Below are positions 1 to 64,000 of a DNA stretch of 64,000 nt, in pieces; position 1 is the first letter of the stretch; each line of letters begins with the position of its first letter. The stretch spans positions 62,001 to 126,000 of the forward strand of contig NZ_QEKW01000001.1 of assembly GCF_003096675.1 (NCBI RefSeq), in the 5' to 3' direction. The notes beneath the pieces were generated by a model, which saw only the letters and a program-made list of their open reading frames with translations, did no database searches and was not told the origin of the DNA. The DNA is from Actinomycetospora cinnamomea (GTDB lineage: Bacteria; Actinomycetota; Actinomycetes; Mycobacteriales; Pseudonocardiaceae). Position numbers and translations under genes: made by a program.

Positions 1-2
1 TC

Positions 3-71
3 GTCGTGGGCCGGGTGCTCGACGGCGAGCTCGACGTCAACCAGTTCGTCGGGCGCGGCCGCGACCGATGA
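3..71 (+). CDS. C-terminal end of an unidentified protein
   Basis: Only the last 22 codons are inside the window, ending at a TGA that overlaps the ATG of the next gene by ATGA. The tail is hydrophilic and too short to place in a family. The overlap shows that it is the upstream cistron of the Asp23/AmaP operon that follows. Confidence 0.6.
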   Translation, partial: VVGRVLDGELDVNQFVGRGRDR

Positions 72-505
72 GCACCCCCACCGAACCGGTCGCGCGCCCG
101 GGGACGGTGCCGCTGGCCGAGCGGACGTCCCCGGCGTCCGGCACGCCCGCCGCCGGGGATCACGACGAGGCCGCCGAGCGCGGGCGTCTCGACGTCGCGC
201 TGTCGGTGGTCCGCAAGATCGCGGAGTACGCGGCCGACCACACCGCGGGCACGGTGCGCACCCAGCGCCGCCTGGCCGGGCTCGACCTCGGCGAGGCCGG
301 GGCCAGCGCCAAGGTCTCCGGCTACGGCGAGCAGGTCGACGTCCGCCTCGAGGTGCCGCTGGCCTACCCCGCGCGGATCACCGAGACCGCCGCCGCGGTC
401 CGCGACCACGTCCGCGAGCGCGTCCAGGCCCTCACGCCCTACCGGGTGCGCTCGCTGGACCTGAGCGTCTCCGCGCTGACCGACCCCACCTCCCGGAGGG
501 ACTGA
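68..505 (+). CDS. Asp23/Gls24 family envelope stress response protein
   Basis: This 145-residue protein has a disordered Ala/Pro/Glu-rich first 40 residues. An Asp23-like domain of about 100 residues follows, with the typical run of acidic and basic strands (VRKIAEYAADHT, then VDVRLEVPLAYPARI, then VRERVQALTPYRV). Asp23 proteins are cytoplasmic and are tethered to the membrane by AmaP-type anchors, and in firmicutes they respond to alkaline and cell-wall stress. The start overlaps the preceding stop (ATGA). Two genes for small two-helix membrane proteins follow within 5 nt, which makes a four-gene operon. Family assignment is good; the actinobacterial role is inferred. Confidence 0.82.
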   Translation: MSTPTEPVARPGTVPLAERTSPASGTPAAGDHDEAAERGRLDVALSVVRKIAEYAADHTAGTVRTQRRLAGLDLGEAGASAKVSGYGEQVDVRLEVPLAYPARITETAAAVRDHVRERVQALTPYRVRSLDLSVSALTDPTSRRD

Positions 506-509
506 CGAC

Positions 510-1043
510 GTGCGCCTGCTACTGCGCGTCCTCGCGCCGCTGCTCGGCCTCGCGCTGGCCGTGGTCGGCCTCGCGATCGTGGTCGAGACGGTCACGCTCT
601 GGGTCGCGCCCGCCTCCAGCCCGCTGATCGTGCCGTGGCCCTCGTGGCGCACCGCGATCGAGGGCCTGACCTGGCAGTCCGGCGTCGTGCGCGGCGTCGC
701 CATCGGGGTAGGCGTCGTCGGGCTGCTCGTGCTGCTGCTCGGGCTCGTCGCCCGCCGCCACGACGTCTACCTCGCCGACCCGGTCCCCGAGGTCACCGTC
801 ACCACCTCCCCGCGCTCGCTGGCCCGCGCCGTCGGGCACGAGGTGCGCTCGCACGAGGACGTCGTGTCGGCCTCGGTGGTGGCGACGACGAAGAGGATCA
901 CCGTCAAGGCCTCGACGCTCGACCCCGCCGACACGGTCCGCGACGCCGTCCGGGCCCGGGTCGACGAGCTCCTGGGCCGCCTGCCGCTGGCGCGGCGCCC
1001 GCGCGTCGCCGTGTCGGTCACCACCACCAAGGGGGTCAAGTGA
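510..1043 (+). CDS. Two-TM membrane protein, DUF6286/AmaP-like
   Basis: This 177-residue protein starts at a GTG 4 nt after the Asp23 stop. Two hydrophobic helices lie near residues 5-33 and 50-75, and a cytoplasmic alpha/beta domain of about 100 residues follows (VTVTTSPRSLARAVGHEV onward). The layout matches the actinobacterial DUF6286 proteins that accompany Asp23 and probably anchor it. The stop overlaps the next GTG (GTGA), so translation of the operon is coupled. The anchor role is inferred from the family and context. Confidence 0.7.
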   Translation: MRLLLRVLAPLLGLALAVVGLAIVVETVTLWVAPASSPLIVPWPSWRTAIEGLTWQSGVVRGVAIGVGVVGLLVLLLGLVARRHDVYLADPVPEVTVTTSPRSLARAVGHEVRSHEDVVSASVVATTKRITVKASTLDPADTVRDAVRARVDELLGRLPLARRPRVAVSVTTTKGVK

Positions 1044-1645
1044 GCCGCCGCTCGCGTGCCGCCGTCGCCCGTTCCGCGGGCGGCGACCGCACCCTCACGG
1101 TCGTCCTCGGGCTCGTCCTCGTCGCCGCAGCGGTCCTCGCGCTGCTGGTCGGCTACGGCGTGTTCGGTGTCTTCCGCGCCCAGCGCCCGTTGATCGACCC
1201 CCTGCTCGTCGAGTGGGTCACGGCCCACACCGGCGCGACTCGGTGGATCGCCGTCGGGATCGGCGTCGTGCTGTTCCTGCTCGGGCTCTGGTGGACGCTG
1301 CGCTCGCTGCGCCCCGAGCCGCGCCCCGACGTCTCGCTCTCGGAGGTCCCCGGCGAGCGCCTGACCGTCGAGCACTCCGCGATCTGCGACGCCGTGCGCG
1401 CGGACGCCGAGACGATCGACGGCGTCAGCCGCGCCCGCGTGCGCCTCGTCGGCGGCCCGCAGCGGCCGGCGCTGCGCATCGCGCTGACCCTCGTCGAGGG
1501 CACCGACGTCCGGGACGTGTGGGCCGACCTCGACGGCCGGGTGCTCGCCCGCGCCCGCGAGGCGTTCTCCGTCTCGGCCCTGCCCACGGCGGTGCGCCTG
1601 GAGCTCGACGCCACCTCGGCCCCGACCCCGGCGCGGGTGGAGTGA
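1040..1645 (+). CDS. AmaP-like alkaline shock membrane anchor
   Basis: The 201-residue product starts at the GTG that overlaps the previous stop. It has transmembrane helices near residues 19-41 and 64-86, with a short outside loop between them. A soluble C-terminal domain (LSEVPGERLTVEHSAICDAV onward) follows. Its architecture duplicates the preceding gene, but the sequence is clearly diverged, so the operon carries two anchors for one Asp23 protein. The last gene of the operon, it converges on the asparagine-synthase-like gene with a 15-nt gap. Confidence 0.7.
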   Translation: MSRRSRAAVARSAGGDRTLTVVLGLVLVAAAVLALLVGYGVFGVFRAQRPLIDPLLVEWVTAHTGATRWIAVGIGVVLFLLGLWWTLRSLRPEPRPDVSLSEVPGERLTVEHSAICDAVRADAETIDGVSRARVRLVGGPQRPALRIALTLVEGTDVRDVWADLDGRVLARAREAFSVSALPTAVRLELDATSAPTPARVE

Positions 1646-1660
1646 CCTGTCGCTCGACCG

Positions 1661-3181
1661 TCAGGCCTCGACGAACCGTCCGATGGTGTGGTCCGGCTCG
1701 ATACCTCGCAGGTGCTCACGGAAGATCCGGTAGTAGGCGAGTTCCTCGCGGGTGCGCAGCGGCGGGTCGACGGCGTCCCGCTCCTGCTCGAGCTCCTCCT
1801 CGGTCACCGTGCGCCCGAAGTGGTCGGAGAGCACGTCCTTCATGCCCGTGCCCTGGCCGAACTGCTGCTTGCCGCGCCAGAGCAGGTCGTCCGGGAGCCA
1901 GCCCTCGAAGGCGCGCCGCAGGAGCCACTTCTCGGCCCGGTCCTCGCGCGTGAGCTTCCAGTCCGGGGGCAACGCGAGCGCCAGATCGACGACGTCGAGG
2001 TCGAGGAAGGGGATCCTGGCCTCGATGCCGTTCGCGCTCGTCACCCGGTCGACACGCTGGAGCCCCAGGTTGTGCAGTCCGCGGATCGTCTCGAGCAGTT
2101 CCTCACGGAGCGCTTCCCCGGTCTCGATCTCCGCGTAGTGGGAGTACCCGGCGAAGAGCTCGTCCGCCCCCTCCCCGATCAGGACCGCCTTGACGTCATC
2201 GCGCGCGAGCGTGGCCACGAGGTGGTTCGGCACCGCGCTGTGGATCAGCATCGGATCGAAGGACTCGAGCATCCAGATGACGTCCGGGACGAGCTCGATC
2301 GCCTCCTCGGCCGTGTAGACGCGCTCGTGGTGGTGGCTGCCGATGTGGTCGGCCACGCGACGGGCGGCGAGGAGGTCGGGGCTGTCGCTCAGCCCGGCGG
2401 CGAAGGTGTGGAAGGTCCCGCCTCGGGCACGGACGGCGTTCGCGGCGACCGCGCAGATGACGCTCGAGTCCAGGCCTCCGGACAGGAACGCGCCCACCGG
2501 CACGTCGGCGCGCAACGCGGTCTCGACGGCCCGGACCACCGAGTCGCGGATGGCGTCGAACACCCACAGCGGTGGGTCCTCGTCGGACGCGCGGCTGCGC
2601 ATCAGCGCCGTCGGCCCCGAGAGGGAGGAACTCCACTCGCACAGGCCGTCCCGCGGCGTCCAGGCCTGACCCGTCGGGAAGGGCTCGACCTCGGGGCGCC
2701 AGTCCTCGTCGAAGGCCTTGAGCTCCGAGGCGAAGAGGACGGTGCCGTCCCGGCGGGCCCAGTAGAGCGGCGCCACGCCCAGCGTGTCGCGGATGGCCGC
2801 GAAGCGCCCGTCCTCGCCGGCCACGGCGAACGCGAAGGTGCCCCACAGTCGCTGAGCCCCTTCGAGGCCGTCGCGGTCGAACAGGCGGAGGGCGGCCTCG
2901 TGATCGGAGCCGGTACGGAAGTGTTGCTCGCCCAGATCGGCACGCAGGCGTCGGTGGTTGTAGATCTCGCCGTCGCCGACGAGCCAGACGTCACCGGCGT
3001 CGTTCGCGAGCGGCTGGCCGCCGCCCTCGGGGTCGACGACCGCGAGGCGGCGATGCCCGAGCCATGCGTCGCCGACCTGGCGTGAGCCCTCGCCGTCCGG
3101 ACCGCGGTGGGCGAGCCGCTCGAGCATGCGCCGCCCGAGACGGGGGTCGAAGGGGCCGTAGGCGGCGACGATGCCGGACAT
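1661..3181 (-). CDS. Asparagine synthase-like protein lacking the Cys nucleophile
   Basis: This 506-residue protein has both asparagine synthetase B domains. The N-terminal Ntn-glutaminase-like domain covers residues 1 to about 200. The ATP-pyrophosphatase/synthetase domain contains the SGGLDSS loop at 234-240. The first residues read MSGIVAAYG, whereas the family reads MCGI, with Cys1 (after Met removal) as the glutamine-hydrolysing nucleophile. The codon is TCC, so the change is certain in this sequence. The rest of the glutaminase domain (LAHRGPDGEG, NHRRLR) is intact. The protein probably uses free ammonia or a different amide donor, as do other AsnB relatives without the cysteine such as beta-lactam synthetase. 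The true product is unknown. Confidence 0.8.
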   Translation of the reverse strand: MSGIVAAYGPFDPRLGRRMLERLAHRGPDGEGSRQVGDAWLGHRRLAVVDPEGGGQPLANDAGDVWLVGDGEIYNHRRLRADLGEQHFRTGSDHEAALRLFDRDGLEGAQRLWGTFAFAVAGEDGRFAAIRDTLGVAPLYWARRDGTVLFASELKAFDEDWRPEVEPFPTGQAWTPRDGLCEWSSSLSGPTALMRSRASDEDPPLWVFDAIRDSVVRAVETALRADVPVGAFLSGGLDSSVICAVAANAVRARGGTFHTFAAGLSDSPDLLAARRVADHIGSHHHERVYTAEEAIELVPDVIWMLESFDPMLIHSAVPNHLVATLARDDVKAVLIGEGADELFAGYSHYAEIETGEALREELLETIRGLHNLGLQRVDRVTSANGIEARIPFLDLDVVDLALALPPDWKLTREDRAEKWLLRRAFEGWLPDDLLWRGKQQFGQGTGMKDVLSDHFGRTVTEEELEQERDAVDPPLRTREELAYYRIFREHLRGIEPDHTIGRFVEA

Positions 3182-3260
3182 GGGGAAGCCTCCTGCTCGA
3201 GCGACGGCCTCGGTGGACCGAGCGCTGCAAGAGGGTGGGTACCCGCGACGGGCGGCGCGA

Positions 3261-4331
3261 TCACCGAGCCGTCAGAACCTCGGTGAGGTCGAAGCGCACC
3301 GGCCGCTCGAGCTGGGAGAACGTGCACGACGCCGGGTCCCGATCGGGGCGCCAGCGCTTGAACTGCGCGGTGTGCCGGAACCGCACGCCCTCCATGTGGT
3401 CGTAGCGCACCTCCACCACGCGCTCGGGGCGCAGCGGCACGAACGACAGGTCCTTCTGGTTGTTCCAGCGGCTGTGCTCGGCCTCGCGAGGGGTGCGGGT
3501 GCCCTCCTCCTGCGCCGCCCAGGCCCAGGGGTGGCCCTCGAAGGAGGTCACCAGCGGCTGCAGCTCGGCGAAGAGCTCGCGGCGCTTCGCCATCGGGAAC
3601 GCGCCGATGACGCCGACGCTCTGCAGCGTCCCGTCCTCGGAGTACAGCCCCAGCAGCAGCGAGCCCAGGGCGTCGGGACCCGACTTGTGCACCCGGTAGC
3701 CCGCGACCACGCAGTCGGCGGTCCGCTCGTGCTTGACCTTGCTCATCACCCGCTTGTCGGGCTGGTAGGTCAGGTCCGCGCGCTTGGCGACGAGCCCGTC
3801 GAGGCCCGCGCCCTCGAAACGGTCGAACCAGTCGCGGGCGGTGTCGAGGTCCTCGGTCATCGGCGTGAGGTGCACGTCGGGGCGCGAGAGGCCTCCGACG
3901 AGGTCGGCGAGGCGCTCACGGCGCTCGCTGAAGGGCCGCCCGGTGAGGTCCTCGTCGTCGACGGCGAGCAGGTCGAACGCGACGAAGTGAGCCGGTGTCT
4001 CCGCGGCCAGCTTGCGTACGCGCGAGGCGGCGGGGTGCACGCGCTGCAGGAGCGCCTCGAAGTCCAGCCCCGTGCCCTCGGCATCGACGACGACGATCTC
4101 CCCGTCGACGACGCACCGCGGCGGCAGCGCGTCCCGGAACGCGTCGACCAGCTCCGGGAAGTAGCGGGTCATCGGCCGCTCGTTGCGGCTGCCGATCTCC
4201 ACCTCGTCGCCGTCACGGAAGATCACCGAGCGGAAGCCGTCCCACTTGGGCTCGTAGCGCTGCCCCGCGGGGATGTCCGGGACGGCCTTGGCCAGCATCG
4301 GGGCGACGGGTGGCATCACGGGCAGGTCCAC
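3261..4331 (-). CDS. ligC: ATP-dependent DNA ligase LigC
   Basis: The gene encodes a 356-residue ligase, close to the 358 residues of M. tuberculosis LigC. The adenylation motif I is EPKWDGFR with the nucleophile lysine near residue 30. Motif III-like FVAFDLLAVDDEDL, motif IV DGLVAKR and motif V MSKVKHERTADCVV follow. An OB-fold domain with RPERVVEVRYDHMEGVRFRH ends the protein. The GTG at 4331 is preferred because it gives the family N-terminus VDLPVMPPVAPMLAKAV; ATG 4316 is the alternative. In mycobacteria ligC lies next to a stand-alone LigD-type polymerase. Here that polymerase is 26 kb away (30147-31181) and no Ku gene is in the window. Confidence 0.9.
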   Translation of the reverse strand: MDLPVMPPVAPMLAKAVPDIPAGQRYEPKWDGFRSVIFRDGDEVEIGSRNERPMTRYFPELVDAFRDALPPRCVVDGEIVVVDAEGTGLDFEALLQRVHPAASRVRKLAAETPAHFVAFDLLAVDDEDLTGRPFSERRERLADLVGGLSRPDVHLTPMTEDLDTARDWFDRFEGAGLDGLVAKRADLTYQPDKRVMSKVKHERTADCVVAGYRVHKSGPDALGSLLLGLYSEDGTLQSVGVIGAFPMAKRRELFAELQPLVTSFEGHPWAWAAQEEGTRTPREAEHSRWNNQKDLSFVPLRPERVVEVRYDHMEGVRFRHTAQFKRWRPDRDPASCTFSQLERPVRFDLTEVLTAR

Positions 4332-4398
4332 GCGCGCATCATGCCGCGTGGGCGCAGGATGTCGACCGCGCGCGTCGACCCGGGTCGAGCCCTGCTGC

Positions 4399-4464
4399 GT
4401 CCTCCCGCCGTCCTCCCGCAGTCCTCCCGCCGTCCTCCCGCCGTCCTCCCGCCGTCCTCCCGCC
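4399..4464. repeat. Six tandem 11-bp repeats upstream of ligC
   Basis: The unit GTCCTCCCGCC is repeated six times head to tail; only the second copy differs, in its last base (A). It lies in the 207-nt gap between the divergent ligC and lipoprotein genes. The 11-bp period is close to one DNA helical turn, so every copy faces the same side. It may be a multi-site binding element or a slippage-prone simple repeat. Confidence 0.9.
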
Positions 4465-4538
4465 CCCTCACGCGCGCCAGCGCCGCCGGCCGTCAGACTC
4501 CCCCGGTCCGCGGTCCCCGTCCCGTCCCAGGAGCTCGT

Positions 4539-6128
4539 GTGCCCCGACCGACGACCCGCGCCGGCCGGGCCTCCGTCGCGCTCGTGCTCGGCGCCGTCCT
4601 CCTGCTCGCAGGGTGCGCGGTGGGACCGTCGCAGCGCCCACCGGTGGCGACGCGGGTCGACGGTCCGGTGCTGCCGGCCCCGGAGCCGGAGACCGCGGCG
4701 CCAGGGCCCGCCCCGTCCCTGCTGCCGCCGTGGGCGCCGGTGCCGTCGGCGCCGGTCGGCTTCGCCGACTGCACCGCCGAGATCCGGGCGACGTACGGGA
4801 CCGCGCTGCCGGCGGGGCGCGACCTGCGCTTCGGCTGCCAGAGCGTGCCGGTCGGGGGACGCGGCGGCTCGTCGCGCGCCGAGGTCGGCGTGCTGCAGGT
4901 GACGCTCGGGCCGGTGCCCCCGGGCGGACCGGTGCCGGTCGCCGTGGTCGGCGAGGCCGGCGGGCCGACCGGGGCGGAGCACGCCACCCGTCTCGCGGCG
5001 ACGGCCCCGGAGGCGGTGCTCGCGGGTACCGCGCTCTACGGCGTCGACCTGCGCGGCACGGGCAACTCCGAGCCGGTCGACTGCATCACCCCGACCACGC
5101 GCGAGGCGCTGGTCGACGCCGACCCGCTGGCCACCGAGCCGGCCGCGCTCGACCAGCTGCGCGAGGCGGCGGCCACCGCGGCGCGCACATGCACCCAGGT
5201 GCTCGAGACCGCGCTCACCGACTACCGCACCGAGGTCCACGCCGAGGACCTCGAGGAGGTCCGCACCACCCTCGGCGCCGACCGGCTGCACGTCGTCGGG
5301 ATCGGGGACGGCGGCGGCGTCGTGGCGTCGTGGGCCCGGCGGTACCCGTCGTCGGTGGGCCGCACCGTGATCGACGGCGCCGCCGACCCGACCACCTCGT
5401 TCTCCCAACGCGGCCGCGAACGCGCGGCGGCCGCCCGCGAGGCGCTCACCGCGTTCGCCGCCGACTGCACCGCCCGCCCGGACTGCCCGCTCGGGCCCGA
5501 CCCGGCCGGCGCGCTGACCGGCATCCTCACCAACCTGCGGGCGGCGCCCCTCGTCGCCCCGGGCGGGCGCACGGTCACCGACGGGACCGCCATGCGGGCG
5601 GTCGTCACCGGGCTCGCCGAGCCCCGCCGCTGGCCCGAGCTCGCGTCGGCGGTCGCGGCCGCCGGCGAGGGCGATCCGGAGGGCGTGCTCGGGCTGCTCA
5701 CCCGCCTGGAGGTCGACGGCGGGGGCTTCGACGCCGGGGTGCTCCTGACGTGCAACGACACCCTGGAGCGCCCCACCCTGGACCAGGTCGCCCTCGACGC
5801 CGCGCAGGCCCGCGCGGCGGAGCCGCTGTTCGGGGCCTACTTCGCCCACGACGCGCTGGTGTGCGGGTCGTGGCCCGTTCCCACCGCGACCCCGGACCCG
5901 GGTCCGGCCGTCGGGCCGCCGCCGCTCGTCGTGGCCACGCGCGGCGACCCGGTGACGCCGCTGCCGGGCACCGAGCGGGTGGCCACCCAGCTCGGGTCGG
6001 CGAGCCTCGTCGCGTGGCTCGGCGCCGGGCACGGCGCGTTCCCCGCGACGCCGTGTGTCCGCGACGCCGTCGGCGCCTACCTGCGCGACGGCGCCCTGCC
6101 CCCGCCGGGGCTGGTCTGTCCTCCGTGA
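4539..6128 (+). CDS. Lipoprotein with alpha/beta-hydrolase fold, catalytic serine missing
   Basis: This 529-residue protein starts at GTG 4539 behind an AGGAG at 4529-4533. The signal peptide ends in the lipobox LLAGC, so it should be anchored on the outer face of the membrane. The body resembles tripeptidyl-aminopeptidase or CaeA-type hydrolases: GVDLRGTGNSEPVDC near residue 170, VGRTVIDGAADP, DPVTPLPG near 470 and a GHG near 497. The nucleophile elbow should read G-x-S-x-G but reads GIGDG (residues 254-258), with Gly256 (codon GGG) in the serine position. The acid and His remain. It is probably a non-catalytic binding protein. Its stop overlaps the next GTG. Confidence 0.8.
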   Translation: MPRPTTRAGRASVALVLGAVLLLAGCAVGPSQRPPVATRVDGPVLPAPEPETAAPGPAPSLLPPWAPVPSAPVGFADCTAEIRATYGTALPAGRDLRFGCQSVPVGGRGGSSRAEVGVLQVTLGPVPPGGPVPVAVVGEAGGPTGAEHATRLAATAPEAVLAGTALYGVDLRGTGNSEPVDCITPTTREALVDADPLATEPAALDQLREAAATAARTCTQVLETALTDYRTEVHAEDLEEVRTTLGADRLHVVGIGDGGGVVASWARRYPSSVGRTVIDGAADPTTSFSQRGRERAAAAREALTAFAADCTARPDCPLGPDPAGALTGILTNLRAAPLVAPGGRTVTDGTAMRAVVTGLAEPRRWPELASAVAAAGEGDPEGVLGLLTRLEVDGGGFDAGVLLTCNDTLERPTLDQVALDAAQARAAEPLFGAYFAHDALVCGSWPVPTATPDPGPAVGPPPLVVATRGDPVTPLPGTERVATQLGSASLVAWLGAGHGAFPATPCVRDAVGAYLRDGALPPPGLVCPP

Positions 6129-7144
6129 GGGGCGGCGTCACCGCGCTCCCCGACCTCGTCAGTAGCCTGCTCGCCGTGCCGCTGCCCCGCCTCGTCGATG
6201 CCGTGCTCGACCGACTGGTCGTCCCCGGCTACTCCCGCCTGGGCTACGCGGCACGGCGCGCCGGCTTCCGGGCCCTGCCGGCGGGCGGCATGGCCGGGCG
6301 CACCGTGATCGTGACCGGCGCGAGCAGCGGGCTCGGCGCGGCGACGGTGCGGGGGCTGGCCGGTCTCGGCGCGCGGGTCGAGATGGTCGTGCGCGACCGC
6401 GAGCGGGGCGAGCGGGCCCGCGAGGCCGTGCTCGCCGAGCACCCGGGCGCGGCGGTCGAGGTGGCGGTCTGCGACGTGTCGTCGCTGGCCGACGTCCGCC
6501 GCTACGCCGCCGAGGTGCGCGACCGCGAGGCCGCGGTGCACGGGCTGGTGCACAACGCCGGCGTCCTGGCGACCGAGCGCACCGAGACCGCGGAGGGCCA
6601 CGAGGTCACGCTCGCCACCCACGTGCTCGGGCCGTTCCTGCTCACCCGCGAGCTGCGCCCCGTGCTGCGCGCCGGCGCCGGCCCGACCGCCCCGTCGCGG
6701 GTCGTGTTCGTCTCCTCGGGCGGCATGTACACCGCGCCGCTGCGCCTCGACGACCCCGAGTCGCGGGAGGGCGACTGGTCGGGCGGGGCGGTGTACGCGC
6801 GGACCAGGCGGATGCAGGTGGTGCTCGCCGAGCTGCTCGCCGACGATCTGGCCGGTGACGGCATCGTCGTGCACAGCATGCACCCGGGCTGGGCCGACAC
6901 CCCCGGCGTCGCGCGCTCGCTGCCCGGCTTCCACCGCGTCACCGGTCCTCTGCTGCGCACCGACGAGCAGGGCGCGGACACCGTCGTCTGGCTGCAGGCG
7001 GCCGCCGAGCCCGGCCACAGCACGGGGGTCTTCTGGCACGACCGGGCCCCGCGGCCCACCCACTGGCTGCCGCGCGCCGCCGAGAGCCCCCAGGCCCGGG
7101 CGGCGCTGTGGACCCTGTGCGTCTCCGACACGGCACACCGATAG
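6125..7144 (+). CDS. SDR family oxidoreductase (DHRS12-like)
   Basis: The product of 339 residues is a classical short-chain dehydrogenase. The Rossmann motif TGASSGLG lies near residue 65, NAG at 140-145 and the active-site serine in FVSSGG. The catalytic tyrosine follows as YARTRRMQ, where the usual YxxxK lysine is replaced by Arg (Y-A-R-T-R), so activity is not certain. The C-terminal HPGWADTPGV is typical of the DHRS12-like group. The GTG at 6125 overlaps the preceding stop by GTGA; GTG 6176 is an alternative start that would remove 17 residues. Neither has a convincing ribosome binding site. Confidence 0.78.
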   Translation: MRGGVTALPDLVSSLLAVPLPRLVDAVLDRLVVPGYSRLGYAARRAGFRALPAGGMAGRTVIVTGASSGLGAATVRGLAGLGARVEMVVRDRERGERAREAVLAEHPGAAVEVAVCDVSSLADVRRYAAEVRDREAAVHGLVHNAGVLATERTETAEGHEVTLATHVLGPFLLTRELRPVLRAGAGPTAPSRVVFVSSGGMYTAPLRLDDPESREGDWSGGAVYARTRRMQVVLAELLADDLAGDGIVVHSMHPGWADTPGVARSLPGFHRVTGPLLRTDEQGADTVVWLQAAAEPGHSTGVFWHDRAPRPTHWLPRAAESPQARAALWTLCVSDTAHR

Positions 7145-7156
7145 GGCGACGGCGTC

Positions 7157-8015
7157 ATGACCGACTCCCGTCCCACCTCCCGTCCCACCTGGAAGCGCCG
7201 CGGCCTCGACGAGGTGCGCACCGAGGCGCCGACGTCCGCGGCCGTGCTCACCCCGGAGCGCCGGACCCTGCAGGACACGGCGCGCGCGTTCGCTATGGAG
7301 GAGGTCCTGCCCGTCGCCGACGCGCTCGACCCGCGCCGCGAACCTGCTGGCGCGTACGCGCCCGCCGCGCGAGGGCGAGAGCCGGTCGGACGGCCTCGAG
7401 CTCTTCCTGGTGCCCAAGGAACGGGGCCGGTTCCCCGACGGCGTCACGGGCACGCCATCGACAAGATCGGCTACTTCGGCCTGACGACCTGGGAGCTGCA
7501 CCTCGACGGCCTGCGCCTGCCCGCCGACGCGCTGCAGGACACCGGGCAGGCCGAGGGTCAGGGCTTCAAGGACAGCCTGCGGTGGCTGGGCACCGCCCGC
7601 GTGCAGATGGCGGCGCGGGCGGTGGGCGCTCGCGCGCGGGCGCTCGAGGACGCGGTGGCCTACAGCCGCCGGCGCGAGCAGTTCGGCCACCCGATCGCCG
7701 ACCAGCAGGCCCTGCGCCACAAGCTCGCCGACTTGGCCGCGGCCGTCGACGCCGCGCGGACGCTGTGGTGGCACGCGGCGTGGCTGCTCGACGAGGGCCT
7801 GCCCGGCGGGGACGTCGCCGCGTCGTCGGCCAAGCTCGTCGCGTCGGAGACGGCGGAGCGCGTGACCAGCGACGCCCTGCAGGTCTTCGGCGGCAACGGT
7901 TACACCACCGAGCCACTCGGTGGAGCGCTACTGGCGCGACGCCCGCCTCACGACGATCTTCGAGGGCACCTCGGAGATCCAACGAAAGATCATCTCCGAC
8001 GCCCTGTTGGGCTAG
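7157..8015 (+). pseudogene. Decayed acyl-CoA dehydrogenase
   Basis: The first 62 codons match an acyl-CoA dehydrogenase N-terminus up to ALDPRRE. The sequence then jumps to NLLARTRPPREG in another frame, a point normally reached some 130 residues later, so an internal segment is missing. A one-base loss near 7450 moves the reading from GRFPDGVTGTP into the frame of IDKIGYFGLTTWEL. A further one-base shift near 7915 separates VFGGNGYTTE from SVERYWRDARLTTIFEGTSEIQRKI, which ends at the TAG of 8013-8015. With one deletion and two frameshifts the gene cannot make an enzyme. The C-terminal active-site region was once typical. Confidence 0.88.
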
Positions 8016-8248
8016 CGGCCGGCCGGGGGAGACGCATTCGCCCGGGTGGCGGTGCGTGTCGGCGTCGTCGCTGACCGTTCACCCGCCGATCGTGCCCAAC
8101 GGACCGCTCGCGCCGTCGACCGTCGACCTCGCGGTATCGAGCGCTCACGGTGGGCATGCGTGCCGGGACGTGACCAGGGGTGCAGGACGCCGCCCGATGG
8201 TCCGGGGAAGCGGAGAGGCCCGGGACGAGACCGGGGGCGGGGGACGGA
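8016..8248. other. Intergenic region before the RsbW-like gene
   Basis: The 233 nt hold no convincing gene. The only clear signal is the purine-rich stretch GGGGGCGGGGGACGG directly before the ATG at 8249, which serves as ribosome binding site. Confidence 0.5.
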
Positions 8249-8668
8249 ATGACGGACGCGGTGGAGTTCGCGCGGGCGGTGCACCCGGCGCGGGCGGACG
8301 AGGCGGCGCGGATGCGCCACGAGGCACGGGACTGGCTGGCCGGGCTCGAGCTCGACCAGGACGCGCGCGAGCGGGTGCTGATCGCGGTGTCCGAGGCCGT
8401 CGAGAACGCGGTCGAGCACGCGTACCCCGGTGACGCCGAGGGCACGGTCGAGCTGACGTTGTGGTGCGAGGCGGACTCGGTCAACGTGCGGGTCACCGAC
8501 CACGGCACCTGGAGCGAGGGCTCCGCACCGGCGGCGCCCGGCTCGCACGCGGCCCGTGGACGGGGCTTCGTGCTCATGCAGCGCAGCGTGGACAGCGTGG
8601 CCATCCGGCACACGCGGACCGGGACGACGGTGGCCCTGCGCCAGCAGCGGGGAATCGAGGCCGGGTAG
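8249..8668 (+). CDS. RsbW-like ATP-binding anti-sigma regulatory kinase
   Basis: This 139-residue protein is a stand-alone HATPase_c domain of the RsbW/SpoIIAB group. Visible are the N box EAVENAVEHAY, the G1 box VTDHGTW and the G2 box GRGFVLMQ. Such proteins bind and inhibit a sigma factor or phosphorylate an STAS anti-anti-sigma factor. No STAS partner is adjacent, and actinobacterial genomes hold many such orphans. The ATG at 8249 has a strong GGGGACGG behind it. It converges on the TetR gene with a 7-nt gap. Confidence 0.85.
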   Translation: MTDAVEFARAVHPARADEAARMRHEARDWLAGLELDQDARERVLIAVSEAVENAVEHAYPGDAEGTVELTLWCEADSVNVRVTDHGTWSEGSAPAAPGSHAARGRGFVLMQRSVDSVAIRHTRTGTTVALRQQRGIEAG

Positions 8669-8675
8669 GGGCCGG

Positions 8676-9299
8676 CTAGTCGGGCGCCGGGTCCGGCACG
8701 ACGGCCAGGCCCGCGAGGAGCTGGTCGAACAGGACGAGCAGCTCCGCGCGCAGGGCCGCGTGCTGCTCCGGGGACGCCTGGCCGAGCAGCTGGCCGGCGC
8801 TCGACAGCATCCCCAGCACGACGGTGGGGTGCGACACCCCCGGCGGCCGGGCGAGGTAGCCCTCGCGGGCGAGGCCGTCGAGGACGCGGGCGATGAAGGC
8901 GTAGCCGTAGTCGGCCTCGCACTCGCGCCAGCGCTCCCACCCCAGCGCCAACGGGCCGTCCCGGAACACGATGCGTCCGTAGGTGGGTTCGGTGCAGGCG
9001 TCGAGGAACGTGCGCAGGGCCGCCCGGGCGCCGGCGAGGTGGTTGGGCGCGCCGTCGAGGGCGGCGCCCAGGCGCTCGTGGACCTCGGCCTCCCGGGCCG
9101 AGAAGACGGCCTCGAACAGGGCCGCCTTGCCGGCGAAGTGGTGGTAGACCGCGCCCTTGGTCATGCCGGCGACCGCGGCCACGTCGTCGATCGACGTCCC
9201 GGCGAAGCCCCGCTCGGCGAAGAGGGCCGTGGCCGCCTCGACCAGACCCGAGCGCGTCGCGGCCGTCGCCTCGGCGCGCGGGGAGGTCAGACGGGGCAC
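8676..9299 (-). CDS. TetR/AcrR family transcriptional regulator
   Basis: The 207-residue product has a TetR DNA-binding domain at residues 14-62 (LVEAATALFAERGFAGTSIDDVAAVAGMTKGAVYHHF). A C-terminal helical ligand domain follows and ends in LLVLFDQLLAGLAV. It starts at a GTG. No target gene is obvious: the upstream neighbour on the same strand is a hypothetical gene 39 nt away, and the decayed acyl-CoA dehydrogenase is about 660 nt downstream. The ligand is unknown. Confidence 0.9.
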   Translation of the reverse strand: MPRLTSPRAEATAATRSGLVEAATALFAERGFAGTSIDDVAAVAGMTKGAVYHHFAGKAALFEAVFSAREAEVHERLGAALDGAPNHLAGARAALRTFLDACTEPTYGRIVFRDGPLALGWERWRECEADYGYAFIARVLDGLAREGYLARPPGVSHPTVVLGMLSSAGQLLGQASPEQHAALRAELLVLFDQLLAGLAVVPDPAPD

Positions 9300-9338
9300 G
9301 GGGGAAGGGTAGGTGACGGGGGCGGGGTGCCGGAGGCC

Positions 9339-9683
9339 TCAGACGCGGGCGGTCGGGATCGCGGCGGCGGCCATGGCCGCGAGGGCGGCGGGGGTGGTCG
9401 CCCGCGGCCGCGGGGCGGGCACCACCGGGGCGGGCACCGCCGGTACGGGCCGATGGGGGACGAGGCCGCGGTAGGCCGCGGGCGGCGGATAGCCCCACGG
9501 CGTCCAGGTGTGGGCGTCACCCACGTGGCCGGCGGTCACGGCCACGGCCGCGTGGTGGGCGGCGTGGGCCCAGGTCGGCTCCAGCTCGGCGAGGTCGACG
9601 AGCCCGGCCGGCGGCTGCCACGGGACGGGAGCCGTCCAGCGCACGCGGTGGAGGTCGGCGGCGGGGTGCGGGGCGGGGCGCAT
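9339..9683 (-). CDS. Hypothetical Pro/Ala-rich protein
   Basis: A 114-residue reading frame with an AGGGA sequence 2-6 nt before its ATG. It is rich in Ala, Pro, His and Trp (WTAPVPWQPPAGLVDL, HTWTPWGYPPPAAYRGL) and has no membrane segment or recognised domain. It lies between a TetR gene and a repeat protein on the same strand. The composition is plausible for a real protein in this genome, but without homologues I cannot exclude a chance frame. Confidence 0.45.
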   Translation of the reverse strand: MRPAPHPAADLHRVRWTAPVPWQPPAGLVDLAELEPTWAHAAHHAAVAVTAGHVGDAHTWTPWGYPPPAAYRGLVPHRPVPAVPAPVVPAPRPRATTPAALAAMAAAAIPTARV

Positions 9684-9772
9684 GTCCCTGGGACGGCACG
9701 GCGCCCGCCGGTGGGTCCCGTCGTTCTCTGGCGGTTCCGTGAGAGAGGCCCACCCTCAGCGTTCGCAGCTCA

Positions 9773-10057
9773 TCACCGATCGTCGCCGGGAGATGTCTCG
9801 TCGGGCTCGACGTTCTCCCGCGCCTGGCGGGCACCCGGAGCCCGTTCCTCCTCGTAGATCTCCTCGGCGCGCTCGACCTCGTCCTGCGCCTGCCGGGCGG
9901 CCGGGGCCCGTTCCTCCTCGTAGATCTCCTCGGCGCGGTCGACGTTCTCCTGCGCCTGCCGGGCGGCCGGGGCCCGTTCCTCCTCGTAGATCTCCTCGGC
10001 GCGACGGGCGTTCTCCTGCGCGTGCTGTGCGGCGCGGGGCGCCTCCGGTTCGGTCAT
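9773..10057 (-). CDS. 22-residue tandem-repeat, charged coiled-coil protein
   Basis: This 94-residue protein consists almost entirely of three 22-residue repeats (residues 13-78) and a fourth partial one. The core of each unit is RAEEIYEEERAP followed by ARQAQ. The repeats are rich in Glu, Arg and Ala and should form a long amphipathic helix. It has no signal or membrane segment. The ATG at 10057 has a perfect GAGGAGG four bases upstream, which supports real expression. Function is unknown. The 72-nt gap from the zinc-finger/Asp23 gene suggests it could be the last cistron of that sigma-factor operon. Confidence 0.8.
   Translation of the reverse strand: MTEPEAPRAAQHAQENARRAEEIYEEERAPAARQAQENVDRAEEIYEEERAPAARQAQDEVERAEEIYEEERAPGARQARENVEPDETSPGDDR
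9824..10021 (-). repeat. Three in-frame 66-bp tandem repeats
   Basis: The coding sequence holds three 66-bp direct repeats. They are nearly identical at DNA level (for example CGTTCCTCCTCGTAGATCTC recurs in each), which points to recent expansion by slippage or unequal crossing-over. Copy number may differ between strains. Confidence 0.85.
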
Positions 10058-10129
10058 CGGCCCTCCTCGAACGACGAGACCGGGTTACCCCGTGGGGGCC
10101 GGGCGCGATGCCGGGACGACGGGGCCGCC

Positions 10130-10756
10130 TCACCCTTCCTGCGCCACGAACACGTCGTCGACGTGCACCAGCACCGCGACGGGTTCCAGTCCCGTGTGGG
10201 CGCGGATGCCCGCTTCCACCGTCGCCCGGATGCGCGCCCCCAGGGCCACGAGGTCCTCGCCGAGGTCGGCCGCGAGGGTGATCGCCACGACCGTCGAGCT
10301 GCCGACCACCCCGGCCGTCACCTCGGGCCCGCCGTCGAGGCTGGTCTCCGGGCCGTGGCCGGCCGCCACGAGGCGGCTCACCGCCACCCGTACCCCCGGC
10401 ACCCGGGAGGCGAGGTGGCGGGCCAGCGCCACGACCACCCGCGCGCTGATCCGGGTCCGGCCGCGCGGGCCCTCGATCCGCCCGTACTCCGGGTCCGACG
10501 CGATCCCCCGGATGCTGCGCAGCGCCTCGTCCAGCAGCCCCTCCGGGGCCCGCGGGCGGTGGGCCGACACGGCCCGCACCGGCGCCCAGAGCCGGTCGAA
10601 CTCGGCGAGCGCGGCCTGGCAGTGCGGGCAGTCGCGCTGGTGGGCGTCGAGCCGGCTCCCGGCCCCCTCGGCGACCTGCGCCACGAGGGCGTCCGTGTCG
10701 CGCCCGCAGGCCAGCCGCCTCCCGGTCACGGCGTCGGGGGTGCGCTCCTGGGTCAT
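10130..10756 (-). CDS. Zinc-finger anti-sigma / Asp23 fusion protein
   Basis: The 208-residue product joins two modules. Residues 20-60 carry an anti-sigma zinc-finger signature, His-x3-Cys-x2-Cys (HQRDCPHC). Residues 95-208 form an Asp23/Gls24 domain with the pattern ISARVVVALARHLASRVPGV through GIRAHTGLEPVAVLVHVDDV. Its ATG overlaps the stop of the ECF sigma gene by ATGA, the usual sigma/anti-sigma coupling. It has no transmembrane helix, unlike most zinc-finger anti-sigmas. The fusion suggests that the Asp23 domain is the sensing part and the finger holds the sigma factor. Start choice is firm. Confidence 0.85.
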   Translation of the reverse strand: MTQERTPDAVTGRRLACGRDTDALVAQVAEGAGSRLDAHQRDCPHCQAALAEFDRLWAPVRAVSAHRPRAPEGLLDEALRSIRGIASDPEYGRIEGPRGRTRISARVVVALARHLASRVPGVRVAVSRLVAAGHGPETSLDGGPEVTAGVVGSSTVVAITLAADLGEDLVALGARIRATVEAGIRAHTGLEPVAVLVHVDDVFVAQEG

Positions 10757-11334
10757 GTCCAGTCCTTCATCTCCGACATCAGCGTGGCGCGTGCCCGGGC
10801 CAGACGGCCCCGGACCGTAGCCTCCGTCGTCTTCGTGACCGCCGCTGCCTGGCGGTACGACAGTCCCTCGAGCTGCACCAGCACGAGCGGCACGCGCTGC
10901 TCGTCCGGCAGGGAGCTGATCGCCGCCAGCCCGGCCCGCAGCTCCTCCCCCGCCAGCACGCGCCGCTCCGGACCGGGCACGCCCGGGTGGGTGGTGTCGT
11001 CGAGGTCCCGGTGGGGGCGCTGGGCGCGGCGGTGGTTGAGGCACCGGTTGACCACCACGCGGTACAGCCACGTCGTGAACGCCGCGCTGCCGCCGAAGCC
11101 CGACAAGGCCGTCCAGAGCTGGATGACGACGTCCTGCGCGACGTCGTCGGCGTCGGCGGCGTTGCCGAGCATCCGCAGGGCGATGCGGTAGATCCGGTCC
11201 CGGTGCCGGCGGACCAGCTCCTCGTAGGCGCTCCGGTCGCCCTCGCGCGCCCGGCGCACGAGCCAGCGATCGGCCTGGTCGTCGGTCCCCGGCGAGGGGT
11301 CGTCAGGGCCGTGTTCTCGACCCTCGGTGGTCAC
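10753..11334 (-). CDS. ECF-type RNA polymerase sigma factor
   Basis: This 193-residue protein has sigma region 2 (YEELVRRHRDRIYRIALRML, ADDVAQDVVIQLW, FTTWLYRVVVNRCLN) and region 4 (LPDEQRVPLVLVQLEGLSYRQAAAV followed by TVRGRLARARATL). It has no C-terminal extension. The gene is coupled by ATGA to a zinc-finger/Asp23 fusion that is the likely anti-sigma factor. The next gene upstream is divergent and 306 nt away, so this gap should hold its own promoter. The regulon is probably linked to envelope stress. Confidence 0.92.
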   Translation of the reverse strand: MTTEGREHGPDDPSPGTDDQADRWLVRRAREGDRSAYEELVRRHRDRIYRIALRMLGNAADADDVAQDVVIQLWTALSGFGGSAAFTTWLYRVVVNRCLNHRRAQRPHRDLDDTTHPGVPGPERRVLAGEELRAGLAAISSLPDEQRVPLVLVQLEGLSYRQAAAVTKTTEATVRGRLARARATLMSEMKDWT

Positions 11335-11626
11335 CCGGGCAGCCTCCCACGATTCGGTCGTGCACGACCGATCGACGTCGCCGCCGGTGGCGACCGTCGC
11401 AGGCCATCATCCCGGCCGGGGTGGCCCGCGTCCCACGACGCGCCCGTCGGGTCGCAGCACGGCCGTTCGTGGGGCAGGAGCCCGCGGATCACGCGCTTCC
11501 GCCGCGCGGCCGGACGCCGACGCGAGGGGCACGTCCGGCAGCCCCGATGCCCGGTGGATCATGCCCGACGTGCCTCTCGCGGGCCGGACGCCCGTGGCCC
11601 GGCGGGCGCCGCGCCCGGAGCGCCCC
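11335..11626. other. Divergent intergenic region, sigma factor / DUF427
   Basis: About 300 nt between the divergent ECF sigma and DUF427 genes. Short reading frames here have no ribosome site or domain and look like chance. I could not identify an ECF-type promoter by eye. The promoter of the DUF427 gene lies at its right edge. Confidence 0.5.
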
Positions 11627-11632
11627 TAGCGT
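11627..11632 (+). promoter_or_regulatory. -10 element TAGCGT of a leaderless gene
   Basis: TAGCGT ends 8 nt before the GTG at 11641. There is no ribosome binding site in the spacer, so transcription should start at or next to the GTG. Confidence 0.6.
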
Positions 11633-11640
11633 CGCTGGCC

Positions 11641-12408
11641 GTGGAGCCCCTCGCCCCGACCGGTGTCCCCGGACCGGCGGTGCCCGCCGGTCACGTCGAG
11701 CCCTGCCCGCGGCGGGTGCGCGCCCGTCTCGACGGGCGGGTCGTGGTCGACACCACGGACGCGCGCTACCTGTGGGAGCACCCCTGGTACCCGCGCTGGA
11801 CGATCCCGGTGTCCGACGTCGACCCGGCGGTGCTGGTCGAGGACACCACCACGCGGACCGACGCGCACGGCAGCGTCCGCGACGTCGTCCTGCGCGGGGC
11901 CGCCGGCGACCGGCTTGCCGGGCACCGCTGGGTCGACGGTCCCCTGGCCGGCACCGTCGCCCTGCGGTGGGACGCGCTCGACGCGTGGTTCGAGGAGGAC
12001 GAGCAGGTCCGTGGGCACCCGCGCAGCCCCTACGTGCGGGTGGACGCGCTGCGCTCGCGACGTCACGTGCGGGTCGAGCTCGACGGGGTGGTGCTCGCGG
12101 AGTCCGACGCGCCGGTGCTGCTGTTCGAGACCGGGCTGCCGACGCGGGCCTACCTCGACCCCACCGCCGTCGACGCCTCCCGCCTCGAGCCCTCGGACAC
12201 CGTCACCGCCTGCCCCTACAAGGGCGTGACCAGCCGCTACTGGTCCGTGCGGACCCCGGTGGGCCGCTACGAGGACCTCGCCTGGTGCTACGACCATCCC
12301 GCCCCGGCCGTCGCCCGCATCGCCGGTCTCGTGGCGTTCTACGACGAGCGGGTGGACGTGGTCGTCGACGGCGTGACCCGTCCGAGGCCGCGGACGCACC
12401 TGGCGTGA
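11641..12408 (+). CDS. DUF427 domain-containing protein (two domains)
   Basis: This 255-residue protein has two tandem DUF427 beta-folds. The first covers residues 22-110 (RRVRARLDGRVVVDTTDARYLWEHPWYPRW). The second covers 140-245 (RRHVRVELDGVVLAESDAPVLLFETGLPTRAYLDP, CPYKGVTSRYWSV, DLAWCYDHPAPAVARIAGLVAFYDERVDVVVDG). The signatures CPYKG and FYDERV are diagnostic. The enzymatic role of the family is not established. The GTG start is leaderless. It is convergent with the HAD gene, with a 2-nt gap. Confidence 0.88.
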   Translation: MEPLAPTGVPGPAVPAGHVEPCPRRVRARLDGRVVVDTTDARYLWEHPWYPRWTIPVSDVDPAVLVEDTTTRTDAHGSVRDVVLRGAAGDRLAGHRWVDGPLAGTVALRWDALDAWFEEDEQVRGHPRSPYVRVDALRSRRHVRVELDGVVLAESDAPVLLFETGLPTRAYLDPTAVDASRLEPSDTVTACPYKGVTSRYWSVRTPVGRYEDLAWCYDHPAPAVARIAGLVAFYDERVDVVVDGVTRPRPRTHLA

Positions 12409-12410
12409 GC

Positions 12411-13207
12411 TCACGGGCAGCGGGCGAGCAACCAGGCGACGATCTCCTCCCCCGCCCGCAGTCCGGTCCCTGCGGTGACGGCGACGTGGTCGGCGCGCCA
12501 GCCCGCGGCGTGCAGGCGCCCGTCCACCGGCTGGATGCCGGCGTCGGCGGCGCGGAGCAGGTCGGCGTCGAGCGGGGAGTCGCCCGCGGCCAGGAGGCGG
12601 GTCGACCCGAGCCGGCGGCGGACCTCGTCGACCGCGCGGCCCTTGCCCAGACCCCGGGGCAGGACGTGCACCTCGGTCCCGTGCACGACGACCCGCCAGC
12701 CCCGGGCGTCGCACTCCGCCGCCAGTCCGGTGTGCCACGCGGCGGGCGCCGGGGCCCGCACCACGAGCAGCGCGCCGTCGACGTCGCGGACCGGCCCCGC
12801 CGCCCCGGGCGGCAGGCACGCGAGGTGCCGCGCGAGGACGTCGGCGACCTCCGCCCTAGGCGCCGCGTCAGCGAGGAGGCGTTCGATCCACGCCGCCCAC
12901 GCCGGATCGGGGACCCCGTCGACGAGCAGCACCCCGCCGCACGCGGCCACGACGTACCGCGGGGCGACCCCGAGGCGACGCCCGAGATCGAGGCGCGCGT
13001 ACTGCGCCGTCGACCGCGTCGTGGCCGGCACCCACACCGCCCGGCGGTCGAGCGCGGCGAGCGCGGCGGCGGTGCGGGGGGTCAGCATCGCGGTCGGCAC
13101 GCCCGCGCGCCCTCCAGGCAGAGGGCGGACCGCGGATCGACGGGCCCCGCGGCCCGCGCGGAGTGCACGACCGTCCGGTCGAGGTCCGTCGCGACGAGGG
13201 CGGTCAC
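12411..13207 (-). pseudogene. HAD-family phosphatase, frameshifted
   Basis: The reading begins at GTG 13207, overlapping the stop of the PRTase-StiP fusion by GTGA. It has the HAD motif I VATDLDRTV (Asp8 and Asp10). After about 35 codons it runs into a stop at 13082. The rest of the HAD fold continues in another frame from about 13105 (GVPTAMLTPRTAAALAALDRRAVWVPATTRS) to 12411, with motif III LGKGRAVDEV and motif IV LAAGDSPLDADLL. A single-base change in a GC-rich run near 13100-13110 explains it. It is either a true frameshift or an assembly error. HAD enzymes belong to this cassette. Confidence 0.8.
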
Positions 13208-15585
13208 GGGCGCCACGGACGCAGGACGCCCACGCAGCGGTACGGGGACGCGAGACCCGCGCACGGGTCCGGGAGCTCGCGGACCGGGACATCCCGCTCG
13301 CGGCACAGCACCCGCACCGGGTCGAGGTGGGCGCCGGCGTCGCGCGCGAGGAGCACCACGGCGGGGTCGCGGCGCAGCAGGGCCCGCAACGTCTCCCCCG
13401 CACCGGCCCGGAGCCGCCCGCCACCGAGCGGGCCCAGCTCGCGCGCCAGCGCGGCGAGGTAGCACGCACCGCGCCGGTCCGGCTCCCGCCCCGGACCGGC
13501 CGTCGGGGCGCTCGCGGGGAACCGGGCGCTGACGGCGTCGAGGAAGGCCCCGGTGCGGTCCTGCTCGGCGAGCTCCGCGTGGTACTTCGCGCCGTGCCAC
13601 GCGCCGGGTGCGAGCAGGTCCGCGCGGGCCACCGTGCGCGAGACCAGCCCGCACACCGTGGCGTTGAGGCACGCCTGGGGCACCAGGAGGTCCGCCCGCG
13701 TGCCGTACAGCGCGGTGGCGTGGGCGGGGTCGGCGAGGACCGCGACGGTGGGGTCGACCCGGTGGCCCGTCGCGCGCGCGTGCCGGGCGAGGTCGCCGGC
13801 CACCTCGTCGACGATGCCGCCCGTACCCGTCCAGCCGTCGACGAGCACGAGCGAGGCCGGGTCGTGGGCGGCGGTGAGCGCGTCCAGCGCCGCCCGGTCG
13901 AGGCCGCGACCGCGCAGGACGCTCATCGCGTAGTGCGGCAGCGCGACGCCCCGCACGCGCGACGCCCACCGCCGCACCAGCACCGCGACCGGCGTCCCCG
14001 CGCGCGCCAGCGACAGGAGGACCGCGCCGGCGCCGTGCCGGGCGAGGATCCGGTCGGCCAGGACCCCGACCGCCGCGGCCACCGCGTCGGCGCCCTCGGC
14101 GAGGACCCGGTCGACCACCTCCGCGTACGCCCGGCTCGGCGCCGTCTCGTGCGGCAGGGTCTCGGCGTAGTGCGCGCGACCGCTGCCGAGCGCCTCCTCG
14201 CGCCGGGCCCGCGACGTCTCGAGGGCGAGGCCCGAGAGGTCGCTGAGCAACCAGCCCACCTCGTCCGGGGCGAACGTCCCGAACTCCGGCGCGCGCCGCG
14301 CCGCCACCGCGCGCGGACGCCCGCACGGCGCCCGGCACGGCACCACCGCCTCGATCACCCGCCCGCACACGGCGCCCAACGCGGCGAGCAGCCCGTCGGG
14401 ACGGCGCAGGGCCGGGGTCCGGGCGACGCCGTCGACGACGAGCACGACGGTGTCGAAGTGGCCCGCGCCCGGCGCACCGAGACCGTAGGCGTAGCGCTCC
14501 GGGGCGTGGCCGAACGCCGTGTCGTGCGCGGCGAAAGCCAGCGCCGAACGCACCGGGTACCCCGGGAGGTCCCGCGCCACGAGCGGGGAGCGGCTGGTGG
14601 CGCCCACGGCGACGTCCAGCCCGCGGCCGGCGAGCGCCTCGGCGAGGCGCACGGGCAGGTGGTGCAGCTCCTCGGTGCCCAGCACGAGCACGCGGCCGGG
14701 CGCGGGTCCGAGGGCGTCCTCCACCGCCGCGGCGGCGCCGGGCACGGCGGCGTCGAGCGCCGCGCGGCCAGGGCGGTCGAGGCCGTGCCGCGCACCCTCC
14801 GACGCCCCGTCGAGGCCGAGGTGGACGGTGACCGGGGTCGCCGACCGGACCGCCGGACGGTCGGCCGTGTCCGGGATCCGCGCCAGGAGGCGGGCTGCGC
14901 GGTCGAGCACGTCCGCGGGCGGGACGAGGGCCGCCCGCGACAGGGCGACGACGTCGACCCGCACCCCCAGCTCGCGCGCCGCCTCGGCGAGCGCGACGTC
15001 CGGTCCCCGCAGGTCGGCGAGGGTGGCCACGACGTAGCGCCCGCGCGGGAGCACCGCGTGGAGGGCGTGCACCGTCGCCGCCGCCGTCCGGCCCGTGGAC
15101 AGCTCGTCGTCGACGAGCACCAGGGGCCGGTCGGGCGTCCAGCGCCCCGGGTCGTCGGGCAGGAGCACGTGACGCGGGGCGTGGCTGTGCTCCTCGTCGA
15201 CGGCGGCGAGGACCTGCGCGCCGGGCACGATCCGGCGGGTGGTGTGCACGACGTGCTCGGCGTCGAGGTCCTCGGCCAGGAGGTGGGCCAGGGCCGTCGC
15301 GTTCTCGGCGTACCCGAGCACGATCGGGTCGCCGCGGACCCCCGAGCCCGTGGCCAGGCAGTGCGCGACACGGCGGGCCAGGGCCACCGCCGCCGCGCGC
15401 ACCCGGCCGGGGTCGGCGGGGACGTGCTTGCCCAGCAGCGGGGAGACCGGCAGGTGGGCGCGACGCGGGTTGCGGCGCAGCGCGAGGCCCACCACCGCCC
15501 GCACCGGCTCGGCCTCCTCGTCCGGCCCGAGCTCGAGACCGAGGGCCTGCTGGACGACCTCGCCGGTCCACGGCTCGTCGATCAC
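13204..15585 (-). CDS. PRTase-TRSP-StiP-Pelota multidomain stress protein
   Basis: This 793-residue protein fuses four modules. Residues 1 to about 230 form an orotate-PRTase-like domain with the PRPP loop LVLVDDELSTGRTAA. Residues 250-375 form a TRSP-type domain (LVLGTEELHHLPVRLAEAL, then ATSRSPLVARDLPGYPVRSA). Residues 430-680 match StiP (FGTFAPDEVGWLLSDLSG, HYAETLPHE, VLLSLARAGTPVAVLVRRW). The last 100 residues resemble a Pelota/L7Ae RNA-binding domain (ETLRALLRRDPAVVLLARDAG). These modules occur as neighbours in ter-associated operons proposed to make a nucleoside-like metabolite. The GTG at 15585 follows AGGG; GTG 15648 is the longer alternative. Confidence 0.82.
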   Translation of the reverse strand: MIDEPWTGEVVQQALGLELGPDEEAEPVRAVVGLALRRNPRRAHLPVSPLLGKHVPADPGRVRAAAVALARRVAHCLATGSGVRGDPIVLGYAENATALAHLLAEDLDAEHVVHTTRRIVPGAQVLAAVDEEHSHAPRHVLLPDDPGRWTPDRPLVLVDDELSTGRTAAATVHALHAVLPRGRYVVATLADLRGPDVALAEAARELGVRVDVVALSRAALVPPADVLDRAARLLARIPDTADRPAVRSATPVTVHLGLDGASEGARHGLDRPGRAALDAAVPGAAAAVEDALGPAPGRVLVLGTEELHHLPVRLAEALAGRGLDVAVGATSRSPLVARDLPGYPVRSALAFAAHDTAFGHAPERYAYGLGAPGAGHFDTVVLVVDGVARTPALRRPDGLLAALGAVCGRVIEAVVPCRAPCGRPRAVAARRAPEFGTFAPDEVGWLLSDLSGLALETSRARREEALGSGRAHYAETLPHETAPSRAYAEVVDRVLAEGADAVAAAVGVLADRILARHGAGAVLLSLARAGTPVAVLVRRWASRVRGVALPHYAMSVLRGRGLDRAALDALTAAHDPASLVLVDGWTGTGGIVDEVAGDLARHARATGHRVDPTVAVLADPAHATALYGTRADLLVPQACLNATVCGLVSRTVARADLLAPGAWHGAKYHAELAEQDRTGAFLDAVSARFPASAPTAGPGREPDRRGACYLAALARELGPLGGGRLRAGAGETLRALLRRDPAVVLLARDAGAHLDPVRVLCRERDVPVRELPDPCAGLASPYRCVGVLRPWRP

Positions 15586-15693
15586 ATGCCCTTGATGCCA
15601 GAGCGGGCGACGGAGCACCACAGCTCGGCGGTCGCCCGATCGCGCCACCGGCGCGCTGTCGAGCGCGACACGCCGGGGAGCACGAGCCCATCA

Positions 15694-15732
15694 GGGTGAT
15701 CTCCCGGCCGAGGTGTCGCGTGGAGATCACCC
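15694..15732. promoter_or_regulatory. Perfect 11-bp inverted repeat between divergent genes
   Basis: GGGTGATCTCC (15694-15704) and GGAGATCACCC (15722-15732) are perfect inverted copies with a 17-nt spacer. The element sits between the PRTase-StiP gene (start 15585, minus) and the Pro/Glu-rich protein gene (start 15772, plus). No T-run follows, so an operator or paired half-sites is more likely than a terminator. Confidence 0.75.
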
Positions 15733-15771
15733 GGAGGGTAGACAGTCGGGCCGACGCAGACGGGGGGACCG

Positions 15772-16737
15772 ATGTCGTACGCCGCGACCATCGCGCGCGA
15801 GCCCGCACGCCGTCGGACACTCCTGCGCACGACGGGCTCCGTCATCACGACCGTGCTGTGCGCCGGCGCCCTGATGCTGCTCCTCGAGATCGAGGTCGCC
15901 GAGCCCGCGGCGCGGCCGGCCGCCACGGCGGCGCCCGAGGTCGTGCCGTTGCCCTACGGCGGCCAGCTCGACCGGCCGGACCCGGGTGACCTCGTCGGCC
16001 CGGGTGGCGCGCTGGGGCTCGGTCTGCTCGCCCTCGGCCTGCTCAACGCGCTGGTGTTCGCCGGCGCGGCGACGCTGGACGTGGTGCGGGCGCCCTCCCC
16101 CGCCGAGACCCGGCACCGGCTGCGCCACCGCACCGCGCCCGGTGCCGTGCCCGGCGGCCGGCGGGAGGTCGAGCGGACGGTCGTGGCGGCCCCCGCAGCC
16201 CCGGCCGCCTCGGACGGGCCGGTGGTCGGCGACCTCCCGGCGCTCCGCAGCGCACCGGGCCGCCCCGCCGCGGGGACCACCTACGCTCCGATCCCGATCC
16301 CCCGCGCTCCGGTGGACCCCGTGCCGGAGCCCCGGCCCGTCATCGAGGTCGCCCCGGAGCCGGAGCCGGAACCGGCTGCCGAGGTCGCCCCGGAACCGGA
16401 CGCGGCACCGGCGGCCGGAGCCGCCCCGGAGCCGGCGCCGGCACCCACCCCGGAGCCGGAGCCGGAGCCGGAGCCGATGCCGGAGCCGCTGCCGGACCCG
16501 GTCGCGGAGCCCGCCCCGGAGCCAGAGCCGGAGCCGGCCGCCGCGGCCCTGCCGGACCCGGTGCCCGAGCCCGCGCCCGCTGCTCCGCGCCGTCCCTCCC
16601 CCGTGCCGCGTGACGGCGGCGACGGCCGGCCCGCACCCGCGACCCGTCGCGGCACGGGGCCCTGGGGCTGGCGCCCCGCGCGCCCGGACCCGGTGCCGTG
16701 GCGCAACCCGCTGCCGGTGCCGGCCCTCGCGGGCTGA
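15772..16737 (+). CDS. Membrane protein with long Pro/Glu-rich tail
   Basis: The 321-residue product has one transmembrane helix at residues 22-43 and a second at 81-103. A tail of about 200 residues follows, dominated by EPEPEP and PAPEP stretches, with a basic C-terminus. The tail resembles TonB-like Pro/Glu spacers and probably spans cell-wall material or the cytoplasm as an extended rod. No enzymatic domain is seen. GGGGGGACCG stands before the ATG. The stop TGA abuts the TCA of the convergent serine hydrolase gene directly (0-nt gap). Confidence 0.75.
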
Positions 16738-17865
16738 TCAGCGGGCGAGCGCGTCCTCGACGGTGCGGGTGAACGCGGCGAACACCGGCCCGGCCGGCGG
16801 CAGCACCTGGGTGACGAGCACCGCCGCGAGGTCGTGGTCGGGCCACGAGTACCAGAGCGTGCCGAGGCCGCCCGCCCAGCCGTACCGCGGGCCGGCGGCC
16901 GTGTCGGCCACGCCCATGCCGTGGCCCCAGCCGCCGCCGTCGAGGAACGGCGCGGCCGCCGGTGCGGCGCGCTGGGTCGGGGTCAGGTGGTCGGCCGTCA
17001 TCGTCGCGACCGCGGCGGGGTCGAGCAGTCCCGCGCCCCCGTCGAGAAGCATCCCCGCGAACCGCAGCAGGTCCTCGGCGGTGCCGACCAGCCCGCTGCG
17101 GCCGTCGGGGAAGGTCGGCGGCGCCAGCCACCGGCTGTCGGCGACGCCGTCGAAGAGGTCGAGGCGGCCGTCCTCGCCGCGCGCGAACGAGGGGACGAGT
17201 CGGGTGGGGTCGGCGACGAAACCGGTGGCGGCCATCCCGAGCCGGGCGAGGAGCGCCTCGACCAGCAGGTCGCCGAGCGGGCGCTCGCCGGCCCGCGCGA
17301 CCAGCACCCCGAGCACCGCTGCGGAGAGCTCGTAGCGCCAGGTCGTGCCGGGCTGGTCGAGCAGGGGCAGCGTCCCCAGCCTCGTGATCCACGCGTCGGG
17401 CGGCGGCGGTCCCTGCGGGTCGGGCGGGCCGAAGCCGAGGCCGAGGGCGGCTGCGCGGTCGAGCGTCGGGCAGGGGCCCTCCACGACGAACCCGGAGCCC
17501 ATCCGTAGCGTCAGGAGGTCCTCGACCGTGATCGGTCGCTGGGCCGGGACGGTGTCGTCCGGGTCGGCGAGGCGGCGCAGCACCCGGGGTTCCGCGAGTT
17601 CGGGCAGGAGCCGGTCGACCGGTTCGTCGAGGGTCAGCACGCCCTCGCCGACCAGGCGCAGCGCCAGGGCGGCCACGATCGGCTTCGTGTTCGAGCTGAG
17701 CCGGACGACGGCGTCGGGGCGCAGCGGGGTGTCGCCGCCGGGCGTGGTGGCGCCGCGCGCGGCGAGGGTGGTCCGCCCTCGGTGCCGCACGCCGACGACC
17801 GCGCCGGGGACGACCCCCTCGGCGACGAGATCGTCGATCCCGTCGATGACCTCGTCGGCGTCCAC
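16738..17865 (-). CDS. Serine hydrolase of the beta-lactamase/EstB family
   Basis: This 375-residue protein has the class C beta-lactamase fold. It carries SNTK at residues 58-61 (the SxxK nucleophile motif) and the tyrosine motif near 180 in the form Y-E-L-S instead of Y-x-N. An HGMG near residue 315 stands for the KTG-like motif. No signal peptide is seen, so it should act in the cytoplasm, as do many actinobacterial esterases of this family. The substrate is unknown. It is a single gene with an 86-nt gap from the PASTA-domain gene on the same strand and converges on 15772-16737. Confidence 0.88.
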   Translation of the reverse strand: MDADEVIDGIDDLVAEGVVPGAVVGVRHRGRTTLAARGATTPGGDTPLRPDAVVRLSSNTKPIVAALALRLVGEGVLTLDEPVDRLLPELAEPRVLRRLADPDDTVPAQRPITVEDLLTLRMGSGFVVEGPCPTLDRAAALGLGFGPPDPQGPPPPDAWITRLGTLPLLDQPGTTWRYELSAAVLGVLVARAGERPLGDLLVEALLARLGMAATGFVADPTRLVPSFARGEDGRLDLFDGVADSRWLAPPTFPDGRSGLVGTAEDLLRFAGMLLDGGAGLLDPAAVATMTADHLTPTQRAAPAAAPFLDGGGWGHGMGVADTAAGPRYGWAGGLGTLWYSWPDHDLAAVLVTQVLPPAGPVFAAFTRTVEDALAR

Positions 17866-17963
17866 GCGACCTCCGGGCGGGTCAGGCGGTCAGGTCGTCC
17901 CGACCCTGCCACCCGTCGCGACGGGTCGCAGCGGCCGGGACGGCGCCTGCCGTGAACACCACC

Positions 17964-18353
17964 TCAGCCGTTGGTGCCGCCGCCCGCGGGACCCACAGGG
18001 CTGGGCTCGGGCCGGACGCCGCCGCCCCCGCCCGAGCCGTCGGGGCCGTCGTCCGGGTCGGGCCCGGTCGGGGTGCGGGCGGCCCCGCCCGCGATCCAGA
18101 TGCCGACCTCGGCACCGCGCTCGCGCTGCTCGCCGGCGGGCGGCTCCTGGTCGTTCACGTGTCCGCGCCCCGCACCCGTGTGCACGGCGTTCCGTCCGAC
18201 GGCGAGGACCCCGGCGTCCAGGGCCTTGTCGTGCGCCTCGGCCGCGGGCAGCCCGACCAGGTCGGGCACCGTGGTCACGTCACCGCGGGGCCCGCCGGCC
18301 GCGTCGCCCGTCATGTCCTCGGCGTCGGTCGTGCGCGTCTCGTCGGTGTGCAT
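17964..18353 (-). CDS. Soluble PASTA-domain protein
   Basis: The protein has 129 residues. A Thr/Asp-rich N-terminus precedes one PASTA domain at residues 29-90 (VPDLVGLPAAEAHDKALDAGVLAVG, then GHVNDQEPPAGEQRERGAEVGIWI). A Gly/Pro-rich tail follows. PASTA domains usually sit outside the cell on PknB or penicillin-binding proteins and bind peptidoglycan. Here there is neither signal peptide nor membrane helix. The ATG at 18353 has GGAGGAGG five bases upstream, which fixes the start. Confidence 0.8.
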   Translation of the reverse strand: MHTDETRTTDAEDMTGDAAGGPRGDVTTVPDLVGLPAAEAHDKALDAGVLAVGRNAVHTGAGRGHVNDQEPPAGEQRERGAEVGIWIAGGAARTPTGPDPDDGPDGSGGGGGVRPEPSPVGPAGGGTNG

Positions 18354-18619
18354 CGTCGCCTCCTCCGGCATGCCGGTCACAGCCAGTGCGTACCCATCCT
18401 GCCGGTCACCCGAAGCTGCGTCGGGGGTCACCCCGTCGTCGGCGGCACCGCGACCCGGACGCGCCGCACCCGGGCTGCCGCCGCCGGAGGCGATGCGCGC
18501 CCTCGTCCGGACGCTCCTGGCCCGACCCGCGGGGGCGGTCGCCCGACGGCGGCGCGTGTCCGCCCGAGCACCGTCCGAAGTGTGCCTTGACCTCGTCCGA
18601 GCTGCGGGTCTGCACTTGG

Positions 18620-18631
18620 TTGGTCTACCAA
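18620..18631. promoter_or_regulatory. Palindrome TTGGTCTACCAA, putative operator
   Basis: TTGGT and ACCAA form a perfect dyad around CT, 24-35 nt upstream of the monooxygenase ATG, with a TTGACC (18587-18592) 27 nt before it. It is well placed for repression by the TetR protein encoded right after the monooxygenase. The TGGTC/ACCA core also resembles FadR/GntR-type operators. Confidence 0.6.
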
Positions 18632-18654
18632 ACAGCGCGGTGGAGGGTGCGGGC

Positions 18655-20241
18655 ATGGACGACGTACTGGTGGTCGGAGCGGGGCCGGTGGGGCTGACGG
18701 CGGCCTGCCAGCTCGCGCGGCTCGGGGTGTCGGTGCGGGTCGTCGACAAGCTGGATCGGCCCACCACCGAGTCACGTGCCGTCACCGTGCACGCCCGCAG
18801 CATGGAGATGCTCGCGCCGCTCGGCGCGCTGCCGCGCATGCTGGCCCGGGGCCGTCGCGTCGACGGCCTGGCGATGGTCGACGGCGCGACGGGCCACACC
18901 CGCGCCCGCATCGATTTCGGCGAGGTGCCGAGCCGCTACGCCTTCCTGCTGGACATCGCCCAGCCCGACAGCGAGGCGGTGCTGGCCGAGCGGGCCGACG
19001 AGCTCGGGATCGTCGTGGAGCGTGGGGTCGAGCTCATCGCGCTGACCCAGGACGACGACGGCGTCGAGGTCACCCTGCGATCCGACGACGGCGAGCGCAC
19101 CACGCGGGTGGGCTGGGTCGTCGGCGCCGACGGCGGCCACAGCACCACCCGCCACCTGGTCGGCACCCACCTGGAGGGCGGCTTCCACGGCCAGCACTTC
19201 GCCATGGCGGACGTGGAGACCGAGACCGCCCTGTCGCCGGACACCATCCGCATGTTCACCCACCCCGACGGCGTCGGGATGCTCTTCCCCCTGGCCGGGG
19301 CCCGCGCCCGGACGATCTTCCTCGTCGACGCGCCACCCGCCGGCGCGACCGCCCCCACGCTGGAGGAGATCCAGGCCCTCGCCGACGCGCGCATGGGCGG
19401 GCAGGTCCGGATGCGCGACCCGCTGTGGCTGACCTACTTCGAGGTCCACCATGCCCAGGTCCCGCAGTACCGCCACGGCCGGGTGCTCCTCGCCGGCGAC
19501 GCCGCGCACATCCACAGCCCGGCCGGGGCGCAGGGCATGAACACCGGCATCCAGGACGCGGCCAACCTGGCCTGGAAGCTCGCCCTCGTTGCCCGGCACG
19601 GGGCCGACGCCCGGCTGCTCGACACCTACCACGACGAACGTCACCCCGTCGGCGCCGAGGTCGTCCGCACGACCACCGCGCTGACGAACGTCGGTACCGC
19701 GGCGGGCGTCGGCGCGGTGCTGCGCGACGCCGCCCTCTTCGTCGTCGGTCACACCCCCGCGGTGGGCGACGCCGCGGCCGCGAAGACGGCCGAGGTGACC
19801 ATCGCCTACCGCGACGGCCGCCTGGCGGTCCACCACGGCCACCACCGGCACGGCACGGCGCGCGCCGGCGACCACGCGCCGGACCCCGACGGCCTGCGAC
19901 GTCCCGACGGTTCCGCCGTGACGATCGCGGACCTCCTCGTGCGGCCGGGGCTGCTGCTGCTCGCCCGCAGCGACGACACCGACACGGTCGACGCGCTGCA
20001 CCGGGTGCTCGGCGACCTCGGCACGGTGGTGCGGGTCGTGCGGGCGGCGTCCGCCGACGGCGGGGAGCAGGTCGTCGACGACGGCGACGTGATCGGGCGG
20101 CACTACGGCCTCGGCGACGAGGGCCTCGCGCTCGTCCGGCCCGACGGTTACCTCGGCCTCGTCGCCGACGCGGCCGACCCCGAGCTCCTGCGGCGCTACC
20201 TCGCCGACTCCCTCGGCGTCCCCGAGCCCGTGGCACCGTAG
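18655..20241 (+). CDS. FAD-dependent aromatic monooxygenase
   Basis: This 528-residue flavoprotein is of the UbiH/PheA/tetracycline-hydroxylase type. The FAD dinucleotide motif GAGPVGLTAACQLARLG is at residues 7-23. The DG motif is seen as VGADGGHSTTR near 158. The second FAD motif is GRVLLAGDAAHIHSPAGAQGMNTGIQDAANLAWKL near 280. The last 120 residues look like the thioredoxin-like tail of phenol-hydroxylase-type enzymes. The substrate is probably a phenol or polyketide. It is followed after 8 nt by a TetR gene and preceded by a palindrome. Confidence 0.9.
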   Translation: MDDVLVVGAGPVGLTAACQLARLGVSVRVVDKLDRPTTESRAVTVHARSMEMLAPLGALPRMLARGRRVDGLAMVDGATGHTRARIDFGEVPSRYAFLLDIAQPDSEAVLAERADELGIVVERGVELIALTQDDDGVEVTLRSDDGERTTRVGWVVGADGGHSTTRHLVGTHLEGGFHGQHFAMADVETETALSPDTIRMFTHPDGVGMLFPLAGARARTIFLVDAPPAGATAPTLEEIQALADARMGGQVRMRDPLWLTYFEVHHAQVPQYRHGRVLLAGDAAHIHSPAGAQGMNTGIQDAANLAWKLALVARHGADARLLDTYHDERHPVGAEVVRTTTALTNVGTAAGVGAVLRDAALFVVGHTPAVGDAAAAKTAEVTIAYRDGRLAVHHGHHRHGTARAGDHAPDPDGLRRPDGSAVTIADLLVRPGLLLLARSDDTDTVDALHRVLGDLGTVVRVVRAASADGGEQVVDDGDVIGRHYGLGDEGLALVRPDGYLGLVADAADPELLRRYLADSLGVPEPVAP

Positions 20242-20249
20242 GGGCGATC

Positions 20250-20867
20250 GTGGCCGACAAGCGCCGCGCCATCGTCGAGGCCGCACTGGAGGTGATCGGC
20301 GACTCGGGACCGGGCGGGTTCACCCAGCCCCGGGTGGCCGCGCGGGCGGGTCTGCGCCAGAGCCACCTCACCTACTACTTCCCGACCCGCGACGACCTGC
20401 TCGCCGCGGTGGCCGAGGAGGCGGTACGCCGGCGCATCGCCGTGCTCCGCGAGGCACAGGCGGCCGCCGGCGGACCCGGCGAGCAGGTGGCGGCCCTCGC
20501 GCAGGTGCTCACCGCCCCCGAGCACACCCGGATCCTGTTGGCCCTGACCCAGGCCGCCGACCGGGACGCGGCGGTGCGCGCCTCGTTCGACGCGCTGGCG
20601 GCGGGTGTGGGACCGCTCGGCGCGGACCTGCTGGCGACGGTCGGCGCGGAGCCCGACCCGGTCGACGTCGCCCTCGTGCAGGCGCTGTCGACCGGCATCG
20701 CCGTGCTGTCCCTCGCGCGCGGCGGGGACGCCGCGGCCGCCGAGCACCTGCTCCGCGCCTTTCTCGACCGGCTCGCCGCGGCCCGTAGTCACGGCGACGC
20801 CGGCGTCGTCTCCAGCGACGCCGCCAGCCGCGCGAACCCCTCGTCGAGCGGCACCCGCGGGACGTAG
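20250..20867 (+). CDS. TetR/AcrR family regulator
   Basis: The 205-residue product starts at GTG 20250 behind AGGGG. The DNA-binding domain covers residues 3-50 (KRRAIVEAALEVIGDSG, then GLRQSHLTYYFPTRDDLLAAV). It follows the monooxygenase gene by 8 nt and is probably its own operon's repressor. The last 79 nt overlap the 3' end of the convergent oleD gene. Its C-terminal Ser/Ala tail is therefore encoded in antisense to OleD, which suggests that the original stop was lost and the tail is of low constraint. Confidence 0.85.
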   Translation: MADKRRAIVEAALEVIGDSGPGGFTQPRVAARAGLRQSHLTYYFPTRDDLLAAVAEEAVRRRIAVLREAQAAAGGPGEQVAALAQVLTAPEHTRILLALTQAADRDAAVRASFDALAAGVGPLGADLLATVGAEPDPVDVALVQALSTGIAVLSLARGGDAAAAEHLLRAFLDRLAAARSHGDAGVVSSDAASRANPSSSGTRGT

Positions 20868-21808
20868 CCGAGGTCGCGGCGCGCGGCGGTGATGTCGAAC
20901 CAGTGCGCCGTGGCCAGCTGCCGGGCCAGGAAGCGGGTCATCGGCGGCTCCCCCACGCCGACCGGCACCGGCAGGCGTTCGAGCAGCCGCCATACCGTCT
21001 CCACCGCAGCTCCCGCGGCGAGGGCCACGGGCAGGGGCACGGTGGCGTGCACCGGGGCGAGCCCGCCCGCGACGACGATGCCGTTGATCAGCTCGCGCAC
21101 CGGGCGCGGGTCGCCGGACGTCACGAAGTACGCCCGGCCCGCGCAGGCCGCGCCGGGCGTGAGGCGGTCGGCGGCGTCGAGGTGGGCCCGGGCGGCGTCG
21201 TCGACGTAGGTGGAGTCGATCAGCGCCGAGCCGTCACCGACGAGGCGCAGCCGCCCGGACCGGGCGCGGGCGAGGATCCGCGGCACGAGCTGGGTGTCGC
21301 CCGGTCCCCACACGAGGTGCGGGCGCAGCGCCACGGTGGCCGGCCCGTGACCGTTCGCGGCGAGCACCAGGCGCTCGGCCTCGGCCTTGGTCTCCGGGTA
21401 GGGCGCGTCGAAGTGGGTGGCGTAGGGCAATGACTCGTCGCCGCCGGCGATGTCGCCGCCGGTGTGCACCACGCTGGGCGTGCTCGTGAAGACGAAGCGC
21501 CCGACGCCCGCGTCGCGGCAGGCGTCGAGCAGCACGCGGGTGGCGTCGACGTTGCTGCGGCGGTACTGCGCCTCGCTGCCGGAGATGCCGGCCCGCGCCG
21601 CGACGTGGAACACGACGTCGACGCCCTCGACCGCGGCGCGCGCGACGGCGGGGTCGGCGAGGTCGCCCCGGTGGGTGGTCACCCCGCGCTCGCGCAGGGC
21701 CGGGTAGTCGCCGCGGGCCACGCTGGCGACGTCGTCGCCGCGATCGAGCAGCGCGTCGACCACGGCGCCGCCGAGGAACCCGCCGCCGCCCGTGACCAGG
21801 GCCCTCAC
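20789..21808 (-). CDS. oleD: OleD, NADPH-dependent 2-alkyl-3-ketoacid reductase
   Basis: OleD reduces the 2-alkyl-3-ketoalkanoic acid made by OleA to the beta-hydroxy acid. The 339-residue protein is an extended SDR with TGGGGFLG at residues 6-13 and the YPETK catalytic motif near 138-142. A hydrophobic C-terminal part follows, as in 3-beta-HSD-like relatives. It is the last gene of an ABCD operon in which every junction is a 4-base overlap; its ATG overlaps the OleC stop by ATGA. The 3' end overlaps the convergent TetR gene by 79 nt. Confidence 0.9.
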   Translation of the reverse strand: MRALVTGGGGFLGGAVVDALLDRGDDVASVARGDYPALRERGVTTHRGDLADPAVARAAVEGVDVVFHVAARAGISGSEAQYRRSNVDATRVLLDACRDAGVGRFVFTSTPSVVHTGGDIAGGDESLPYATHFDAPYPETKAEAERLVLAANGHGPATVALRPHLVWGPGDTQLVPRILARARSGRLRLVGDGSALIDSTYVDDAARAHLDAADRLTPGAACAGRAYFVTSGDPRPVRELINGIVVAGGLAPVHATVPLPVALAAGAAVETVWRLLERLPVPVGVGEPPMTRFLARQLATAHWFDITAARRDLGYVPRVPLDEGFARLAASLETTPASP

Positions 21809-23427
21809 GCGAGCTCACCCGCCGCCCAGCGCCCGAGCGCCTCACGGTCGATCTTCGAGTTGTGCCGCGGGTCGACGGGCAGCCCGGGGTGCTCGAGCAG
21901 GGTGGTGATCGACCGGGTGCGCGCGTCGTCGGCGGCGAGGGCGCGCAGCTCGTCGGCCACGACCGGGGTCAGCCGGTGCCCGGGGAGCATCTCGACCACC
22001 GCCACCGGCCTCCGGTCGCCGTCGGGCCCGACCCCCACCAGCGCGGTGCGGCGCACCGCGGGGTGCCGGTTGAGCACCTCCTCGCACGGGACGCTGTGGA
22101 GCGGGCCGCCGGCGGTGTGGACGACGTGCGAGACCCGGCCGGCGAACCAGAGACGGCCCGCGGCGTCGGCGGAGGCCAGGTCGCCCATCCGGTGCGCGAG
22201 GCTCCCGTCCCAGCGCAGCTTGGCCGCCGCCGTCGCCGCCGGCCGGTCGGCGTAGGCGGGGCTGACGACGGGACCGCGGACGACGACCTCGCCGACCTCG
22301 CCGGGCGCGACGTGGCGGTCGGGGGTGAGCTCCTCGATCGGCCCGTCCGTCGGCCGCACGAGGGCGACGTCGACACCGGGCACCGGGCGCCCGACGCAGA
22401 TGCCGTCGTCGGGCAGGTCGAGCAGCTCGTCGCTGCCCACCGACGCGACGGGGAGCGCCTCGGTGGCGCCGTAGGGGGTGTGGACCTGCGCGCCCGGGTC
22501 GAGCAGGGCGAGCACGCGGCGCTGGACGTCGCGCGGCACCGGGGCGCCGGCCGAGATCACCTGGCGCAGGGTCGGCAACCGCGTCCCCGCCGGCGCGCCG
22601 CGGCCGAGGCGGTCGAGGACCGCGGGCGAGCCGAACATGACCGTGGCCCCGGTGCGCCGGGCGGCCCGCACGAGACGCGCCGGGACGACCTTCGCCGGCT
22701 TCGTCGGGTCCATGCGCGGCACCACCGTGGTCATCCCGAGGGCCGGGCCGAAGAGCGCGAACGGGGGGAAGGTCGCGAGGCTGACGTCGCCGGGACCGAG
22801 CCCGTAGAGGTCGCGCACGAGGCCGGCCTGGGCGAGCAACCCGTCCTCGTGGTGCTCGACGCCCTTGGGCGGGCCGGTGCTGCCGCTGGTGAACAGGATC
22901 GCGGCGGGCGTGCCGGTGGGTCGGGCGACGGGGGCGAACGGCCCACGGCGGGCGCCCTCGCGTTCCAGCCGGCGCAGCGACAGCGCGCCGGGCACGGGCA
23001 CGGGGCCGGCCCCGACGGCGACCCACGCGTCGGGGCACCAGCGCAGCACGCGGCGCGCGAGGTGGGCCTTCGCGACGCCGACGAACGCCTCGGGCGCGGC
23101 CTCGCCGAGACAGGCGCGCACCCGGTCGAGGCCGATCCCGGGGTCGACGACGACGGGCACGGCCCGCACGCGCAGCAGCGCGTAGGCCAGCACGAAGAAG
23201 TCGGCGACCGGGGGCACCAGCAGCGCGGTACGGGTGCCCGGCCCGACACCCGCGGCGAGCAGCCCGCCCGCGGCGGCGTCGACCCGGCGCTCGAGGGCAG
23301 CGAAGGTCACCCGGCGGAACCCGAGCGGTCCGGGGAGCACCAGCGCGTCGGCGCCCGGCCGGGCGGCGGCGTGCTCGGCGAGCAGGCCGTCGAGGGTGGG
23401 CGGTGCCTGCGGCGACGTCGCGGTCAT
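21805..23427 (-). CDS. oleC: OleC, olefin beta-lactone synthetase
   Basis: OleC is an ANL-superfamily enzyme that turns the syn beta-hydroxy acid into a beta-lactone with ATP. The 540-residue protein has the AMP-binding P-loop ILFTSGSTGPPKGVEHHEDGL near residue 180. The acyl-adenylate motif TPYGATEALP follows near 330, and the late motif GDLASADAAGRLWFAGR near 425. The C-terminal lysine is in HNSKIDREALGRW near 525. It has no thiolation partner, as expected. The start overlaps the OleB stop (ATGA). In several actinobacteria oleB and oleC form one fused gene; here they are separate. Confidence 0.92.
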   Translation of the reverse strand: MTATSPQAPPTLDGLLAEHAAARPGADALVLPGPLGFRRVTFAALERRVDAAAGGLLAAGVGPGTRTALLVPPVADFFVLAYALLRVRAVPVVVDPGIGLDRVRACLGEAAPEAFVGVAKAHLARRVLRWCPDAWVAVGAGPVPVPGALSLRRLEREGARRGPFAPVARPTGTPAAILFTSGSTGPPKGVEHHEDGLLAQAGLVRDLYGLGPGDVSLATFPPFALFGPALGMTTVVPRMDPTKPAKVVPARLVRAARRTGATVMFGSPAVLDRLGRGAPAGTRLPTLRQVISAGAPVPRDVQRRVLALLDPGAQVHTPYGATEALPVASVGSDELLDLPDDGICVGRPVPGVDVALVRPTDGPIEELTPDRHVAPGEVGEVVVRGPVVSPAYADRPAATAAAKLRWDGSLAHRMGDLASADAAGRLWFAGRVSHVVHTAGGPLHSVPCEEVLNRHPAVRRTALVGVGPDGDRRPVAVVEMLPGHRLTPVVADELRALAADDARTRSITTLLEHPGLPVDPRHNSKIDREALGRWAAGELA

Positions 23428-24326
23428 CGCCCGGCGGCCAGGAACGTCCGGACCCGCGGCACGATCCGGTCCGCGGCGTCCTCGAGCACGTAGTGGCCGG
23501 CGTCGGGGTAGCGGTGCACCTCCGCGCGCGGCAGGTGCCCGACGAGGTGGTCGAGGATCTCGGCGTCGAACACCGGGTCCCGCATCCCCCAGTGCACCTG
23601 GACCGGCTTCGCGTCCAGCAGCGGCAGGCGCTCGGCGAGGTGTTCCAGCACGGGCTGGGCGGGGTCGGCCGGGCCGGTCGGGATGTCCTGCACGAAGGCG
23701 TGGACCGCGACACGGTGGGCGGGGCTGTCGTAGGGAGCGAGCAGCCCGCGGCGGGCCTCGGCGTCCAGCCAGCGACGCCCGGTGCCCATCGCCAGCGCGC
23801 CGAGGGAGAACGCGTTGAGGCGCCGGACCGCCACGTCGCCGACGACCGGCAGCCGCGCCGCCTGCAGCGACCACGGGATGCGCTTGCCCGCCGGGAGCGG
23901 GAACGCGCCCGTGTTGAGCACGACGACCCGGTCGACGCGGTCGAGGTGGTCGACCGCCCAGGACAGCCCGATCGGCCCGCCCCAGTCGTGCACGACGAGC
24001 GAGACCGGCTCGTCGAGGTCGAGGGCGTCGACGAAGGCGGTGAGGTCGGCGACCCGGCGGGAGAGCGTGTACGGGTAGTCGGCGCGCGCGGGCTTGTCCG
24101 ACCGACCCATGCCGATGTGGTCGGGAGCGATCGCCCGGAACCCGTCCCCGGGCAGCGTCGCCAGCAGGGAGCGGAAGTAGAACGACCAGGTCGGGTTGCC
24201 GTGGACGTGCAGCACCGGCGGCCCGGTGCCCTCTCCCCCGGGCCGCTCGTCGACGTACGCCATCGCGTGGCCGCCGACCTCCACGGTCCGCTCGGTGAAG
24301 GTGAACCCGGGCACGGTGGTCGTCAC
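23424..24326 (-). CDS. oleB: OleB, beta-lactone decarboxylase (haloalkane-dehalogenase fold)
   Basis: OleB decarboxylates the beta-lactone to the cis-olefin. The 300-residue alpha/beta hydrolase has HGNPTWSF for the oxyanion hole at 42-49, the Asp nucleophile in VVHDWGGPIG (Asp114), and the His in DAGHYVLED (His278). This is the dehalogenase-like triad that OleB shares. The GTG at 24326 overlaps the OleA stop by GTGA. Without the context it would be called a haloalkane dehalogenase; the operon makes the OleB call firm. Confidence 0.92.
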   Translation of the reverse strand: MTTTVPGFTFTERTVEVGGHAMAYVDERPGGEGTGPPVLHVHGNPTWSFYFRSLLATLPGDGFRAIAPDHIGMGRSDKPARADYPYTLSRRVADLTAFVDALDLDEPVSLVVHDWGGPIGLSWAVDHLDRVDRVVVLNTGAFPLPAGKRIPWSLQAARLPVVGDVAVRRLNAFSLGALAMGTGRRWLDAEARRGLLAPYDSPAHRVAVHAFVQDIPTGPADPAQPVLEHLAERLPLLDAKPVQVHWGMRDPVFDAEILDHLVGHLPRAEVHRYPDAGHYVLEDAADRIVPRVRTFLAAGR

Positions 24327-25351
24327 CAGATCACCTCCGCGGCGGCGGCGTTGATCCCGCTCCCGACCCCCATGAGCATCACCCGGCTGCCGTCGGTGAC
24401 GGTGCCGTCCTCCACCGCCTTGGACAGCACGGTGGGCACGCCCGCCGGGCCGATGTTGCCGAACCACGGGTACTGGGACGGGAAGCGGTCGTGGTCGAGT
24501 CCGAGCTGGTCGGCCACCGCGCGGGTGTGCACCTTGCTGACCTGGTGCAGGCAGTAGACGTCGTAGCTGTCGGTGTCCCAGTCGAACGCGGCCACCGCGT
24601 CCTTCCACGCACGTCCTGCGAGCTCCATGCCCGCCGTGAGCAGGCCGGAGCTGTCGGTGCGCATCTCGTCGGCCTGCCCGACGCACAGCCCCGAGTTCCC
24701 GATCGTGCTGGCACGCCCCAGCCCACCCAGGAAGCGGTGCCCGCCCGGGCCGTCGGCGCGCGAGAGGACCATCGCCACGGCCCCCGAGCCGACGGTGAGG
24801 GTGGCGAACTGCTCGTGGAACATCGCGCGCGTCGCGCCATCGCCCGCCAGGCGTGCGAGCGTCGACTCCATCGCGAAACGGCTCGTCTCTCCGGCGACCA
24901 CGAGACCGTGGTCGATCTCGCCCGCCTCGATCATCGTCGACACGATGTTCATGCCGTTGAGGAATCCGAGGCACGCATTGCCGAGGTCGAAGTTCACGGC
25001 CTCCGGGGACAATTCGAGGCGGCCGTGGACGATGCTCGCCGTCGACGGTTCGAGGTGGTCGCGGCTCACCGAGGTGTTGATCAGCGCACCGATGTCAGCG
25101 CGGTCGACGCCGCTGCGCGCCAGGGCCTCCTCCCCCGCCCGCGCGGCCACCTCGCTGGGCATCGTGCCCTCGTCCCAGACGCGCCGTTCCGCGATGCCCG
25201 AGAGCTTCTCCAGCAGGCCCGGCGTGATGCGCAGGCGCTGCAACGTCCCCGCGATCCGGTCCTCCAGCTCGGTGGAGGTGACCACGTGCGGCGCATCGAC
25301 GTGTGCCAGGCCCGTGATCACGACGTCGTCGTACCGCTGTGCCGCTCTCAT
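24323..25351 (-). CDS. oleA: OleA, thiolase condensing two fatty acyl-CoAs
   Basis: OleA joins two fatty acyl-CoAs head to head to a 2-alkyl-3-ketoacid, the first step of long-chain olefin synthesis. The 342-residue protein is a KAS III-like thiolase with Cys127 (GNACLGFLNG), His269 (CLHQVSK) and Asn299 (FGNIGPAG). Glu101 lies in SRDHLEP, the position of the glutamate that OleA proteins bring in from the second subunit. The ATG at 25351 follows GGGGGC. First gene of oleABCD, it is divergent from an MFS transporter gene with a 376-nt gap. Confidence 0.93.
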   Translation of the reverse strand: MRAAQRYDDVVITGLAHVDAPHVVTSTELEDRIAGTLQRLRITPGLLEKLSGIAERRVWDEGTMPSEVAARAGEEALARSGVDRADIGALINTSVSRDHLEPSTASIVHGRLELSPEAVNFDLGNACLGFLNGMNIVSTMIEAGEIDHGLVVAGETSRFAMESTLARLAGDGATRAMFHEQFATLTVGSGAVAMVLSRADGPGGHRFLGGLGRASTIGNSGLCVGQADEMRTDSSGLLTAGMELAGRAWKDAVAAFDWDTDSYDVYCLHQVSKVHTRAVADQLGLDHDRFPSQYPWFGNIGPAGVPTVLSKAVEDGTVTDGSRVMLMGVGSGINAAAAEVIW

Positions 25352-25727
25352 GCCCCCGAGAATGCGTGCCGACCGTCGAGCGCGCACAGGAGACGGAATC
25401 GTCTGCTCCCCGACGACGGCTGATACCGTCGTTCACACGAACTGCGGTAACAGGAAAGATCGGGTGCTGTCTCCACCGAACGGGCGCACCCACGACGACA
25501 CCCGCAGGAGAATTGTCGACCTCGCACGATACGGCACTACCGAGGGGTACGGCGCCGGAGACCGTGCGATGTTTCTCGTATTCGCCGTGCGGTCGGATCT
25601 CTCCCCACCGGCACACGGGCCGCGCCCCGCCAGAGGCCGAGGGACCGATCGCGGCCGCCGCAGGTCCCGGCAGCGAGCCGTCGTCGGCACTGTGCACGGA
25701 CGCGCGCCCGCCCGAGGATCGCGGGCC
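25352..25727. other. Divergent intergenic region, oleA / MFS transporter
   Basis: The gap is locally less GC-rich than its surroundings (for example 25430-25580). It should hold the oleABCD promoter and the transporter promoter. Small reading frames within it lack ribosome sites and family features. I could not fix a promoter with confidence. Confidence 0.5.
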
Positions 25728-27026
25728 GTGAGAGCGACCAGGCGTCGCGGGAGCACGCGCACCCCGGCGGTGCTCGGCTGGGCCCTGTGGGACTGGGGTG
25801 CCTCCGCCTTCAGCGCGATCATCGTGACGTTCGTGTTCGCGGTGTACCTCACCGATGCCGTGGCCGCGGACCCGGACGCCGGCGCCCGGGCGCTCGGTCT
25901 CGCCCTCACCGCCGCCGGGGTGTGCGTGGCGCTGCTGGCGCCGGTCACCGGGCAGCGCGCCGATGCACGCGGTCGACGCAAGGTCTGGCTGGGCGTGCAC
26001 AGCGCGGTCGTCATCGCCTGCATGGCGGCGATGTTCGCCGTGCGGGACGAGCAGGCCTACCTGCTGCTCGGCCTGGTCCTGCTCGCCGTGGCCTCGGTGT
26101 TCTTCGAGTTCGCCGAGGTCAACTACAACGCGCTGCTCGTGGCGGTCTCGACCCGGGAGACGCGGGGCAGGGTCTCCGGGTTCGGCTGGGGCATGGGGTA
26201 CTTCGGCACCGTCGTGGTGCTGGCCTTCGTGCTGTTCGCCTTCGTGCAGCCCGACGTCGGCCTGTTCGGGGTCACCGCGCAGGACGGTCTGAACATCCGC
26301 GCGGTCGCGCTGACCGCGGCGCTCTGGTTCGCGGTCTTCGCGCTGCCCTTGTTCCTCCTGGTGCCCGAGGCACCCGCGTCCGGCGAGGCGGTGCCCCGCA
26401 ACGTCCTCGCCAGCTACGCCGTGCTCGGGCGGCGGATCGCTCAGATGTGGCGCTCGGACCGGCGGCTGCTCGCGTTCCTCGGCGCCAGCGCGATCTACCG
26501 CGACGGGCTGGCGGCGGTCTTCACCTTCGGCGGCGTCATCGCCGCGGGGACCTTCGGTTTCAGCCAGGCCGAGGTCGTGGTGTTCGCGATCGCGGCGAAC
26601 CTCACGTCCGGGCTGGGCGCACTCGTCGGCGGCCGGCTGGACGATCGGCTCGGCCCGAAGGCCGTGATCGTCGCCTCACTGGCCGGCATGCTCCTGGCCG
26701 GAACGCTCCTCGTGCTGTTCACCGGCAGGGCCGCGTTCTGGGTGTGCGGGCTGGCGCTGTCGGTCTTCCTCGGCCCCGCCCAGTCGGCCAGCCGCACCTT
26801 CCTCGTCCGCGTGGTCCCGCCGGCGCGGGAGGGCGAGGCCTTCGGGCTCTACGCGACCACGGGCCGCGCCGTGAGCTTCCTCGGACCGCTGGCGTTCACC
26901 GGCTTCGTCGCGGCCTTCGGCACCCAGCGCGCGGGGATGGTCGGCATCGTGCTCGTCCTGCTCGCCGGGCTGGTCGCCGTCCTGCCCATCACCGGCCCTC
27001 GCGGCGACGAGGCGCGCGCCGCGTGA
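25728..27026 (+). CDS. MFS transporter, UMF1/Atg22-like
   Basis: This 432-residue membrane protein has about 12 helices. It carries the pattern of the UMF1 (Atg22-like) group: GWALWDWGASAFSAIIVTFVFAVYL at the start, the loop RADARGRRKVW between helices 2 and 3, and VSGFGWGMGYFG near residue 145. The substrate is unknown; amino acid or drug export are both possible. It is divergent from oleABCD, and a role in hydrocarbon handling is only a guess from position. The GTG at 25728 has GAGGA 11 nt upstream. Confidence 0.85.
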   Translation: MRATRRRGSTRTPAVLGWALWDWGASAFSAIIVTFVFAVYLTDAVAADPDAGARALGLALTAAGVCVALLAPVTGQRADARGRRKVWLGVHSAVVIACMAAMFAVRDEQAYLLLGLVLLAVASVFFEFAEVNYNALLVAVSTRETRGRVSGFGWGMGYFGTVVVLAFVLFAFVQPDVGLFGVTAQDGLNIRAVALTAALWFAVFALPLFLLVPEAPASGEAVPRNVLASYAVLGRRIAQMWRSDRRLLAFLGASAIYRDGLAAVFTFGGVIAAGTFGFSQAEVVVFAIAANLTSGLGALVGGRLDDRLGPKAVIVASLAGMLLAGTLLVLFTGRAAFWVCGLALSVFLGPAQSASRTFLVRVVPPAREGEAFGLYATTGRAVSFLGPLAFTGFVAAFGTQRAGMVGIVLVLLAGLVAVLPITGPRGDEARAA

Positions 27027-27124
27027 CCGATCGGGCGGGCTCGTTGCTGCTGCTGCGCCACCGACAGCCACCCGCGGAGGGACGTTCTCGGGGTGGCAAG
27101 TGGACCCGTGTGATACCACCCACA

Positions 27125-27150
27125 TCAAGGTCATCTTGAGGTTTAAGGTT
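27125..27150 (+). promoter_or_regulatory. Palindromic promoter element, copy 1
   Basis: TCAAG-GTCAT-CTTGA (27125-27139) is a perfect 5-bp dyad with a 5-nt centre, followed by GGTTTAAGG. It lies 95 nt before the ATG of 27234. The same layout occurs before the paralogous gene at 29732, with both arms changed in step. Confidence 0.75.
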
Positions 27151-27233
27151 CCGGCTTCGTCGCCCGAGGCGCGTGGTGTGGACCTCCGCGCGGTGGCGAC
27201 CCATCGGGAACAGTGCGGCAGGAGGCCGGAGAG

Positions 27234-28043
27234 ATGTGGCAGCGACAGGGGGCGCCCGTCGGAGGGTGGCGCGCCGACGCGTTCGGCACCGGGACCTGGC
27301 AGGGGGCGTCGCAGCACCAGCGACCGCCCGTCGAATCCGATCCGGCGACCGCCGCCGGACCGCTCGGTGCGACGGCGGTCGCGTCAACGGGCCGGCGTTC
27401 GCGACGCACCCGGGACGCGGTGCCAGGGCCGCCCTCACCTGCGCGGGGGGCCTGGGAGCCGACGCCGATCTTCCAGGCCGTGGCGTCGGAGTGGGAGCGG
27501 CGCCGGCGCGACGACGTCGTCGCGGACCGCCCGGGCGCCGAGGCCGGGCCCGCGGGGGACCACGGCGCGCCGGCCGCGTCGTCGGCGGACACGGGACCGT
27601 TGCCGGTCCAGCGGACCCACGGGGCCCGGGCGCACGATCTCGCCCCGGTGCACGCCGTGCCCCCGCCTCCGCCACACGACGCCCGGCGCCACGAGGTCGA
27701 CGGCCTCCCCCCGCGCGTCGCGTCCGCGGGCGGGACGGACCGCCCTGGCTGGATGCCCGTGCCGCGTCCGGGAACGGGACCGCTGCCGGTCCAGCCGCGG
27801 TACGCGAGCCGGCGTGATCTCGCCCCGGTGGACGCAGTGCCGCCGCCCCCGCCGCGGGGCGGCTCGCTCGAGGACGAGCTGATCCGGCGGGCGGAGCGCC
27901 GCCGGCGGCCGCTGTCCTCGACACCGGTCGCGGGCGGACGGCACGCCCTGCGCCCGCTCGACGGGGACGAACCGACGCCGCATGCCGACCCCGACAGGCT
28001 CGGCACGGGCGGGAACCTCCTGACCTTCACCGGGATCTCCTAG
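27234..28043 (+). CDS. Uncharacterised protein with WRxD / PIFxAVASxWERR motifs, paralogue 1
   Basis: The 269-residue product begins MWQRQGAPVGGWRADAFGTG. Near residues 74-90 it carries WEPTPIFQAVASEWERR, which is shared with the protein at 29358-29732. The middle holds a duplicated block of about 70 residues: TGPLPVQ, DLAPVHAVPPPPP, then TGPLPVQ, DLAPVDAVPPPPPRGG. It is Pro/Arg-rich, has no membrane segment, and is probably largely disordered. GGAGG precedes the ATG. A palindromic element upstream is shared with the paralogue, so both are probably under one regulator. Function is unknown. Confidence 0.75.
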   Translation: MWQRQGAPVGGWRADAFGTGTWQGASQHQRPPVESDPATAAGPLGATAVASTGRRSRRTRDAVPGPPSPARGAWEPTPIFQAVASEWERRRRDDVVADRPGAEAGPAGDHGAPAASSADTGPLPVQRTHGARAHDLAPVHAVPPPPPHDARRHEVDGLPPRVASAGGTDRPGWMPVPRPGTGPLPVQPRYASRRDLAPVDAVPPPPPRGGSLEDELIRRAERRRRPLSSTPVAGGRHALRPLDGDEPTPHADPDRLGTGGNLLTFTGIS

Positions 28044-28119
28044 CACCGACCGGCCACCGGAACCGCCAACCGAGGACGGTGCGACGGTCCGTCGACGCGG
28101 GCGACCAGTGCCCCGGGCT

Positions 28120-28824
28120 CTAGCGCCGGCGAGTGGAGGCCGGTTCCGGGCCCCTCGACGCGCGACGGGCGCGCTCACCGTCGCGGTACTCGTAGAGGCG
28201 GAGGCGCGCGGCCACGTCCGGGTCGATCGAGCCGGGTGGGGCGGGCTCGGGGGGCAATGCCGGCGCCGCCTCGAGCGCTGCCGCGCACGGCTGTTCGCCG
28301 GTGGCAGTGCGGCACTCCGCGGACGCGTGCGCGGGCACCGGGGCGCCGTTCGGCGCCGGGTGCCGTCGGCTGCGCTCGTCGGTACGAGGGGGATCGGCCT
28401 CGGGGTGGTCGGCGGCGGATCGCCGGTGACGACGGATCGAGCGCCGAGGGCTGGTCTTCTTGCTGTGCAGCAGGGCCGCATCGATCCGTCGATGAACCCG
28501 GTCGGGCTGGTCGACGTCCACGACGACACGGTGAAAGGGTCGGCCGGAGAGGTAGATGACCACGACGTGTGTGCCGTGCCGGGCGCTCCACAGCTGGCGA
28601 CGTTCACCGACTCCCCAGCAGCCGGCGCGGTAGCGCCGCGGCCACCACAGACCGGGACAGGGAAGGCGTGGACTCGAGGCGACGGCGTCGGCCCGAGCCA
28701 TCACCCGGGCCCCGAGGATCCGTGTGTAGGGCAGGAAAATCCCACGCGAACCCGCGGCGACGAGGTCGGCTCCGGAGAACCGGACACGCAGCCCGGTCAG
28801 CGTGACCTGGAGTCGTACCGCCAT
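28120..28824 (-). CDS. Protein with N-terminal bacterial PH-like domain
   Basis: This protein has 234 residues. The first 120 show the strand pattern of small actinobacterial PH-like domains (MAVRLQVTLTGLRVRFSGAD, the P-G-L-W-W turn, WSARHGTHVVVIYLSGRPFHRVVVDVDQPDRV). Asp/Pro-rich linkers and a C-terminal REYRDGERARR-like basic tail follow. The ATG at 28824 has GGAGG five bases upstream. It sits between the two WERR paralogues, on the strand of the second. Family recognition is by pattern only; partner and role are unknown. Confidence 0.7.
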   Translation of the reverse strand: MAVRLQVTLTGLRVRFSGADLVAAGSRGIFLPYTRILGARVMARADAVASSPRLPCPGLWWPRRYRAGCWGVGERRQLWSARHGTHVVVIYLSGRPFHRVVVDVDQPDRVHRRIDAALLHSKKTSPRRSIRRHRRSAADHPEADPPRTDERSRRHPAPNGAPVPAHASAECRTATGEQPCAAALEAAPALPPEPAPPGSIDPDVAARLRLYEYRDGERARRASRGPEPASTRRR

Positions 28825-29123
28825 CCACACCTCCACGGCTTTCGGAGGGCAGCCACACCGACTCCCCTCCTGGACCCCCACCGGATGTGGCGGCCGCGAG
28901 CGAGTTGGTGACTTGTCGAATTTCATCACGCCGGGGTTACGGCCCTGAGCCCTGTCCTGAGCAAGTTGGGCCATTCGCCCGCGCGGATGACGGCCGGCCC
29001 GACGCAGCCCTTGCTCTCCATCGCGCTCTCGCATCGACAGCAATTCGTCGTTTCCGGGGTCGCGACACGCCGAGCGAGCCGAAATGCCGGGAACGGGTCG
29101 GCCTCGGAGGATCCTGCACGGCT
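28825..29123. other. Intergenic region with no recognisable gene
   Basis: About 300 nt between divergent genes. It has a lower GC content than the flanks around 28910-29060. I see no gene, repeat or clear promoter in it. Confidence 0.5.
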
Positions 29124-29309
29124 ATGATCGCGTGGCTGTCGGTCCTCCTGTCGGTCCTGCCGCCGCTGTTGATGCTGCTGGCGGTCGGGACGGAACGCTT
29201 GGAGACCACCCGTTTGAAGGCCGGTACGGTCCGGGTGGAGGACGTCGAGGACTTCCTCGATCGCGTTCACCGCCTCCGACTCAACCGCGGTGACCGTCTC
29301 GACGGCTGA
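29124..29309 (+). CDS. Small single-pass membrane protein
   Basis: A 61-residue reading frame. Residues 2-24 form a transmembrane helix (IAWLSVLLSVLPPLLMLLAV). A charged tail follows (VEDVEDFLDRVHRLRLNRGDRLDG). A GGAGGA stands about 12 nt before the ATG, which is rather far. It is convergent with the paralogue gene at 29358 with a 48-nt gap. The clean helix-plus-amphipathic-tail layout favours a real gene, but there is no homologue support. Confidence 0.45.
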   Translation: MIAWLSVLLSVLPPLLMLLAVGTERLETTRLKAGTVRVEDVEDFLDRVHRLRLNRGDRLDG

Positions 29310-29357
29310 GAACGCACGCCCGCCCTCGACCAGCCCGCGGTGGTCGGGCACGGGCCG

Positions 29358-29732
29358 TCAGGCGCGCGGCACCAACCTCACGATCTTGCACGCGTGGCGG
29401 CCGGAGTCCTCCTCGCGCGACGTCACGGCGTGCCGTCCGTGAGCCGTGAACGGCACGACCTCCGCCTCACGGCCGTGCTCCGCGGGATGCTCCAGCTCGT
29501 CCTCGGCCGGCCGGGCTCGTGGCAGGACCGGCGGCGTCGTGGTCGCCGAGGCCCGGGCGTGCCGGACGGCGCGGCGCTCGACGGCCCTGCCCCGGCGCTC
29601 CCAGTCCGAAGCCACGGCGCGAAAGATCGGCGTGAACTCGTCCGCCCCCTCGTCCCAGGCCTCCCAGGCCCAGGTGCGGAGCGTGTCGGATCGCCACTCT
29701 CCACGCCGCACGTCCTCGCGCCATCCCGACAT
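29358..29732 (-). CDS. Uncharacterised protein with WRxD / PIFxAVASxWERR motifs, paralogue 2
   Basis: The 124-residue protein begins MSGWREDVRRGEWRSDTLRT. At residues 34-48 it has FTPIFRAVASDWERR, nearly identical to the motif of the 27234-28043 product. It lacks the proline-rich repeat of the larger paralogue and ends in a basic HACKIVRLVPRA. AGGGAG lies 7 nt before the ATG. The shared N-terminal module of about 50 residues seems to be the conserved part of this family. The upstream palindrome matches that of the paralogue. Confidence 0.78.
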   Translation of the reverse strand: MSGWREDVRRGEWRSDTLRTWAWEAWDEGADEFTPIFRAVASDWERRGRAVERRAVRHARASATTTPPVLPRARPAEDELEHPAEHGREAEVVPFTAHGRHAVTSREEDSGRHACKIVRLVPRA

Positions 29733-29805
29733 CGCCGGTCTCCCTGTCGTCCGCCACGGTCACCGACGCCGCGCGGACTGCCCTCCGCGGCTCGCGTCGA
29801 GGCAG

Positions 29806-29830
29806 ACCCTAAAGTTCAACATGAGGTTGA
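29806..29830 (-). promoter_or_regulatory. Palindromic promoter element, copy 2
   Basis: On the minus strand it reads TCAAC-CTCAT-GTTGA (29830 to 29816), then ACTTTAGGG. The element lies 83 nt before the ATG of 29732. It has the same spacing as copy 1, with compensating changes in both arms (G/C swapped). Confidence 0.75.
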
Positions 29831-29948
29831 GGGGCCGCGACACGCTGAGGGAGATTTCCGACGCGCGACCGGCCGCGAACAGGGAGTGGAAGACGTCGCC
29901 GATCTCACCCTCGGAGACGTCGAACAATTGACCACATACAATGGGGCG

Positions 29949-29980
29949 GGCCCCGCCGCTCACAGTTGAACGGCGGGGCC
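29949..29980. other. 10-bp perfect stem-loop
   Basis: GGCCCCGCCG (29949-29958) pairs with CGGCGGGGCC (29971-29980) around a 12-nt loop. It begins 7 nt after a TACAAT -10-like box on the plus strand. It may terminate transcription from either side or end a short RNA; no T-run is present. Confidence 0.6.
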
Positions 29981-30146
29981 GGCGGACGCCCGAGGTGGGG
30001 GCTCCCCCAGTGTCCGCGAGACCACCGGCGGACGGCGCGACGAACAGGGAAATACTTCCTCGTGACGGCGTTGACCGACTTCCGGAACAGTTCTTCCGCG
30101 CGACCGGTCGGCGCCGTTTCCGGTCACGGGGTGCACGTCGGAATCC

Positions 30147-31181
30147 TCATGAGACAGTTTTCCCGGTGGTGTCCGCCCTGGAACGGCTGGGCTGCACCCG
30201 TTTCGGCTCGCCGGGCATCTTCGGGTACTCGGGCGGGTAGGGCAGATCGCCCAGGCCGTGGTCGCGCCGGTCGCGCTCCACCCACTCGAGCACCGTCTCG
30301 AGGCCGCGGGGGTCGTCGTGCAGGCCCGCGTGGGCGTCGCCGCGCTCGGCGAGCACGCCCGCGGCGGTGAGGACGTCGAAGTCGTCGGGGTCGACGTCGC
30401 CGAGGTCGTCCCAGCCCAGCGGCATCGACACCGTCGCCCGCGGGGTGCCGCGCACCGACCACGCCGAGGCGATCGTGCGGTCACGCGCGGCCTGGTTGTA
30501 GTCGAGGAAGACGCGCTGCCCGCGCTCCTCCTTCCACCAGTCGACGGTGGCCTCGCCGGGCACACGCCGGCACACCTCGCGGGCGAGGGCGATCACGGCG
30601 CGGCGGACGCCGACGAAGTCCCACTCCGGGCGCACCGGCACCATCACGTGGATCCCGCGCCCGCCCGAGGTCTTGGGGCGCCCGTGCAGGCCGGCGTCGT
30701 CGAGCACCTCGCGCAGCACGCCGGCGACGCGCACGGCGTCGGCGAAGTCGGTGCCGGGCTGGGGGTCGAGATCGATGCGCAGCTCGTCGGGCTGATCCAC
30801 CTGCCCGCGGCGTACGGGCCAGGGGTGGAAGTCGAAGGTCCCGAGGTTCGCGGCCCAGGCGAGCACGGCCGTGCGGGTCGGGCAGATCTCCTCGGCGGAG
30901 CGCCCGCTGGGGAAGCGCACCTCGACGGTCTCGAGCCACTCCGGGGCGCCCTTGGGCACGCGCTTCTGGTAGAAGAACTCGCCGGTCACGCCGTCGACGA
31001 ACCGCTTGAGGTGGGTCGGGCGTTCGTAGAGCACGTCGAGCAGCGGCCCGCGCACCGCGATGTAGTGCTGGACGACCTGGCGCTTGGTGATGCCGCGGTC
31101 CGGGAAGTAGACCTTGTCGGGGTTGGTGACGCGCACGGCGAGGCCGTCGACGTCGAACTCCTCGGCCGGGGACTTCGCCAC
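30147..31181 (-). CDS. Stand-alone LigD-type NHEJ DNA polymerase/primase
   Basis: This 344-residue protein is the archaeo-eukaryotic primase-like polymerase domain of LigD without ligase or nuclease domains, like M. tuberculosis Rv3730c. The catalytic aspartates lie in LRIDLDPQPG, the conserved loop in TSGGRGIHVMVPV, and the third acidic site near QRVFLDYNQ. It extends DNA ends or gaps with NTPs during end-joining or excision repair. The gene is 17 nt behind a MarR/OhrR-type regulator gene on the same strand, so the two are probably co-transcribed. LigC is elsewhere in the window. Confidence 0.92.
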   Translation of the reverse strand: MAKSPAEEFDVDGLAVRVTNPDKVYFPDRGITKRQVVQHYIAVRGPLLDVLYERPTHLKRFVDGVTGEFFYQKRVPKGAPEWLETVEVRFPSGRSAEEICPTRTAVLAWAANLGTFDFHPWPVRRGQVDQPDELRIDLDPQPGTDFADAVRVAGVLREVLDDAGLHGRPKTSGGRGIHVMVPVRPEWDFVGVRRAVIALAREVCRRVPGEATVDWWKEERGQRVFLDYNQAARDRTIASAWSVRGTPRATVSMPLGWDDLGDVDPDDFDVLTAAGVLAERGDAHAGLHDDPRGLETVLEWVERDRRDHGLGDLPYPPEYPKMPGEPKRVQPSRSRADTTGKTVS

Positions 31182-31198
31182 GCAGGCAGGCTAGGAGA

Positions 31199-31669
31199 TC
31201 AGGCCTCGCCGGTCACGATGCTGTCGTCGGCGGTGCGCAGCCGGTCGGCCAGGGCCTGCAGCTCGCTGCGCAGGCGCGCGAGGTCGGACGGCTCGAGGCC
31301 CGTCTCGGCCTGGACCCGGCGCTGCACGGCGAGCGCGGGCTCGCGCAGCGCCTCGCCCTCCGGCGTGCACGCGACCTCGACGGTGCGCTCGTCCTCGGGG
31401 CGGCGGCGCCGCACGACGCGGCCGCGCTCCTCCAGACGCTGGAGCAGGGGCGAGAGCGTGCCGCTGTCGAGGTGCAGCTCGCGGCACAGCCGGCCCATCG
31501 TCACCGGCCCGTGCTCCCACAGCACGAGCAGCGCGACGTACTGGCTGTAGGTGAGGCCGAGGGGTGCGAGACCACGCCGATAGGACGCCGCGATCGCGCG
31601 CGAGGCGTCGTGCAGCGCGAAGCACAACTGCGCGTCGAGCGTCGTGCACGCCGAGGTGTCCGTCGTCAT
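31199..31669 (-). CDS. MarR family regulator of OhrR type
   Basis: The 156-residue product has the OhrR N-terminus LDAQLCFALHDASRAI with the reactive cysteine that senses organic peroxides. The winged helix follows (TYSQYVALLVLWEHGPVTMGRLCRELHLDSGTLSPLLQRLEERG, then RRRRPEDERTVEV). OhrR proteins usually repress a neighbouring ohr peroxidase gene, and no ohr is present here. Instead a repair polymerase follows after 17 nt, and msrB lies nearby on the other strand. The gene is leaderless, with TACCCT 7 nt before the ATG. Confidence 0.88.
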   Translation of the reverse strand: MTTDTSACTTLDAQLCFALHDASRAIAASYRRGLAPLGLTYSQYVALLVLWEHGPVTMGRLCRELHLDSGTLSPLLQRLEERGRVVRRRRPEDERTVEVACTPEGEALREPALAVQRRVQAETGLEPSDLARLRSELQALADRLRTADDSIVTGEA

Positions 31670-31676
31670 GCCGTAC

Positions 31677-31682
31677 AGGGTA
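31677..31682 (-). promoter_or_regulatory. -10 element TACCCT of the OhrR-type gene
   Basis: On the minus strand TACCCT ends 7 nt before the ATG at 31669, without room for a leader. The divergent gene at 31719 has its own -10 element 25 bp away, so the regulator could control both. Confidence 0.6.
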
Positions 31683-31706
31683 GGCCCGACCTGCCCGTTC
31701 GCGGGT

Positions 31707-31712
31707 TACCGT
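31707..31712 (+). promoter_or_regulatory. -10 element TACCGT of a leaderless gene
   Basis: TACCGT ends 6 nt before the ATG at 31719. No ribosome site fits in the spacer. Confidence 0.55.
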
Positions 31713-31718
31713 GGGCCG

Positions 31719-32039
31719 ATGACCATGTCCGAGGGCCCGCGCGACCGACCGGGGGACGCCCCCGGTCCGCCCGGCCGGTTCGCCGACGACCTCGTCGGTC
31801 TCGACCCCGACGACCCCGAGGCGCGCGCGTTCGCCGCGCACCTCGACCGCATGGAACGCGTCGGGCCGACGTTCACCGTCGAGGGGCAGCTGGCCGGGGT
31901 CCGCGACTTCGCCGAGTCGGCCAACCGCGCCGACGGGCTGCGCCGGTTGGCCGCCGTGGTCCTGGTCACCCTGGTGCTGCTCGGCGCCGGGTACGTCATC
32001 TTCGAAACGCTCGAGGTCGTGCTGCGCACCGCGTTCTGA
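31719..32039 (+). CDS. Small C-tail-anchored membrane protein
   Basis: The protein has 106 residues: a hydrophilic Asp/Pro-rich first 70, then one transmembrane helix at 79-98 (LAAVVLVTLVLLGAGYVIFE) close to the C-terminus. This is the layout of a tail-anchored protein. No domain is recognised. It is divergent from the OhrR-type gene (49-nt gap) and followed after 39 nt by msrB, so it may belong to an oxidative stress unit. Confidence 0.7.
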   Translation: MTMSEGPRDRPGDAPGPPGRFADDLVGLDPDDPEARAFAAHLDRMERVGPTFTVEGQLAGVRDFAESANRADGLRRLAAVVLVTLVLLGAGYVIFETLEVVLRTAF

Positions 32040-32066
32040 GCCGTCGGGCCGGGCCGCGGGACGTAT

Positions 32067-32072
32067 TAGCCT
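32067..32072 (+). promoter_or_regulatory. -10 element TAGCCT before msrB
   Basis: TAGCCT ends 6 nt before the msrB ATG at 32079; the spacer is GGGGGC. Transcription would begin at the start codon or a base or two ahead. Confidence 0.55.
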
Positions 32073-32078
32073 GGGGGC

Positions 32079-32504
32079 ATGAGCAGTGACGCCTCGATCG
32101 GCACCCCGAAGGTCAGCAAGTCCGACGCCGAGTGGCGTGCGCAGCTGAGCCCCGAGGAGTACGCGGTGCTGCGCCAGGCGGGCACCGAGCGTCCCTTCAC
32201 CGGTGAGTACGACGAGGTCTTCACCGAAGGCGTGTACTCGTGCCGCGCCTGCGGGGCCGAGCTCTTCCGCTCCGAGACCAAGTTCGCGTCGCACTGCGGC
32301 TGGCCGTCGTTCTACGCCCCGTCGTCCGACGACAACGTCATCCTGCGCGAGGACCGTTCGATGGGGATGACCCGCGTCGAGGTGCTGTGCGCGAGCTGCC
32401 ACTCGCACCTGGGCCACGTGTTCACCGGCGAGGGCTACGGCACGCCCACCGACCAGCGCTACTGCATGAACTCGGTCAGCCTGCGCCACGAGCCCGCCGC
32501 CTGA
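32079..32504 (+). CDS. msrB: Peptide-methionine (R)-S-oxide reductase MsrB
   Basis: MsrB repairs methionine-R-sulfoxide in proteins with electrons from thioredoxin. The 141-residue protein has both zinc CxxC pairs (CRAC near residue 56 and CASC near 105) and the catalytic cysteine in RYCMNSVSL near 130. The signature HCGWPSFYAP is intact. There is no signal peptide, so it works in the cytoplasm. It lies next to an OhrR-type regulator. Confidence 0.95.
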   Translation: MSSDASIGTPKVSKSDAEWRAQLSPEEYAVLRQAGTERPFTGEYDEVFTEGVYSCRACGAELFRSETKFASHCGWPSFYAPSSDDNVILREDRSMGMTRVEVLCASCHSHLGHVFTGEGYGTPTDQRYCMNSVSLRHEPAA

Positions 32505-32664
32505 CGACGACCACCACTGGTCCGTCCGGTGGAGCCGGCACGGCCGGACCGACGCTTTGCCCGGCGGCTCCGGTGGCCGTGACCACCTGTGGCGGGCGCG
32601 AGCGGCCGTGGCCGTTAACGTCGAGGACGGCGAGCCGCCTCTGCACCCGGAGCGAGAGAGGACG

Positions 32665-33090
32665 ATGCCGCCGATGGGCCATCCCATCCGCCACGGGGCC
32701 ACCCCCGACCACCCGCGCCGCCCGCACCCGCTGGCCGCGCGGCTGCCGCGGTTCGACGAGAGCGTCCAGTACGACGTCGTCCGCGACAGCCTCATGCCCG
32801 AGGAGCAGATCGACGGCGTCTACGCCAGCGAGAGCGCCATCGCGCTGTGCGGGATCACCAACCGGCGGGTCATCCTGCTCGACACGGCGTTCCCGGGTGG
32901 GCGCGCGGCGCTGATCACCGCGCCGTACAGCCGGATCACGACGGTCGCCTACGTCTCCACCGAGAACGACCCGATCTTCTCCCGCACCGTCGCGATCCAG
33001 ATCGGGCGCACGTTCTACGAGGTGACCTGCCGCGGCGAGGAGCAGGCCGCGGAGATCCACGACCTCATCACCTGGCACCTCATCGACTGA
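32665..33090 (+). CDS. PH-like domain protein
   Basis: This 141-residue protein has a His/Pro-rich start. A domain with the strand pattern of bacterial PH/YdbT-like folds follows at residues 40-135 (GVYASESAIALCGITNRRVILLDTAF, then YSRITTVAYVST, then TVAIQIGRTFYEVTC and the closing helix EEQAAEIHDLITWHL). AGAGGAC lies just before the ATG. The function is unknown; such domains often bind membranes or partner proteins. The 3' end overlaps that of the racemase-like gene on the other strand by 11 nt. Confidence 0.75.
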   Translation: MPPMGHPIRHGATPDHPRRPHPLAARLPRFDESVQYDVVRDSLMPEEQIDGVYASESAIALCGITNRRVILLDTAFPGGRAALITAPYSRITTVAYVSTENDPIFSRTVAIQIGRTFYEVTCRGEEQAAEIHDLITWHLID

Positions 33091-33415
33091 GGGCCGGCAC
33101 CCCGCGCGTCGCGGCCGCCGCCAGCTCCTCCACGCCCACGGCGGCGACCCCGCGCTCGCGGGCGACGCGGACGACGTCGCCGAGCAGGGAGGGCCAGGTG
33201 CACACCACGGCGTCGACGTCGCGGCAGATCAGCTCGCCGACCCGGGCGGCCAGGCGGACGCGGATGTCAGCGGTGGGCTCGAGCAGCGTGCGGTCGACGA
33301 CGTGCACGTCGACGATGCCCGGCGCGTGCTCCGCGAGGAGCCGCCGGGCCGCCTGGACGTGCGCGGCGGCGACGTGCAGGAAGCCGACGGTCGCCACGTG
33401 CGGAACATGCCACAT
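33080..33415 (-). CDS. Truncated Asp/Glu racemase-like protein
   Basis: The 111-residue product matches only the N-terminal half of an Asp/Glu racemase fold: VATVGFLHVAAAHVQAARRLLAEHAPGIVDVHVVDRTLL, then RVRLAARVGELICRDVDAVVCTWPSLLGDVVRVA. The position where the racemase catalytic cysteine is expected reads VVCTWPS, so a cysteine is present. The second half with the partner cysteine is absent, so racemase activity is unlikely. ATG 33415 fits the family start; GTG 33475 is the longer option. It follows hemQ by 75 nt on the same strand. Confidence 0.6.
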   Translation of the reverse strand: MWHVPHVATVGFLHVAAAHVQAARRLLAEHAPGIVDVHVVDRTLLEPTADIRVRLAARVGELICRDVDAVVCTWPSLLGDVVRVARERGVAAVGVEELAAAATRGVPALSR

Positions 33416-33490
33416 CGCGGAGCGTGACGCGAGTGCTCGGTCGACGGGCGGCCGTCCACCGCCGTTCGACGGCACCCGACCGGGCGACGA

Positions 33491-34183
33491 TCAGGGCAGC
33501 GACGTGACCAGCTGGCCCGGCGACACCCGCGGCCCGGTGAAGAACGGGGTCTCCTCGCGCACGTGACGGCGGGCGTCGGTGGCCCGCAGGTCGCGCATGA
33601 GGTCGACGATCCGGTCGAGCTGGTCGGCCTCGAACGCGAGGATCCACTCGTAGTCGCCCAGCGCGAACGCCGGCACGGTGTTGGCGCGGACGTCGGCGTA
33701 GCCGCGCGCGGCCTTGCCGTGCTCGGCGAGCATGCCGCGGCGCTCCTCGTCGGGCAGCAGGTACCACTCGTAGGAGCGGACGAACGGGTAGAGGCACAGG
33801 TAGCCGCGGGGCTCCTCTCCCGCGATGAACGCCGGCACGTGGCTCTTGTTGAACTCCGCCGGGCGGTGCAGCGCCGTGCCCGACCACACCGGCGTCGAGG
33901 CGCGGCCCAGCGCCGTGCGCCGCAACGCCGAGTACGTGGCCTGCAGCGACTCGACGTCGGGAGCGTGGGTCCACACCATCCAGTCGGCGTCGGCACGCAT
34001 GCCCGCCAGGTCGTAGACGCCGCGCACGGCGACGCCCTTGCCCTCGGCCTGCTCCAGCACGCCCGTGAGCTCCTCGCCGAGGGCTGCGCGGTCCTCGCCC
34101 AGGCGCGCCGGGTCGGTGCGGAAGACCGACCACATGGCGTAGCGGACGGTCGAGTTCAGCTCGTCGTAGTTCAGCCGGGCCAC
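33491..34183 (-). CDS. hemQ: Coproheme decarboxylase HemQ (ChdC)
   Basis: HemQ makes haem b from iron-coproporphyrin III, the last step of the coproporphyrin-dependent route of actinobacteria. The 230-residue chlorite-dismutase-family protein begins [21 protein letters not shown], as in mycobacteria. It contains [23 protein letters not shown], with the tyrosine region that reacts with the propionates. The GTG at 34183 fits the family start. The first gene downstream of DUF2252 on this strand, it lies near hemY and hemE, which supply its substrate. Confidence 0.93.
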
Positions 34184-34220
34184 GGCTCCATCGTGCCACC
34201 GCGCGTCCCGGGCACGCGGG

Positions 34221-35573
34221 TCAGAGGGACTCCTCGGTGGCCGAGACGCCGGGCACACGGTCGGCGCGGAAGGCCTCGACGAAGCGGCGGTGGTCGTCGC
34301 GCACGACGGAGGCGTAGTCGCGGCCGAAGGCGACGAGGTCGGCGACGAACGCGTCCTCACGCTCGCCGACCACGGCGAGGACCGCGTCCTCCACCTGGAG
34401 TGCGACCAGCCCCTGCTCGGCGTCGGCGTCGGCGACGCAGTGGGCGCGGGCGGTCGCCTGGCCGAGGCGGTGCAGGACGTCGCGCAGATCGCGGGGCTCG
34501 GTGAGGTCGTCCCAGTCGAGGTCGTTCTCGTAGGGCGAGAGCTGGTTGACGACGTAGCCGACCCCGCGCATCTCGGTCCACCCGAGCAGGCGGTCGGCGT
34601 GCGCCTGCAGCGCGCGGCGGGACAGGGCGGTGCGGTGGCCGTGGTGGAGGAACCACGCGGCGGCCTCGGGGTCGTCGACCACGCGGCTCGGCGCGGCCCG
34701 GACCGCCTGCTTCATCGACAGCACGATGTCGTCGTCCAGCGCCTCGGTCGGGCCCTCGATGAGCACGTTGTAGGCGGGCAGTCCGGCGCTGCCGATCCCG
34801 AAGCCGCTGCGGCCGACCACGTCGTGGACCGTGTAGGCCGGATCCGGCCAGCGCCTGCCCGGCGGGATCGTGTCCAGATAGGCCTCGTAGGCCGCGAGGA
34901 CCTCGGCGCGCTCGTCGTCGTCGAGGCGCCGCACCCCCGGGCCCGCGCGGAAGATGCGGTTCTCGCCCTCGATCTCGGTGGTCGCGTCGAGGAGGGCTCG
35001 GCGGCTCCGCTCCCGCGAGCGCTGCAGCGCGGCGCGGATCGGGCCGTCGGTGGTGGCGCGGGTGAGGGCGAACTCCCGCTCGCCCGAGCCCCCGGAGAAG
35101 GAGCGCACCGCACCGAGGTAGGACCGCAGGTACGCGGTGTTGAGCGCGTCGATGTCGGCGTCGGAGAACGCCTTCGACCAGCCGAGCAGGGCCACACTGG
35201 CCACGAGCCGGCGCAGGTCCCAGGTCCACGGGGCGACGTAGGCCTCGTCGAAGTCGTTGACGTCGAACACCAGCACGCCGTCGCCGTCGAGGTAGGTGCC
35301 GAAGTTCTCGGCGTGCAGGTCGCCCTGGATCCACACCCGGCGCGTGCGCTCGTCCACCCACGGGTCGTCCAGCCGGACGACGTCGGCGTAGAACAGCGGC
35401 GCGCTGCCCCGGTAGAAGGCGAACGGCTCGGCGGCCATCTTGCGGAACTTGTTGCGGAACGCCGCCGGCGACGCCGCCATGAGGTCGGAGAACGCGTCGG
35501 TGAGCACGTCGACGATGGCGGCGGTGCGGTCCTCGTCGTCGTGGGCGTCGAGGGCGGCGGCGAGATCGGCCAT
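34221..35573 (-). CDS. DUF2252 domain-containing protein
   Basis: The 450-residue protein is a typical DUF2252 member: [27 protein letters not shown] near residue 85, [22 protein letters not shown] near 105, and late [10 protein letters not shown]. The HGDxHxxNF-like and DFDE motifs resemble the catalytic loop and metal site of aminoglycoside kinase-like folds, so a phosphotransferase role is plausible but unproven. It lies inside the haem gene block between hemY and hemQ, where M. tuberculosis has no such gene. Confidence 0.88.
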
Positions 35574-35625
35574 GGCGATCAGTCTGGCCCCGGTCGGCGC
35601 CGCGCGGGAGGCGCCGGGCGGGACG

Positions 35626-37077
35626 TCAGGCGACCGCCAGGTGGGCGGCCACGCGTGCCGCGGCGGCGTCGCCGGTGGCGAGGCAGGCCGGCACCCCGAC
35701 GCCGTGCCACGCGGCGCCCGCGACCGCGAGGCCGGGCAGTGCCGCGACGCCGGCCTCGACGGCGGCGACGCGGTCGAGGTGCCCGACGCCGTACTGCGGC
35801 AGGCCGCCCGGCCAGCGCACCACGGCGGTCTCGACGGGCACGGCGTCGATGCCGGTGAGCGCGGCGAGGTCGTCGCGTGCGGCGCTGACGAGGTCGTCGT
35901 CGTCGCGGCGCAGCGCGGCCAGCGAGGCGGCGTCGCCGTGGCGCCCGACCGACAGGCGCAGGACGGCCGTCGCGTCGGGGTCGTCGGGGCGGGCGTGATC
36001 GGACGCGGCGAGGTGCGGCCACTTCTCCGAGGTGAAGGTGGCCGCTTTGATGGTCCAGGGCAGGCCGTCCGGGCGCCGCTCCCCCGCCCCGACGAGCACC
36101 CCGGACCGGCCGGCCAGCGGCGCGGCGTCCGCGGCGGGCAGGGCGAGGAGCACGAGCGCCGAGGAGGCCAGCTCGATCTCCCCGGCCGCCCGAGCCGCGG
36201 CGGGCGCATGGTCGGCGAGCAGGCGGCGCACGGCGGGTGCGGGGACGGCGAGCACGACCGCGTCGGCGTCGACGTGGCCCACGATGTCCGCTCCCGTGTC
36301 GGCGACCTCCGCGCGCCACCCGGTGGGCGTGCGGGCGAGCGCGGTCACGGTGCGGCCCAGCCGCAGCTCAGCGCGGGCGGCGAGGGCGAGCGTGGCGGGG
36401 AGGTCGGCGAGGCCGCCCCGCAGGGTGCCGAAGACCGGCACCGGGGGCGCCGCGTCCGCGGGCGGTGCAGGCAGGCACGCCCGGGCGGCGGCGAGCAGCG
36501 AGCGCGGGTCGGCGTCGAGGGCCGCGGCCAGCGCGGGCACGGTGGCACGCAGGCCCAGCCCGTCGGCGTGGCCCGCGTAGACCCCGCCGAGCAGCGGGTC
36601 GACCAGCCGGTCGGCCACCTCGTCGCCCAGCCGCGCCCGCACGAGCGCGCCCACGGCGACGTCACCGCCGGGCTCCCAGGGTCCCGGGCGGTCCTCGCGC
36701 AGCGCGGCGAGCCCGGCGGGCGAGAGGACGCCGGCCGCGACGTCGGGGTCCCCGGGCACGCCCATCACGGTGCGCGGGGGCAGGGGCACCGTGCGCCCGC
36801 CCACTCGCAGCGCCGACGCCGCCGGCCCGGGGTGCACGAGCTGGTCGTCGAGCCCGAGCTCGCGGATCCGCGCGGCGGCCTCGGGACGGCGCGCGAGGAA
36901 GGCCTCCGCGCCCACGTCGACGCGCCGTCCGCCGAGCTCCATCGCGGCGAGCTTGCCGCCCAGCGCGCGCGCGGCCTCGACGACCACGATCTCCGCGTCG
37001 GGCCCGAGCAGCGTGCGCAGACGGTGGGCCGCGGCGAGCCCGGAGACCCCGCCGCCGACGACGAGGACGCGGGTCAC
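35626..37077 (-). CDS. hemY: Coproporphyrinogen/protoporphyrinogen oxidase HemY (HemG, CgoX)
   Basis: This FAD enzyme oxidises coproporphyrinogen III to coproporphyrin III in gram-positives. The 483-residue product has the FAD motif [15 protein letters not shown] at residues 5-19. [10 protein letters not shown] and the substrate-domain segment [29 protein letters not shown] follow. The C-terminal FAD tail is [25 protein letters not shown]. Its GTG overlaps the hemE stop (GTGA), so the two are translationally coupled. Confidence 0.93.
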
Positions 37078-38156
37078 GGCAGGTCGGCGGAGTGCACCAG
37101 GTCGACGACCCGGGCGAGCGCGTCGGGGTCGGTCTCGGGCAGCACGCCGTGGCCGAGGTTGAACACGTGGCCCTCGGCCGACGCGCCCTCGGCGAGGATG
37201 CGCCGGACCTCCCGCTCGACGACCTCGGGGCCGGCGAAGAGCAGCGCGGGGTCGAGGTTGCCCTGCAGCGCCCGGCCCGGTCCGACGCGGGCGGCGGCCA
37301 TGTCCAGGGGCACGCGCCAGTCGACGCCCACGACGTCGGCGCCGGCCTCGCCCATGGCGCCGAGGAGCTCGGAGGTGCCGACACCGAAGTGGATGCGCGG
37401 CAGCCCGGTGTCCGCGAGGCCCTGCAGGACGCGCGTCGAGTGGGGCAGGACCAGCTCGCGGTAGTCGCGCTCGGACAGCGCGCCGGCCCAGGAGTCGAAC
37501 AGCTGCACGGCGTCGACGCCGGCGTCGACCTGGGCGCGCAGGAACGTCAGCGTGGTGTCGGCGAGCGCGGAGCACAGCGCGTGCCAGGTGGCCGGCTCGG
37601 CGTGCATGAGCGCCTTGGTGCGCTCGTGGTTGCGGCTCGGCCCGCCCTCGACGAGGTACGACGCGAGCGTGAAGGGGGCGCCGGCGAACCCGATGAGCGG
37701 GGTCTCCCCCAGCTCGCGCACCAGCAGGCGCACCGCCTCGGCCACCGGCGCGACGCCCTCGGCGTCGAGGGTGGGCAGGGCGGCCACGTCGGCGGCGGTG
37801 CGCACGGGACGCTCCACCACCGGGCCCGTGCCCGCGACGATGTCGACGCCCACGCCCGCGGCCTTGAGCGGCACGACGATGTCGGAGAACAGGATCGCCG
37901 CGTCGACGCCGTAACGGCGCACCGGCTGCAACGTGATCTCGCAGGCGAGCTCGGGCGTGAGGCAGGCCTCGAGCATGCCGCTGCCCCGGCGGACCTCGCG
38001 GTACTCCGGCAGCGAGCGTCCGGCCTGGCGCATGAACCACACGGGGCGCCGTGACGGGCGCTCGCGGCGAGCGGCGGCGAGGAACGGCGCGTCGGGGAGG
38101 TGGCGGCGCGCGGGGACGACGTCGGTGGCCGCGTCCGCGGTGCCTGCCCTGCTCAT
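37074..38156 (-). CDS. hemE: Uroporphyrinogen decarboxylase HemE
   Basis: HemE decarboxylates uroporphyrinogen III to coproporphyrinogen III. The 360-residue protein has the family signatures [17 protein letters not shown] near residue 40 and the second one near 150, [32 protein letters not shown], with the catalytic aspartate, is intact. GGGGG precedes the ATG. It heads the hemE-hemY pair; the divergent DUF3000 gene is 186 nt away, the same arrangement as in mycobacteria. Confidence 0.95.
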
Positions 38157-38329
38157 GGTGCCCCCATCCTCCCACGCCGTCCCCGGGCACCGCCGCGCGT
38201 GCCGGGTTCGTGGAGCGAGGGACGCCCCGAGTGCGTCAGACGCAGCGAGCGACGCCCTCGCTGGGCACCGGGGCGGGTGCGCACCGGGGTTGCTCGGCGT
38301 GGGAGGTGCCGGAAAGAACCCGTTCGGCC

Positions 38330-38335
38330 TACTGT
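38330..38335 (+). promoter_or_regulatory. -10 element TACTGT of the DUF3000 gene
   Basis: TACTGT ends 7 nt before the GTG at 38343, which indicates a leaderless transcript. Confidence 0.55.
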
Positions 38336-38342
38336 CATCGAG

Positions 38343-38948
38343 GTGACGGCGCCCACCACCCACCCCGAGACGTTCCGGCGCGCGGTGGACTCCCTGAGCG
38401 ATCTGCGCACCCGCCCGGAGATCGAGCTGCGCACCATGCGCCCGCCGCAGCGCCTGGCGCCGTACTCGGCCGCGTGGAGCGCGGAGGTGCTCGCCGGGCC
38501 GCCGGCTCCGGGCGCCCGCGAGGTGGACGACGCGGAGGTCGTGGTCACCGGCCGGCTCGTGCTGTTGCACGACCCGGAGGGCCAGGACGCGTGGGACGGC
38601 ACGCTGCGCGTCGTGACGTTCGTGCGCGCGGAGCTCGACCCCGAGCACGCCGGCGACCCGCTGCTGCCCGAGGTGGCGTGGTCGTGGCTGACCGGCGCGC
38701 TGGAGGACTCCGGTGCGGCGTGGACGGCGCTGGGTGGCACGGTGACCCAGACCGCCTCGGTGCGCTTCGGTGACATCTCCGGACCGAGCCACGCGACGGA
38801 CCTCGAGCTGCGGGCGTCCTGGACGCCCACCGAGGACGTGCTGACGGCCCACGGCGAGGCGTTCGCGGGCGTCCTCGCGATCGCGGCGGGACTTCCGCCG
38901 GAGGGCGTGGCGACGCTCGGTGCCCGCCGCGCCGGGCGCTCGGGCTGA
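38343..38948 (+). CDS. DUF3000 family protein
   Basis: This 201-residue protein is of the DUF3000 family, found next to hemE in most actinobacteria (Rv2680 in M. tuberculosis). It begins [29 protein letters not shown], with [18 protein letters not shown] following, and has no membrane segment. The function is not known. Conserved position between hemE and the RNase D gene is the main evidence for orthology. The start is a leaderless GTG. Confidence 0.85.
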
Positions 38949-39385
38949 CCATTTTCCGGTACCACGGGTATCGGAACACGCAATTTCCGCAGGTCGTTCC
39001 GGGTCGTTCCCGTTCGTCGAACGGATGCTCAGGCAGGCGTCCGATCAGCCTGATCGTGCTCCGTCCGTCACGGGGCGGCGTTGGGTCGTTGGTTGCAGTG
39101 CGGCTGGGACGGTCGGCGCCACTTCGACACGCTGCGTAGCAGCGGTTACACCTAGTGTCACCGCGAGACGATTCTGCGTCGTCTGTCCACTCCAAAGGGT
39201 GACCGTGAGCACGTAACGCGCGAAACTCCACCGAGCGAAGTTGGCCCTGATGCTCTCGTTAACTCGCCCGGGGGGATATGTTCTCTCGCACGCACTTCCT
39301 CGTCCGATCGGCGGCGCGGTCGATGGGTCGGGGGCCGGGGTGCGGAATGTCGGGGGGCAAGACCGACTTCTAGGAGGTACTCGAC
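38949..39385. other. Long leader region of the LuxR-type response regulator
   Basis: The 437 nt have no gene but are less GC-rich than the genes on either side. They contain a 21-bp palindrome at 39143-39163 and the ribosome site AGGAGG at 39372-39377. A long untranslated leader or a regulated promoter is likely. Confidence 0.55.
39143..39163. promoter_or_regulatory. 21-bp near-perfect palindrome
   Basis: CGGTTACAC (39143-39151) and GTGTCACCG (39155-39163) are inverted copies with one mismatch around CTA. The site is 223 nt upstream of the response regulator start and looks like an operator for a dimeric regulator. Confidence 0.6.
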
Positions 39386-40102
39386 GTGGCTACCGTGGGC
39401 CCAGGCATGGCCCTTCGCGGCGTCGCGAGCGGCTTGCTGCCGCCGGCCATGGTCCCGCATCCGCGGGAAGAGATGTTCACCGTGCTGGTGGTCGACGACC
39501 ACCCGCTGCTGCGTGAGGCGATCGCACAGCGGCTCTCCTCGATGGGCGCGGGCACCGTCCACGAGGCGGCCTCGATCTCCGAGGCGCGCACCCGGGCACT
39601 GGCCAGCGGCCCGTGCGACCTCGCGATCCTCGACCTGGGCCTGCCGGACGGCAGCGGCCTGGACCTGATCGCCGAGCTGCGGGCGCAGGGCTGGAACCGG
39701 GTGGTGGTGCTGGCGGCCTCGGACGACCCGTCGGCGGTGCGTGCGGCCTTCCAGGCCGGCGCGCAGGCCTACCTGCTCAAGTCCGCCTCGCCGGGTGTCG
39801 TCACCGACGGCGTGCGCCGGGTGCTCGAGGGCGGCCTCTACGCCGATCCCTCGGTCGCCCCGCTGCTCGCCGCGGGCACCCGCGTGCCGGCGACGGACAA
39901 CACGCCCCGCGAGCTGTCCGCCCGCGAGGTCGAGGTGCTCCAGCTGGTGGCCGACGGCCGCTCCAACAAGGAGATCGGCGACGCGCTGAGCCTCTCGGCG
40001 CTCACCGTCAAGAGCCACCTCTCCCGCATCGGGCGCAAGCTCGGCACGGGCGACCGGGCGCAGATGGTGGCGCTGGCCATGCGGGCCGGCGTCATCCGCT
40101 GA
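39386..40102 (+). CDS. NarL/LuxR family response regulator
   Basis: The 238-residue protein has a 30-residue extension, then a receiver domain (VLVVDDHPLLREAIAQRL; phospho-acceptor Asp in LAILDLGLPDGSG). A LuxR helix-turn-helix follows at 175-235 (LSAREVEVLQLVADGRSNKEIGDALSLSALTVKSHLSRIGRKLG). The conserved switch lysine is present (YLLKSASP). No histidine kinase gene is adjacent, so it is an orphan. The GTG at 39386 has a perfect AGGAGG 8 nt upstream. It lies between DUF3000 and RNase D. Confidence 0.9.
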   Translation: MATVGPGMALRGVASGLLPPAMVPHPREEMFTVLVVDDHPLLREAIAQRLSSMGAGTVHEAASISEARTRALASGPCDLAILDLGLPDGSGLDLIAELRAQGWNRVVVLAASDDPSAVRAAFQAGAQAYLLKSASPGVVTDGVRRVLEGGLYADPSVAPLLAAGTRVPATDNTPRELSAREVEVLQLVADGRSNKEIGDALSLSALTVKSHLSRIGRKLGTGDRAQMVALAMRAGVIR

Positions 40103-40272
40103 GCGCGAGGGTGCGGGGGTCGGCCGGTGCGTCGACCCCGACCACCCGCTCCGCGGACCCCGCCGGGGGCGCCGGCGGGGTCCGCGGGCGGCGCTCGTCG
40201 GCGGACACTTCCACGGCACGCGCCGACGCGCCGCGCGCCCCGAGGGCCGCGAACGGGCAGACTGTCGAGGCA

Positions 40273-41574
40273 GTGGACGCCGCGCAGACCGACGAGCACG
40301 CTCCGGGAGACCGATCGGGGCGGACCCCCGGAGACGACCCGACGGTCGTCGACCTGCTCGTGCCCGCCGAGGGCGTCCCGCCCCTGGTGACCGACCGGGA
40401 CGCGCTGGCCGACACCGCGGCCCGCCTCGCCGCGGGCACCGGCCCGGTCGCGGTCGACGCCGAGCGCGCCTCGGGCTACCGGTACTCGGCGCGCGCCTAC
40501 CTCGTGCAGCTGCGACGCGCGGGTGCGGGCAGCTTCCTGGTCGACCCCATCGCCTGCGACGGCGACCTCACCCCGCTCGACGAGGCGCTGCGCGGGGTCG
40601 AGTGGGTGCTGCACGCCGCGTCGCAGGACCTGGCGTGCCTGGCCGAGGTCGGCATGCACCCCGACCGCCTCTTCGACACCGAGCTCGCCGGGCGCCTCGT
40701 CGGGTACCCCCGCGTCGGGCTCGGCCCCCTCACCGAGAACCTGCTGGGCGTGCGGCTGCAGAAGGGCCACGGCGCCGCCGACTGGTCCCGCCGTCCGCTG
40801 CCCGCCGAGTGGCTCACCTATGCCGCCCTCGACGTCGAGCTCCTCGTGGAGCTGCGCGACGCCGTCGCCGCCGACCTCGAGCGCCAGGGCAAGACCGTCT
40901 GGGCCGAGCAGGAGTTCGAGGCCGTCCGACTCGCCGCGCCCCCGCCGCCGCGCGCCGAGCCGTGGCGCCGCACCTCGGGCCTGCACAAGGTGCGCCGGCC
41001 CGCGGCGCTCGCCGTCGTCCGCGAGCTCTGGGAGTCCCGCGACACGCTCGCCGCCGCCCGCGACATCGCCCCCGGCCGGCTGCTGCCCGACGGGGCCATC
41101 GTCGACGCCGCCCTGCGCGAGCCGTCGCGCCGCGACGACCTCGTCGCCATGCCCGTGTTCCGGGGCCGCGCCCAGCGCCGCCTGGCCGACCGCTGGTGGT
41201 CCGCGATCGAACGGGCCCGCGCGCTGCCGCGCGACCGCTGGCCGGCCACGGCCGCGCCGCCCGACGGCCCGCCGCCGGCCCACCGCTGGGGCGACAAGGA
41301 CCCGGCCGCCGCCGCGCGTCTCGCGGCGGCACGCGCCGCGCTCGCCGAGCTCTCGGAGGAGACGGGCACCCCGGTGGAGAACCTCCTGACCCCCGACCTC
41401 GTGCGGCGGCTGTGCTGGTCGCCGCCGGAGCGCGCCACGCCCGACGCGGTCCGGACCGCGCTCGCGACACTGGGGGCACGCCCCTGGCAGGCGGAGCTGA
41501 CCGCGCCCCGGCTCGCCGAGGCGCTGACGGCGCAGCCGGCTCAGCCCGCTCAGACCTCCGCCGACGCGGGCTGA
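40273..41574 (+). CDS. rnd: Ribonuclease D-like 3'-5' exonuclease with HRDC domain
   Basis: This 433-residue protein has a DEDDy exonuclease domain at 60-230: Exo I VAVDAERASGYRY, Exo II ASQDLACLAEVG, and Exo III YAALDVELLVEL with its tyrosine. HRDC-like helices follow (RRPAALAVVRELWESRDTLA). It would trim structured RNA 3' ends. The orthologue is Rv2681. GTG 40273 has only a weak GAGG before it. The 3' end overlaps that of the convergent histidine kinase gene by 25 nt. Confidence 0.9.
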   Translation: MDAAQTDEHAPGDRSGRTPGDDPTVVDLLVPAEGVPPLVTDRDALADTAARLAAGTGPVAVDAERASGYRYSARAYLVQLRRAGAGSFLVDPIACDGDLTPLDEALRGVEWVLHAASQDLACLAEVGMHPDRLFDTELAGRLVGYPRVGLGPLTENLLGVRLQKGHGAADWSRRPLPAEWLTYAALDVELLVELRDAVAADLERQGKTVWAEQEFEAVRLAAPPPPRAEPWRRTSGLHKVRRPAALAVVRELWESRDTLAAARDIAPGRLLPDGAIVDAALREPSRRDDLVAMPVFRGRAQRRLADRWWSAIERARALPRDRWPATAAPPDGPPPAHRWGDKDPAAAARLAAARAALAELSEETGTPVENLLTPDLVRRLCWSPPERATPDAVRTALATLGARPWQAELTAPRLAEALTAQPAQPAQTSADAG

Positions 41575-42722
41575 GCCCCGACCCGCTGGCTGGTCAGCGG
41601 CAGGACCACGGTCACCGCCAGCCCCCCGCCCTCGACGGGCTCGGCCACGGCCCGGCCCCCGTGCGCCCGCGCCACGGCGCGCACGATCGACAGGCCGAGC
41701 CCCGTGCCGCTGCCGGTGCGCCCGGCCCCGCGGCGGAAGGGCTCGAACAGCTCGGCGACCGTCGCCGGCGCGACCACCGGCCCCGACGACGCGACGTGCA
41801 GCACGGCGTGGCCGTCCTCGGTGCCCGTGTGCACGGTGAGCCACCCGCCCTCGACGTTGTGGCGCACGGCGTTCTCGACGAGGTTGCCGGCCACGCGTCC
41901 GAGCAGCGCGGCATCGCCGGCCACGGGCGCCGGCCCGAGGTCGGTGGAGATCCGCAGGCCCCGGTCGCGGGCCTCGGCGCGCACCGCCTCCAGCGCGAGC
42001 GGGACCGTCTCGGCGAGGTCGACGGGCTCGGTGGGGACGGCCTCGGTGGCCTCGGTCCGCGCGAGCAGCAGCAGCCCGGCGACGAGGTGCTCGGCGCGGC
42101 GCGTGGCCTCGCGGACCACCTCGGCCATGCGCCGCAGCTCGGCGACGTCGGCGTCGGGGTCGGCGAGGGTCACGTCGACCTCGGTGCGCAGCACCGCCAG
42201 CGGGGTGCGCAGCTCGTGGCTGGCGTTGGCCACGAAGCGTGTCTGCGCGTCGAACGCCGCCTGCAGCCGGTCGAGCATCGCGTCGAACGTGGCCGCGAGC
42301 TCGGCGACCTCGTCGCGGGGACCGGTGAGGCCGATGCGGGCGTCGAGCGACGTCGCCGACAGCCGGCGTGCGGTCGCCGTCACCTCGTGCAGCGGGCGCA
42401 GGACGCGGCGCACCAGCACCCACGACACCAGCGCCGCCGCCAGCACGACCATCGCGAACGCGATCGACCCGACGCGCAGGACCTCGACCCGCGCGGCCTT
42501 GCCGAGCGCGTCGGCGAGCTCCCCGGCCGGCACGCGCACGCCGTCGACGAGCACCGGGGTGTCGGGCGGCAGCTGCGGGACGGCGGCCGCGACCTCGCCC
42601 ACGAGCATCCAGCCGAGCCACACGAGCAGCACCGCCACCACGGCGACGAGCCCCGTGGCCAGCAGCGTGAGCCGCACGCGCAGGCCGGGGCCCCGGCGCA
42701 GGGCGGACGTTCCGGCGGGCAC
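41550..42722 (-). CDS. Sensor histidine kinase
   Basis: The 390-residue kinase has two transmembrane helices (about 20-44 and 84-105) around a short outside loop of some 40 residues. A HAMP domain follows (RRVLRPLHEVTATARRLSATSLDARIGL). The H box is ASHELRTPL, and the ATPase N, G1 and G2 boxes are NLVENAVRHN, ASSGPVV and GSGTGLGLSIV. In the G1 box the usual DxGxG is degenerate (VASSGPVVAP). It pairs with the OmpR-type regulator 50 nt upstream on the same strand. The signal is unknown. Confidence 0.93.
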   Translation of the reverse strand: MPAGTSALRRGPGLRVRLTLLATGLVAVVAVLLVWLGWMLVGEVAAAVPQLPPDTPVLVDGVRVPAGELADALGKAARVEVLRVGSIAFAMVVLAAALVSWVLVRRVLRPLHEVTATARRLSATSLDARIGLTGPRDEVAELAATFDAMLDRLQAAFDAQTRFVANASHELRTPLAVLRTEVDVTLADPDADVAELRRMAEVVREATRRAEHLVAGLLLLARTEATEAVPTEPVDLAETVPLALEAVRAEARDRGLRISTDLGPAPVAGDAALLGRVAGNLVENAVRHNVEGGWLTVHTGTEDGHAVLHVASSGPVVAPATVAELFEPFRRGAGRTGSGTGLGLSIVRAVARAHGGRAVAEPVEGGGLAVTVVLPLTSQRVGAQPASAEV

Positions 42723-42772
42723 GCCAGGACGCTACGGGGCGCCGGGCGACCCCGGGGTGAAGCCCCCGGGAG

Positions 42773-43444
42773 TCAGACGGTGGCGGGCGCCTCGGCGGGC
42801 ACGCGGTAGCCCGAACCCACGACGGTGTCGATGATGCCGGGCTCGCCGAGCTTCTTGCGCAGGGTCATGACCGTGACCCGGACCGTGGTGGTGAACGGGT
42901 CGGCGTTCTCGTCCCACACGCGCTCGAGCAGCTCCTCGGAGCTGACGACGGCGCCGCGGGCGGCCATGAGCACCTCGAGCACCCCGAACTCCTTGCGGGT
43001 GAGCTCCAGCGGGACGCCCCCGCGGGTGACGGTGCGCTTCGAGGGGTCGAGCACGATGTCGGCGGCGCGCAGCACCGGCGGCACCGCGGGCGTGGCGCGG
43101 CGACCCAGGGCCCGGACGCGGGCGACGAGCTCGGGGAAGTCGAACGGCTTGGGCAGGTAGTCGTCCGCGCCGAGGGCGAGGCCCTCGACCTTGTCGCGCA
43201 GCGTGCCGCTGGCGGTCAGCATGATCACCCGGGTGACCCCGCCGACGATCTCGGTGCACAGGTCGTCGCCGGAGCGGCCGGGCAGGTCGCGGTCGAGCAC
43301 GACGACGTCGTAGCGCGTGACGCCGACCTTCTCGCTGCCCTCGTCGCCGTCGTAGGCCACGTCGACGGCCATGCCCTCACGCCGCAGGCCCCGGGCCAGG
43401 GCATCGGCCAGCGCCTGCTCGTCCTCAACGATCAGTACTCGCAC
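42773..43444 (-). CDS. OmpR/PhoB family response regulator
   Basis: This 223-residue protein has a receiver domain (MRVLIVEDEQALADAL; phospho-acceptor in VVVLDRDLPGRSG; KPFDFPEL) and a winged-helix output domain (LTRKEFGVLEVLMAARGAVVSSEELLERVWDE, then TVMTLRKKLGEPGIIDTVVGSGYRV). It is the first gene of a two-gene operon with the sensor kinase and lies between dxs and the RNase D gene. M. tuberculosis lacks the pair at this position. Confidence 0.94.
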   Translation of the reverse strand: MRVLIVEDEQALADALARGLRREGMAVDVAYDGDEGSEKVGVTRYDVVVLDRDLPGRSGDDLCTEIVGGVTRVIMLTASGTLRDKVEGLALGADDYLPKPFDFPELVARVRALGRRATPAVPPVLRAADIVLDPSKRTVTRGGVPLELTRKEFGVLEVLMAARGAVVSSEELLERVWDENADPFTTTVRVTVMTLRKKLGEPGIIDTVVGSGYRVPAEAPATV

Positions 43445-43495
43445 GCCTCCACGGTGCCACAGCGGACCTGAGGGCCCGCTGAGAGAAGCCGCAGG

Positions 43496-45514
43496 TCAGC
43501 GTGCGAATGAGTCCGCCGTGTCGCCCCCGTCGGGCAGCGTGGTGGCGTCCCGCCCGGAGACCCACTCGGTGACGCGGCGGGCGACGTCGGCGTCGGTGAG
43601 CCCGGCCGCCGAGAGCACCTGACCCCGGGAGGCGTGCGCGAGGAACTCCTGGTCGAGCCCGAGCCGGCGCACCGGCACGTCGACGCCCGCCACGGAGAGC
43701 GCCTCGGCCACCGCGGACCCGACGCCCCCGTGGCGACCGCCGTCCTCGACGGTGACCACCAGGTGGTGCTCGCCCGCGAGGTGCAGCAGGGCCTCGGGCA
43801 CGGGCTGCACCCAGCGCGGGTCGACCACGGTGACGCCGATCCCCTGCGCGGCGAGGCGCTCGGCGGCCTGCACGCCGAGCTCGCCGAACGCGCCGACGGC
43901 GACGAGCAGCACGTCGGCCACCCCGTCCGACCCACCCACCCCGGAACCGGCCTCGGGGAGGCGGTCGACCGCGGTGGGGCGCGGGGCCGCCCGCGAGGCG
44001 CGACCGGGCTCGGCGAGCACGTCGACGCGGCCCGGGCCCGCGGCCGGGCCGAGATGGCGCAGCGCCGGCACCTCGGCCGGCACGGCGCCCTTCGACCAGC
44101 GCAGGGCCGTGGGGCCGTCGCCGATCCCGACGGCCTCGCGCAGCTCGTCCCGCAGGGTCGGCGCGTCGCGCGGGGCGGCGACCCGCAGGCCCGGAACGAT
44201 CCCGAGGACCGACAGGTCCCACATGCCGTTGTGGCTGGCGCCGTCGTCGCCGGTGACCCCGGCGCGGTCGAGCACCACCGTCACCGGCGCGCGGTGCAGC
44301 GCCACGTCCATGAGCAGCTGGTCAAAGGCGCGGTTCAGGAACGTCGAGTAGATGGCGACGACGGGGTGCAGGCCGCCGGCGGCGAGCCCCGCCGCCGAGG
44401 TCATCGCGTGCTGCTCGGCGATGCCGACGTCGAAGAGCCGCTCGGGGTAGGCCTGCCCGAACGGGGTGAGGCCCGTCGGCCCCGGCATGGCCGCCGTGAT
44501 GGCCACGACGTCCGAGCGCTCGCGGCCGAGCTCGAGCATCGCGTCGGTGAACACCGACGTCCAGCCCCGGGCCTTGGGACCCACGGGCAGCCCGGTCTCG
44601 GGGTCGAGCACCCCGATGCCGTGCATGAGGTCGGCCTCGTCGGCCTCGGCGGGCGCGAACCCGCGGCCCTTGGCCGTCACGGCGTGCACGACCACCGGCC
44701 CGCCGAAGTCGCGGGCCCGGCGCAGCGCGTGCTCCATCTCGGCGACGTCATGGCCGTCGACCGGGCCGAGGTACTTCAGCCCGAGGTCGGCGAACAGCGG
44801 CTGCGGGCTGAGCGCGTCCTTCACCCCGACCTTGGCGGCGTGCACCGCCGAGTACAGCGTCGAGCCGATCACCGGCACGCCCTGCAGGGCGCGCTTGCCG
44901 TGCTCGAGCGCCTGCTCGTAACGGGGCAGCAGCCGCAGCGACGAGAGCTTGCGCGAGAGCCCGCCGATCGTCGGCGAGTACGAGCGGCCGTTGTCGTTGA
45001 CGACGATGACCACCGGGCGGTCGGGCGCGGCGGCGATGTTGTTCAGCGCCTCCCAGCACATCCCCCCGGTCAGCGCACCGTCGCCGACGACCGCGACGAT
45101 CGCGCGGTCGCGGCCGGTCAGCGCGTCGGCCTTGGCCAGCCCGTCGGCCCAGGACAGGGCGGTGGACGCGTGGGAGTTCTCCACCAGGTCGTGCTCGCTC
45201 TCCGCGCGGCTCGGGTAGCCCGAGAGACCGCCGTCCTGGCGCAGCCCGTCGAACTCCCCGGCCCGTCCGGTGAGGATCTTGTGGACGTAGCTCTGGTGAC
45301 CGGTGTCGAAGATCAGCGCGTCCCGGGGCGAGTCGAACACCCGGTGCAGCGCCAGCGTCAGCTCCACCACACCGAGATTCGGTCCGAGATGCCCGCCGGT
45401 GCGGCAGACCTTGTCCACCAGGAACGCCCGGATCTCCGACGCGAGCGTGGCGACCTCGTCCGCATCGAGGCCGCGCAGGTCCGCAGGGGTGCGGACACGG
45501 TCCAGCAGCGTCAC
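43496..45514 (-). CDS. dxs: 1-deoxy-D-xylulose-5-phosphate synthase Dxs
   Basis: Dxs makes DXP from pyruvate and glyceraldehyde-3-phosphate, the first step of the MEP isoprenoid route. The 672-residue enzyme shows [17 protein letters not shown], the thiamine diphosphate motif [16 protein letters not shown] near 150, and the transketolase motif [15 protein letters not shown] near 420. It is longer than the usual 620-640 residues because of a loop of about 35 residues (from [20 protein letters not shown] to GGSDGVADV near 530) at the junction to the C-terminal domain. Rv2682c is the orthologue. Confidence 0.95.
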
Positions 45515-45603
45515 TGAAGGTCACCTCGGCTCCGCAGGCGGATCAAACGGCCCGGCCAGTCTACGGACGCCCGGTGCCCCCGCAGCGTGCGAAGCCTCCG
45601 CCC

Positions 45604-46188
45604 CTACGGGCGGGGGCGGCGGGCCACGTAGACCACGGCCGGCGGGACGTTGGCCCACACGGTGCGGCTGACCACGACCTCCTCGAACGCGGCCTCGAGG
45701 TTGCGCTGCACCTGCTTCGCGGTCGGGAAGAAGCGGATCCACGCGTGCGCGAGCTGCGTCACCGCCCCGCCCGGCGCCGCCAGGCGGGCCAGCGCCTCGA
45801 AGATCGAGGGGCCGGTCGTGGGCGCCGTGACCAGCCACGGCAGACCGGACACGGTGAGGTCGGCGCGCACCCCCTCGGCGAGCAGGCGCTCGACCACGGC
45901 GTTCGCGTCGTCGCAGAGCACCTCCACCTTGGGGTGCCGCTCCGCGAGGAGCGCGGCCATCCGCGGGTTGAACTCGACGGCGATGTGCCGGCCCCGGCCC
46001 GCCAGGCGCTCCTGGAGGACGTCGGTGACCTGGCCGGTGCCGGCGCCGAGGTCGAGCACCACCGGGTCGCCGGTCTCGGGCAGGGGCGCCGCGGCCTGGC
46101 GGCACAGGGGCCCGCCGCTGGGGACGAGGGACGCGACGTTGAGGGGGTCGCGCAGGAACTCACGGGCGAAGGTCTGGATCTCGGACAC
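45604..46188 (-). CDS. SAM-dependent methyltransferase (PmtA/KsgA-like)
   Basis: The 194-residue product has a class I methyltransferase fold. It shows FAREFLRDPLNVASLVPSGGPLCRQAA at the start, the SAM loop VLDLGAGTGQVTDVL near residue 45, the acidic residue in HIAVEFNPRMAALL, and VSGLPWL in motif IV position. The F-L-x-x-P start and SGLPW resemble phospholipid N-methyltransferases and rRNA adenine methyltransferases. The substrate is not determinable here. It follows the M20 peptidase gene by 18 nt. Confidence 0.82.
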   Translation of the reverse strand: MSEIQTFAREFLRDPLNVASLVPSGGPLCRQAAAPLPETGDPVVLDLGAGTGQVTDVLQERLAGRGRHIAVEFNPRMAALLAERHPKVEVLCDDANAVVERLLAEGVRADLTVSGLPWLVTAPTTGPSIFEALARLAAPGGAVTQLAHAWIRFFPTAKQVQRNLEAAFEEVVVSRTVWANVPPAVVYVARRPRP

Positions 46189-46206
46189 GATGACTCGTCG
46201 ACTCCG

Positions 46207-47541
46207 TCACGGTGGGGTGGTGTCCGGTACGGGCTGCGGATTCGACCCGGTCACCGGCGGGGCGAGTGCCGCGCCCGCGGCCGCGACGGACGCGAGGAGC
46301 GCGCGGGCCACCTCGCCGACCATCGCGTCGTCGGGCGAGAACTCGGGGTGGTGCAGGCCCGGGCCCGCGCCCGGGGTGGTCCCGGTCGCGGCCGCGCCCA
46401 CGAACAGCATCAACGACGGCAGAACGTCACCGTAGTGGGAGAAGTCGTCGGCGCCACAGGAGCGGAACGTGGTGTCGAGCACCAGCCCGGTCGGGGTGCC
46501 CTCCCCGTCGACCCCGTCCCCGTCGACCCGGTCCTCCGCCCCACGCCCCCCGAGCGCGGTCGCGACGGTGCGGGCCAGGGCCTCGTCGTTCACCACCGCG
46601 GGCTCGTTGGGCACGACGGTCAGGGTGGCCGTGCACCCGTAGGCGGCGGCGGTGCCCTCGACGTGCTCGCGGACGGCGTCGAGCAGCTCGTCGCGGCTCG
46701 CGTCCAGCGCCCGCACGGTGCCCCGTGCCGAGGCGCTCTCGGGTACCACGTTGGGCGCCGAGCCCGCCTGCACCTGGCCGACCGTGACGACGCCCGCAGT
46801 CATGGGGTCGACGCGCCGCGACACCACGTGGTGCACCCCGCAGACGATCTGGGCCAGCGCCAGCACGGGGTCGCGGGTGCGGTGCGGGTAGCCGCCGTGG
46901 CCGCCGCGCCCGTGCACCTCGATCTCGATCTCGTCCGCCGAGGCGTTGACCGGCCCGCCGCGCACGGAGACCGTCCCGCGCGGCAGCTCGGGCTGGACGT
47001 GCACGCCGAGCACCGCGCCCACGCCGTGCGCGGTGAAGGCGGGCTCGGCGACGACGTCCGCCGCACCCGACGGGGCCTTCTCCTCGCGTGGCTGGAACAC
47101 CGCGAGCACGGGAGCCGGCAGCCGGGCGGCGCCGACCCGGGCCAGCGCGCGCACGACGGCCACCAGTGCGGCGACGTGCACGTCGTGGCCGCAGACGTGA
47201 GCGACCCCGCCGGTGGCGCTGAACGGCAGGCCCGTGCGCTCGACCACCGGCAGCGCGTCGAGCTCCGCGCGCACCGCGACCGCGGGCGGCCCCTCCCCCG
47301 GCGCCGGGCCGAGGCGCAGCAGCGCGCCGGTGTCGGCCACCGGCTGCGGCGTCGTGCCGGGGGGCAGCGCGTCGGCGAGGGCGGCCAGCACGAGGTCGCG
47401 GCTGTCGGCCTCGTCCCCGGACAGGCGCGGGTCGCGGTGCAGCGCGTGCCGCAGCGCCACGGCCGCGTCGAGCTCCGCCTCCAGCGCGGCGCGCAGTGCG
47501 GGGTCGACGCGGGGCGGGACGGCGGGATGCGGCCGGCTCAC
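46207..47541 (-). CDS. M20-family amidohydrolase
   Basis: This 444-residue protein is of the M20D amidohydrolase type (hippurate hydrolase/IAA-amino acid hydrolase group). Metal and catalytic motifs are AVRAELDALPVVERTGLPF, HVCGHDVHVAALV, FQPREEKAPSGA and GRGGHGGYPHRTRDPV near 200. CGADDFSHY near 375 completes the metal site. It would cleave N-acyl amino acids or similar amides in the cytoplasm. The GTG overlaps the stop of a FluG-like amidohydrolase gene (GTGA), so the two form a coupled unit. Confidence 0.9.
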   Translation of the reverse strand: MSRPHPAVPPRVDPALRAALEAELDAAVALRHALHRDPRLSGDEADSRDLVLAALADALPPGTTPQPVADTGALLRLGPAPGEGPPAVAVRAELDALPVVERTGLPFSATGGVAHVCGHDVHVAALVAVVRALARVGAARLPAPVLAVFQPREEKAPSGAADVVAEPAFTAHGVGAVLGVHVQPELPRGTVSVRGGPVNASADEIEIEVHGRGGHGGYPHRTRDPVLALAQIVCGVHHVVSRRVDPMTAGVVTVGQVQAGSAPNVVPESASARGTVRALDASRDELLDAVREHVEGTAAAYGCTATLTVVPNEPAVVNDEALARTVATALGGRGAEDRVDGDGVDGEGTPTGLVLDTTFRSCGADDFSHYGDVLPSLMLFVGAAATGTTPGAGPGLHHPEFSPDDAMVGEVARALLASVAAAGAALAPPVTGSNPQPVPDTTPP

Positions 47542-48707
47542 GCCGGCATCCGCCCGTAGACCCGGCGCGCGTTCTCCGTCCCGATCATGGTGGCCACCCG
47601 TTCGGCGTCGGCGGGCGCGAGCTCGTCGGTCGCGCAGAGGTGCTCCAATAGACCACCCAGCGCGGACCGGAAGCGCAGCGCCCCCAGCAGGTGCAGCTCG
47701 GGCAGCCCGAAGGCGTCCGAGGAGTAGAGCACCTTGCCGTAGGGCGCCAGCTCCAGCAGCTCGGCGATGATCGTGGCCGCGCGCGCGCCGATGTAGGGCA
47801 CGGCGAGGCCCACGTCGACGTGCACGACGGCGAACGCCTGCGCCAGCCACGCCGCCTCGCGGTGATACGGGTAACAGTGCAGGAGCATCAGCGGCACGCC
47901 CAGCGGCTCGACGAGGCGCGCGAGACCGACGAGCAGCGCGGGGTTGGCGCGGTGCAGGTCCTCGTCGGGATCGCCGAACCCGGTGTGCATCTGCAGCGGC
48001 AGGCCGGTGTCCAGGCCCGTCCACAGGCCGTGGCGCAGCAGCACGGGGTCGCGCAGGGGCTCGCCGGTGGCGGCGCGTCGCCGCAGCCAGCCGTCGGCGG
48101 CCCGCGCCACCTCCCCCGGCTCCGGGCGGGCGGGGTCGACGTCGAGACCCGCGCGGTAGGCGAGCACGCTCTTGCAGGCCACCGGCAGCGGGTCCGCCGA
48201 GGGAGCGGTACGGGCGGCCACCGCGTCGCGCAGCGCCTCGCCGTATCCCCCGGCGTCGACCCCGGCGTCGGCGAGCGCCTCGGCCACCGCCTCGAGCCGG
48301 ACGACCTCGCCCACCGGCGCCCCGGCCGCCGTCCCGAGCGAGGCGGGCGGCAGCAGCCCGTCGGCGGCGAACCCGTGGTCGACGAACAGCGCGCCCACGC
48401 CGGCGCCGCCGAGGAAGCGGCGGGTCACCTCCTCGGGGCCGAGCTCGGTGCGGCGGGCGAGGTAGTCGTCGGCGGCGGCGTGCGCCGGCAGGTCGAGCGC
48501 GGGCGCGCACCACCGGCGGACCGAGAACCCCAGCGCGGAGTCGAAGCTGCTCGTGCCCCGCGCCGGGCCGGGGCCCTCGGTGAGCAGGGCCTCGAACCCG
48601 GCCCGGTCCAGGGGCCCGTCCACGACGCTGTGGCAGTGGTGGTCGACGAGCCGCACCCCGTCGAGGAAGCTCACCGGACCCGCGGGCACCAGCCCCGCAC
48701 TGACCAT
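47538..48707 (-). CDS. Amidohydrolase of the FluG N-domain type
   Basis: The 389-residue TIM-barrel protein has VDHHCHSVVDGPL near residue 20 (HxH metal motif). QMHTGFGDPDEDLHRANPALL, LMLLHCYPYHREAAWLA and the C-terminal YSSDAFGLPELHLLG follow; the last carries the metal-binding aspartate. This set fits the amidohydrolases fused to glutamine synthetase in fungal FluG and found next to gamma-glutamyl ligases. No ligase gene is close. Its stop overlaps the start of the M20 gene, which suggests a two-step amide breakdown. ATG 48707 is chosen; GTG 48719 is possible. Confidence 0.82.
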   Translation of the reverse strand: MVSAGLVPAGPVSFLDGVRLVDHHCHSVVDGPLDRAGFEALLTEGPGPARGTSSFDSALGFSVRRWCAPALDLPAHAAADDYLARRTELGPEEVTRRFLGGAGVGALFVDHGFAADGLLPPASLGTAAGAPVGEVVRLEAVAEALADAGVDAGGYGEALRDAVAARTAPSADPLPVACKSVLAYRAGLDVDPARPEPGEVARAADGWLRRRAATGEPLRDPVLLRHGLWTGLDTGLPLQMHTGFGDPDEDLHRANPALLVGLARLVEPLGVPLMLLHCYPYHREAAWLAQAFAVVHVDVGLAVPYIGARAATIIAELLELAPYGKVLYSSDAFGLPELHLLGALRFRSALGGLLEHLCATDELAPADAERVATMIGTENARRVYGRMPA

Positions 48708-48763
48708 GCTCCCGCTCACCGGTGACCCCCTCGACGCCGCCGGGTCCTGTGTACCGGAGCGGA

Positions 48764-50014
48764 TCACGTCGCGAGCAGGGTTGCGACGCACTCGACGTGG
48801 TGGGTCATCGGGAACGCGTCGAAGGCGCGCAGCCCGGCCAGCGCGTAACCGTGCTCCGCGAGGGCGGCGACGTCGCGCGCCAGGGCCGCCGGGTCGCAGG
48901 CCACCAGCACGATCCGCGCCGCGCCCTGCCGCGCCAGCTCCCCGGCCAGGCGGCGCCCGAGGCCCTTGCGCGGCGGGTCGGCGACGATGACCGCCGGCGG
49001 CCCCGGCAGCCCGTGGAGCACCTTCTCCACCCGCCCCCGCACCACCTGCACCGCGGGCAGGTCGGCCAGGCACTCCCCCGCTGCCGCCGTGGCCGCCGGG
49101 TCGCTCTCGACCAGCACCACACGGCCCTGGGAGCCGGTGCAGCCGTCGGAGCCCACGGTGCCCACGGTGCCCACGGCGCCCACGCGCTCCGCGAGCGGGG
49201 CGGCGATGAGCCCGGCCCCGCCGTAGAGGTCCCAGGCGCAGGCCCCGGGCTCGAGGTCGCCCACCCCCTCGAGCACCGCGTCCACCACGGCATCGGCGGC
49301 GTGCGGGTGGACCTGCCAGAACGCCTCGGCCGGCAGCTCCCACGCGCGTCCGGCGGCACGTTCGTGCGCGGTGCCGTCGCCCAGCTCGGGGTGCCGCTCG
49401 CCCTCGAAGAGCTCGACGGCGTGCACCTCGCCCGCGGCGTCCCGGACGATCTCGACCTCCGCGGTCGGGGTCCACGACCGCTCGAGCACCGGCAGCAGCG
49501 CGCCCGGCGCGGCGATCGGGCAGTCGCCCACCGGCAGCACCTCGTGACTGCGGTGCGCGCGCAGTCCCGGGCGCCCGTCGTCCGTGACGGCCATCCGCAT
49601 CCGCGTGCGCCAGCCCAGGGGCCCGCCGGGCAGCTCCTCGACGGTGACCTCGCGCTCGATCCCGGCCAGGCGGGCGAGCTGCTCGGCCACCACCGCGGCC
49701 TTGAGCTGCCGCTGCGCCGCCGGGCTCGCGTGCTGCCAGTCGCAGCCCCCGCACCCGCCGGGCCCGGCCCACGGGCAGGCCGGCTCGACGCGGTCCGGCG
49801 ACGCCGTGAGCACGGCGACGGCGTCGGCGCGGCAGAACGACCCGCCGCCGTCCTCGGTGACCACCGCCCGCACCCGTTCGCCGGGCAGCGCGTGGCGCAC
49901 GAACACGACGCGGCCCTCGCTGCGCGCCACGCAGTGCCCACCGTGCGCGACCGGCCCGACGTCCAGCTCGAGCAGCCGGTCGGTCCAGTCCAGGGTCTGC
50001 CGGGGGGCCGTCAC
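48764..50014 (-). CDS. TrmA/RlmCD-type RNA uridine-C5 methyltransferase
   Basis: This 416-residue enzyme has a TRAM domain (DVGPVAHGGHCVARSEGRVVFV) and a cysteine cluster C-x7-C-x2-C (CPWAGPGGCGGC) for an iron-sulfur centre. The SAM domain follows (WDLYGGAGLIAAPLAERV), with ADPPRKG and the catalytic cysteine in VLVACDPAALARD near 370. It methylates U in tRNA or 23S rNA; which one cannot be told. The orthologue is Rv2689c. The segment VGTVGTVG comes from a short 9-bp repeat near 49150-49185. The GTG overlaps the permease stop (GTGA). Confidence 0.92.
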   Translation of the reverse strand: MTAPRQTLDWTDRLLELDVGPVAHGGHCVARSEGRVVFVRHALPGERVRAVVTEDGGGSFCRADAVAVLTASPDRVEPACPWAGPGGCGGCDWQHASPAAQRQLKAAVVAEQLARLAGIEREVTVEELPGGPLGWRTRMRMAVTDDGRPGLRAHRSHEVLPVGDCPIAAPGALLPVLERSWTPTAEVEIVRDAAGEVHAVELFEGERHPELGDGTAHERAAGRAWELPAEAFWQVHPHAADAVVDAVLEGVGDLEPGACAWDLYGGAGLIAAPLAERVGAVGTVGTVGSDGCTGSQGRVVLVESDPAATAAAGECLADLPAVQVVRGRVEKVLHGLPGPPAVIVADPPRKGLGRRLAGELARQGAARIVLVACDPAALARDVAALAEHGYALAGLRAFDAFPMTHHVECVATLLAT

Positions 50015-52113
50015 CGCGGCCGCGCCGGGGTGCGGGACGTCGGCGCGGGCGCCGCGGCCGGGTTGGGCGGCGGGGCGGGGGCCGTCGGGCCGGTGCCGGG
50101 CGTCGTGCCGGGCGGGGGCTCGTAGCCGCGGCGCGCCGAGCCGGGCGCGCCGGGCGGGCGCCGCGTCGCGGCGCGCTTCGACGACTCCAGCTGCCACGGC
50201 ACGCTGACCACCATCACCCCGGGCTGGAACAGCAGACGGCCCTTGAGGCGCAGGGCGCTCTGGTTGTGCAGCAGTTGCTCCCACCAGCGCCCGAGCACGT
50301 ACTCGGGGATGAACACCGTGACCACGTCACGCGGGTTGTCGGTCCGGATCCGCTTGACGTACTGCAGGATCGGCTTGGTGATCTCGCGGTAGGGCGACTC
50401 GACGACCTTGAGCGGGACCGGGATGTCGCGCTTCTCCCACTCCGCGACCAGCGCCCGCGTGTCGGCGTCGTCGACGTTGACCGTCAGCGCCTCCAGCACG
50501 TCCGGGCGCGTGGCGCGGGCGTAGGCGACCGCCCGCAGCGTCGGCATGTGCAGCCGCGAGACGAGCACGATCGCGTGGTTGCGGCTGGGCAGCGTGCTGC
50601 TCATGACCTCGGGGGCCGCGATCTCCTCGCTGACCCGGTCGTAGTGGCGCCGGATCGACACCATCATGAGGAACGCCAGCGTGCCGGCGACGAGCGCGAT
50701 CCACGCGCCCACCACGAACTTGGTGACCAGCACCACGACCAGGACCGTGCCGGTCATCGCGGTGCCGAAGCCGCTGACCCACCGCGAGCGCCGCAGGCGG
50801 GCCCGCTCGCCGGCGTCGGGCTCGGTGCGCAGGAGCCGCGTCCAGTGCCGGACCATCCCGGTCTGCGACAGCGTGAACGATACGAACACCCCGACCGTGT
50901 AGAGCGGGATCAGCGCGGTGACCTCGGCACGGAACCCGACGACGAGCACGATCGCGAAGAACGCCAGGAACAGGATGCCGTTGGAGAAGGCGAGCCGGTC
51001 GCCGCGGGTGTGCAGCTGGCGGGGCAGGTAGCGGTCCTGGGCGAGGATCGAGCCGAGGACCGGGAAGCCGTTGAACGCCGTGTTCGCGGCGAGCACCAGG
51101 ATCAGCGCGGTGAAGATCGTGACCGCCCAGAAGCCGGGCGGGAAGCCGTCGAACACCGCCCGGCCGAGCTGGGCGACCAGCGTCTCCTGCCGGTAGCCGG
51201 GGGGAGCGCCGACGAGCTGCTCGCCGGGGCGCTCGGCCATGATCACGCCGGACGCGCGGGCCAGGTAGATCATCCCCGAGAACAGGAACACCGCGATCAG
51301 CCCGAGCAGGGCCAGGGTCGTCGCGGCGTTGCGCGACTTCGGCTTGCGGAACGCCGGGACGCCGTTGCTGATGGCCTCGACGCCGGTGAGAGCCGCGCAG
51401 CCCTGGGTGAACGAGCGCAGCACCAGGAAGACCAGCACGAGCTGCGAGAGGTCCTCGGTGGACTCGGCGCCGCCCTCGGGCCGCACCCCGAACCCGGCGC
51501 TCGGGGCGACGAGGGTCTCGCCCAGCACCAGCTGCACGAGGCCCCAGACGATCATGCCACCGACGCACACGACGAAGCAGTAGGTCGGGATCGCGAACGT
51601 GATGCCGGACTCGCGCACGCCGCGCAGGTTGATCGACGTGAGCACGAGGATCGCCGCGCACGCGAACAGCACCTTGTGGTCGCCGACGAAGGGGATCAGC
51701 GCCCCGAGGTTGTCAGCCGCCGCCGACACCGACACGGCGACGGTGAGCGTGTAGTCGACGAGCAGGGCGCTCGCGACGACCAGCCCGGCGTACCGCCCGA
51801 GGTTGACCGTCGCGATCTCGTAGTCGCCCCCGCCGGAGGGGTAGGCGTGCACGTTCTGCCGGTAGCTCACGATCACCGTGCCGAGCACGACCATCACGGC
51901 GACACCCACCCACGGCGACAGCGCGTACGCCCCCAGCCCGGCGAGCGAGAGGGTGATGAGCACCTCCTGCGGCGCGTACGCCACCGACGACAGGGCGTCG
52001 GAGGCGAACACCGGCAGGGCGATGCGCTTGCGCAGCAGCGTGCCGTGGAGTTCGTCGCTGCGGAACGGCAGACCGAGCACGAGGCGCTTGGTCACCGTGG
52101 CGAGCTTGGGCAC
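50011..52113 (-). CDS. APC-superfamily permease with long cytoplasmic tail
   Basis: The 700-residue protein has 12 hydrophobic helices between residues 25 and 490. A cytoplasmic domain follows (RNHAIVLVSRLHMPTLRAVAYARATRPDVLEALTVNVDD, then VFIPEYVLGRWWEQLLHNQSALRLKG), and a Pro-rich C-terminus ends it. FASDALSSVAYAPQEVLITL is typical of the KUP/APC-like proteins that sit next to ceoB/ceoC (Rv2690c). Its divergent partners encode TrkA-type potassium regulators, so potassium or amino acid transport under nucleotide control is likely. The GTG is leaderless. Confidence 0.88.
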   Translation of the reverse strand: MPKLATVTKRLVLGLPFRSDELHGTLLRKRIALPVFASDALSSVAYAPQEVLITLSLAGLGAYALSPWVGVAVMVVLGTVIVSYRQNVHAYPSGGGDYEIATVNLGRYAGLVVASALLVDYTLTVAVSVSAAADNLGALIPFVGDHKVLFACAAILVLTSINLRGVRESGITFAIPTYCFVVCVGGMIVWGLVQLVLGETLVAPSAGFGVRPEGGAESTEDLSQLVLVFLVLRSFTQGCAALTGVEAISNGVPAFRKPKSRNAATTLALLGLIAVFLFSGMIYLARASGVIMAERPGEQLVGAPPGYRQETLVAQLGRAVFDGFPPGFWAVTIFTALILVLAANTAFNGFPVLGSILAQDRYLPRQLHTRGDRLAFSNGILFLAFFAIVLVVGFRAEVTALIPLYTVGVFVSFTLSQTGMVRHWTRLLRTEPDAGERARLRRSRWVSGFGTAMTGTVLVVVLVTKFVVGAWIALVAGTLAFLMMVSIRRHYDRVSEEIAAPEVMSSTLPSRNHAIVLVSRLHMPTLRAVAYARATRPDVLEALTVNVDDADTRALVAEWEKRDIPVPLKVVESPYREITKPILQYVKRIRTDNPRDVVTVFIPEYVLGRWWEQLLHNQSALRLKGRLLFQPGVMVVSVPWQLESSKRAATRRPPGAPGSARRGYEPPPGTTPGTGPTAPAPPPNPAAAPAPTSRTPARPR

Positions 52114-52120
52114 GACACGA

Positions 52121-52126
52121 AGCGTA
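52121..52126 (-). promoter_or_regulatory. -10 element TACGCT of the permease gene
   Basis: On the minus strand TACGCT ends 7 nt before the GTG at 52113. The first TrkA gene starts 155 nt away on the other strand. Confidence 0.55.
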
Positions 52127-52268
52127 GGCGCGCCGGACCCGGCGCGTCGCACCCGAGGCGGGCGCCGCGGTCGCACATCCCGGTCGCACCGTCCGGGCGA
52201 TACGGTGCGCACCGCTCGCGGGCACTCGTGGGACGCGCAGCGGCGGAGACCGGAGTCGGGGAGGCGGC

Positions 52269-52934
52269 GTGCACATCGTCGTGATGGGCTGCGGGCGGGT
52301 GGGGTCGTCGCTCGCCCTGGCCCTGGAGCGGCTGGGCCACGACGTGGCGGTGGTCGACCGCGATCCCCAGGCGTTCCGGCGTCTGGGCAGCGACTTCCAC
52401 GGCCAGGAGGTCGTCGGCACCGGCTTCGACCGCGAGGTGCTCACCGCGGCCGGCATCCACCGCGCGGAGGCCTTCGCCGCGGTGTCCTCGGGCGACAACT
52501 CCAACATCATCGCCGCCCGGGTGGCGCGCGAGACCTTCGGCGTCGGCCAGGTGGTCGCCCGCATCTACGACGCCAAGCGCGCCGCGGTCTACGAGCGTCT
52601 CGGCATCCCCACCGTGGCCACCGTGCCGTGGACCACCGACCGCTTCCTGCGCATCCTGCTGCCCGACGGCGTGGCCACGGCCTGGCGCGACCCGTCCGGC
52701 ACCGTCGCGATCATGCAGGTGCACTTCCACGAGGACTGGGCGGGCCGGCTGGTCACCGAGCTCGAGGAGGCCACCGGCAGCCGGGTGGCGTTCATCGTCC
52801 GGTTCGGCACCGGCCTGCTCACCACGCCGGACACGGTGCTGCAGGCCGAGGACGTCGTGTACACGGCCGCGGTCAGCGGCACCGTCGCCGCGGTCACCGC
52901 CGCCGCGGCGGCGGCCCCGGAGAGGGCGGAGTAG
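52269..52934 (+). CDS. ceoB: TrkA family potassium uptake regulator (CeoB-like)
   Basis: This 221-residue cytoplasmic protein has an RCK-N domain with VVMGCGRVGSSLALALERLGHDVAVVDRD (NAD-binding Rossmann loop) and [28 protein letters not shown] short RCK-C domain follows (GTVAIMQVHFHEDWAGRLVTELEE). The glycine motif is GCGRVG. It gates a potassium channel or transporter. It is paired with a second TrkA gene 30 nt downstream, as ceoB/ceoC (Rv2691/Rv2692) in mycobacteria. Confidence 0.92.
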   Translation: MHIVVMGCGRVGSSLALALERLGHDVAVVDRDPQAFRRLGSDFHGQEVVGTGFDREVLTAAGIHRAEAFAAVSSGDNSNIIAARVARETFGVGQVVARIYDAKRAAVYERLGIPTVATVPWTTDRFLRILLPDGVATAWRDPSGTVAIMQVHFHEDWAGRLVTELEEATGSRVAFIVRFGTGLLTTPDTVLQAEDVVYTAAVSGTVAAVTAAAAAAPERAE

Positions 52935-52964
52935 CGCGATGCGCGGGTCCGGGAGGGACGAGCG

Positions 52965-53630
52965 ATGCGTGTAACCGTGGCCGGGGCGGGGGCGGTCGGC
53001 CGGTCGATCGCCGCCGAGCTCGTCGAGGCCGATCACGAGGTGATGCTCATCGAGCGCGACCTCGCCCAGGTGGAGCCCGAGGCCGTGCCGCAGGCCGAGT
53101 GGGTGCACGCCGACGCCTGCGAGCTCGCCTCGCTGGAGGAGGCGCGCCTGCAGGGCTGCGACGTCGTCATCGCGGCCACCGGCGACGACAAGGTCAACCT
53201 CGTGGTGTCGCTGCTGGCCAAGACCGAGTTCGCGGTGCGGCGGGTCGTCGCGCGCGTCAACGACCCGCGCAACGAGTGGCTGTTCACCGACGCCTGGGGC
53301 GTCGACGTGGCCGTGTCCACCCCACGCATGCTGGCGGCGATGGTCGAGGAGGCCGTCAGCGTCGGCGACCTCGTCCGCCTGCTGACCCTGCGGCAGGGCA
53401 CGGCCAACCTCGTCGAGGTCACGCTGCCCGCCAACACCCCGCTCGCCGGGAAGGCGGTGCGCGAGGTGCCCCTGCCCCGCGAGGCGGCGCTCGTGGTCAT
53501 CCTGCGCGGCGGCCGGGTGATCGTCCCGCAGGCCGACGACCCCCTGGAGCCGGGCGACGAGATGATGTTCGTCGCGGGCGAGGACGTCGAGGAGGAGATC
53601 CAGCGCGTCCTCAAGGGCGAGCCGGCCTGA
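52965..53630 (+). CDS. ceoC: TrkA family potassium uptake regulator (CeoC-like)
   Basis: The 221-residue protein has VAGAGAVGRSIAAELVEADHEVMLIERD at its start and GDDKVNLVVSLLAKTEFAVRRVVARVND. An RCK-C domain is at 140-221 (NLVEVTLPANTPLAGKAVREVPLPREAALVVILRGGRVIVPQ). The stop TGA at 53628-53630 is followed after only 5 nt by the inner edge of an IS110-family element. Its original 3' neighbour was the convergent DUF3159 gene. Confidence 0.92.
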   Translation: MRVTVAGAGAVGRSIAAELVEADHEVMLIERDLAQVEPEAVPQAEWVHADACELASLEEARLQGCDVVIAATGDDKVNLVVSLLAKTEFAVRRVVARVNDPRNEWLFTDAWGVDVAVSTPRMLAAMVEEAVSVGDLVRLLTLRQGTANLVEVTLPANTPLAGKAVREVPLPREAALVVILRGGRVIVPQADDPLEPGDEMMFVAGEDVEEEIQRVLKGEPA

Positions 53631-53704
53631 GATGCTCCTATGCCTGGTCAAGAGGTGAGGACGCGGTGTATCTCGCGGGCTAGGTAGCGCTTGAGTTCCC
53701 TGAG

Positions 53705-54913
53705 TCAAGTTGCTGATGTTGGTCGGTCGCGGCGTGCGGCGTGTGTGGCCGGGTCGTAGGGGTTGCCGGTGTGCCAGCAGGCCCAGATGACGCGGAGCCA
53801 GGCGCGGGCGACGATGCGGATGGCGTGCGGGTTGCGTTTGCCCCGTCGGCGAGCGTTGGCATAGAGCTCGCCAGCCCAGGGTGACTGCAGGCGGGCGTTG
53901 TGGGCGAAGGTGGTGAGGGCCTGGCGGGCTCTGCTGTTGGCGGCGTAGCGGAAGTAGACCCCCGAGCTCTTGCCGGAGGCCTTGGTCACCGGAGCGGCGC
54001 CGCACTCGGTCGCGGCCTGCTCGGCGCTCTCCACCCGGTCGAGGATGGGACCGAGCTCGGCGAGCAGCTGAGCGAGGTTGATCGTGCCGACTCCGGGCAG
54101 CCCGGCCAGCAGCCGGGCTCGGGGGTGGGCGGCGACGCAGCCGGCGATGCGCTTCTCGATCTGGGCGATCGTGGCCTGCACCGCGTTCAACAACTGGATC
54201 TGGGCGGTGATGATCGCGCTCAGTGTCGTGGAGGGCAGGCCGACCGGCGCCACCGGTGCCGCCCGCAGACGAGTCAGCAGCTGTTCGGGGGTCTTCGAGC
54301 CGCGGTAGCCATGGCGTCGGCAGAACGCGGCCATGCGGGCTTCGCCGAGCCGCGCCGCGGAGTCGGGGGTGGGGTAGTCGGTCAGGAACGCTCGGGCGAT
54401 CGGGGAGCCCAGTGAGGTGAACAGATCACGCGGCCCGGGCCAGTGCGCCTCGAGAGTGGCGGTGAGCTGGTTGATCGTGGCGGTGCGCGTGCGCACCTGG
54501 TCGTCGCGCAGCCGCACCAGCGCCTGCAGCTCCCGTAGCCCGGCATCGGTGGGCTCCAACCGGCGCAGCCGGTGTCCGTCGGTGCGCAGGTAGTCGGCGA
54601 GCTTGTAGCTGTCGCCGGGGTCGGATTTCGCTCCCGCGGCACCCCAGCGCGGTCGGGCGGCGTAGAACGCGGTGGGATGCACCGGAACCACCGGATGCCG
54701 GGCCCCGAGCAGCCGGTCCACGACCAGCCCGCTGCTCTTCTCGATGATCACCGGTAGCTGGTCGGGGTCGCCGTGGCGGCGCAGCCGGTGCAACGTCGCC
54801 GCCCAGCCCGCCTCGGTGTGGGCGAAGGACCAGCGCTCGACGACCGCACCGCTGTCCTCGAGCACCGTGACGTCGTGGGTGCGACTGGCCCAGTCCCAGC
54901 CGACATAGCGCAT
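53705..54913 (-). CDS. IS110-family transposase (inner element)
   Basis: The intact 402-residue recombinase has an N-terminal DEDD RuvC-like domain: VGWDWASRTHDVTVLED, PVIIEKSSGLVV, and GAKSDPGDSYKLADYL. A coiled-coil middle follows, then the C-terminal Tnp domain with LLAGLPGVGTINLAQLLAEL and the serine region CGAAPVTKASGKSSGVYFRY, ending in FRYAANSRARQAL. All catalytic positions are present, so the element could still move. Its left leader encodes the presumed guide RNA. Sequence identity with the outer transposase is low, so the two belong to different subgroups. Confidence 0.94.
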   Translation of the reverse strand: MRYVGWDWASRTHDVTVLEDSGAVVERWSFAHTEAGWAATLHRLRRHGDPDQLPVIIEKSSGLVVDRLLGARHPVVPVHPTAFYAARPRWGAAGAKSDPGDSYKLADYLRTDGHRLRRLEPTDAGLRELQALVRLRDDQVRTRTATINQLTATLEAHWPGPRDLFTSLGSPIARAFLTDYPTPDSAARLGEARMAAFCRRHGYRGSKTPEQLLTRLRAAPVAPVGLPSTTLSAIITAQIQLLNAVQATIAQIEKRIAGCVAAHPRARLLAGLPGVGTINLAQLLAELGPILDRVESAEQAATECGAAPVTKASGKSSGVYFRYAANSRARQALTTFAHNARLQSPWAGELYANARRRGKRNPHAIRIVARAWLRVIWACWHTGNPYDPATHAARRDRPTSAT

Positions 54914-55149
54914 CTGGCCTCCCGATCGAGCCGTGTGGTTGGCTCGGCGGTGTCGAGGCCCTTCGCCGGTTCCTCATTGTTCGGCCCTCGGTCGGGCATG
55001 TCCCTAACGCCGGTCAAGGGTCTCGGCGCGTCGGAGGTGGCAGGACTCAAACTGGCCATCACCTGGCGAGGCAACGGGGCCATCCCCCGACGCGACCGCG
55101 AGCCACGGCCGGGGCTCGTCCCCGGCCGCCGCCCGATACTTGCCCAATG
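54914..55149 (-). ncRNA. Presumed bridge RNA of the inner IS110 element
   Basis: The 236-nt leader between left end and transposase holds four guide-like segments in the order known for IS621. The left target guide CCGTTGCCTC (55077-55068) is identical to the left target at 55158-55149. The right target guide GTTTGAG (55052-55046) pairs with target CTCAAGC with one G-U. The segment AGGGA (55005-55001) matches the right end AGGGAA. The right donor guide CAATGAG (54979-54973) pairs with the left end CTCATTG. The exact RNA ends are not visible. Confidence 0.78.
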
Positions 55150-56177
55150 AGGCAACGGATGATCTCTAGGTTGCTCAGTCCCTGTGTTCGGCGGCGCGCG
55201 GCGTAATCCCGGGTCGGTTGGTGGGCCGAGAGTCGGACCAGGGCGATGATGTGCAGCGCATAGTTGGCGTGTCGGTCACCGCCGCGATTGAGCCGGTGGC
55301 GGGTGGTGCGCCCACTGCTGGCCGGCAGCGGTGCGGTGCCGCAGAGCTGGGCGAAGGCGGCTTCGGAACGCAGCCTCTCGGGGTTGTCTCCGGCGGTGAT
55401 CAGTAGCTGGGCGGCGACCTCGGTGCCCACGCCGTAGACGGCCAGCAATGCCGGGGCGGTGGCCGCGACCAGTGGCCGCAGCTCGGTGTCGATGTCGTCG
55501 ATCTCCTCGCGCAGCGCGGTGATCCGGCGAGCCAGCCGACGCAGGGTCAGCTTCGTCGCCGCGGTCACGGGGTCGGCGAGCTCGGCCAGCCCACGGTTGG
55601 CACGTAGCCGCCGGCAGGTCTCCAGCAGCTCGCGGGAACTCTGCCCGGCCAGCGCCTGGCGCAGCTCTGCCGGCCCGGTGAGCACGAGCGCCTTGAGCTG
55701 GTTGATGGCCTGAGTGCGGGCCTTGATCGCGCTGCGCCGAGCCACCCGCAACGTGCGGATCGCCTCGACCTGCCCGTCGCGAGTCTTCGGTGTGCCACTG
55801 GCCGTACCGCGCAGCACCGCGGCGGCGGCGGCGTAGGCATCGATCGGGTCGCTCTTGCCGCGCTGACGGCGGGTCGTGCGGTCGGGGCGGTCGACCTCGA
55901 TCACCACCTGCCCCGCTGCGCGCAGGTGCCGGGCCAGACCGGCGCCGTAGGCGCCGGTGCCCTCCACCCCGAAGGCACTCACCTGCCCATGGCCTCGAGC
56001 CCAGACCAGCAACTGCTCATAACCGGCCGGCGTGGTCGGGAACCCCGAGTCAGCCAGCGGCCGACCAACCGCGTCGATGACCGCGGCGTGGTGGATGTCG
56101 CTGTGGGTGTCCACCCCGACCGTCACGTGAATCGCCGCCGGTGTGACATCCGGGCTTGTGCTGGTCATGCTCGTCAT

Positions 56178-56405
56178 GTCGTCTCCCGCTCACACCGGTG
56201 ATGGCGACGCGCGGCCGGGCGGGCTGGTCGGACAAGACAGTGACGGGCGCCTCTGGCACAGGCTCCTATGAGGTCACGGCCACCCGCCCGGACGTGCGCA
56301 ACAGCGCCACCGGGAGCCGCCGACAGATCTCAGCCAAGACAGCTCTCGCGTCGGTCAGAACACCGGGTCAGACGACCCCCGATGACGCCAACACCATCCT
56401 CACTG
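56178..56405 (-). ncRNA. Presumed bridge RNA of the outer IS110 element
   Basis: In the leader before the outer transposase, CATAGGAGC (56270-56262) equals the right end at 53642-53634 (9 of 9). The reverse complement of GACAGTGA lies at 56243-56236 and pairs with the left end GACAGTGA (56407-56400, 8 of 8). These are the expected donor guides, 83-91 and 60-67 nt before the transposase, the same distances as in the inner element. Target guides are weaker: CTGA near 56331 and GAGC at 56314-56317. Confidence 0.65.
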
Positions 56406-57134
56406 TCAGGCCGCGCGGCTCCGGCGGGCCCCGGCGCCCCGGGACGCCGAGCGGCTGCGGCGGATCGCCCACACCGTCACCGCGGCGGCGAGCGCCGCCA
56501 GCGGCAGGCCCATGGCGAGTCGCACCCAGCCCAGCCAGGTGTCGGCGTACACCGAGTCGTAGAGCCACCGCTGGACGACGAAGCGCGCTCCGAACACCAC
56601 CACCCACGCCAGGGACGCGAGGTCGTAGGCGCGCAGCACGCGCTTGTCGCGGCGCCACTCCTGGCCCTCGCCGTTGACGAGATGCCAGATGACCCCGACC
56701 AGCGGGCGCCGGACGATCACCGAGAGCAGGAAGACCCCGCCGTAGAGCAGGCTCGTCCAGATCCCGAGCAGGAAGAAGCCCCGGGCCTCGCCGGTGCGCC
56801 ACGCGACGAAGGCGCAGACCGCGACGCCGAGCAGACCCGAGAGCGCCGGCTGCACCGCCTCGCCGCGCGCGAGCCGCCACCCGGCCACGAGCAGCGCCGA
56901 CAGGACGGCCGCGACGACGGAGGCGACGAGGTTGCCGGCGACCGCCTGGACGACGACGAACACGACGACCGGCACGCCCGAGGCGACGATCCCCGACAGG
57001 CCGCCCATCTGCTCGAGCAGGGTCGGGGTGCGCGGCTCGCCCTGATCAGCGGGCTCCTCCGCGGACGGCTCGTCCGCCCGCGGGGACCCCAGGACCTCGG
57101 TGGGGGGGTCGTCGCCGGGGCGCGGGACCTCCAC
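56406..57134 (-). CDS. DUF3159 membrane protein
   Basis: This 242-residue protein begins with an acidic Pro-rich segment. Six hydrophobic helices follow from about residue 40 (LSGIVASGVPVVVFVVVQAVAGNLVASVVAAVLSALLVAGW, then LLGVAVCAFVAW, FFLLGIWTSLLYGGVFLLSVIVRRPL). The conserved stretch VIWHLVNGEGQEWRRDKRVLRAYDLASLAWVVVFGARFVVQ marks DUF3159 (Rv2693c). The start is uncertain; GTG 57134 is the first reasonable codon. The stop codon TGA (56408-56406) lies exactly at the insertion point of the IS110 element and is preserved. Confidence 0.85.
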   Translation of the reverse strand: MEVPRPGDDPPTEVLGSPRADEPSAEEPADQGEPRTPTLLEQMGGLSGIVASGVPVVVFVVVQAVAGNLVASVVAAVLSALLVAGWRLARGEAVQPALSGLLGVAVCAFVAWRTGEARGFFLLGIWTSLLYGGVFLLSVIVRRPLVGVIWHLVNGEGQEWRRDKRVLRAYDLASLAWVVVFGARFVVQRWLYDSVYADTWLGWVRLAMGLPLAALAAAVTVWAIRRSRSASRGAGARRSRAA

Positions 57135-57247
57135 GGGCCCGGTCGGGGGGTCGGCCGGGCCGGCCTCGTCGGCACCGCGCCGGTGGCGGCGGCCGGTGGA
57201 GCGAGTCTCGGGTCGGATGGCTGCCTCCCGGGCGCGGGTCCCCGGGG

Positions 57248-57622
57248 TCAGGGCGCCCGCTGCAGCTCGTAGTACGGGTTGTAGATGACCTTGCGTCCGT
57301 CGCGGACGGCCACGCGTCCGCTGGCCCGCACGGTACGGCCCGGCTCGATGCCCGGGATACGCCGCCGTCCGAGCCAGACGAGGGTGACGCCGTCGGTGCC
57401 GTCGAAGAGCTCGGCCTCGAGGGTGGCGACCGATCCCCGCGGACAGATCTCCACCGACCGCAGCCGGCCCTTGACGGTGACGGCCTCGCCCGTGCTGGAG
57501 TCGCACGCCCGGTCGCACCCCGACCGGACGGCCTCGGCGGACAGGTCGTCGGCGTCGAGGTCGCCGACGTCGGAGGTGAGGCGCCGGACCATGCGACGCA
57601 GGAAGCCGGACTCGGCACTCAT
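57248..57622 (-). CDS. OB-fold nucleic acid binding domain protein
   Basis: The 124-residue protein has a short helical start. An OB-fold follows at residues 45-124 (VTVKGRLRSVEICPRGSVATLEAELFDGTDGVTLVWLGRRRIPGIEPGRTVRASGRV, ending in NPYYELQ), as in Rv2694c. It probably binds single-stranded nucleic acid. It lies in the conserved row DUF3710, OB-fold, DUF3159, all on the minus strand; gaps of 123 and 113 nt suggest separate translation starts in one operon. Confidence 0.88.
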   Translation of the reverse strand: MSAESGFLRRMVRRLTSDVGDLDADDLSAEAVRSGCDRACDSSTGEAVTVKGRLRSVEICPRGSVATLEAELFDGTDGVTLVWLGRRRIPGIEPGRTVRASGRVAVRDGRKVIYNPYYELQRAP

Positions 57623-57745
57623 GGCTGCTCCATTGCCATCCCCGCGGCCGTCACCCCGGACGGGCGCCGTCGACCGCGGACGACTCCCAGGATAGTCCGG
57701 TCGTGCCCGACCGGAACGGGCGTCCCGCCGTGGGGAACGGGCCGG

Positions 57746-58477
57746 TCAGCCCCGTCCCGGCGACGTCCCGGCCCCGGCGCGCTGCGGGAGCATCATCGGG
57801 ATCACGGGACCCTCGGGCCGGGTGATCTGGCGGGGCTTCGTCGGCATCGACTCCACCAGCGAGTCGGCGAACCCGGCCGGCACGTCCTCGGGGATCTCCA
57901 GGGGCAGCAGCGACCGCACGGGCAGCGGGTCCGAGGAGCGCGACACGACGGTCCCGCGGATCATCTCGCGCAGCATCCCGTGCAGCTTGAGCGCGTGCTG
58001 GACCTGGCCCGTCCCCACGCCCCGCAGCATCCAGCGCGGGCCCTCGACGCCGATCACGCGCGCGACCGTGTTGCCGTTGCGGGCGACCAGCTCGCGGCCC
58101 CACTCGCCGCGGTCACGGCGGATCGTGGCGCCCTCGGACTGCAGCTGGGCGGCGAGCTCCTCGACGAGCTCGGTCCAGAGCCCGCCGGTGCGCGGCGCCG
58201 CGAAGGCACTGACGGTGAGCCGGCCCTCGGGGACGAGGGCGTGCACGGCGCGCAGCGGGCCCGAGGGGTCGGGCTCGGCCTTGAGGCGGGCGCCGCGGGG
58301 GACCGGCAGCTGCACCGAGCCGAGGTCGAGGCGCAGCTTGCCGTCCCGGGGCGCCTCGTCGGCGTCCCAGGGGCCCTGGCGCTGGTGGTGTCGGCGACCG
58401 GCGGGGTCGGCGGCCACCGAGACCTGGGCCACGCGGCCCTTCTGCCGGTGGCGTCCGCCGCGCGGCTCCTGGCTCAC
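57746..58477 (-). CDS. DUF3710 domain-containing protein
   Basis: The 243-residue protein has a basic Gln/Arg-rich start. The DUF3710 core follows (RLDLGSVQLPVPRGARLKAEPD, ALVPEGRLTVSAFAAPRTGGLWTELVEELAAQL, GNTVARVIGVEGPRWMLRGVGTGQ). It has no membrane segment. The orthologue is Rv2696c, always next to dut. The GTG start overlaps the dut stop by GTGA and has GGAGG six bases upstream. The function is unknown. Confidence 0.88.
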   Translation of the reverse strand: MSQEPRGGRHRQKGRVAQVSVAADPAGRRHHQRQGPWDADEAPRDGKLRLDLGSVQLPVPRGARLKAEPDPSGPLRAVHALVPEGRLTVSAFAAPRTGGLWTELVEELAAQLQSEGATIRRDRGEWGRELVARNGNTVARVIGVEGPRWMLRGVGTGQVQHALKLHGMLREMIRGTVVSRSSDPLPVRSLLPLEIPEDVPAGFADSLVESMPTKPRQITRPEGPVIPMMLPQRAGAGTSPGRG

Positions 58478-59001
58478 CGAGGTCCTCCTTCGCTGCCTGT
58501 CCCCCGCGGTGCGGTACCCGACGAGCTCGTGCCGGACGGGCCGGTGCCCGTCGAGCCGAAGCCGCCCGCCCCGCGTGCCGACGGGGCGTGAGCGGCGAGC
58601 GCCTCGAGGTCGTCGACGCCGTCGAGGACGCGGAACACGGTCTCCTCGACGCGCTGCACCACGAGCTGGGCGACGCGGTCGCCGCGGCGCACCATGATCG
58701 GACGCGCCGGGTCGTGGTTGACCAGGCACACCATGACCTCGCCGCGGTAGCCGGCGTCGACGGTGCCGGGTGCGTTCAGCAGGCCGAGGCCCTCGCGGGC
58801 GGCGAGCCCGGAGCGCGGCACGACGAACGCCGCGTAGCCCTCGGGCAGGACCAGCGCCACGCCGGTGCCGACCAGGGCCCGCTCGCCGGGGCCGAGGGTG
58901 ACGTCCCGGGCGGCCGCGAGGTCCGCGCCGGCGTCGCCGGGGCGCGCCCGCGCGGGCACCGGCAGCCCCGGGTCGAGGCGGACGAGGTCGACCTGCAGCA
59001 C
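58474..59001 (-). CDS. dut: Deoxyuridine triphosphatase Dut
   Basis: Dut hydrolyses dUTP to dUMP and keeps uracil out of DNA. The 175-residue enzyme has the five dUTPase motifs: DAGADLAAARDV, PRSGLAAREGL, LLNAPGTVDAGYRGEV with the catalytic aspartate, RRGDRVAQLVV, and the C-terminal GGFGSTGTG. An extra Ser/Gly/Thr-rich tail of about 25 residues follows motif V. The GTG at 59001 is leaderless (TAGTCT 8 nt before). Its -10 box overlaps that of the divergent DUF3093 gene. Confidence 0.95.
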   Translation of the reverse strand: MLQVDLVRLDPGLPVPARARPGDAGADLAAARDVTLGPGERALVGTGVALVLPEGYAAFVVPRSGLAAREGLGLLNAPGTVDAGYRGEVMVCLVNHDPARPIMVRRGDRVAQLVVQRVEETVFRVLDGVDDLEALAAHAPSARGAGGFGSTGTGPSGTSSSGTAPRGTGSEGGPR

Positions 59002-59009
59002 GGCGCGCG

Positions 59010-59019
59010 AGACTACTCT
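59010..59019. promoter_or_regulatory. Overlapping divergent -10 boxes of dut and the DUF3093 gene
   Basis: TAGTCT on the minus strand (59015-59010) serves dut, 8 nt before its GTG. TACTCT on the plus strand (59014-59019) serves DUF3093, 7 nt before its GTG. They share the base pairs 59014-59015, so RNA polymerase cannot occupy both at once. Only 25 nt separate the two start codons. Confidence 0.65.
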
Positions 59020-59026
59020 GGGTGTC

Positions 59027-59536
59027 GTGAGCCCCTCACGACCCACACCGCCCCCCTCACCGGGACCCGACGCGGGCCCTGCGAGGGGCACCGTCCACGC
59101 CGAGCGTCTCCGGGTGCCGTGGTGGTCGTGGCCGCTGGTCCTGCTGATGGCGGCGCTTCTGGCCGCCGAGGTGCACATGGGCTACCCCGGCCTGCGCTCC
59201 TGGCTGCCCTACGTGCTGCTCCTGCCGCTGGCCGTGGCGTTGCTGATCTGGGCGGGGCGGGTGCGCGTCGAGGTCGGCCCCGGGGCCGACGGCGAGCGCG
59301 AGCTGCGCGCGGGCGCGGCGCACCTGCCGGTGTCGGCGGTCGGGCGCGTCGACGTCGTCCGCGGTGAGGCCAAGCGCGAGGCGCTGGGCCCGCAGCTCGA
59401 CCCCGAGGCGTTCGTCCTGCACCGCCCGTGGGTGGGCCCGGCCGTCCGGATCGAGGTGCTCGACCCGGACGACCCCACCCCCTACTGGGTCGTCTCCACC
59501 CGCCGCCCGGAGGACCTCATCGCCGCGCTCCGGTGA
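59027..59536 (+). CDS. DUF3093 membrane protein
   Basis: The 169-residue protein has two transmembrane helices near residues 32-50 and 57-78. A C-terminal domain follows (RAGAAHLPVSAVGRVDVVRGEAKREALGPQLDPEAFVLHRPWVGPAVRIEVLDPDDPTPYWVVSTRRPEDLIAAL) with the DUF3093 pattern (Rv2698). That domain resembles a PH-like fold on the cytoplasmic side. It is divergent from dut and convergent with DUF4193 (10-nt gap). The function is unknown. Confidence 0.88.
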   Translation: MSPSRPTPPPSPGPDAGPARGTVHAERLRVPWWSWPLVLLMAALLAAEVHMGYPGLRSWLPYVLLLPLAVALLIWAGRVRVEVGPGADGERELRAGAAHLPVSAVGRVDVVRGEAKREALGPQLDPEAFVLHRPWVGPAVRIEVLDPDDPTPYWVVSTRRPEDLIAALR

Positions 59537-59546
59537 CCACAGCTGA

Positions 59547-59849
59547 TCAGGCGGCGCAGTCGCGGCAGATGAACATGCCGCCTCGCTGGTCGGCCAGCCG
59601 GCTGCGGTGGTGGACGAGGAAGCAGCTGCCGCACGTGAACTCGTCGGCCTGCTTCGGCAGTACGCGGACCGTCAGTTCCTCGCCGGAGAGGTCGGCCCCG
59701 GGGAGCTCGAAGCTCTCGGCGGTGTCGGTCTCGTCGACGTCGACGGCGGCGGACTGCGCTTCGTTGCGCCGGGCCTTGAGCTCCTCGAGGGAGTCCTCGC
59801 CCATCTCGTCGGTCTCGTTGCGGCGCGGGGCGTCGTAGTCGGTCGCCAT
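59547..59849 (-). CDS. DUF4193 zinc-ribbon protein
   Basis: This 100-residue acidic protein begins MATDYDAPRRNETDEMGEDSLEELKARRNEAQ. It ends with two Cys pairs, CGSC near residue 73 and CRDC at 95-98, which form a zinc ribbon. The family is restricted to actinobacteria (Rv2699c) and always lies near cei and dut. Its role is unknown; an interaction with RNA polymerase or another complex would fit its small acidic build, but that is a guess. Confidence 0.9.
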   Translation of the reverse strand: MATDYDAPRRNETDEMGEDSLEELKARRNEAQSAAVDVDETDTAESFELPGADLSGEELTVRVLPKQADEFTCGSCFLVHHRSRLADQRGGMFICRDCAA

Positions 59850-60118
59850 TGCGGTTCCCACCCTCGGTCTTGCCCGGTTGTCTGCCGGTTCATCTGTGGC
59901 GTGCGGCAGCACAACGCGGGACGGCGACCGTTTGTGCCGGACCCGGAAAGTGACCCGGGTCTCACACGGGGAGTTGTCCCTCGGCACGGACGACGCGACG
60001 TCCGCGCGGCTGCGGAGCGGCGGGAGGGTAACCCACTCCAGGGCCGCGGAACAGCCACCCCGCGGGCACTACCCTGGTGCGGACCAACGTCGGCGGGTGC
60101 GGTGCGGGAGGAACGTCT
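59850..60118. other. Divergent intergenic region, DUF4193 / cei
   Basis: The 269 nt hold the two promoters. The TACCCT at 60070-60075 could be a -10 box for cei, giving a leader of about 40 nt with the ribosome site GGAGGAA before GTG 60119. No gene is seen in the remainder. Confidence 0.5.
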
Positions 60119-60787
60119 GTGGTCGGCACGTCGAGCGGCACGGTCAGGGCGGCGACGTCATGGGTGCGCGAGGCCTACCGGCGCCGCAACCTCGTGCCCG
60201 CGACGGTGCTGGTCGCTGTCCTCGCCGTCGCGAGCATCGTCACCTGGACGATCGTGTTCACCAACTCCACCGCGGGGTCGGTGACCTCCTGCAACCCGTC
60301 ACCGGTGGCCGGCGCCGGCACGCCGCAGTCCGCCGACGCGCTCGACGACACGTCGGCCGCGGCGCCGGGTGATGTGCGCGTGCACGTGCTCAACGGCGCC
60401 GGCCAGCGCGGCCAGGCCCAGCTGGCCGCGGCCGAGCTGGGCGAGCTGGGCATCGCGGAGGCCGCGCCGCCCGACAACGACCCCTTCTACCCCGCGCAGG
60501 ACCTGTCGTGCGTCGGACAGATCCGTTACGGCCCGGAGGGCGCCTCGGCCGCCCGGACGCTGAGCCTGGTCGTCCCGTGCGCCGAGCTCGTGGCCGACCA
60601 GCGCTCGGGCAGCGAGGTCGACCTGGCGCTCGGCGACGACTTCCGCGACATCGCCCCCGGCCAGGAGGTCACCGACGCGCTGCGGGCCCTGGCGCGCCAG
60701 ACGGCCACGGACGGCTCGGGCGCGCCGGACGCGGTGCCCGACGCCGCCACGCTCACCCAGCTGCGCTCGGTCGACTGCAGCACCTAG
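60119..60787 (+). CDS. cei: Envelope integrity protein Cei
   Basis: The 222-residue product has one transmembrane helix at residues 27-46 ([20 protein letters not shown]). The outside part carries a LytR-C-like domain ([30 protein letters not shown]) and two cysteines in SCVGQI and VVPCAEL that may pair. It matches Rv2700, needed for cell envelope integrity and virulence in mycobacteria. GTG 60119 has GGAGGAA five bases before it. It is convergent with suhB (10-nt gap). Confidence 0.9.
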
Positions 60788-60797
60788 CTCGATCCCG

Positions 60798-61658
60798 CTA
60801 GATCTCTGCGCCGCCCTCGGCGACGAGCAGCTCCGTCAGCGGGCCGGCCAGCGCGGGCGGGGCGACGAGGGTCGCCGCGGTGCCGAGGCCGTCGGGGTCG
60901 GTCCCCGGCAGGCGCACGACGGCGCCGGCCTCCTCGGCGACGAGCCCGCCGGCGGCGACGTCCCACGGGTGCAGCCCGTGCTCGTAGAACGCGTCGAGCC
61001 AGCCGGCGGCGACCGCGCACAGGTCGAGCGAGGCGCAGCCGGTGCGCCGGACGTCACCGAGCCGCGCCGCCACCCGGGCCAGGACCGCCGCCTGACGTTC
61101 CCGCCGGCCGGGGTCGTAGTTGAGCCCCGTGCCGACGACCGCCAGCCCGAGGTCGTCGAGCCCCGAGACCCGCAGGGGCTCGCCGTCGCGTGTCGCCCCG
61201 TGCCCCCGCGCCGCCCGCCACACGCGTCCCGAGACGGGCTCGACGACCGCGCCCGCCACGACACGCCCGTCCACCTCGGCGCCGATCGACACGGAGAACC
61301 ACGGCAGGCCGTGGAGGTAGTTGACGGTGCCGTCGATGGGGTCGACGACCCAGCGGACCTGCCCCGGCGCGGGCGTGCCGCTGGAACCTCCCTCCTCCCC
61401 CAGCACGAGGTCGCCGGGACGGGCCGCGGCGAGGCGCTCGCGGACCAGCGCCTCGCACGCCGTGTCGCCCTCGGTGACGACGTCGGTGGCCGAGCTCTTG
61501 GTGTCGAGCCGCTCGGCGCGCACGGCCCGTTCGCGCACCTCCAGGGCGAGCACGGCGGTCTCGCGTGCGACGCCCTCCGCGAGGTCGGCGAGGGCCGTGG
61601 CATCCACGGGCCCCGGAGCTGCGACGACGTCCGGGCGACGACCCACGGTGTGGTCCAT
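60798..61658 (-). CDS. suhB: Inositol monophosphatase SuhB
   Basis: SuhB dephosphorylates inositol-1-phosphate, which in actinobacteria feeds phosphatidylinositol and mycothiol. The 286-residue enzyme shows the metal site GEEGGSSG (family GEE), the motif [24 protein letters not shown] and the second [17 protein letters not shown] near 235. [11 protein letters not shown] is intact. It is the orthologue of Rv2701c. ATG 61658 is taken as start; a GTG about 20 nt upstream is possible. Confidence 0.93.
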
Positions 61659-61964
61659 CCCGGCATCCGACCACAGCCGGGTGTCCGGGCGGCGACCGTC
61701 CGGCCACCGCCCGGTGAGCGCACCCCGCGGAACCGTTCGTCGACTCGGAATCGATCCTGGTACCCCTTGCGGTGGCTCCCTCACCTCTCCGCGGCCGTGA
61801 GGTGCGACGGACCGTGCCCGTGCTCGTTACAATGGAGCGCAGCCGAGGCGGTACACCGGGTTGGACCGGGGCCTTCGCGCCGTCCCTTCGTCCGGGTGGC
61901 CACATCGGCCCGGGCCCGTTCGATCACCGCACGCCGTGCAGCCGTTCGTCACGAAAGGTCGTCT
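61659..61964. other. Regulatory region between suhB and sigA
   Basis: The 306 nt hold the sigA promoter (-10 TACAAT at 61829-61834) and a leader of about 125 nt. The ribosome site AAAGG lies 7 nt before the GTG at 61965. I see no gene in it. Confidence 0.55.
61829..61834 (+). promoter_or_regulatory. Probable sigA -10 element TACAAT
   Basis: TACAAT fits the housekeeping -10 consensus and stands out in a very GC-rich stretch. No good -35 box is seen 17 bp upstream. The predicted leader to the sigA GTG is about 125 nt. Confidence 0.55.
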
Positions 61965-63374
<1,410 letters not shown>

Positions 63375-63401
63375 GGGGAACCGGACCGGAGCCCGACCCC
63401 T

Positions 63402-63440
63402 GGAGCCCCCCGCGCGACGCACGGTCGCGCGGGGGGCTCC
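63402..63440 (+). terminator. 17-bp perfect hairpin after sigA
   Basis: The arms 63402-63418 (GGAGCCCCCCGCGCGAC) and 63424-63440 pair without mismatch around the 5-nt loop GCACG. It begins 27 nt after the sigA stop. A T-run is absent, as is common for actinobacterial terminators. The stem is far more stable than chance pairing in this composition. Confidence 0.85.
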
Positions 63441-63625
63441 GTCGTCTCCGGGGTCGTGGTCGTCTCCGGGGTCGTGCCGGCGTCGCTCGCGCGACTCCCA
63501 CGGCGGCGCGGGGAGCGTCGTCGGCCGGAGGGCGTCGGGATCCGGGACCTTCGGCCCTGGGACCCCGCCCGCCTCCGAGGCCAGGGTGGCCCGCCTCGGA
63601 CGACACCGGTGTCGAGGAGGACGCG

Positions 63626-63862
63626 ATGGCGACCTACGCCTACCGCTGCCCCGACTGCGGCACCTTCGACCAGTCGCGTCCGATGGGTGAGGCCCCGGAG
63701 TGCGTGGCGTGTCCACGCTGCGCTGCGTCCTCGCCGCGGCAGTGGACGCCTCCGCTGCTCGCCCGGATGAACCCCGCGCTGCGGACGGCGCTCGCGCGGG
63801 AGGAAGCCAGCCGCGACGCACCCGAGGTCGTCACGCGCGCCTCGGGCACCACACGTCGCTGA
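63626..63862 (+). CDS. FmdB-type zinc ribbon protein
   Basis: The 78-residue protein starts MATYAYRCPDCGTFDQSRPMGEAP and has two CxxC pairs (CPDC at 8-11, CPRC near 29-32) forming the FmdB/CxxC_CXXC_SSSS regulatory zinc ribbon. FmdB was named as a regulator of formamidase. GAGGAGG lies five bases before the ATG. The next gene starts an amide/urea channel, which supports a function in amide use. Confidence 0.92.
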   Translation: MATYAYRCPDCGTFDQSRPMGEAPECVACPRCAASSPRQWTPPLLARMNPALRTALAREEASRDAPEVVTRASGTTRR

Positions 63863-63933
63863 CCGGACGTGCGGGCGGGCTCGTGCCGCGCCCCGCCGGG
63901 GGGAACGTCCTCGTCCACTCCAGGGGAGGACCC

Positions 63934-64000
63934 GTGGCCGCTGTCGGTTTGTTCTACGTCGGTGCCGTCCTGTTCGTGAACGGGCTGATGCTCCTCGGCC
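63934..64000 (+). CDS. AmiS/UreI family amide channel (5' part)
   Basis: Only 22 codons are inside the window (VAAVGLFYVGAVLFVNGLMLLG). The sequence equals the first transmembrane helix of AmiS/UreI proton-gated urea and amide channels. GGGGAGGA stands three bases before the GTG. Together with the FmdB gene it begins an amide utilisation operon that continues beyond the window. Confidence 0.85.
   Translation, partial: MAAVGLFYVGAVLFVNGLMLLG

Follow-up and report, generated by a model that had tools for sequence, protein, structure and literature searches.

An IS110-group element within an IS110 transposase gene

The window, a stretch of 64,000 nucleotides from Actinomycetospora cinnamomea, contains an IS110-group element that interrupts the transposase gene of another IS110 element, with both elements and all of the RNA features described below on the minus strand. 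The inner element spans positions 53696–55151 (1,456 bp including one CT core), as delimited by its junctions and by alignment of the joined flanks, which match uninterrupted relatives across the junction in all five loci tested. Read on the minus strand, the left target CCGTTGC with its CT (55158–55150) passes into the inner element, which begins CATTGGGC and finishes with CAGGGAA ahead of a second CT (53695–53694) that opens the right target CTCAAGC (53695–53689). As in the IS110 group, the element has a CT core (55151–55150 and 53695–53694) and no further duplication of the target. The outer IS110 transposase gene (55152–56177; PF01548 and PF02371) can be followed up to the codons for LEIIRC, is broken at a Leu codon and continues past the inner element as LKRYLAREIHRVLTS and a stop codon; this displaced 3′ end (53648–53695) is collinear with uninterrupted relatives. 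Two convergent genes, which end at 53630 and 56406 and are presumably TrkA-like and DUF3159-like, flank the outer element (window positions 53631–56405).

The inner transposase/recombinase (402 aa; 53705–54913) carries both domains of the IS110 group, DEDD_Tnp_IS110 (PF01548, 1.9e-28, residues 4–159) and Transposase_20 (PF02371, 2.1e-13, residues 267–351). It matches the IS621 structure 8wt6 at 8.3e-7, and in a phmmer alignment YESGSS of IS621 faces KASGKSS of the inner protein, where a candidate counterpart of S241, the catalytic serine of IS621, was matched by eye only. The layout of the ends is also that of the IS110 group, with a left leader of 236 nt, in which an RNA is predicted, and a stop codon only 9 bp away from the right core. 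The protein ends with IWACWHTGNPYDP and lacks the RCLKR motif that is considered below, so its own gene offers no target. The outer transposase frame reads on into the inner leader (55152–55059) and terminates with PRCLAR and a stop codon, because the copy of the left target guide is in frame with it and precedes a TGA; this read-on is probably a coincidence.

Guides and structure of the predicted bridge RNA

Bridge RNAs of IS621 and the IS110 group have been described (Durrant et al. 2024, PMC11208160; Hiraizumi et al. 2024, PMC11208158), and the comparisons made here draw on parts of these two reports. The left-end leader of the inner element (54914–55149) is predicted to hold such an RNA on the basis of an alignment of 17 leaders and their structure, with a fold z of −4.0. 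A preliminary description of the locus had identified three guide-like segments in this leader, CCGTTGCCTC (55077–55068), GTTTGAG (55052–55046) and CAATGAG (54979–54973), and all three lie where it had located them. GUUUGAG, the right target guide (55046–55052), pairs with CTCAAGC at 7/7 positions, with one U–G pair at the wobble base of the Lys codon, and CAAUGAG, the right donor guide (54973–54979), pairs at 7/7 positions with the left end of the element itself, CTCATTG, both as proposed. The identity over 10 nt with the left target is exact, but the functional guide appears to be shorter. The two bases that follow the first eight are TC in the window and GA, GT, AC, GC and GT in the relatives L005, L006, L007, L008 and L028; as these bases vary among clade members, the left target guide is taken as the 8 nt CCGUUGCC (55070–55077), which pairs at 8/8 positions with the bottom strand of CCGTTGC and the following C and thus ends on the first core base. 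A left donor guide is likewise predicted, but the mismatched register AGGGA given for it earlier was replaced by GGGAC (55000–55004), one base over, which would pair with the bottom strand of GGAAC at the right end (53699–53695) with one G–T wobble. We infer this register by analogy with IS621, where the left donor guide likewise finishes on the first core base (A123–C130 to dG7; PMC11208158). The locus thus appears to hold a natural guide, target and donor set, as had been suggested, in which the guides of a predicted RNA match the flanks and the element's own ends.

Dinucleotide shuffles of the 236-nt leader were used to judge these matches. Among 20,000 shuffles, the exact 10-mer CCGTTGCCTC occurred in four and the three guides in the correct order, with G–U allowed, in one. 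Taken singly, a match to the right donor guide (G–U allowed) is common (5,643 shuffles), while matches to the right target guide (1,320) and the left target guide (620) are rarer.

In IS621, each right guide is followed by bases that pair, once the strands have been exchanged, with the other DNA (PMC11208158). The corresponding first handshake base pairs in both loops of all 33 parsed elements. In the target loop, the base is U (55045 in the window) and position 7 of the donor is A, both invariant (33/33) and hence without covariation signal. In the donor loop, the base is G (54972 in the window) and faces target position 7, with G opposite C in 6/6 elements of the window clade and C opposite G in 27/27 sister elements, a single split at the level of the clades. 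The second handshake base of each loop, inspected by eye only, is generally unpaired.

The structure was modelled as the consensus of 17 leaders (the window and 16 relatives; alignment A1) in place of a published covariance model. The resulting structure of 47 pairs was drawn by hand from the RNAalifold result and a donor stem found by eye, and it includes seven pairs between the right donor guide and the left end. It comprises a 5′ stem-loop (55105–55128; A1 columns 24–49) with 91.2% of cells paired and 3/8 pairs changed on both sides, a target-binding loop (55022–55100) with stem arms at 55100–55079 and 55041–55022 and a terminal hairpin at 55067–55055, and a donor-binding loop (54962–55018) in which 55018–55010 form a stem with 54969–54962 and a hairpin occupies 54997–54984. 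Across the 17 leaders, helices 3–5 of the target loop have 96.6%, 99.3% and 100% of cells paired, and helices 6 and 7 of the donor loop have 91.1% and 100%. The target guides occupy an internal loop that is bounded by a stem of 16 pairs and a terminal hairpin of 4 pairs; the second loop contains the donor guides. This 17-leader consensus agrees with the order that had been proposed from the IS621 model, target loop first and donor loop second, and the two guides of each loop lie on opposite sides with the polarity of a bridge RNA.

Overall, 96.4% of cells in the 47-pair structure are paired, against a shuffled mean of 90.8% (0/500 shuffles), and both-side changes affect 13 pairs and 47 cells, against shuffled means of 8.0 and 16.0 (0/500 each). 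The count of further pair types (35 against 33.0; 79/500) does not exceed the shuffles. Sliding the structure by one to three columns lowers the paired cells to 30–48%. Unaided, RNAalifold recovers the pairing between left end and right donor guide, in which two both-side changes occur (U–A to C–G and A–U to G–C): the combinations are CTCATTG/CAATGAG in the window clade and CTCATTA/TAATGAG and CTCACTA/TAGTGAG in sister groups. In these sequences, the right donor guide therefore covaries with the left end at two positions; since the changes follow the groups, they represent few events.

Folding the leader had been put forward as a check on whether the guide segments lie in internal loops. The 17-leader consensus places them there, but in the minimum-energy fold of the window leader the left target guide is part of a hairpin of 9 bp (mean unpaired probability 0.16), and this fold is more stable than the consensus structure by 29 kcal/mol. 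In many of the 17 leaders, single-sequence folds leave the guides no more open than the leader average. When folded alone, the donor segment adopts the proposed form (z −1.4), and the target segment forms only the outer stem, with a competing hairpin within it (z −3.2). Single-sequence folding was thus uninformative to negative for these GC-rich leaders and was set aside as a test; the two loops expected of a bridge RNA are seen in the consensus, with which single-sequence folds disagree in part. A scan of 53600–56700 against Rfam 15, which may hold no bridge RNA family, returned only matches below the gathering scores.

Insertion sites of the window clade and its sister clade

The preliminary description did not recognise what the target is, namely conserved codons of IS110 transposase genes. 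All eight loci found for the window clade lie at the R-C-L/K-R codons (the slash marking the junction) of diverse IS110 transposase genes. Besides the window, these are L005 (a Mycobacterium MAG), L006 and L007 (Streptomyces), L008 (Sciscionella) and L028 (a Streptomyces plasmid), all five found by protein searches blind to the target, and L036 and L037, 5′-truncated copies on Streptomyces plasmids that came from a DNA search whose query carried 14–15 nt of flank and that may represent one event. The RCL/KR junction is seen on both sides in six loci and on the right side only in L036 and L037. Pfam supports an IS110 host in all four cases tested (window, L005, L006 and L028), and the remaining hosts were assigned by their translated tails. 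In keeping with the expectation that other insertions should have matching left targets, the six readable ones are CGTTGC, CGCTGC or CGATGC followed by CT, each with a fitting guide.

A common site might also stem from one insertion, if the nested pair were an old composite that has been inherited or moved as a unit rather than the product of repeated guided targeting. In favour of such an origin, every host is an IS110 gene, and those of L007 and L028 resemble each other fairly closely (73% over 85 aa). However, in five loci (window, L005, L006, L007 and L028) the inner elements are 71–95% identical, whereas the host C-termini are 38–73% identical; the inner proteins of L006 and L028 are 95% identical (183 aa) in hosts that share 51% (85 aa), and the window and L005 compare at 77% for the inner elements and 40% for the host C-termini. 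Uninterrupted relatives of the hosts also exist. On the comparison of inner and host identities, we reject the composite origin, which we consider very improbable, and these sequences point to independent RCLKR insertions. In a midpoint-rooted tree of 25 rows, from which L037, L010 and L028 are omitted, the six RCLKR rows lie on one side of a branch (100/99). A fragment, L010 (62% over 109 aa), has a right junction of the start-codon type described below, and we count it against the explanation preferred at the end.

Several of these loci have further features. In L005 (345–2750), a single open frame of 806 aa runs from the outer transposase through the leader and the inner transposase. Upstream of position 2261 in L008, the outer IS110 tail appears to have been invaded by a group II intron as well, and a frame that is presumably maturase-like ends just upstream of the GHREALRC codons. 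The RCLKR-inserted element of L028 (1379–3599) holds an annotated IS3-family insertion, so that three IS elements are nested at one plasmid locus.

Sister IS110 elements (L022–L027, L040–L051 and L102–L111) occupy the start codons of diverse genes, at ATGAGC or GTGAGC. The 25 distinct sister sets comprise 19 at ATG and six at GTG, with AGC following in 25/25. The left end of the element restores ATG, or GTG in L049–L051, and replaces the upstream region of the gene. One and the same sister guide, CGUGAG, serves four ATG starts and four GTG starts in two genomes. The twelve rows labelled as start-codon insertions likewise lie on one side of a branch (100/99) in the midpoint-rooted tree of 25 rows. 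L102 was assigned as a start-codon insertion by eye, and L012 (40%), also judged by eye, resembles one. IS900 was considered as a precedent for start-codon targeting and dropped, as the portions of the IS900 literature consulted contain no such statement.

Guide statistics were obtained from the 33 elements (30 distinct sets) that could be parsed among 54 loci inspected. The 21 unparsed loci are L009, L010, L012, L021, L036–L039, L052 and L091–L102; for the relatives at 53% or below (L009, L021, L038, L039, L091 and L093–L101), the patterns used left the junctions unresolved. In the 30 sets, 162/210 non-core positions of the left guides are paired, against a permuted mean of 106.3, and 148/180 positions of the right guides, against 110.6 (0/20,000 permutations each). 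The 25 sister sets alone gave 129/175 for the left guides (mean 101.3) and 124/150 for the right guides (mean 98.0), again with 0/20,000 each; all of these values are uncorrected for relatedness, and the permuted rows include several copies from one genome. The window clade alone, with five distinct sets and near-constant guides, gives the test no power (p 0.2 and 1.0). All 7 nt of the right guide pair in 26/30 sets, in 20 of them by Watson–Crick pairs only; mismatches occur in L008, L046, L103 and L110, the first of which also has a broken transposase. For the left guide, pairing extends over the last four bases in 25/30 sets and over all eight in 5/30. As far as these sequences reach, the guides covary with their targets across the sister clade.

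These data also bear on the possibility that a protein rather than an RNA recognises the site, with the identity between leader and flank due to chance or to captured sequence. In the window clade, neither guides nor targets vary much, so the two modes of recognition look the same there. The change of sister-clade guides with their targets, the rarity of three ordered matches in shuffled leaders and the published work on IS621, in the parts considered here (PMC11208160, PMC11208158), all argue against recognition by protein alone, to which we give very little credence.

Possible codon reading and its meaning for IS110 elements

Six guides of the window clade are readable. Opposite the third position of the Arg codon, five of them have U (targets CGT three times and CGC twice), and that of L008, where the target is CGA, has A. 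Opposite the third Lys position, U is present in 6/6, with AAA as the target codon five times and AAG once, in the window. A guide U at these positions means that synonymous codons would be tolerated by G–U pairing. From these few cases, the wobble-capable bases may have been selected rather than being accidental.

The target pattern CGYTGCCTCAARCG was searched for in 61 genomes, of which 18 contain 27 exact sites. By eye, on translated tails, 21 of the sites were classed as IS110 tails (several of them repeats of one element within one genome), five as lying elsewhere and one as unclear. The 14-mer itself shows no enrichment (27 matches against 29 for a backward control in the 61 genomes), and what stands out is solely that its sites lie in IS110 genes. 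The genome that contains the window has four CGNTGCCTCAARCG sites, each in an IS110 tail; three of them carry CGA, with which the U of the window guide would not pair.

An alternative is that the guide recognises a short sequence that mostly occurs in IS110 genes by chance, with no specialisation on them and with wobble bases that are accidental. The six of 27 perfect sites that lie outside or not clearly inside IS110 genes, the small number of readable guides and the three CGA sites speak for this explanation. In contrast, 8/8 insertions lie within IS110 genes, the variable codon bases pair in all six readable guides, and one sister guide serves at both ATG and GTG starts. We regard an absence of specialisation as rather unlikely, though it deserves more weight than the two alternatives above.

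The explanation that we prefer, and consider very probable from the sequence comparisons, is that the leader encodes an IS110-type bridge RNA with a target loop set to the RCLKR codons of other IS110 transposases. Once transcribed, the RNA would pair through its first loop with both target strands at the CT core and through its second loop with the joined ends of the element itself, and an active recombinase would insert the circular element at the paired site. The target loop would be set to the codons of a conserved motif close to the C-terminal end of IS110 transposases, R-C-L-K-R (CGY TGC CT/C AAR CG), and a guide U at the Arg and Lys third positions would accept CGT or CGC and AAA or AAG through G–U pairing. 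By reading these codons, the element could find a site wherever such IS110 elements occur. Insertion would remove the last residues of the host transposase, 15 in the window and more in other loci, and the outer transposase may thereby lose its function. The inner element is a single copy in its genome, which we count against this explanation with regard to mobility in the host, and a search of viral contigs for its relatives found none.

Insertion of a site-specific element into other mobile elements is not without parallel. IS4321 and IS5075 (IS1111 group), reportedly described by Partridge and Hall in 2003, are said to insert into the terminal repeats of Tn21-family transposons. The window element is similarly site-specific for mobile DNA, but whereas those elements target the terminal repeats of another transposon family, this one sits in transposase codons of its own family.

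In the parts of the IS621 reports drawn on here (PMC11208160, PMC11208158), IS621 shares with the window element a DEDD and Tnp recombinase, a CT core, a left-end bridge RNA (predicted here), the order of target loop before donor loop, the guide polarity, a left donor guide that ends on the first core base, tolerance of G–T pairs, which are reported for the target and donor duplexes of IS621 (PMC11208158), and a handshake base after each right guide. It differs in that its left target guide includes the T of the core, whereas that of the window element seems to stop with the first core base, and in that its right target guide has 4 nt rather than 7, although longer ones are reported for other IS110 elements; its target is also not the protein-coding motif of IS110 genes found here. 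IS1111 elements carry their RNA in the right end, according to the same reports. For IS1111 and IS110 elements with a seekRNA (Siddiquee et al. 2024, PMC11187229), an RNA from a non-coding region sets the target, as predicted here, and each element or group has its own target; the portions of that report considered mention no target in IS110 genes. The guides of Type I-F3 CRISPR-associated transposons for attachment sites are likewise aimed at conserved genes and tolerate changes at wobble positions, and a review, in the part consulted, names variation at these positions as a reason for mismatch tolerance (PMC11406308); there, a crRNA tolerates mismatches, whereas here G–U pairing in a predicted bridge RNA would serve. 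The mechanism itself, the IS110 bridge RNA, is thus already known, and the three 2024 reports cover it together with many targets. A search of titles and the beginnings of abstracts, with subscription papers and preprints outside its scope, found no description of IS110 elements that target IS110 transposase genes or of specialisation on the transposase genes of their own family.

Taken further, the window clade could be a specialised parasite of IS110 elements, a proposal to which we give an even chance. Its members would read RCLKR at the codon level with wobble-capable bases, follow IS110 elements from host to host, trim a competitor's recombinase and perhaps hitch-hike on outer ends that can be mobilised in trans, all of which might benefit the element, and their closest relatives would read start codons by the same rule.

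The locus offers a natural set of guide, target, donor and handshake bases together with naturally reprogrammed relatives, in an actinobacterial recombinase group that is remote from IS621 and might serve as a tool. Our findings suggest that an RNA-guided element can become specialised for recombinase genes belonging to its own family and that wobble pairing can confer tolerance of synonymous codons, comparable to the mismatch tolerance envisaged for CRISPR-guided transposons. The question of what bridge RNAs hunt, and why, thereby becomes testable by sequence survey.
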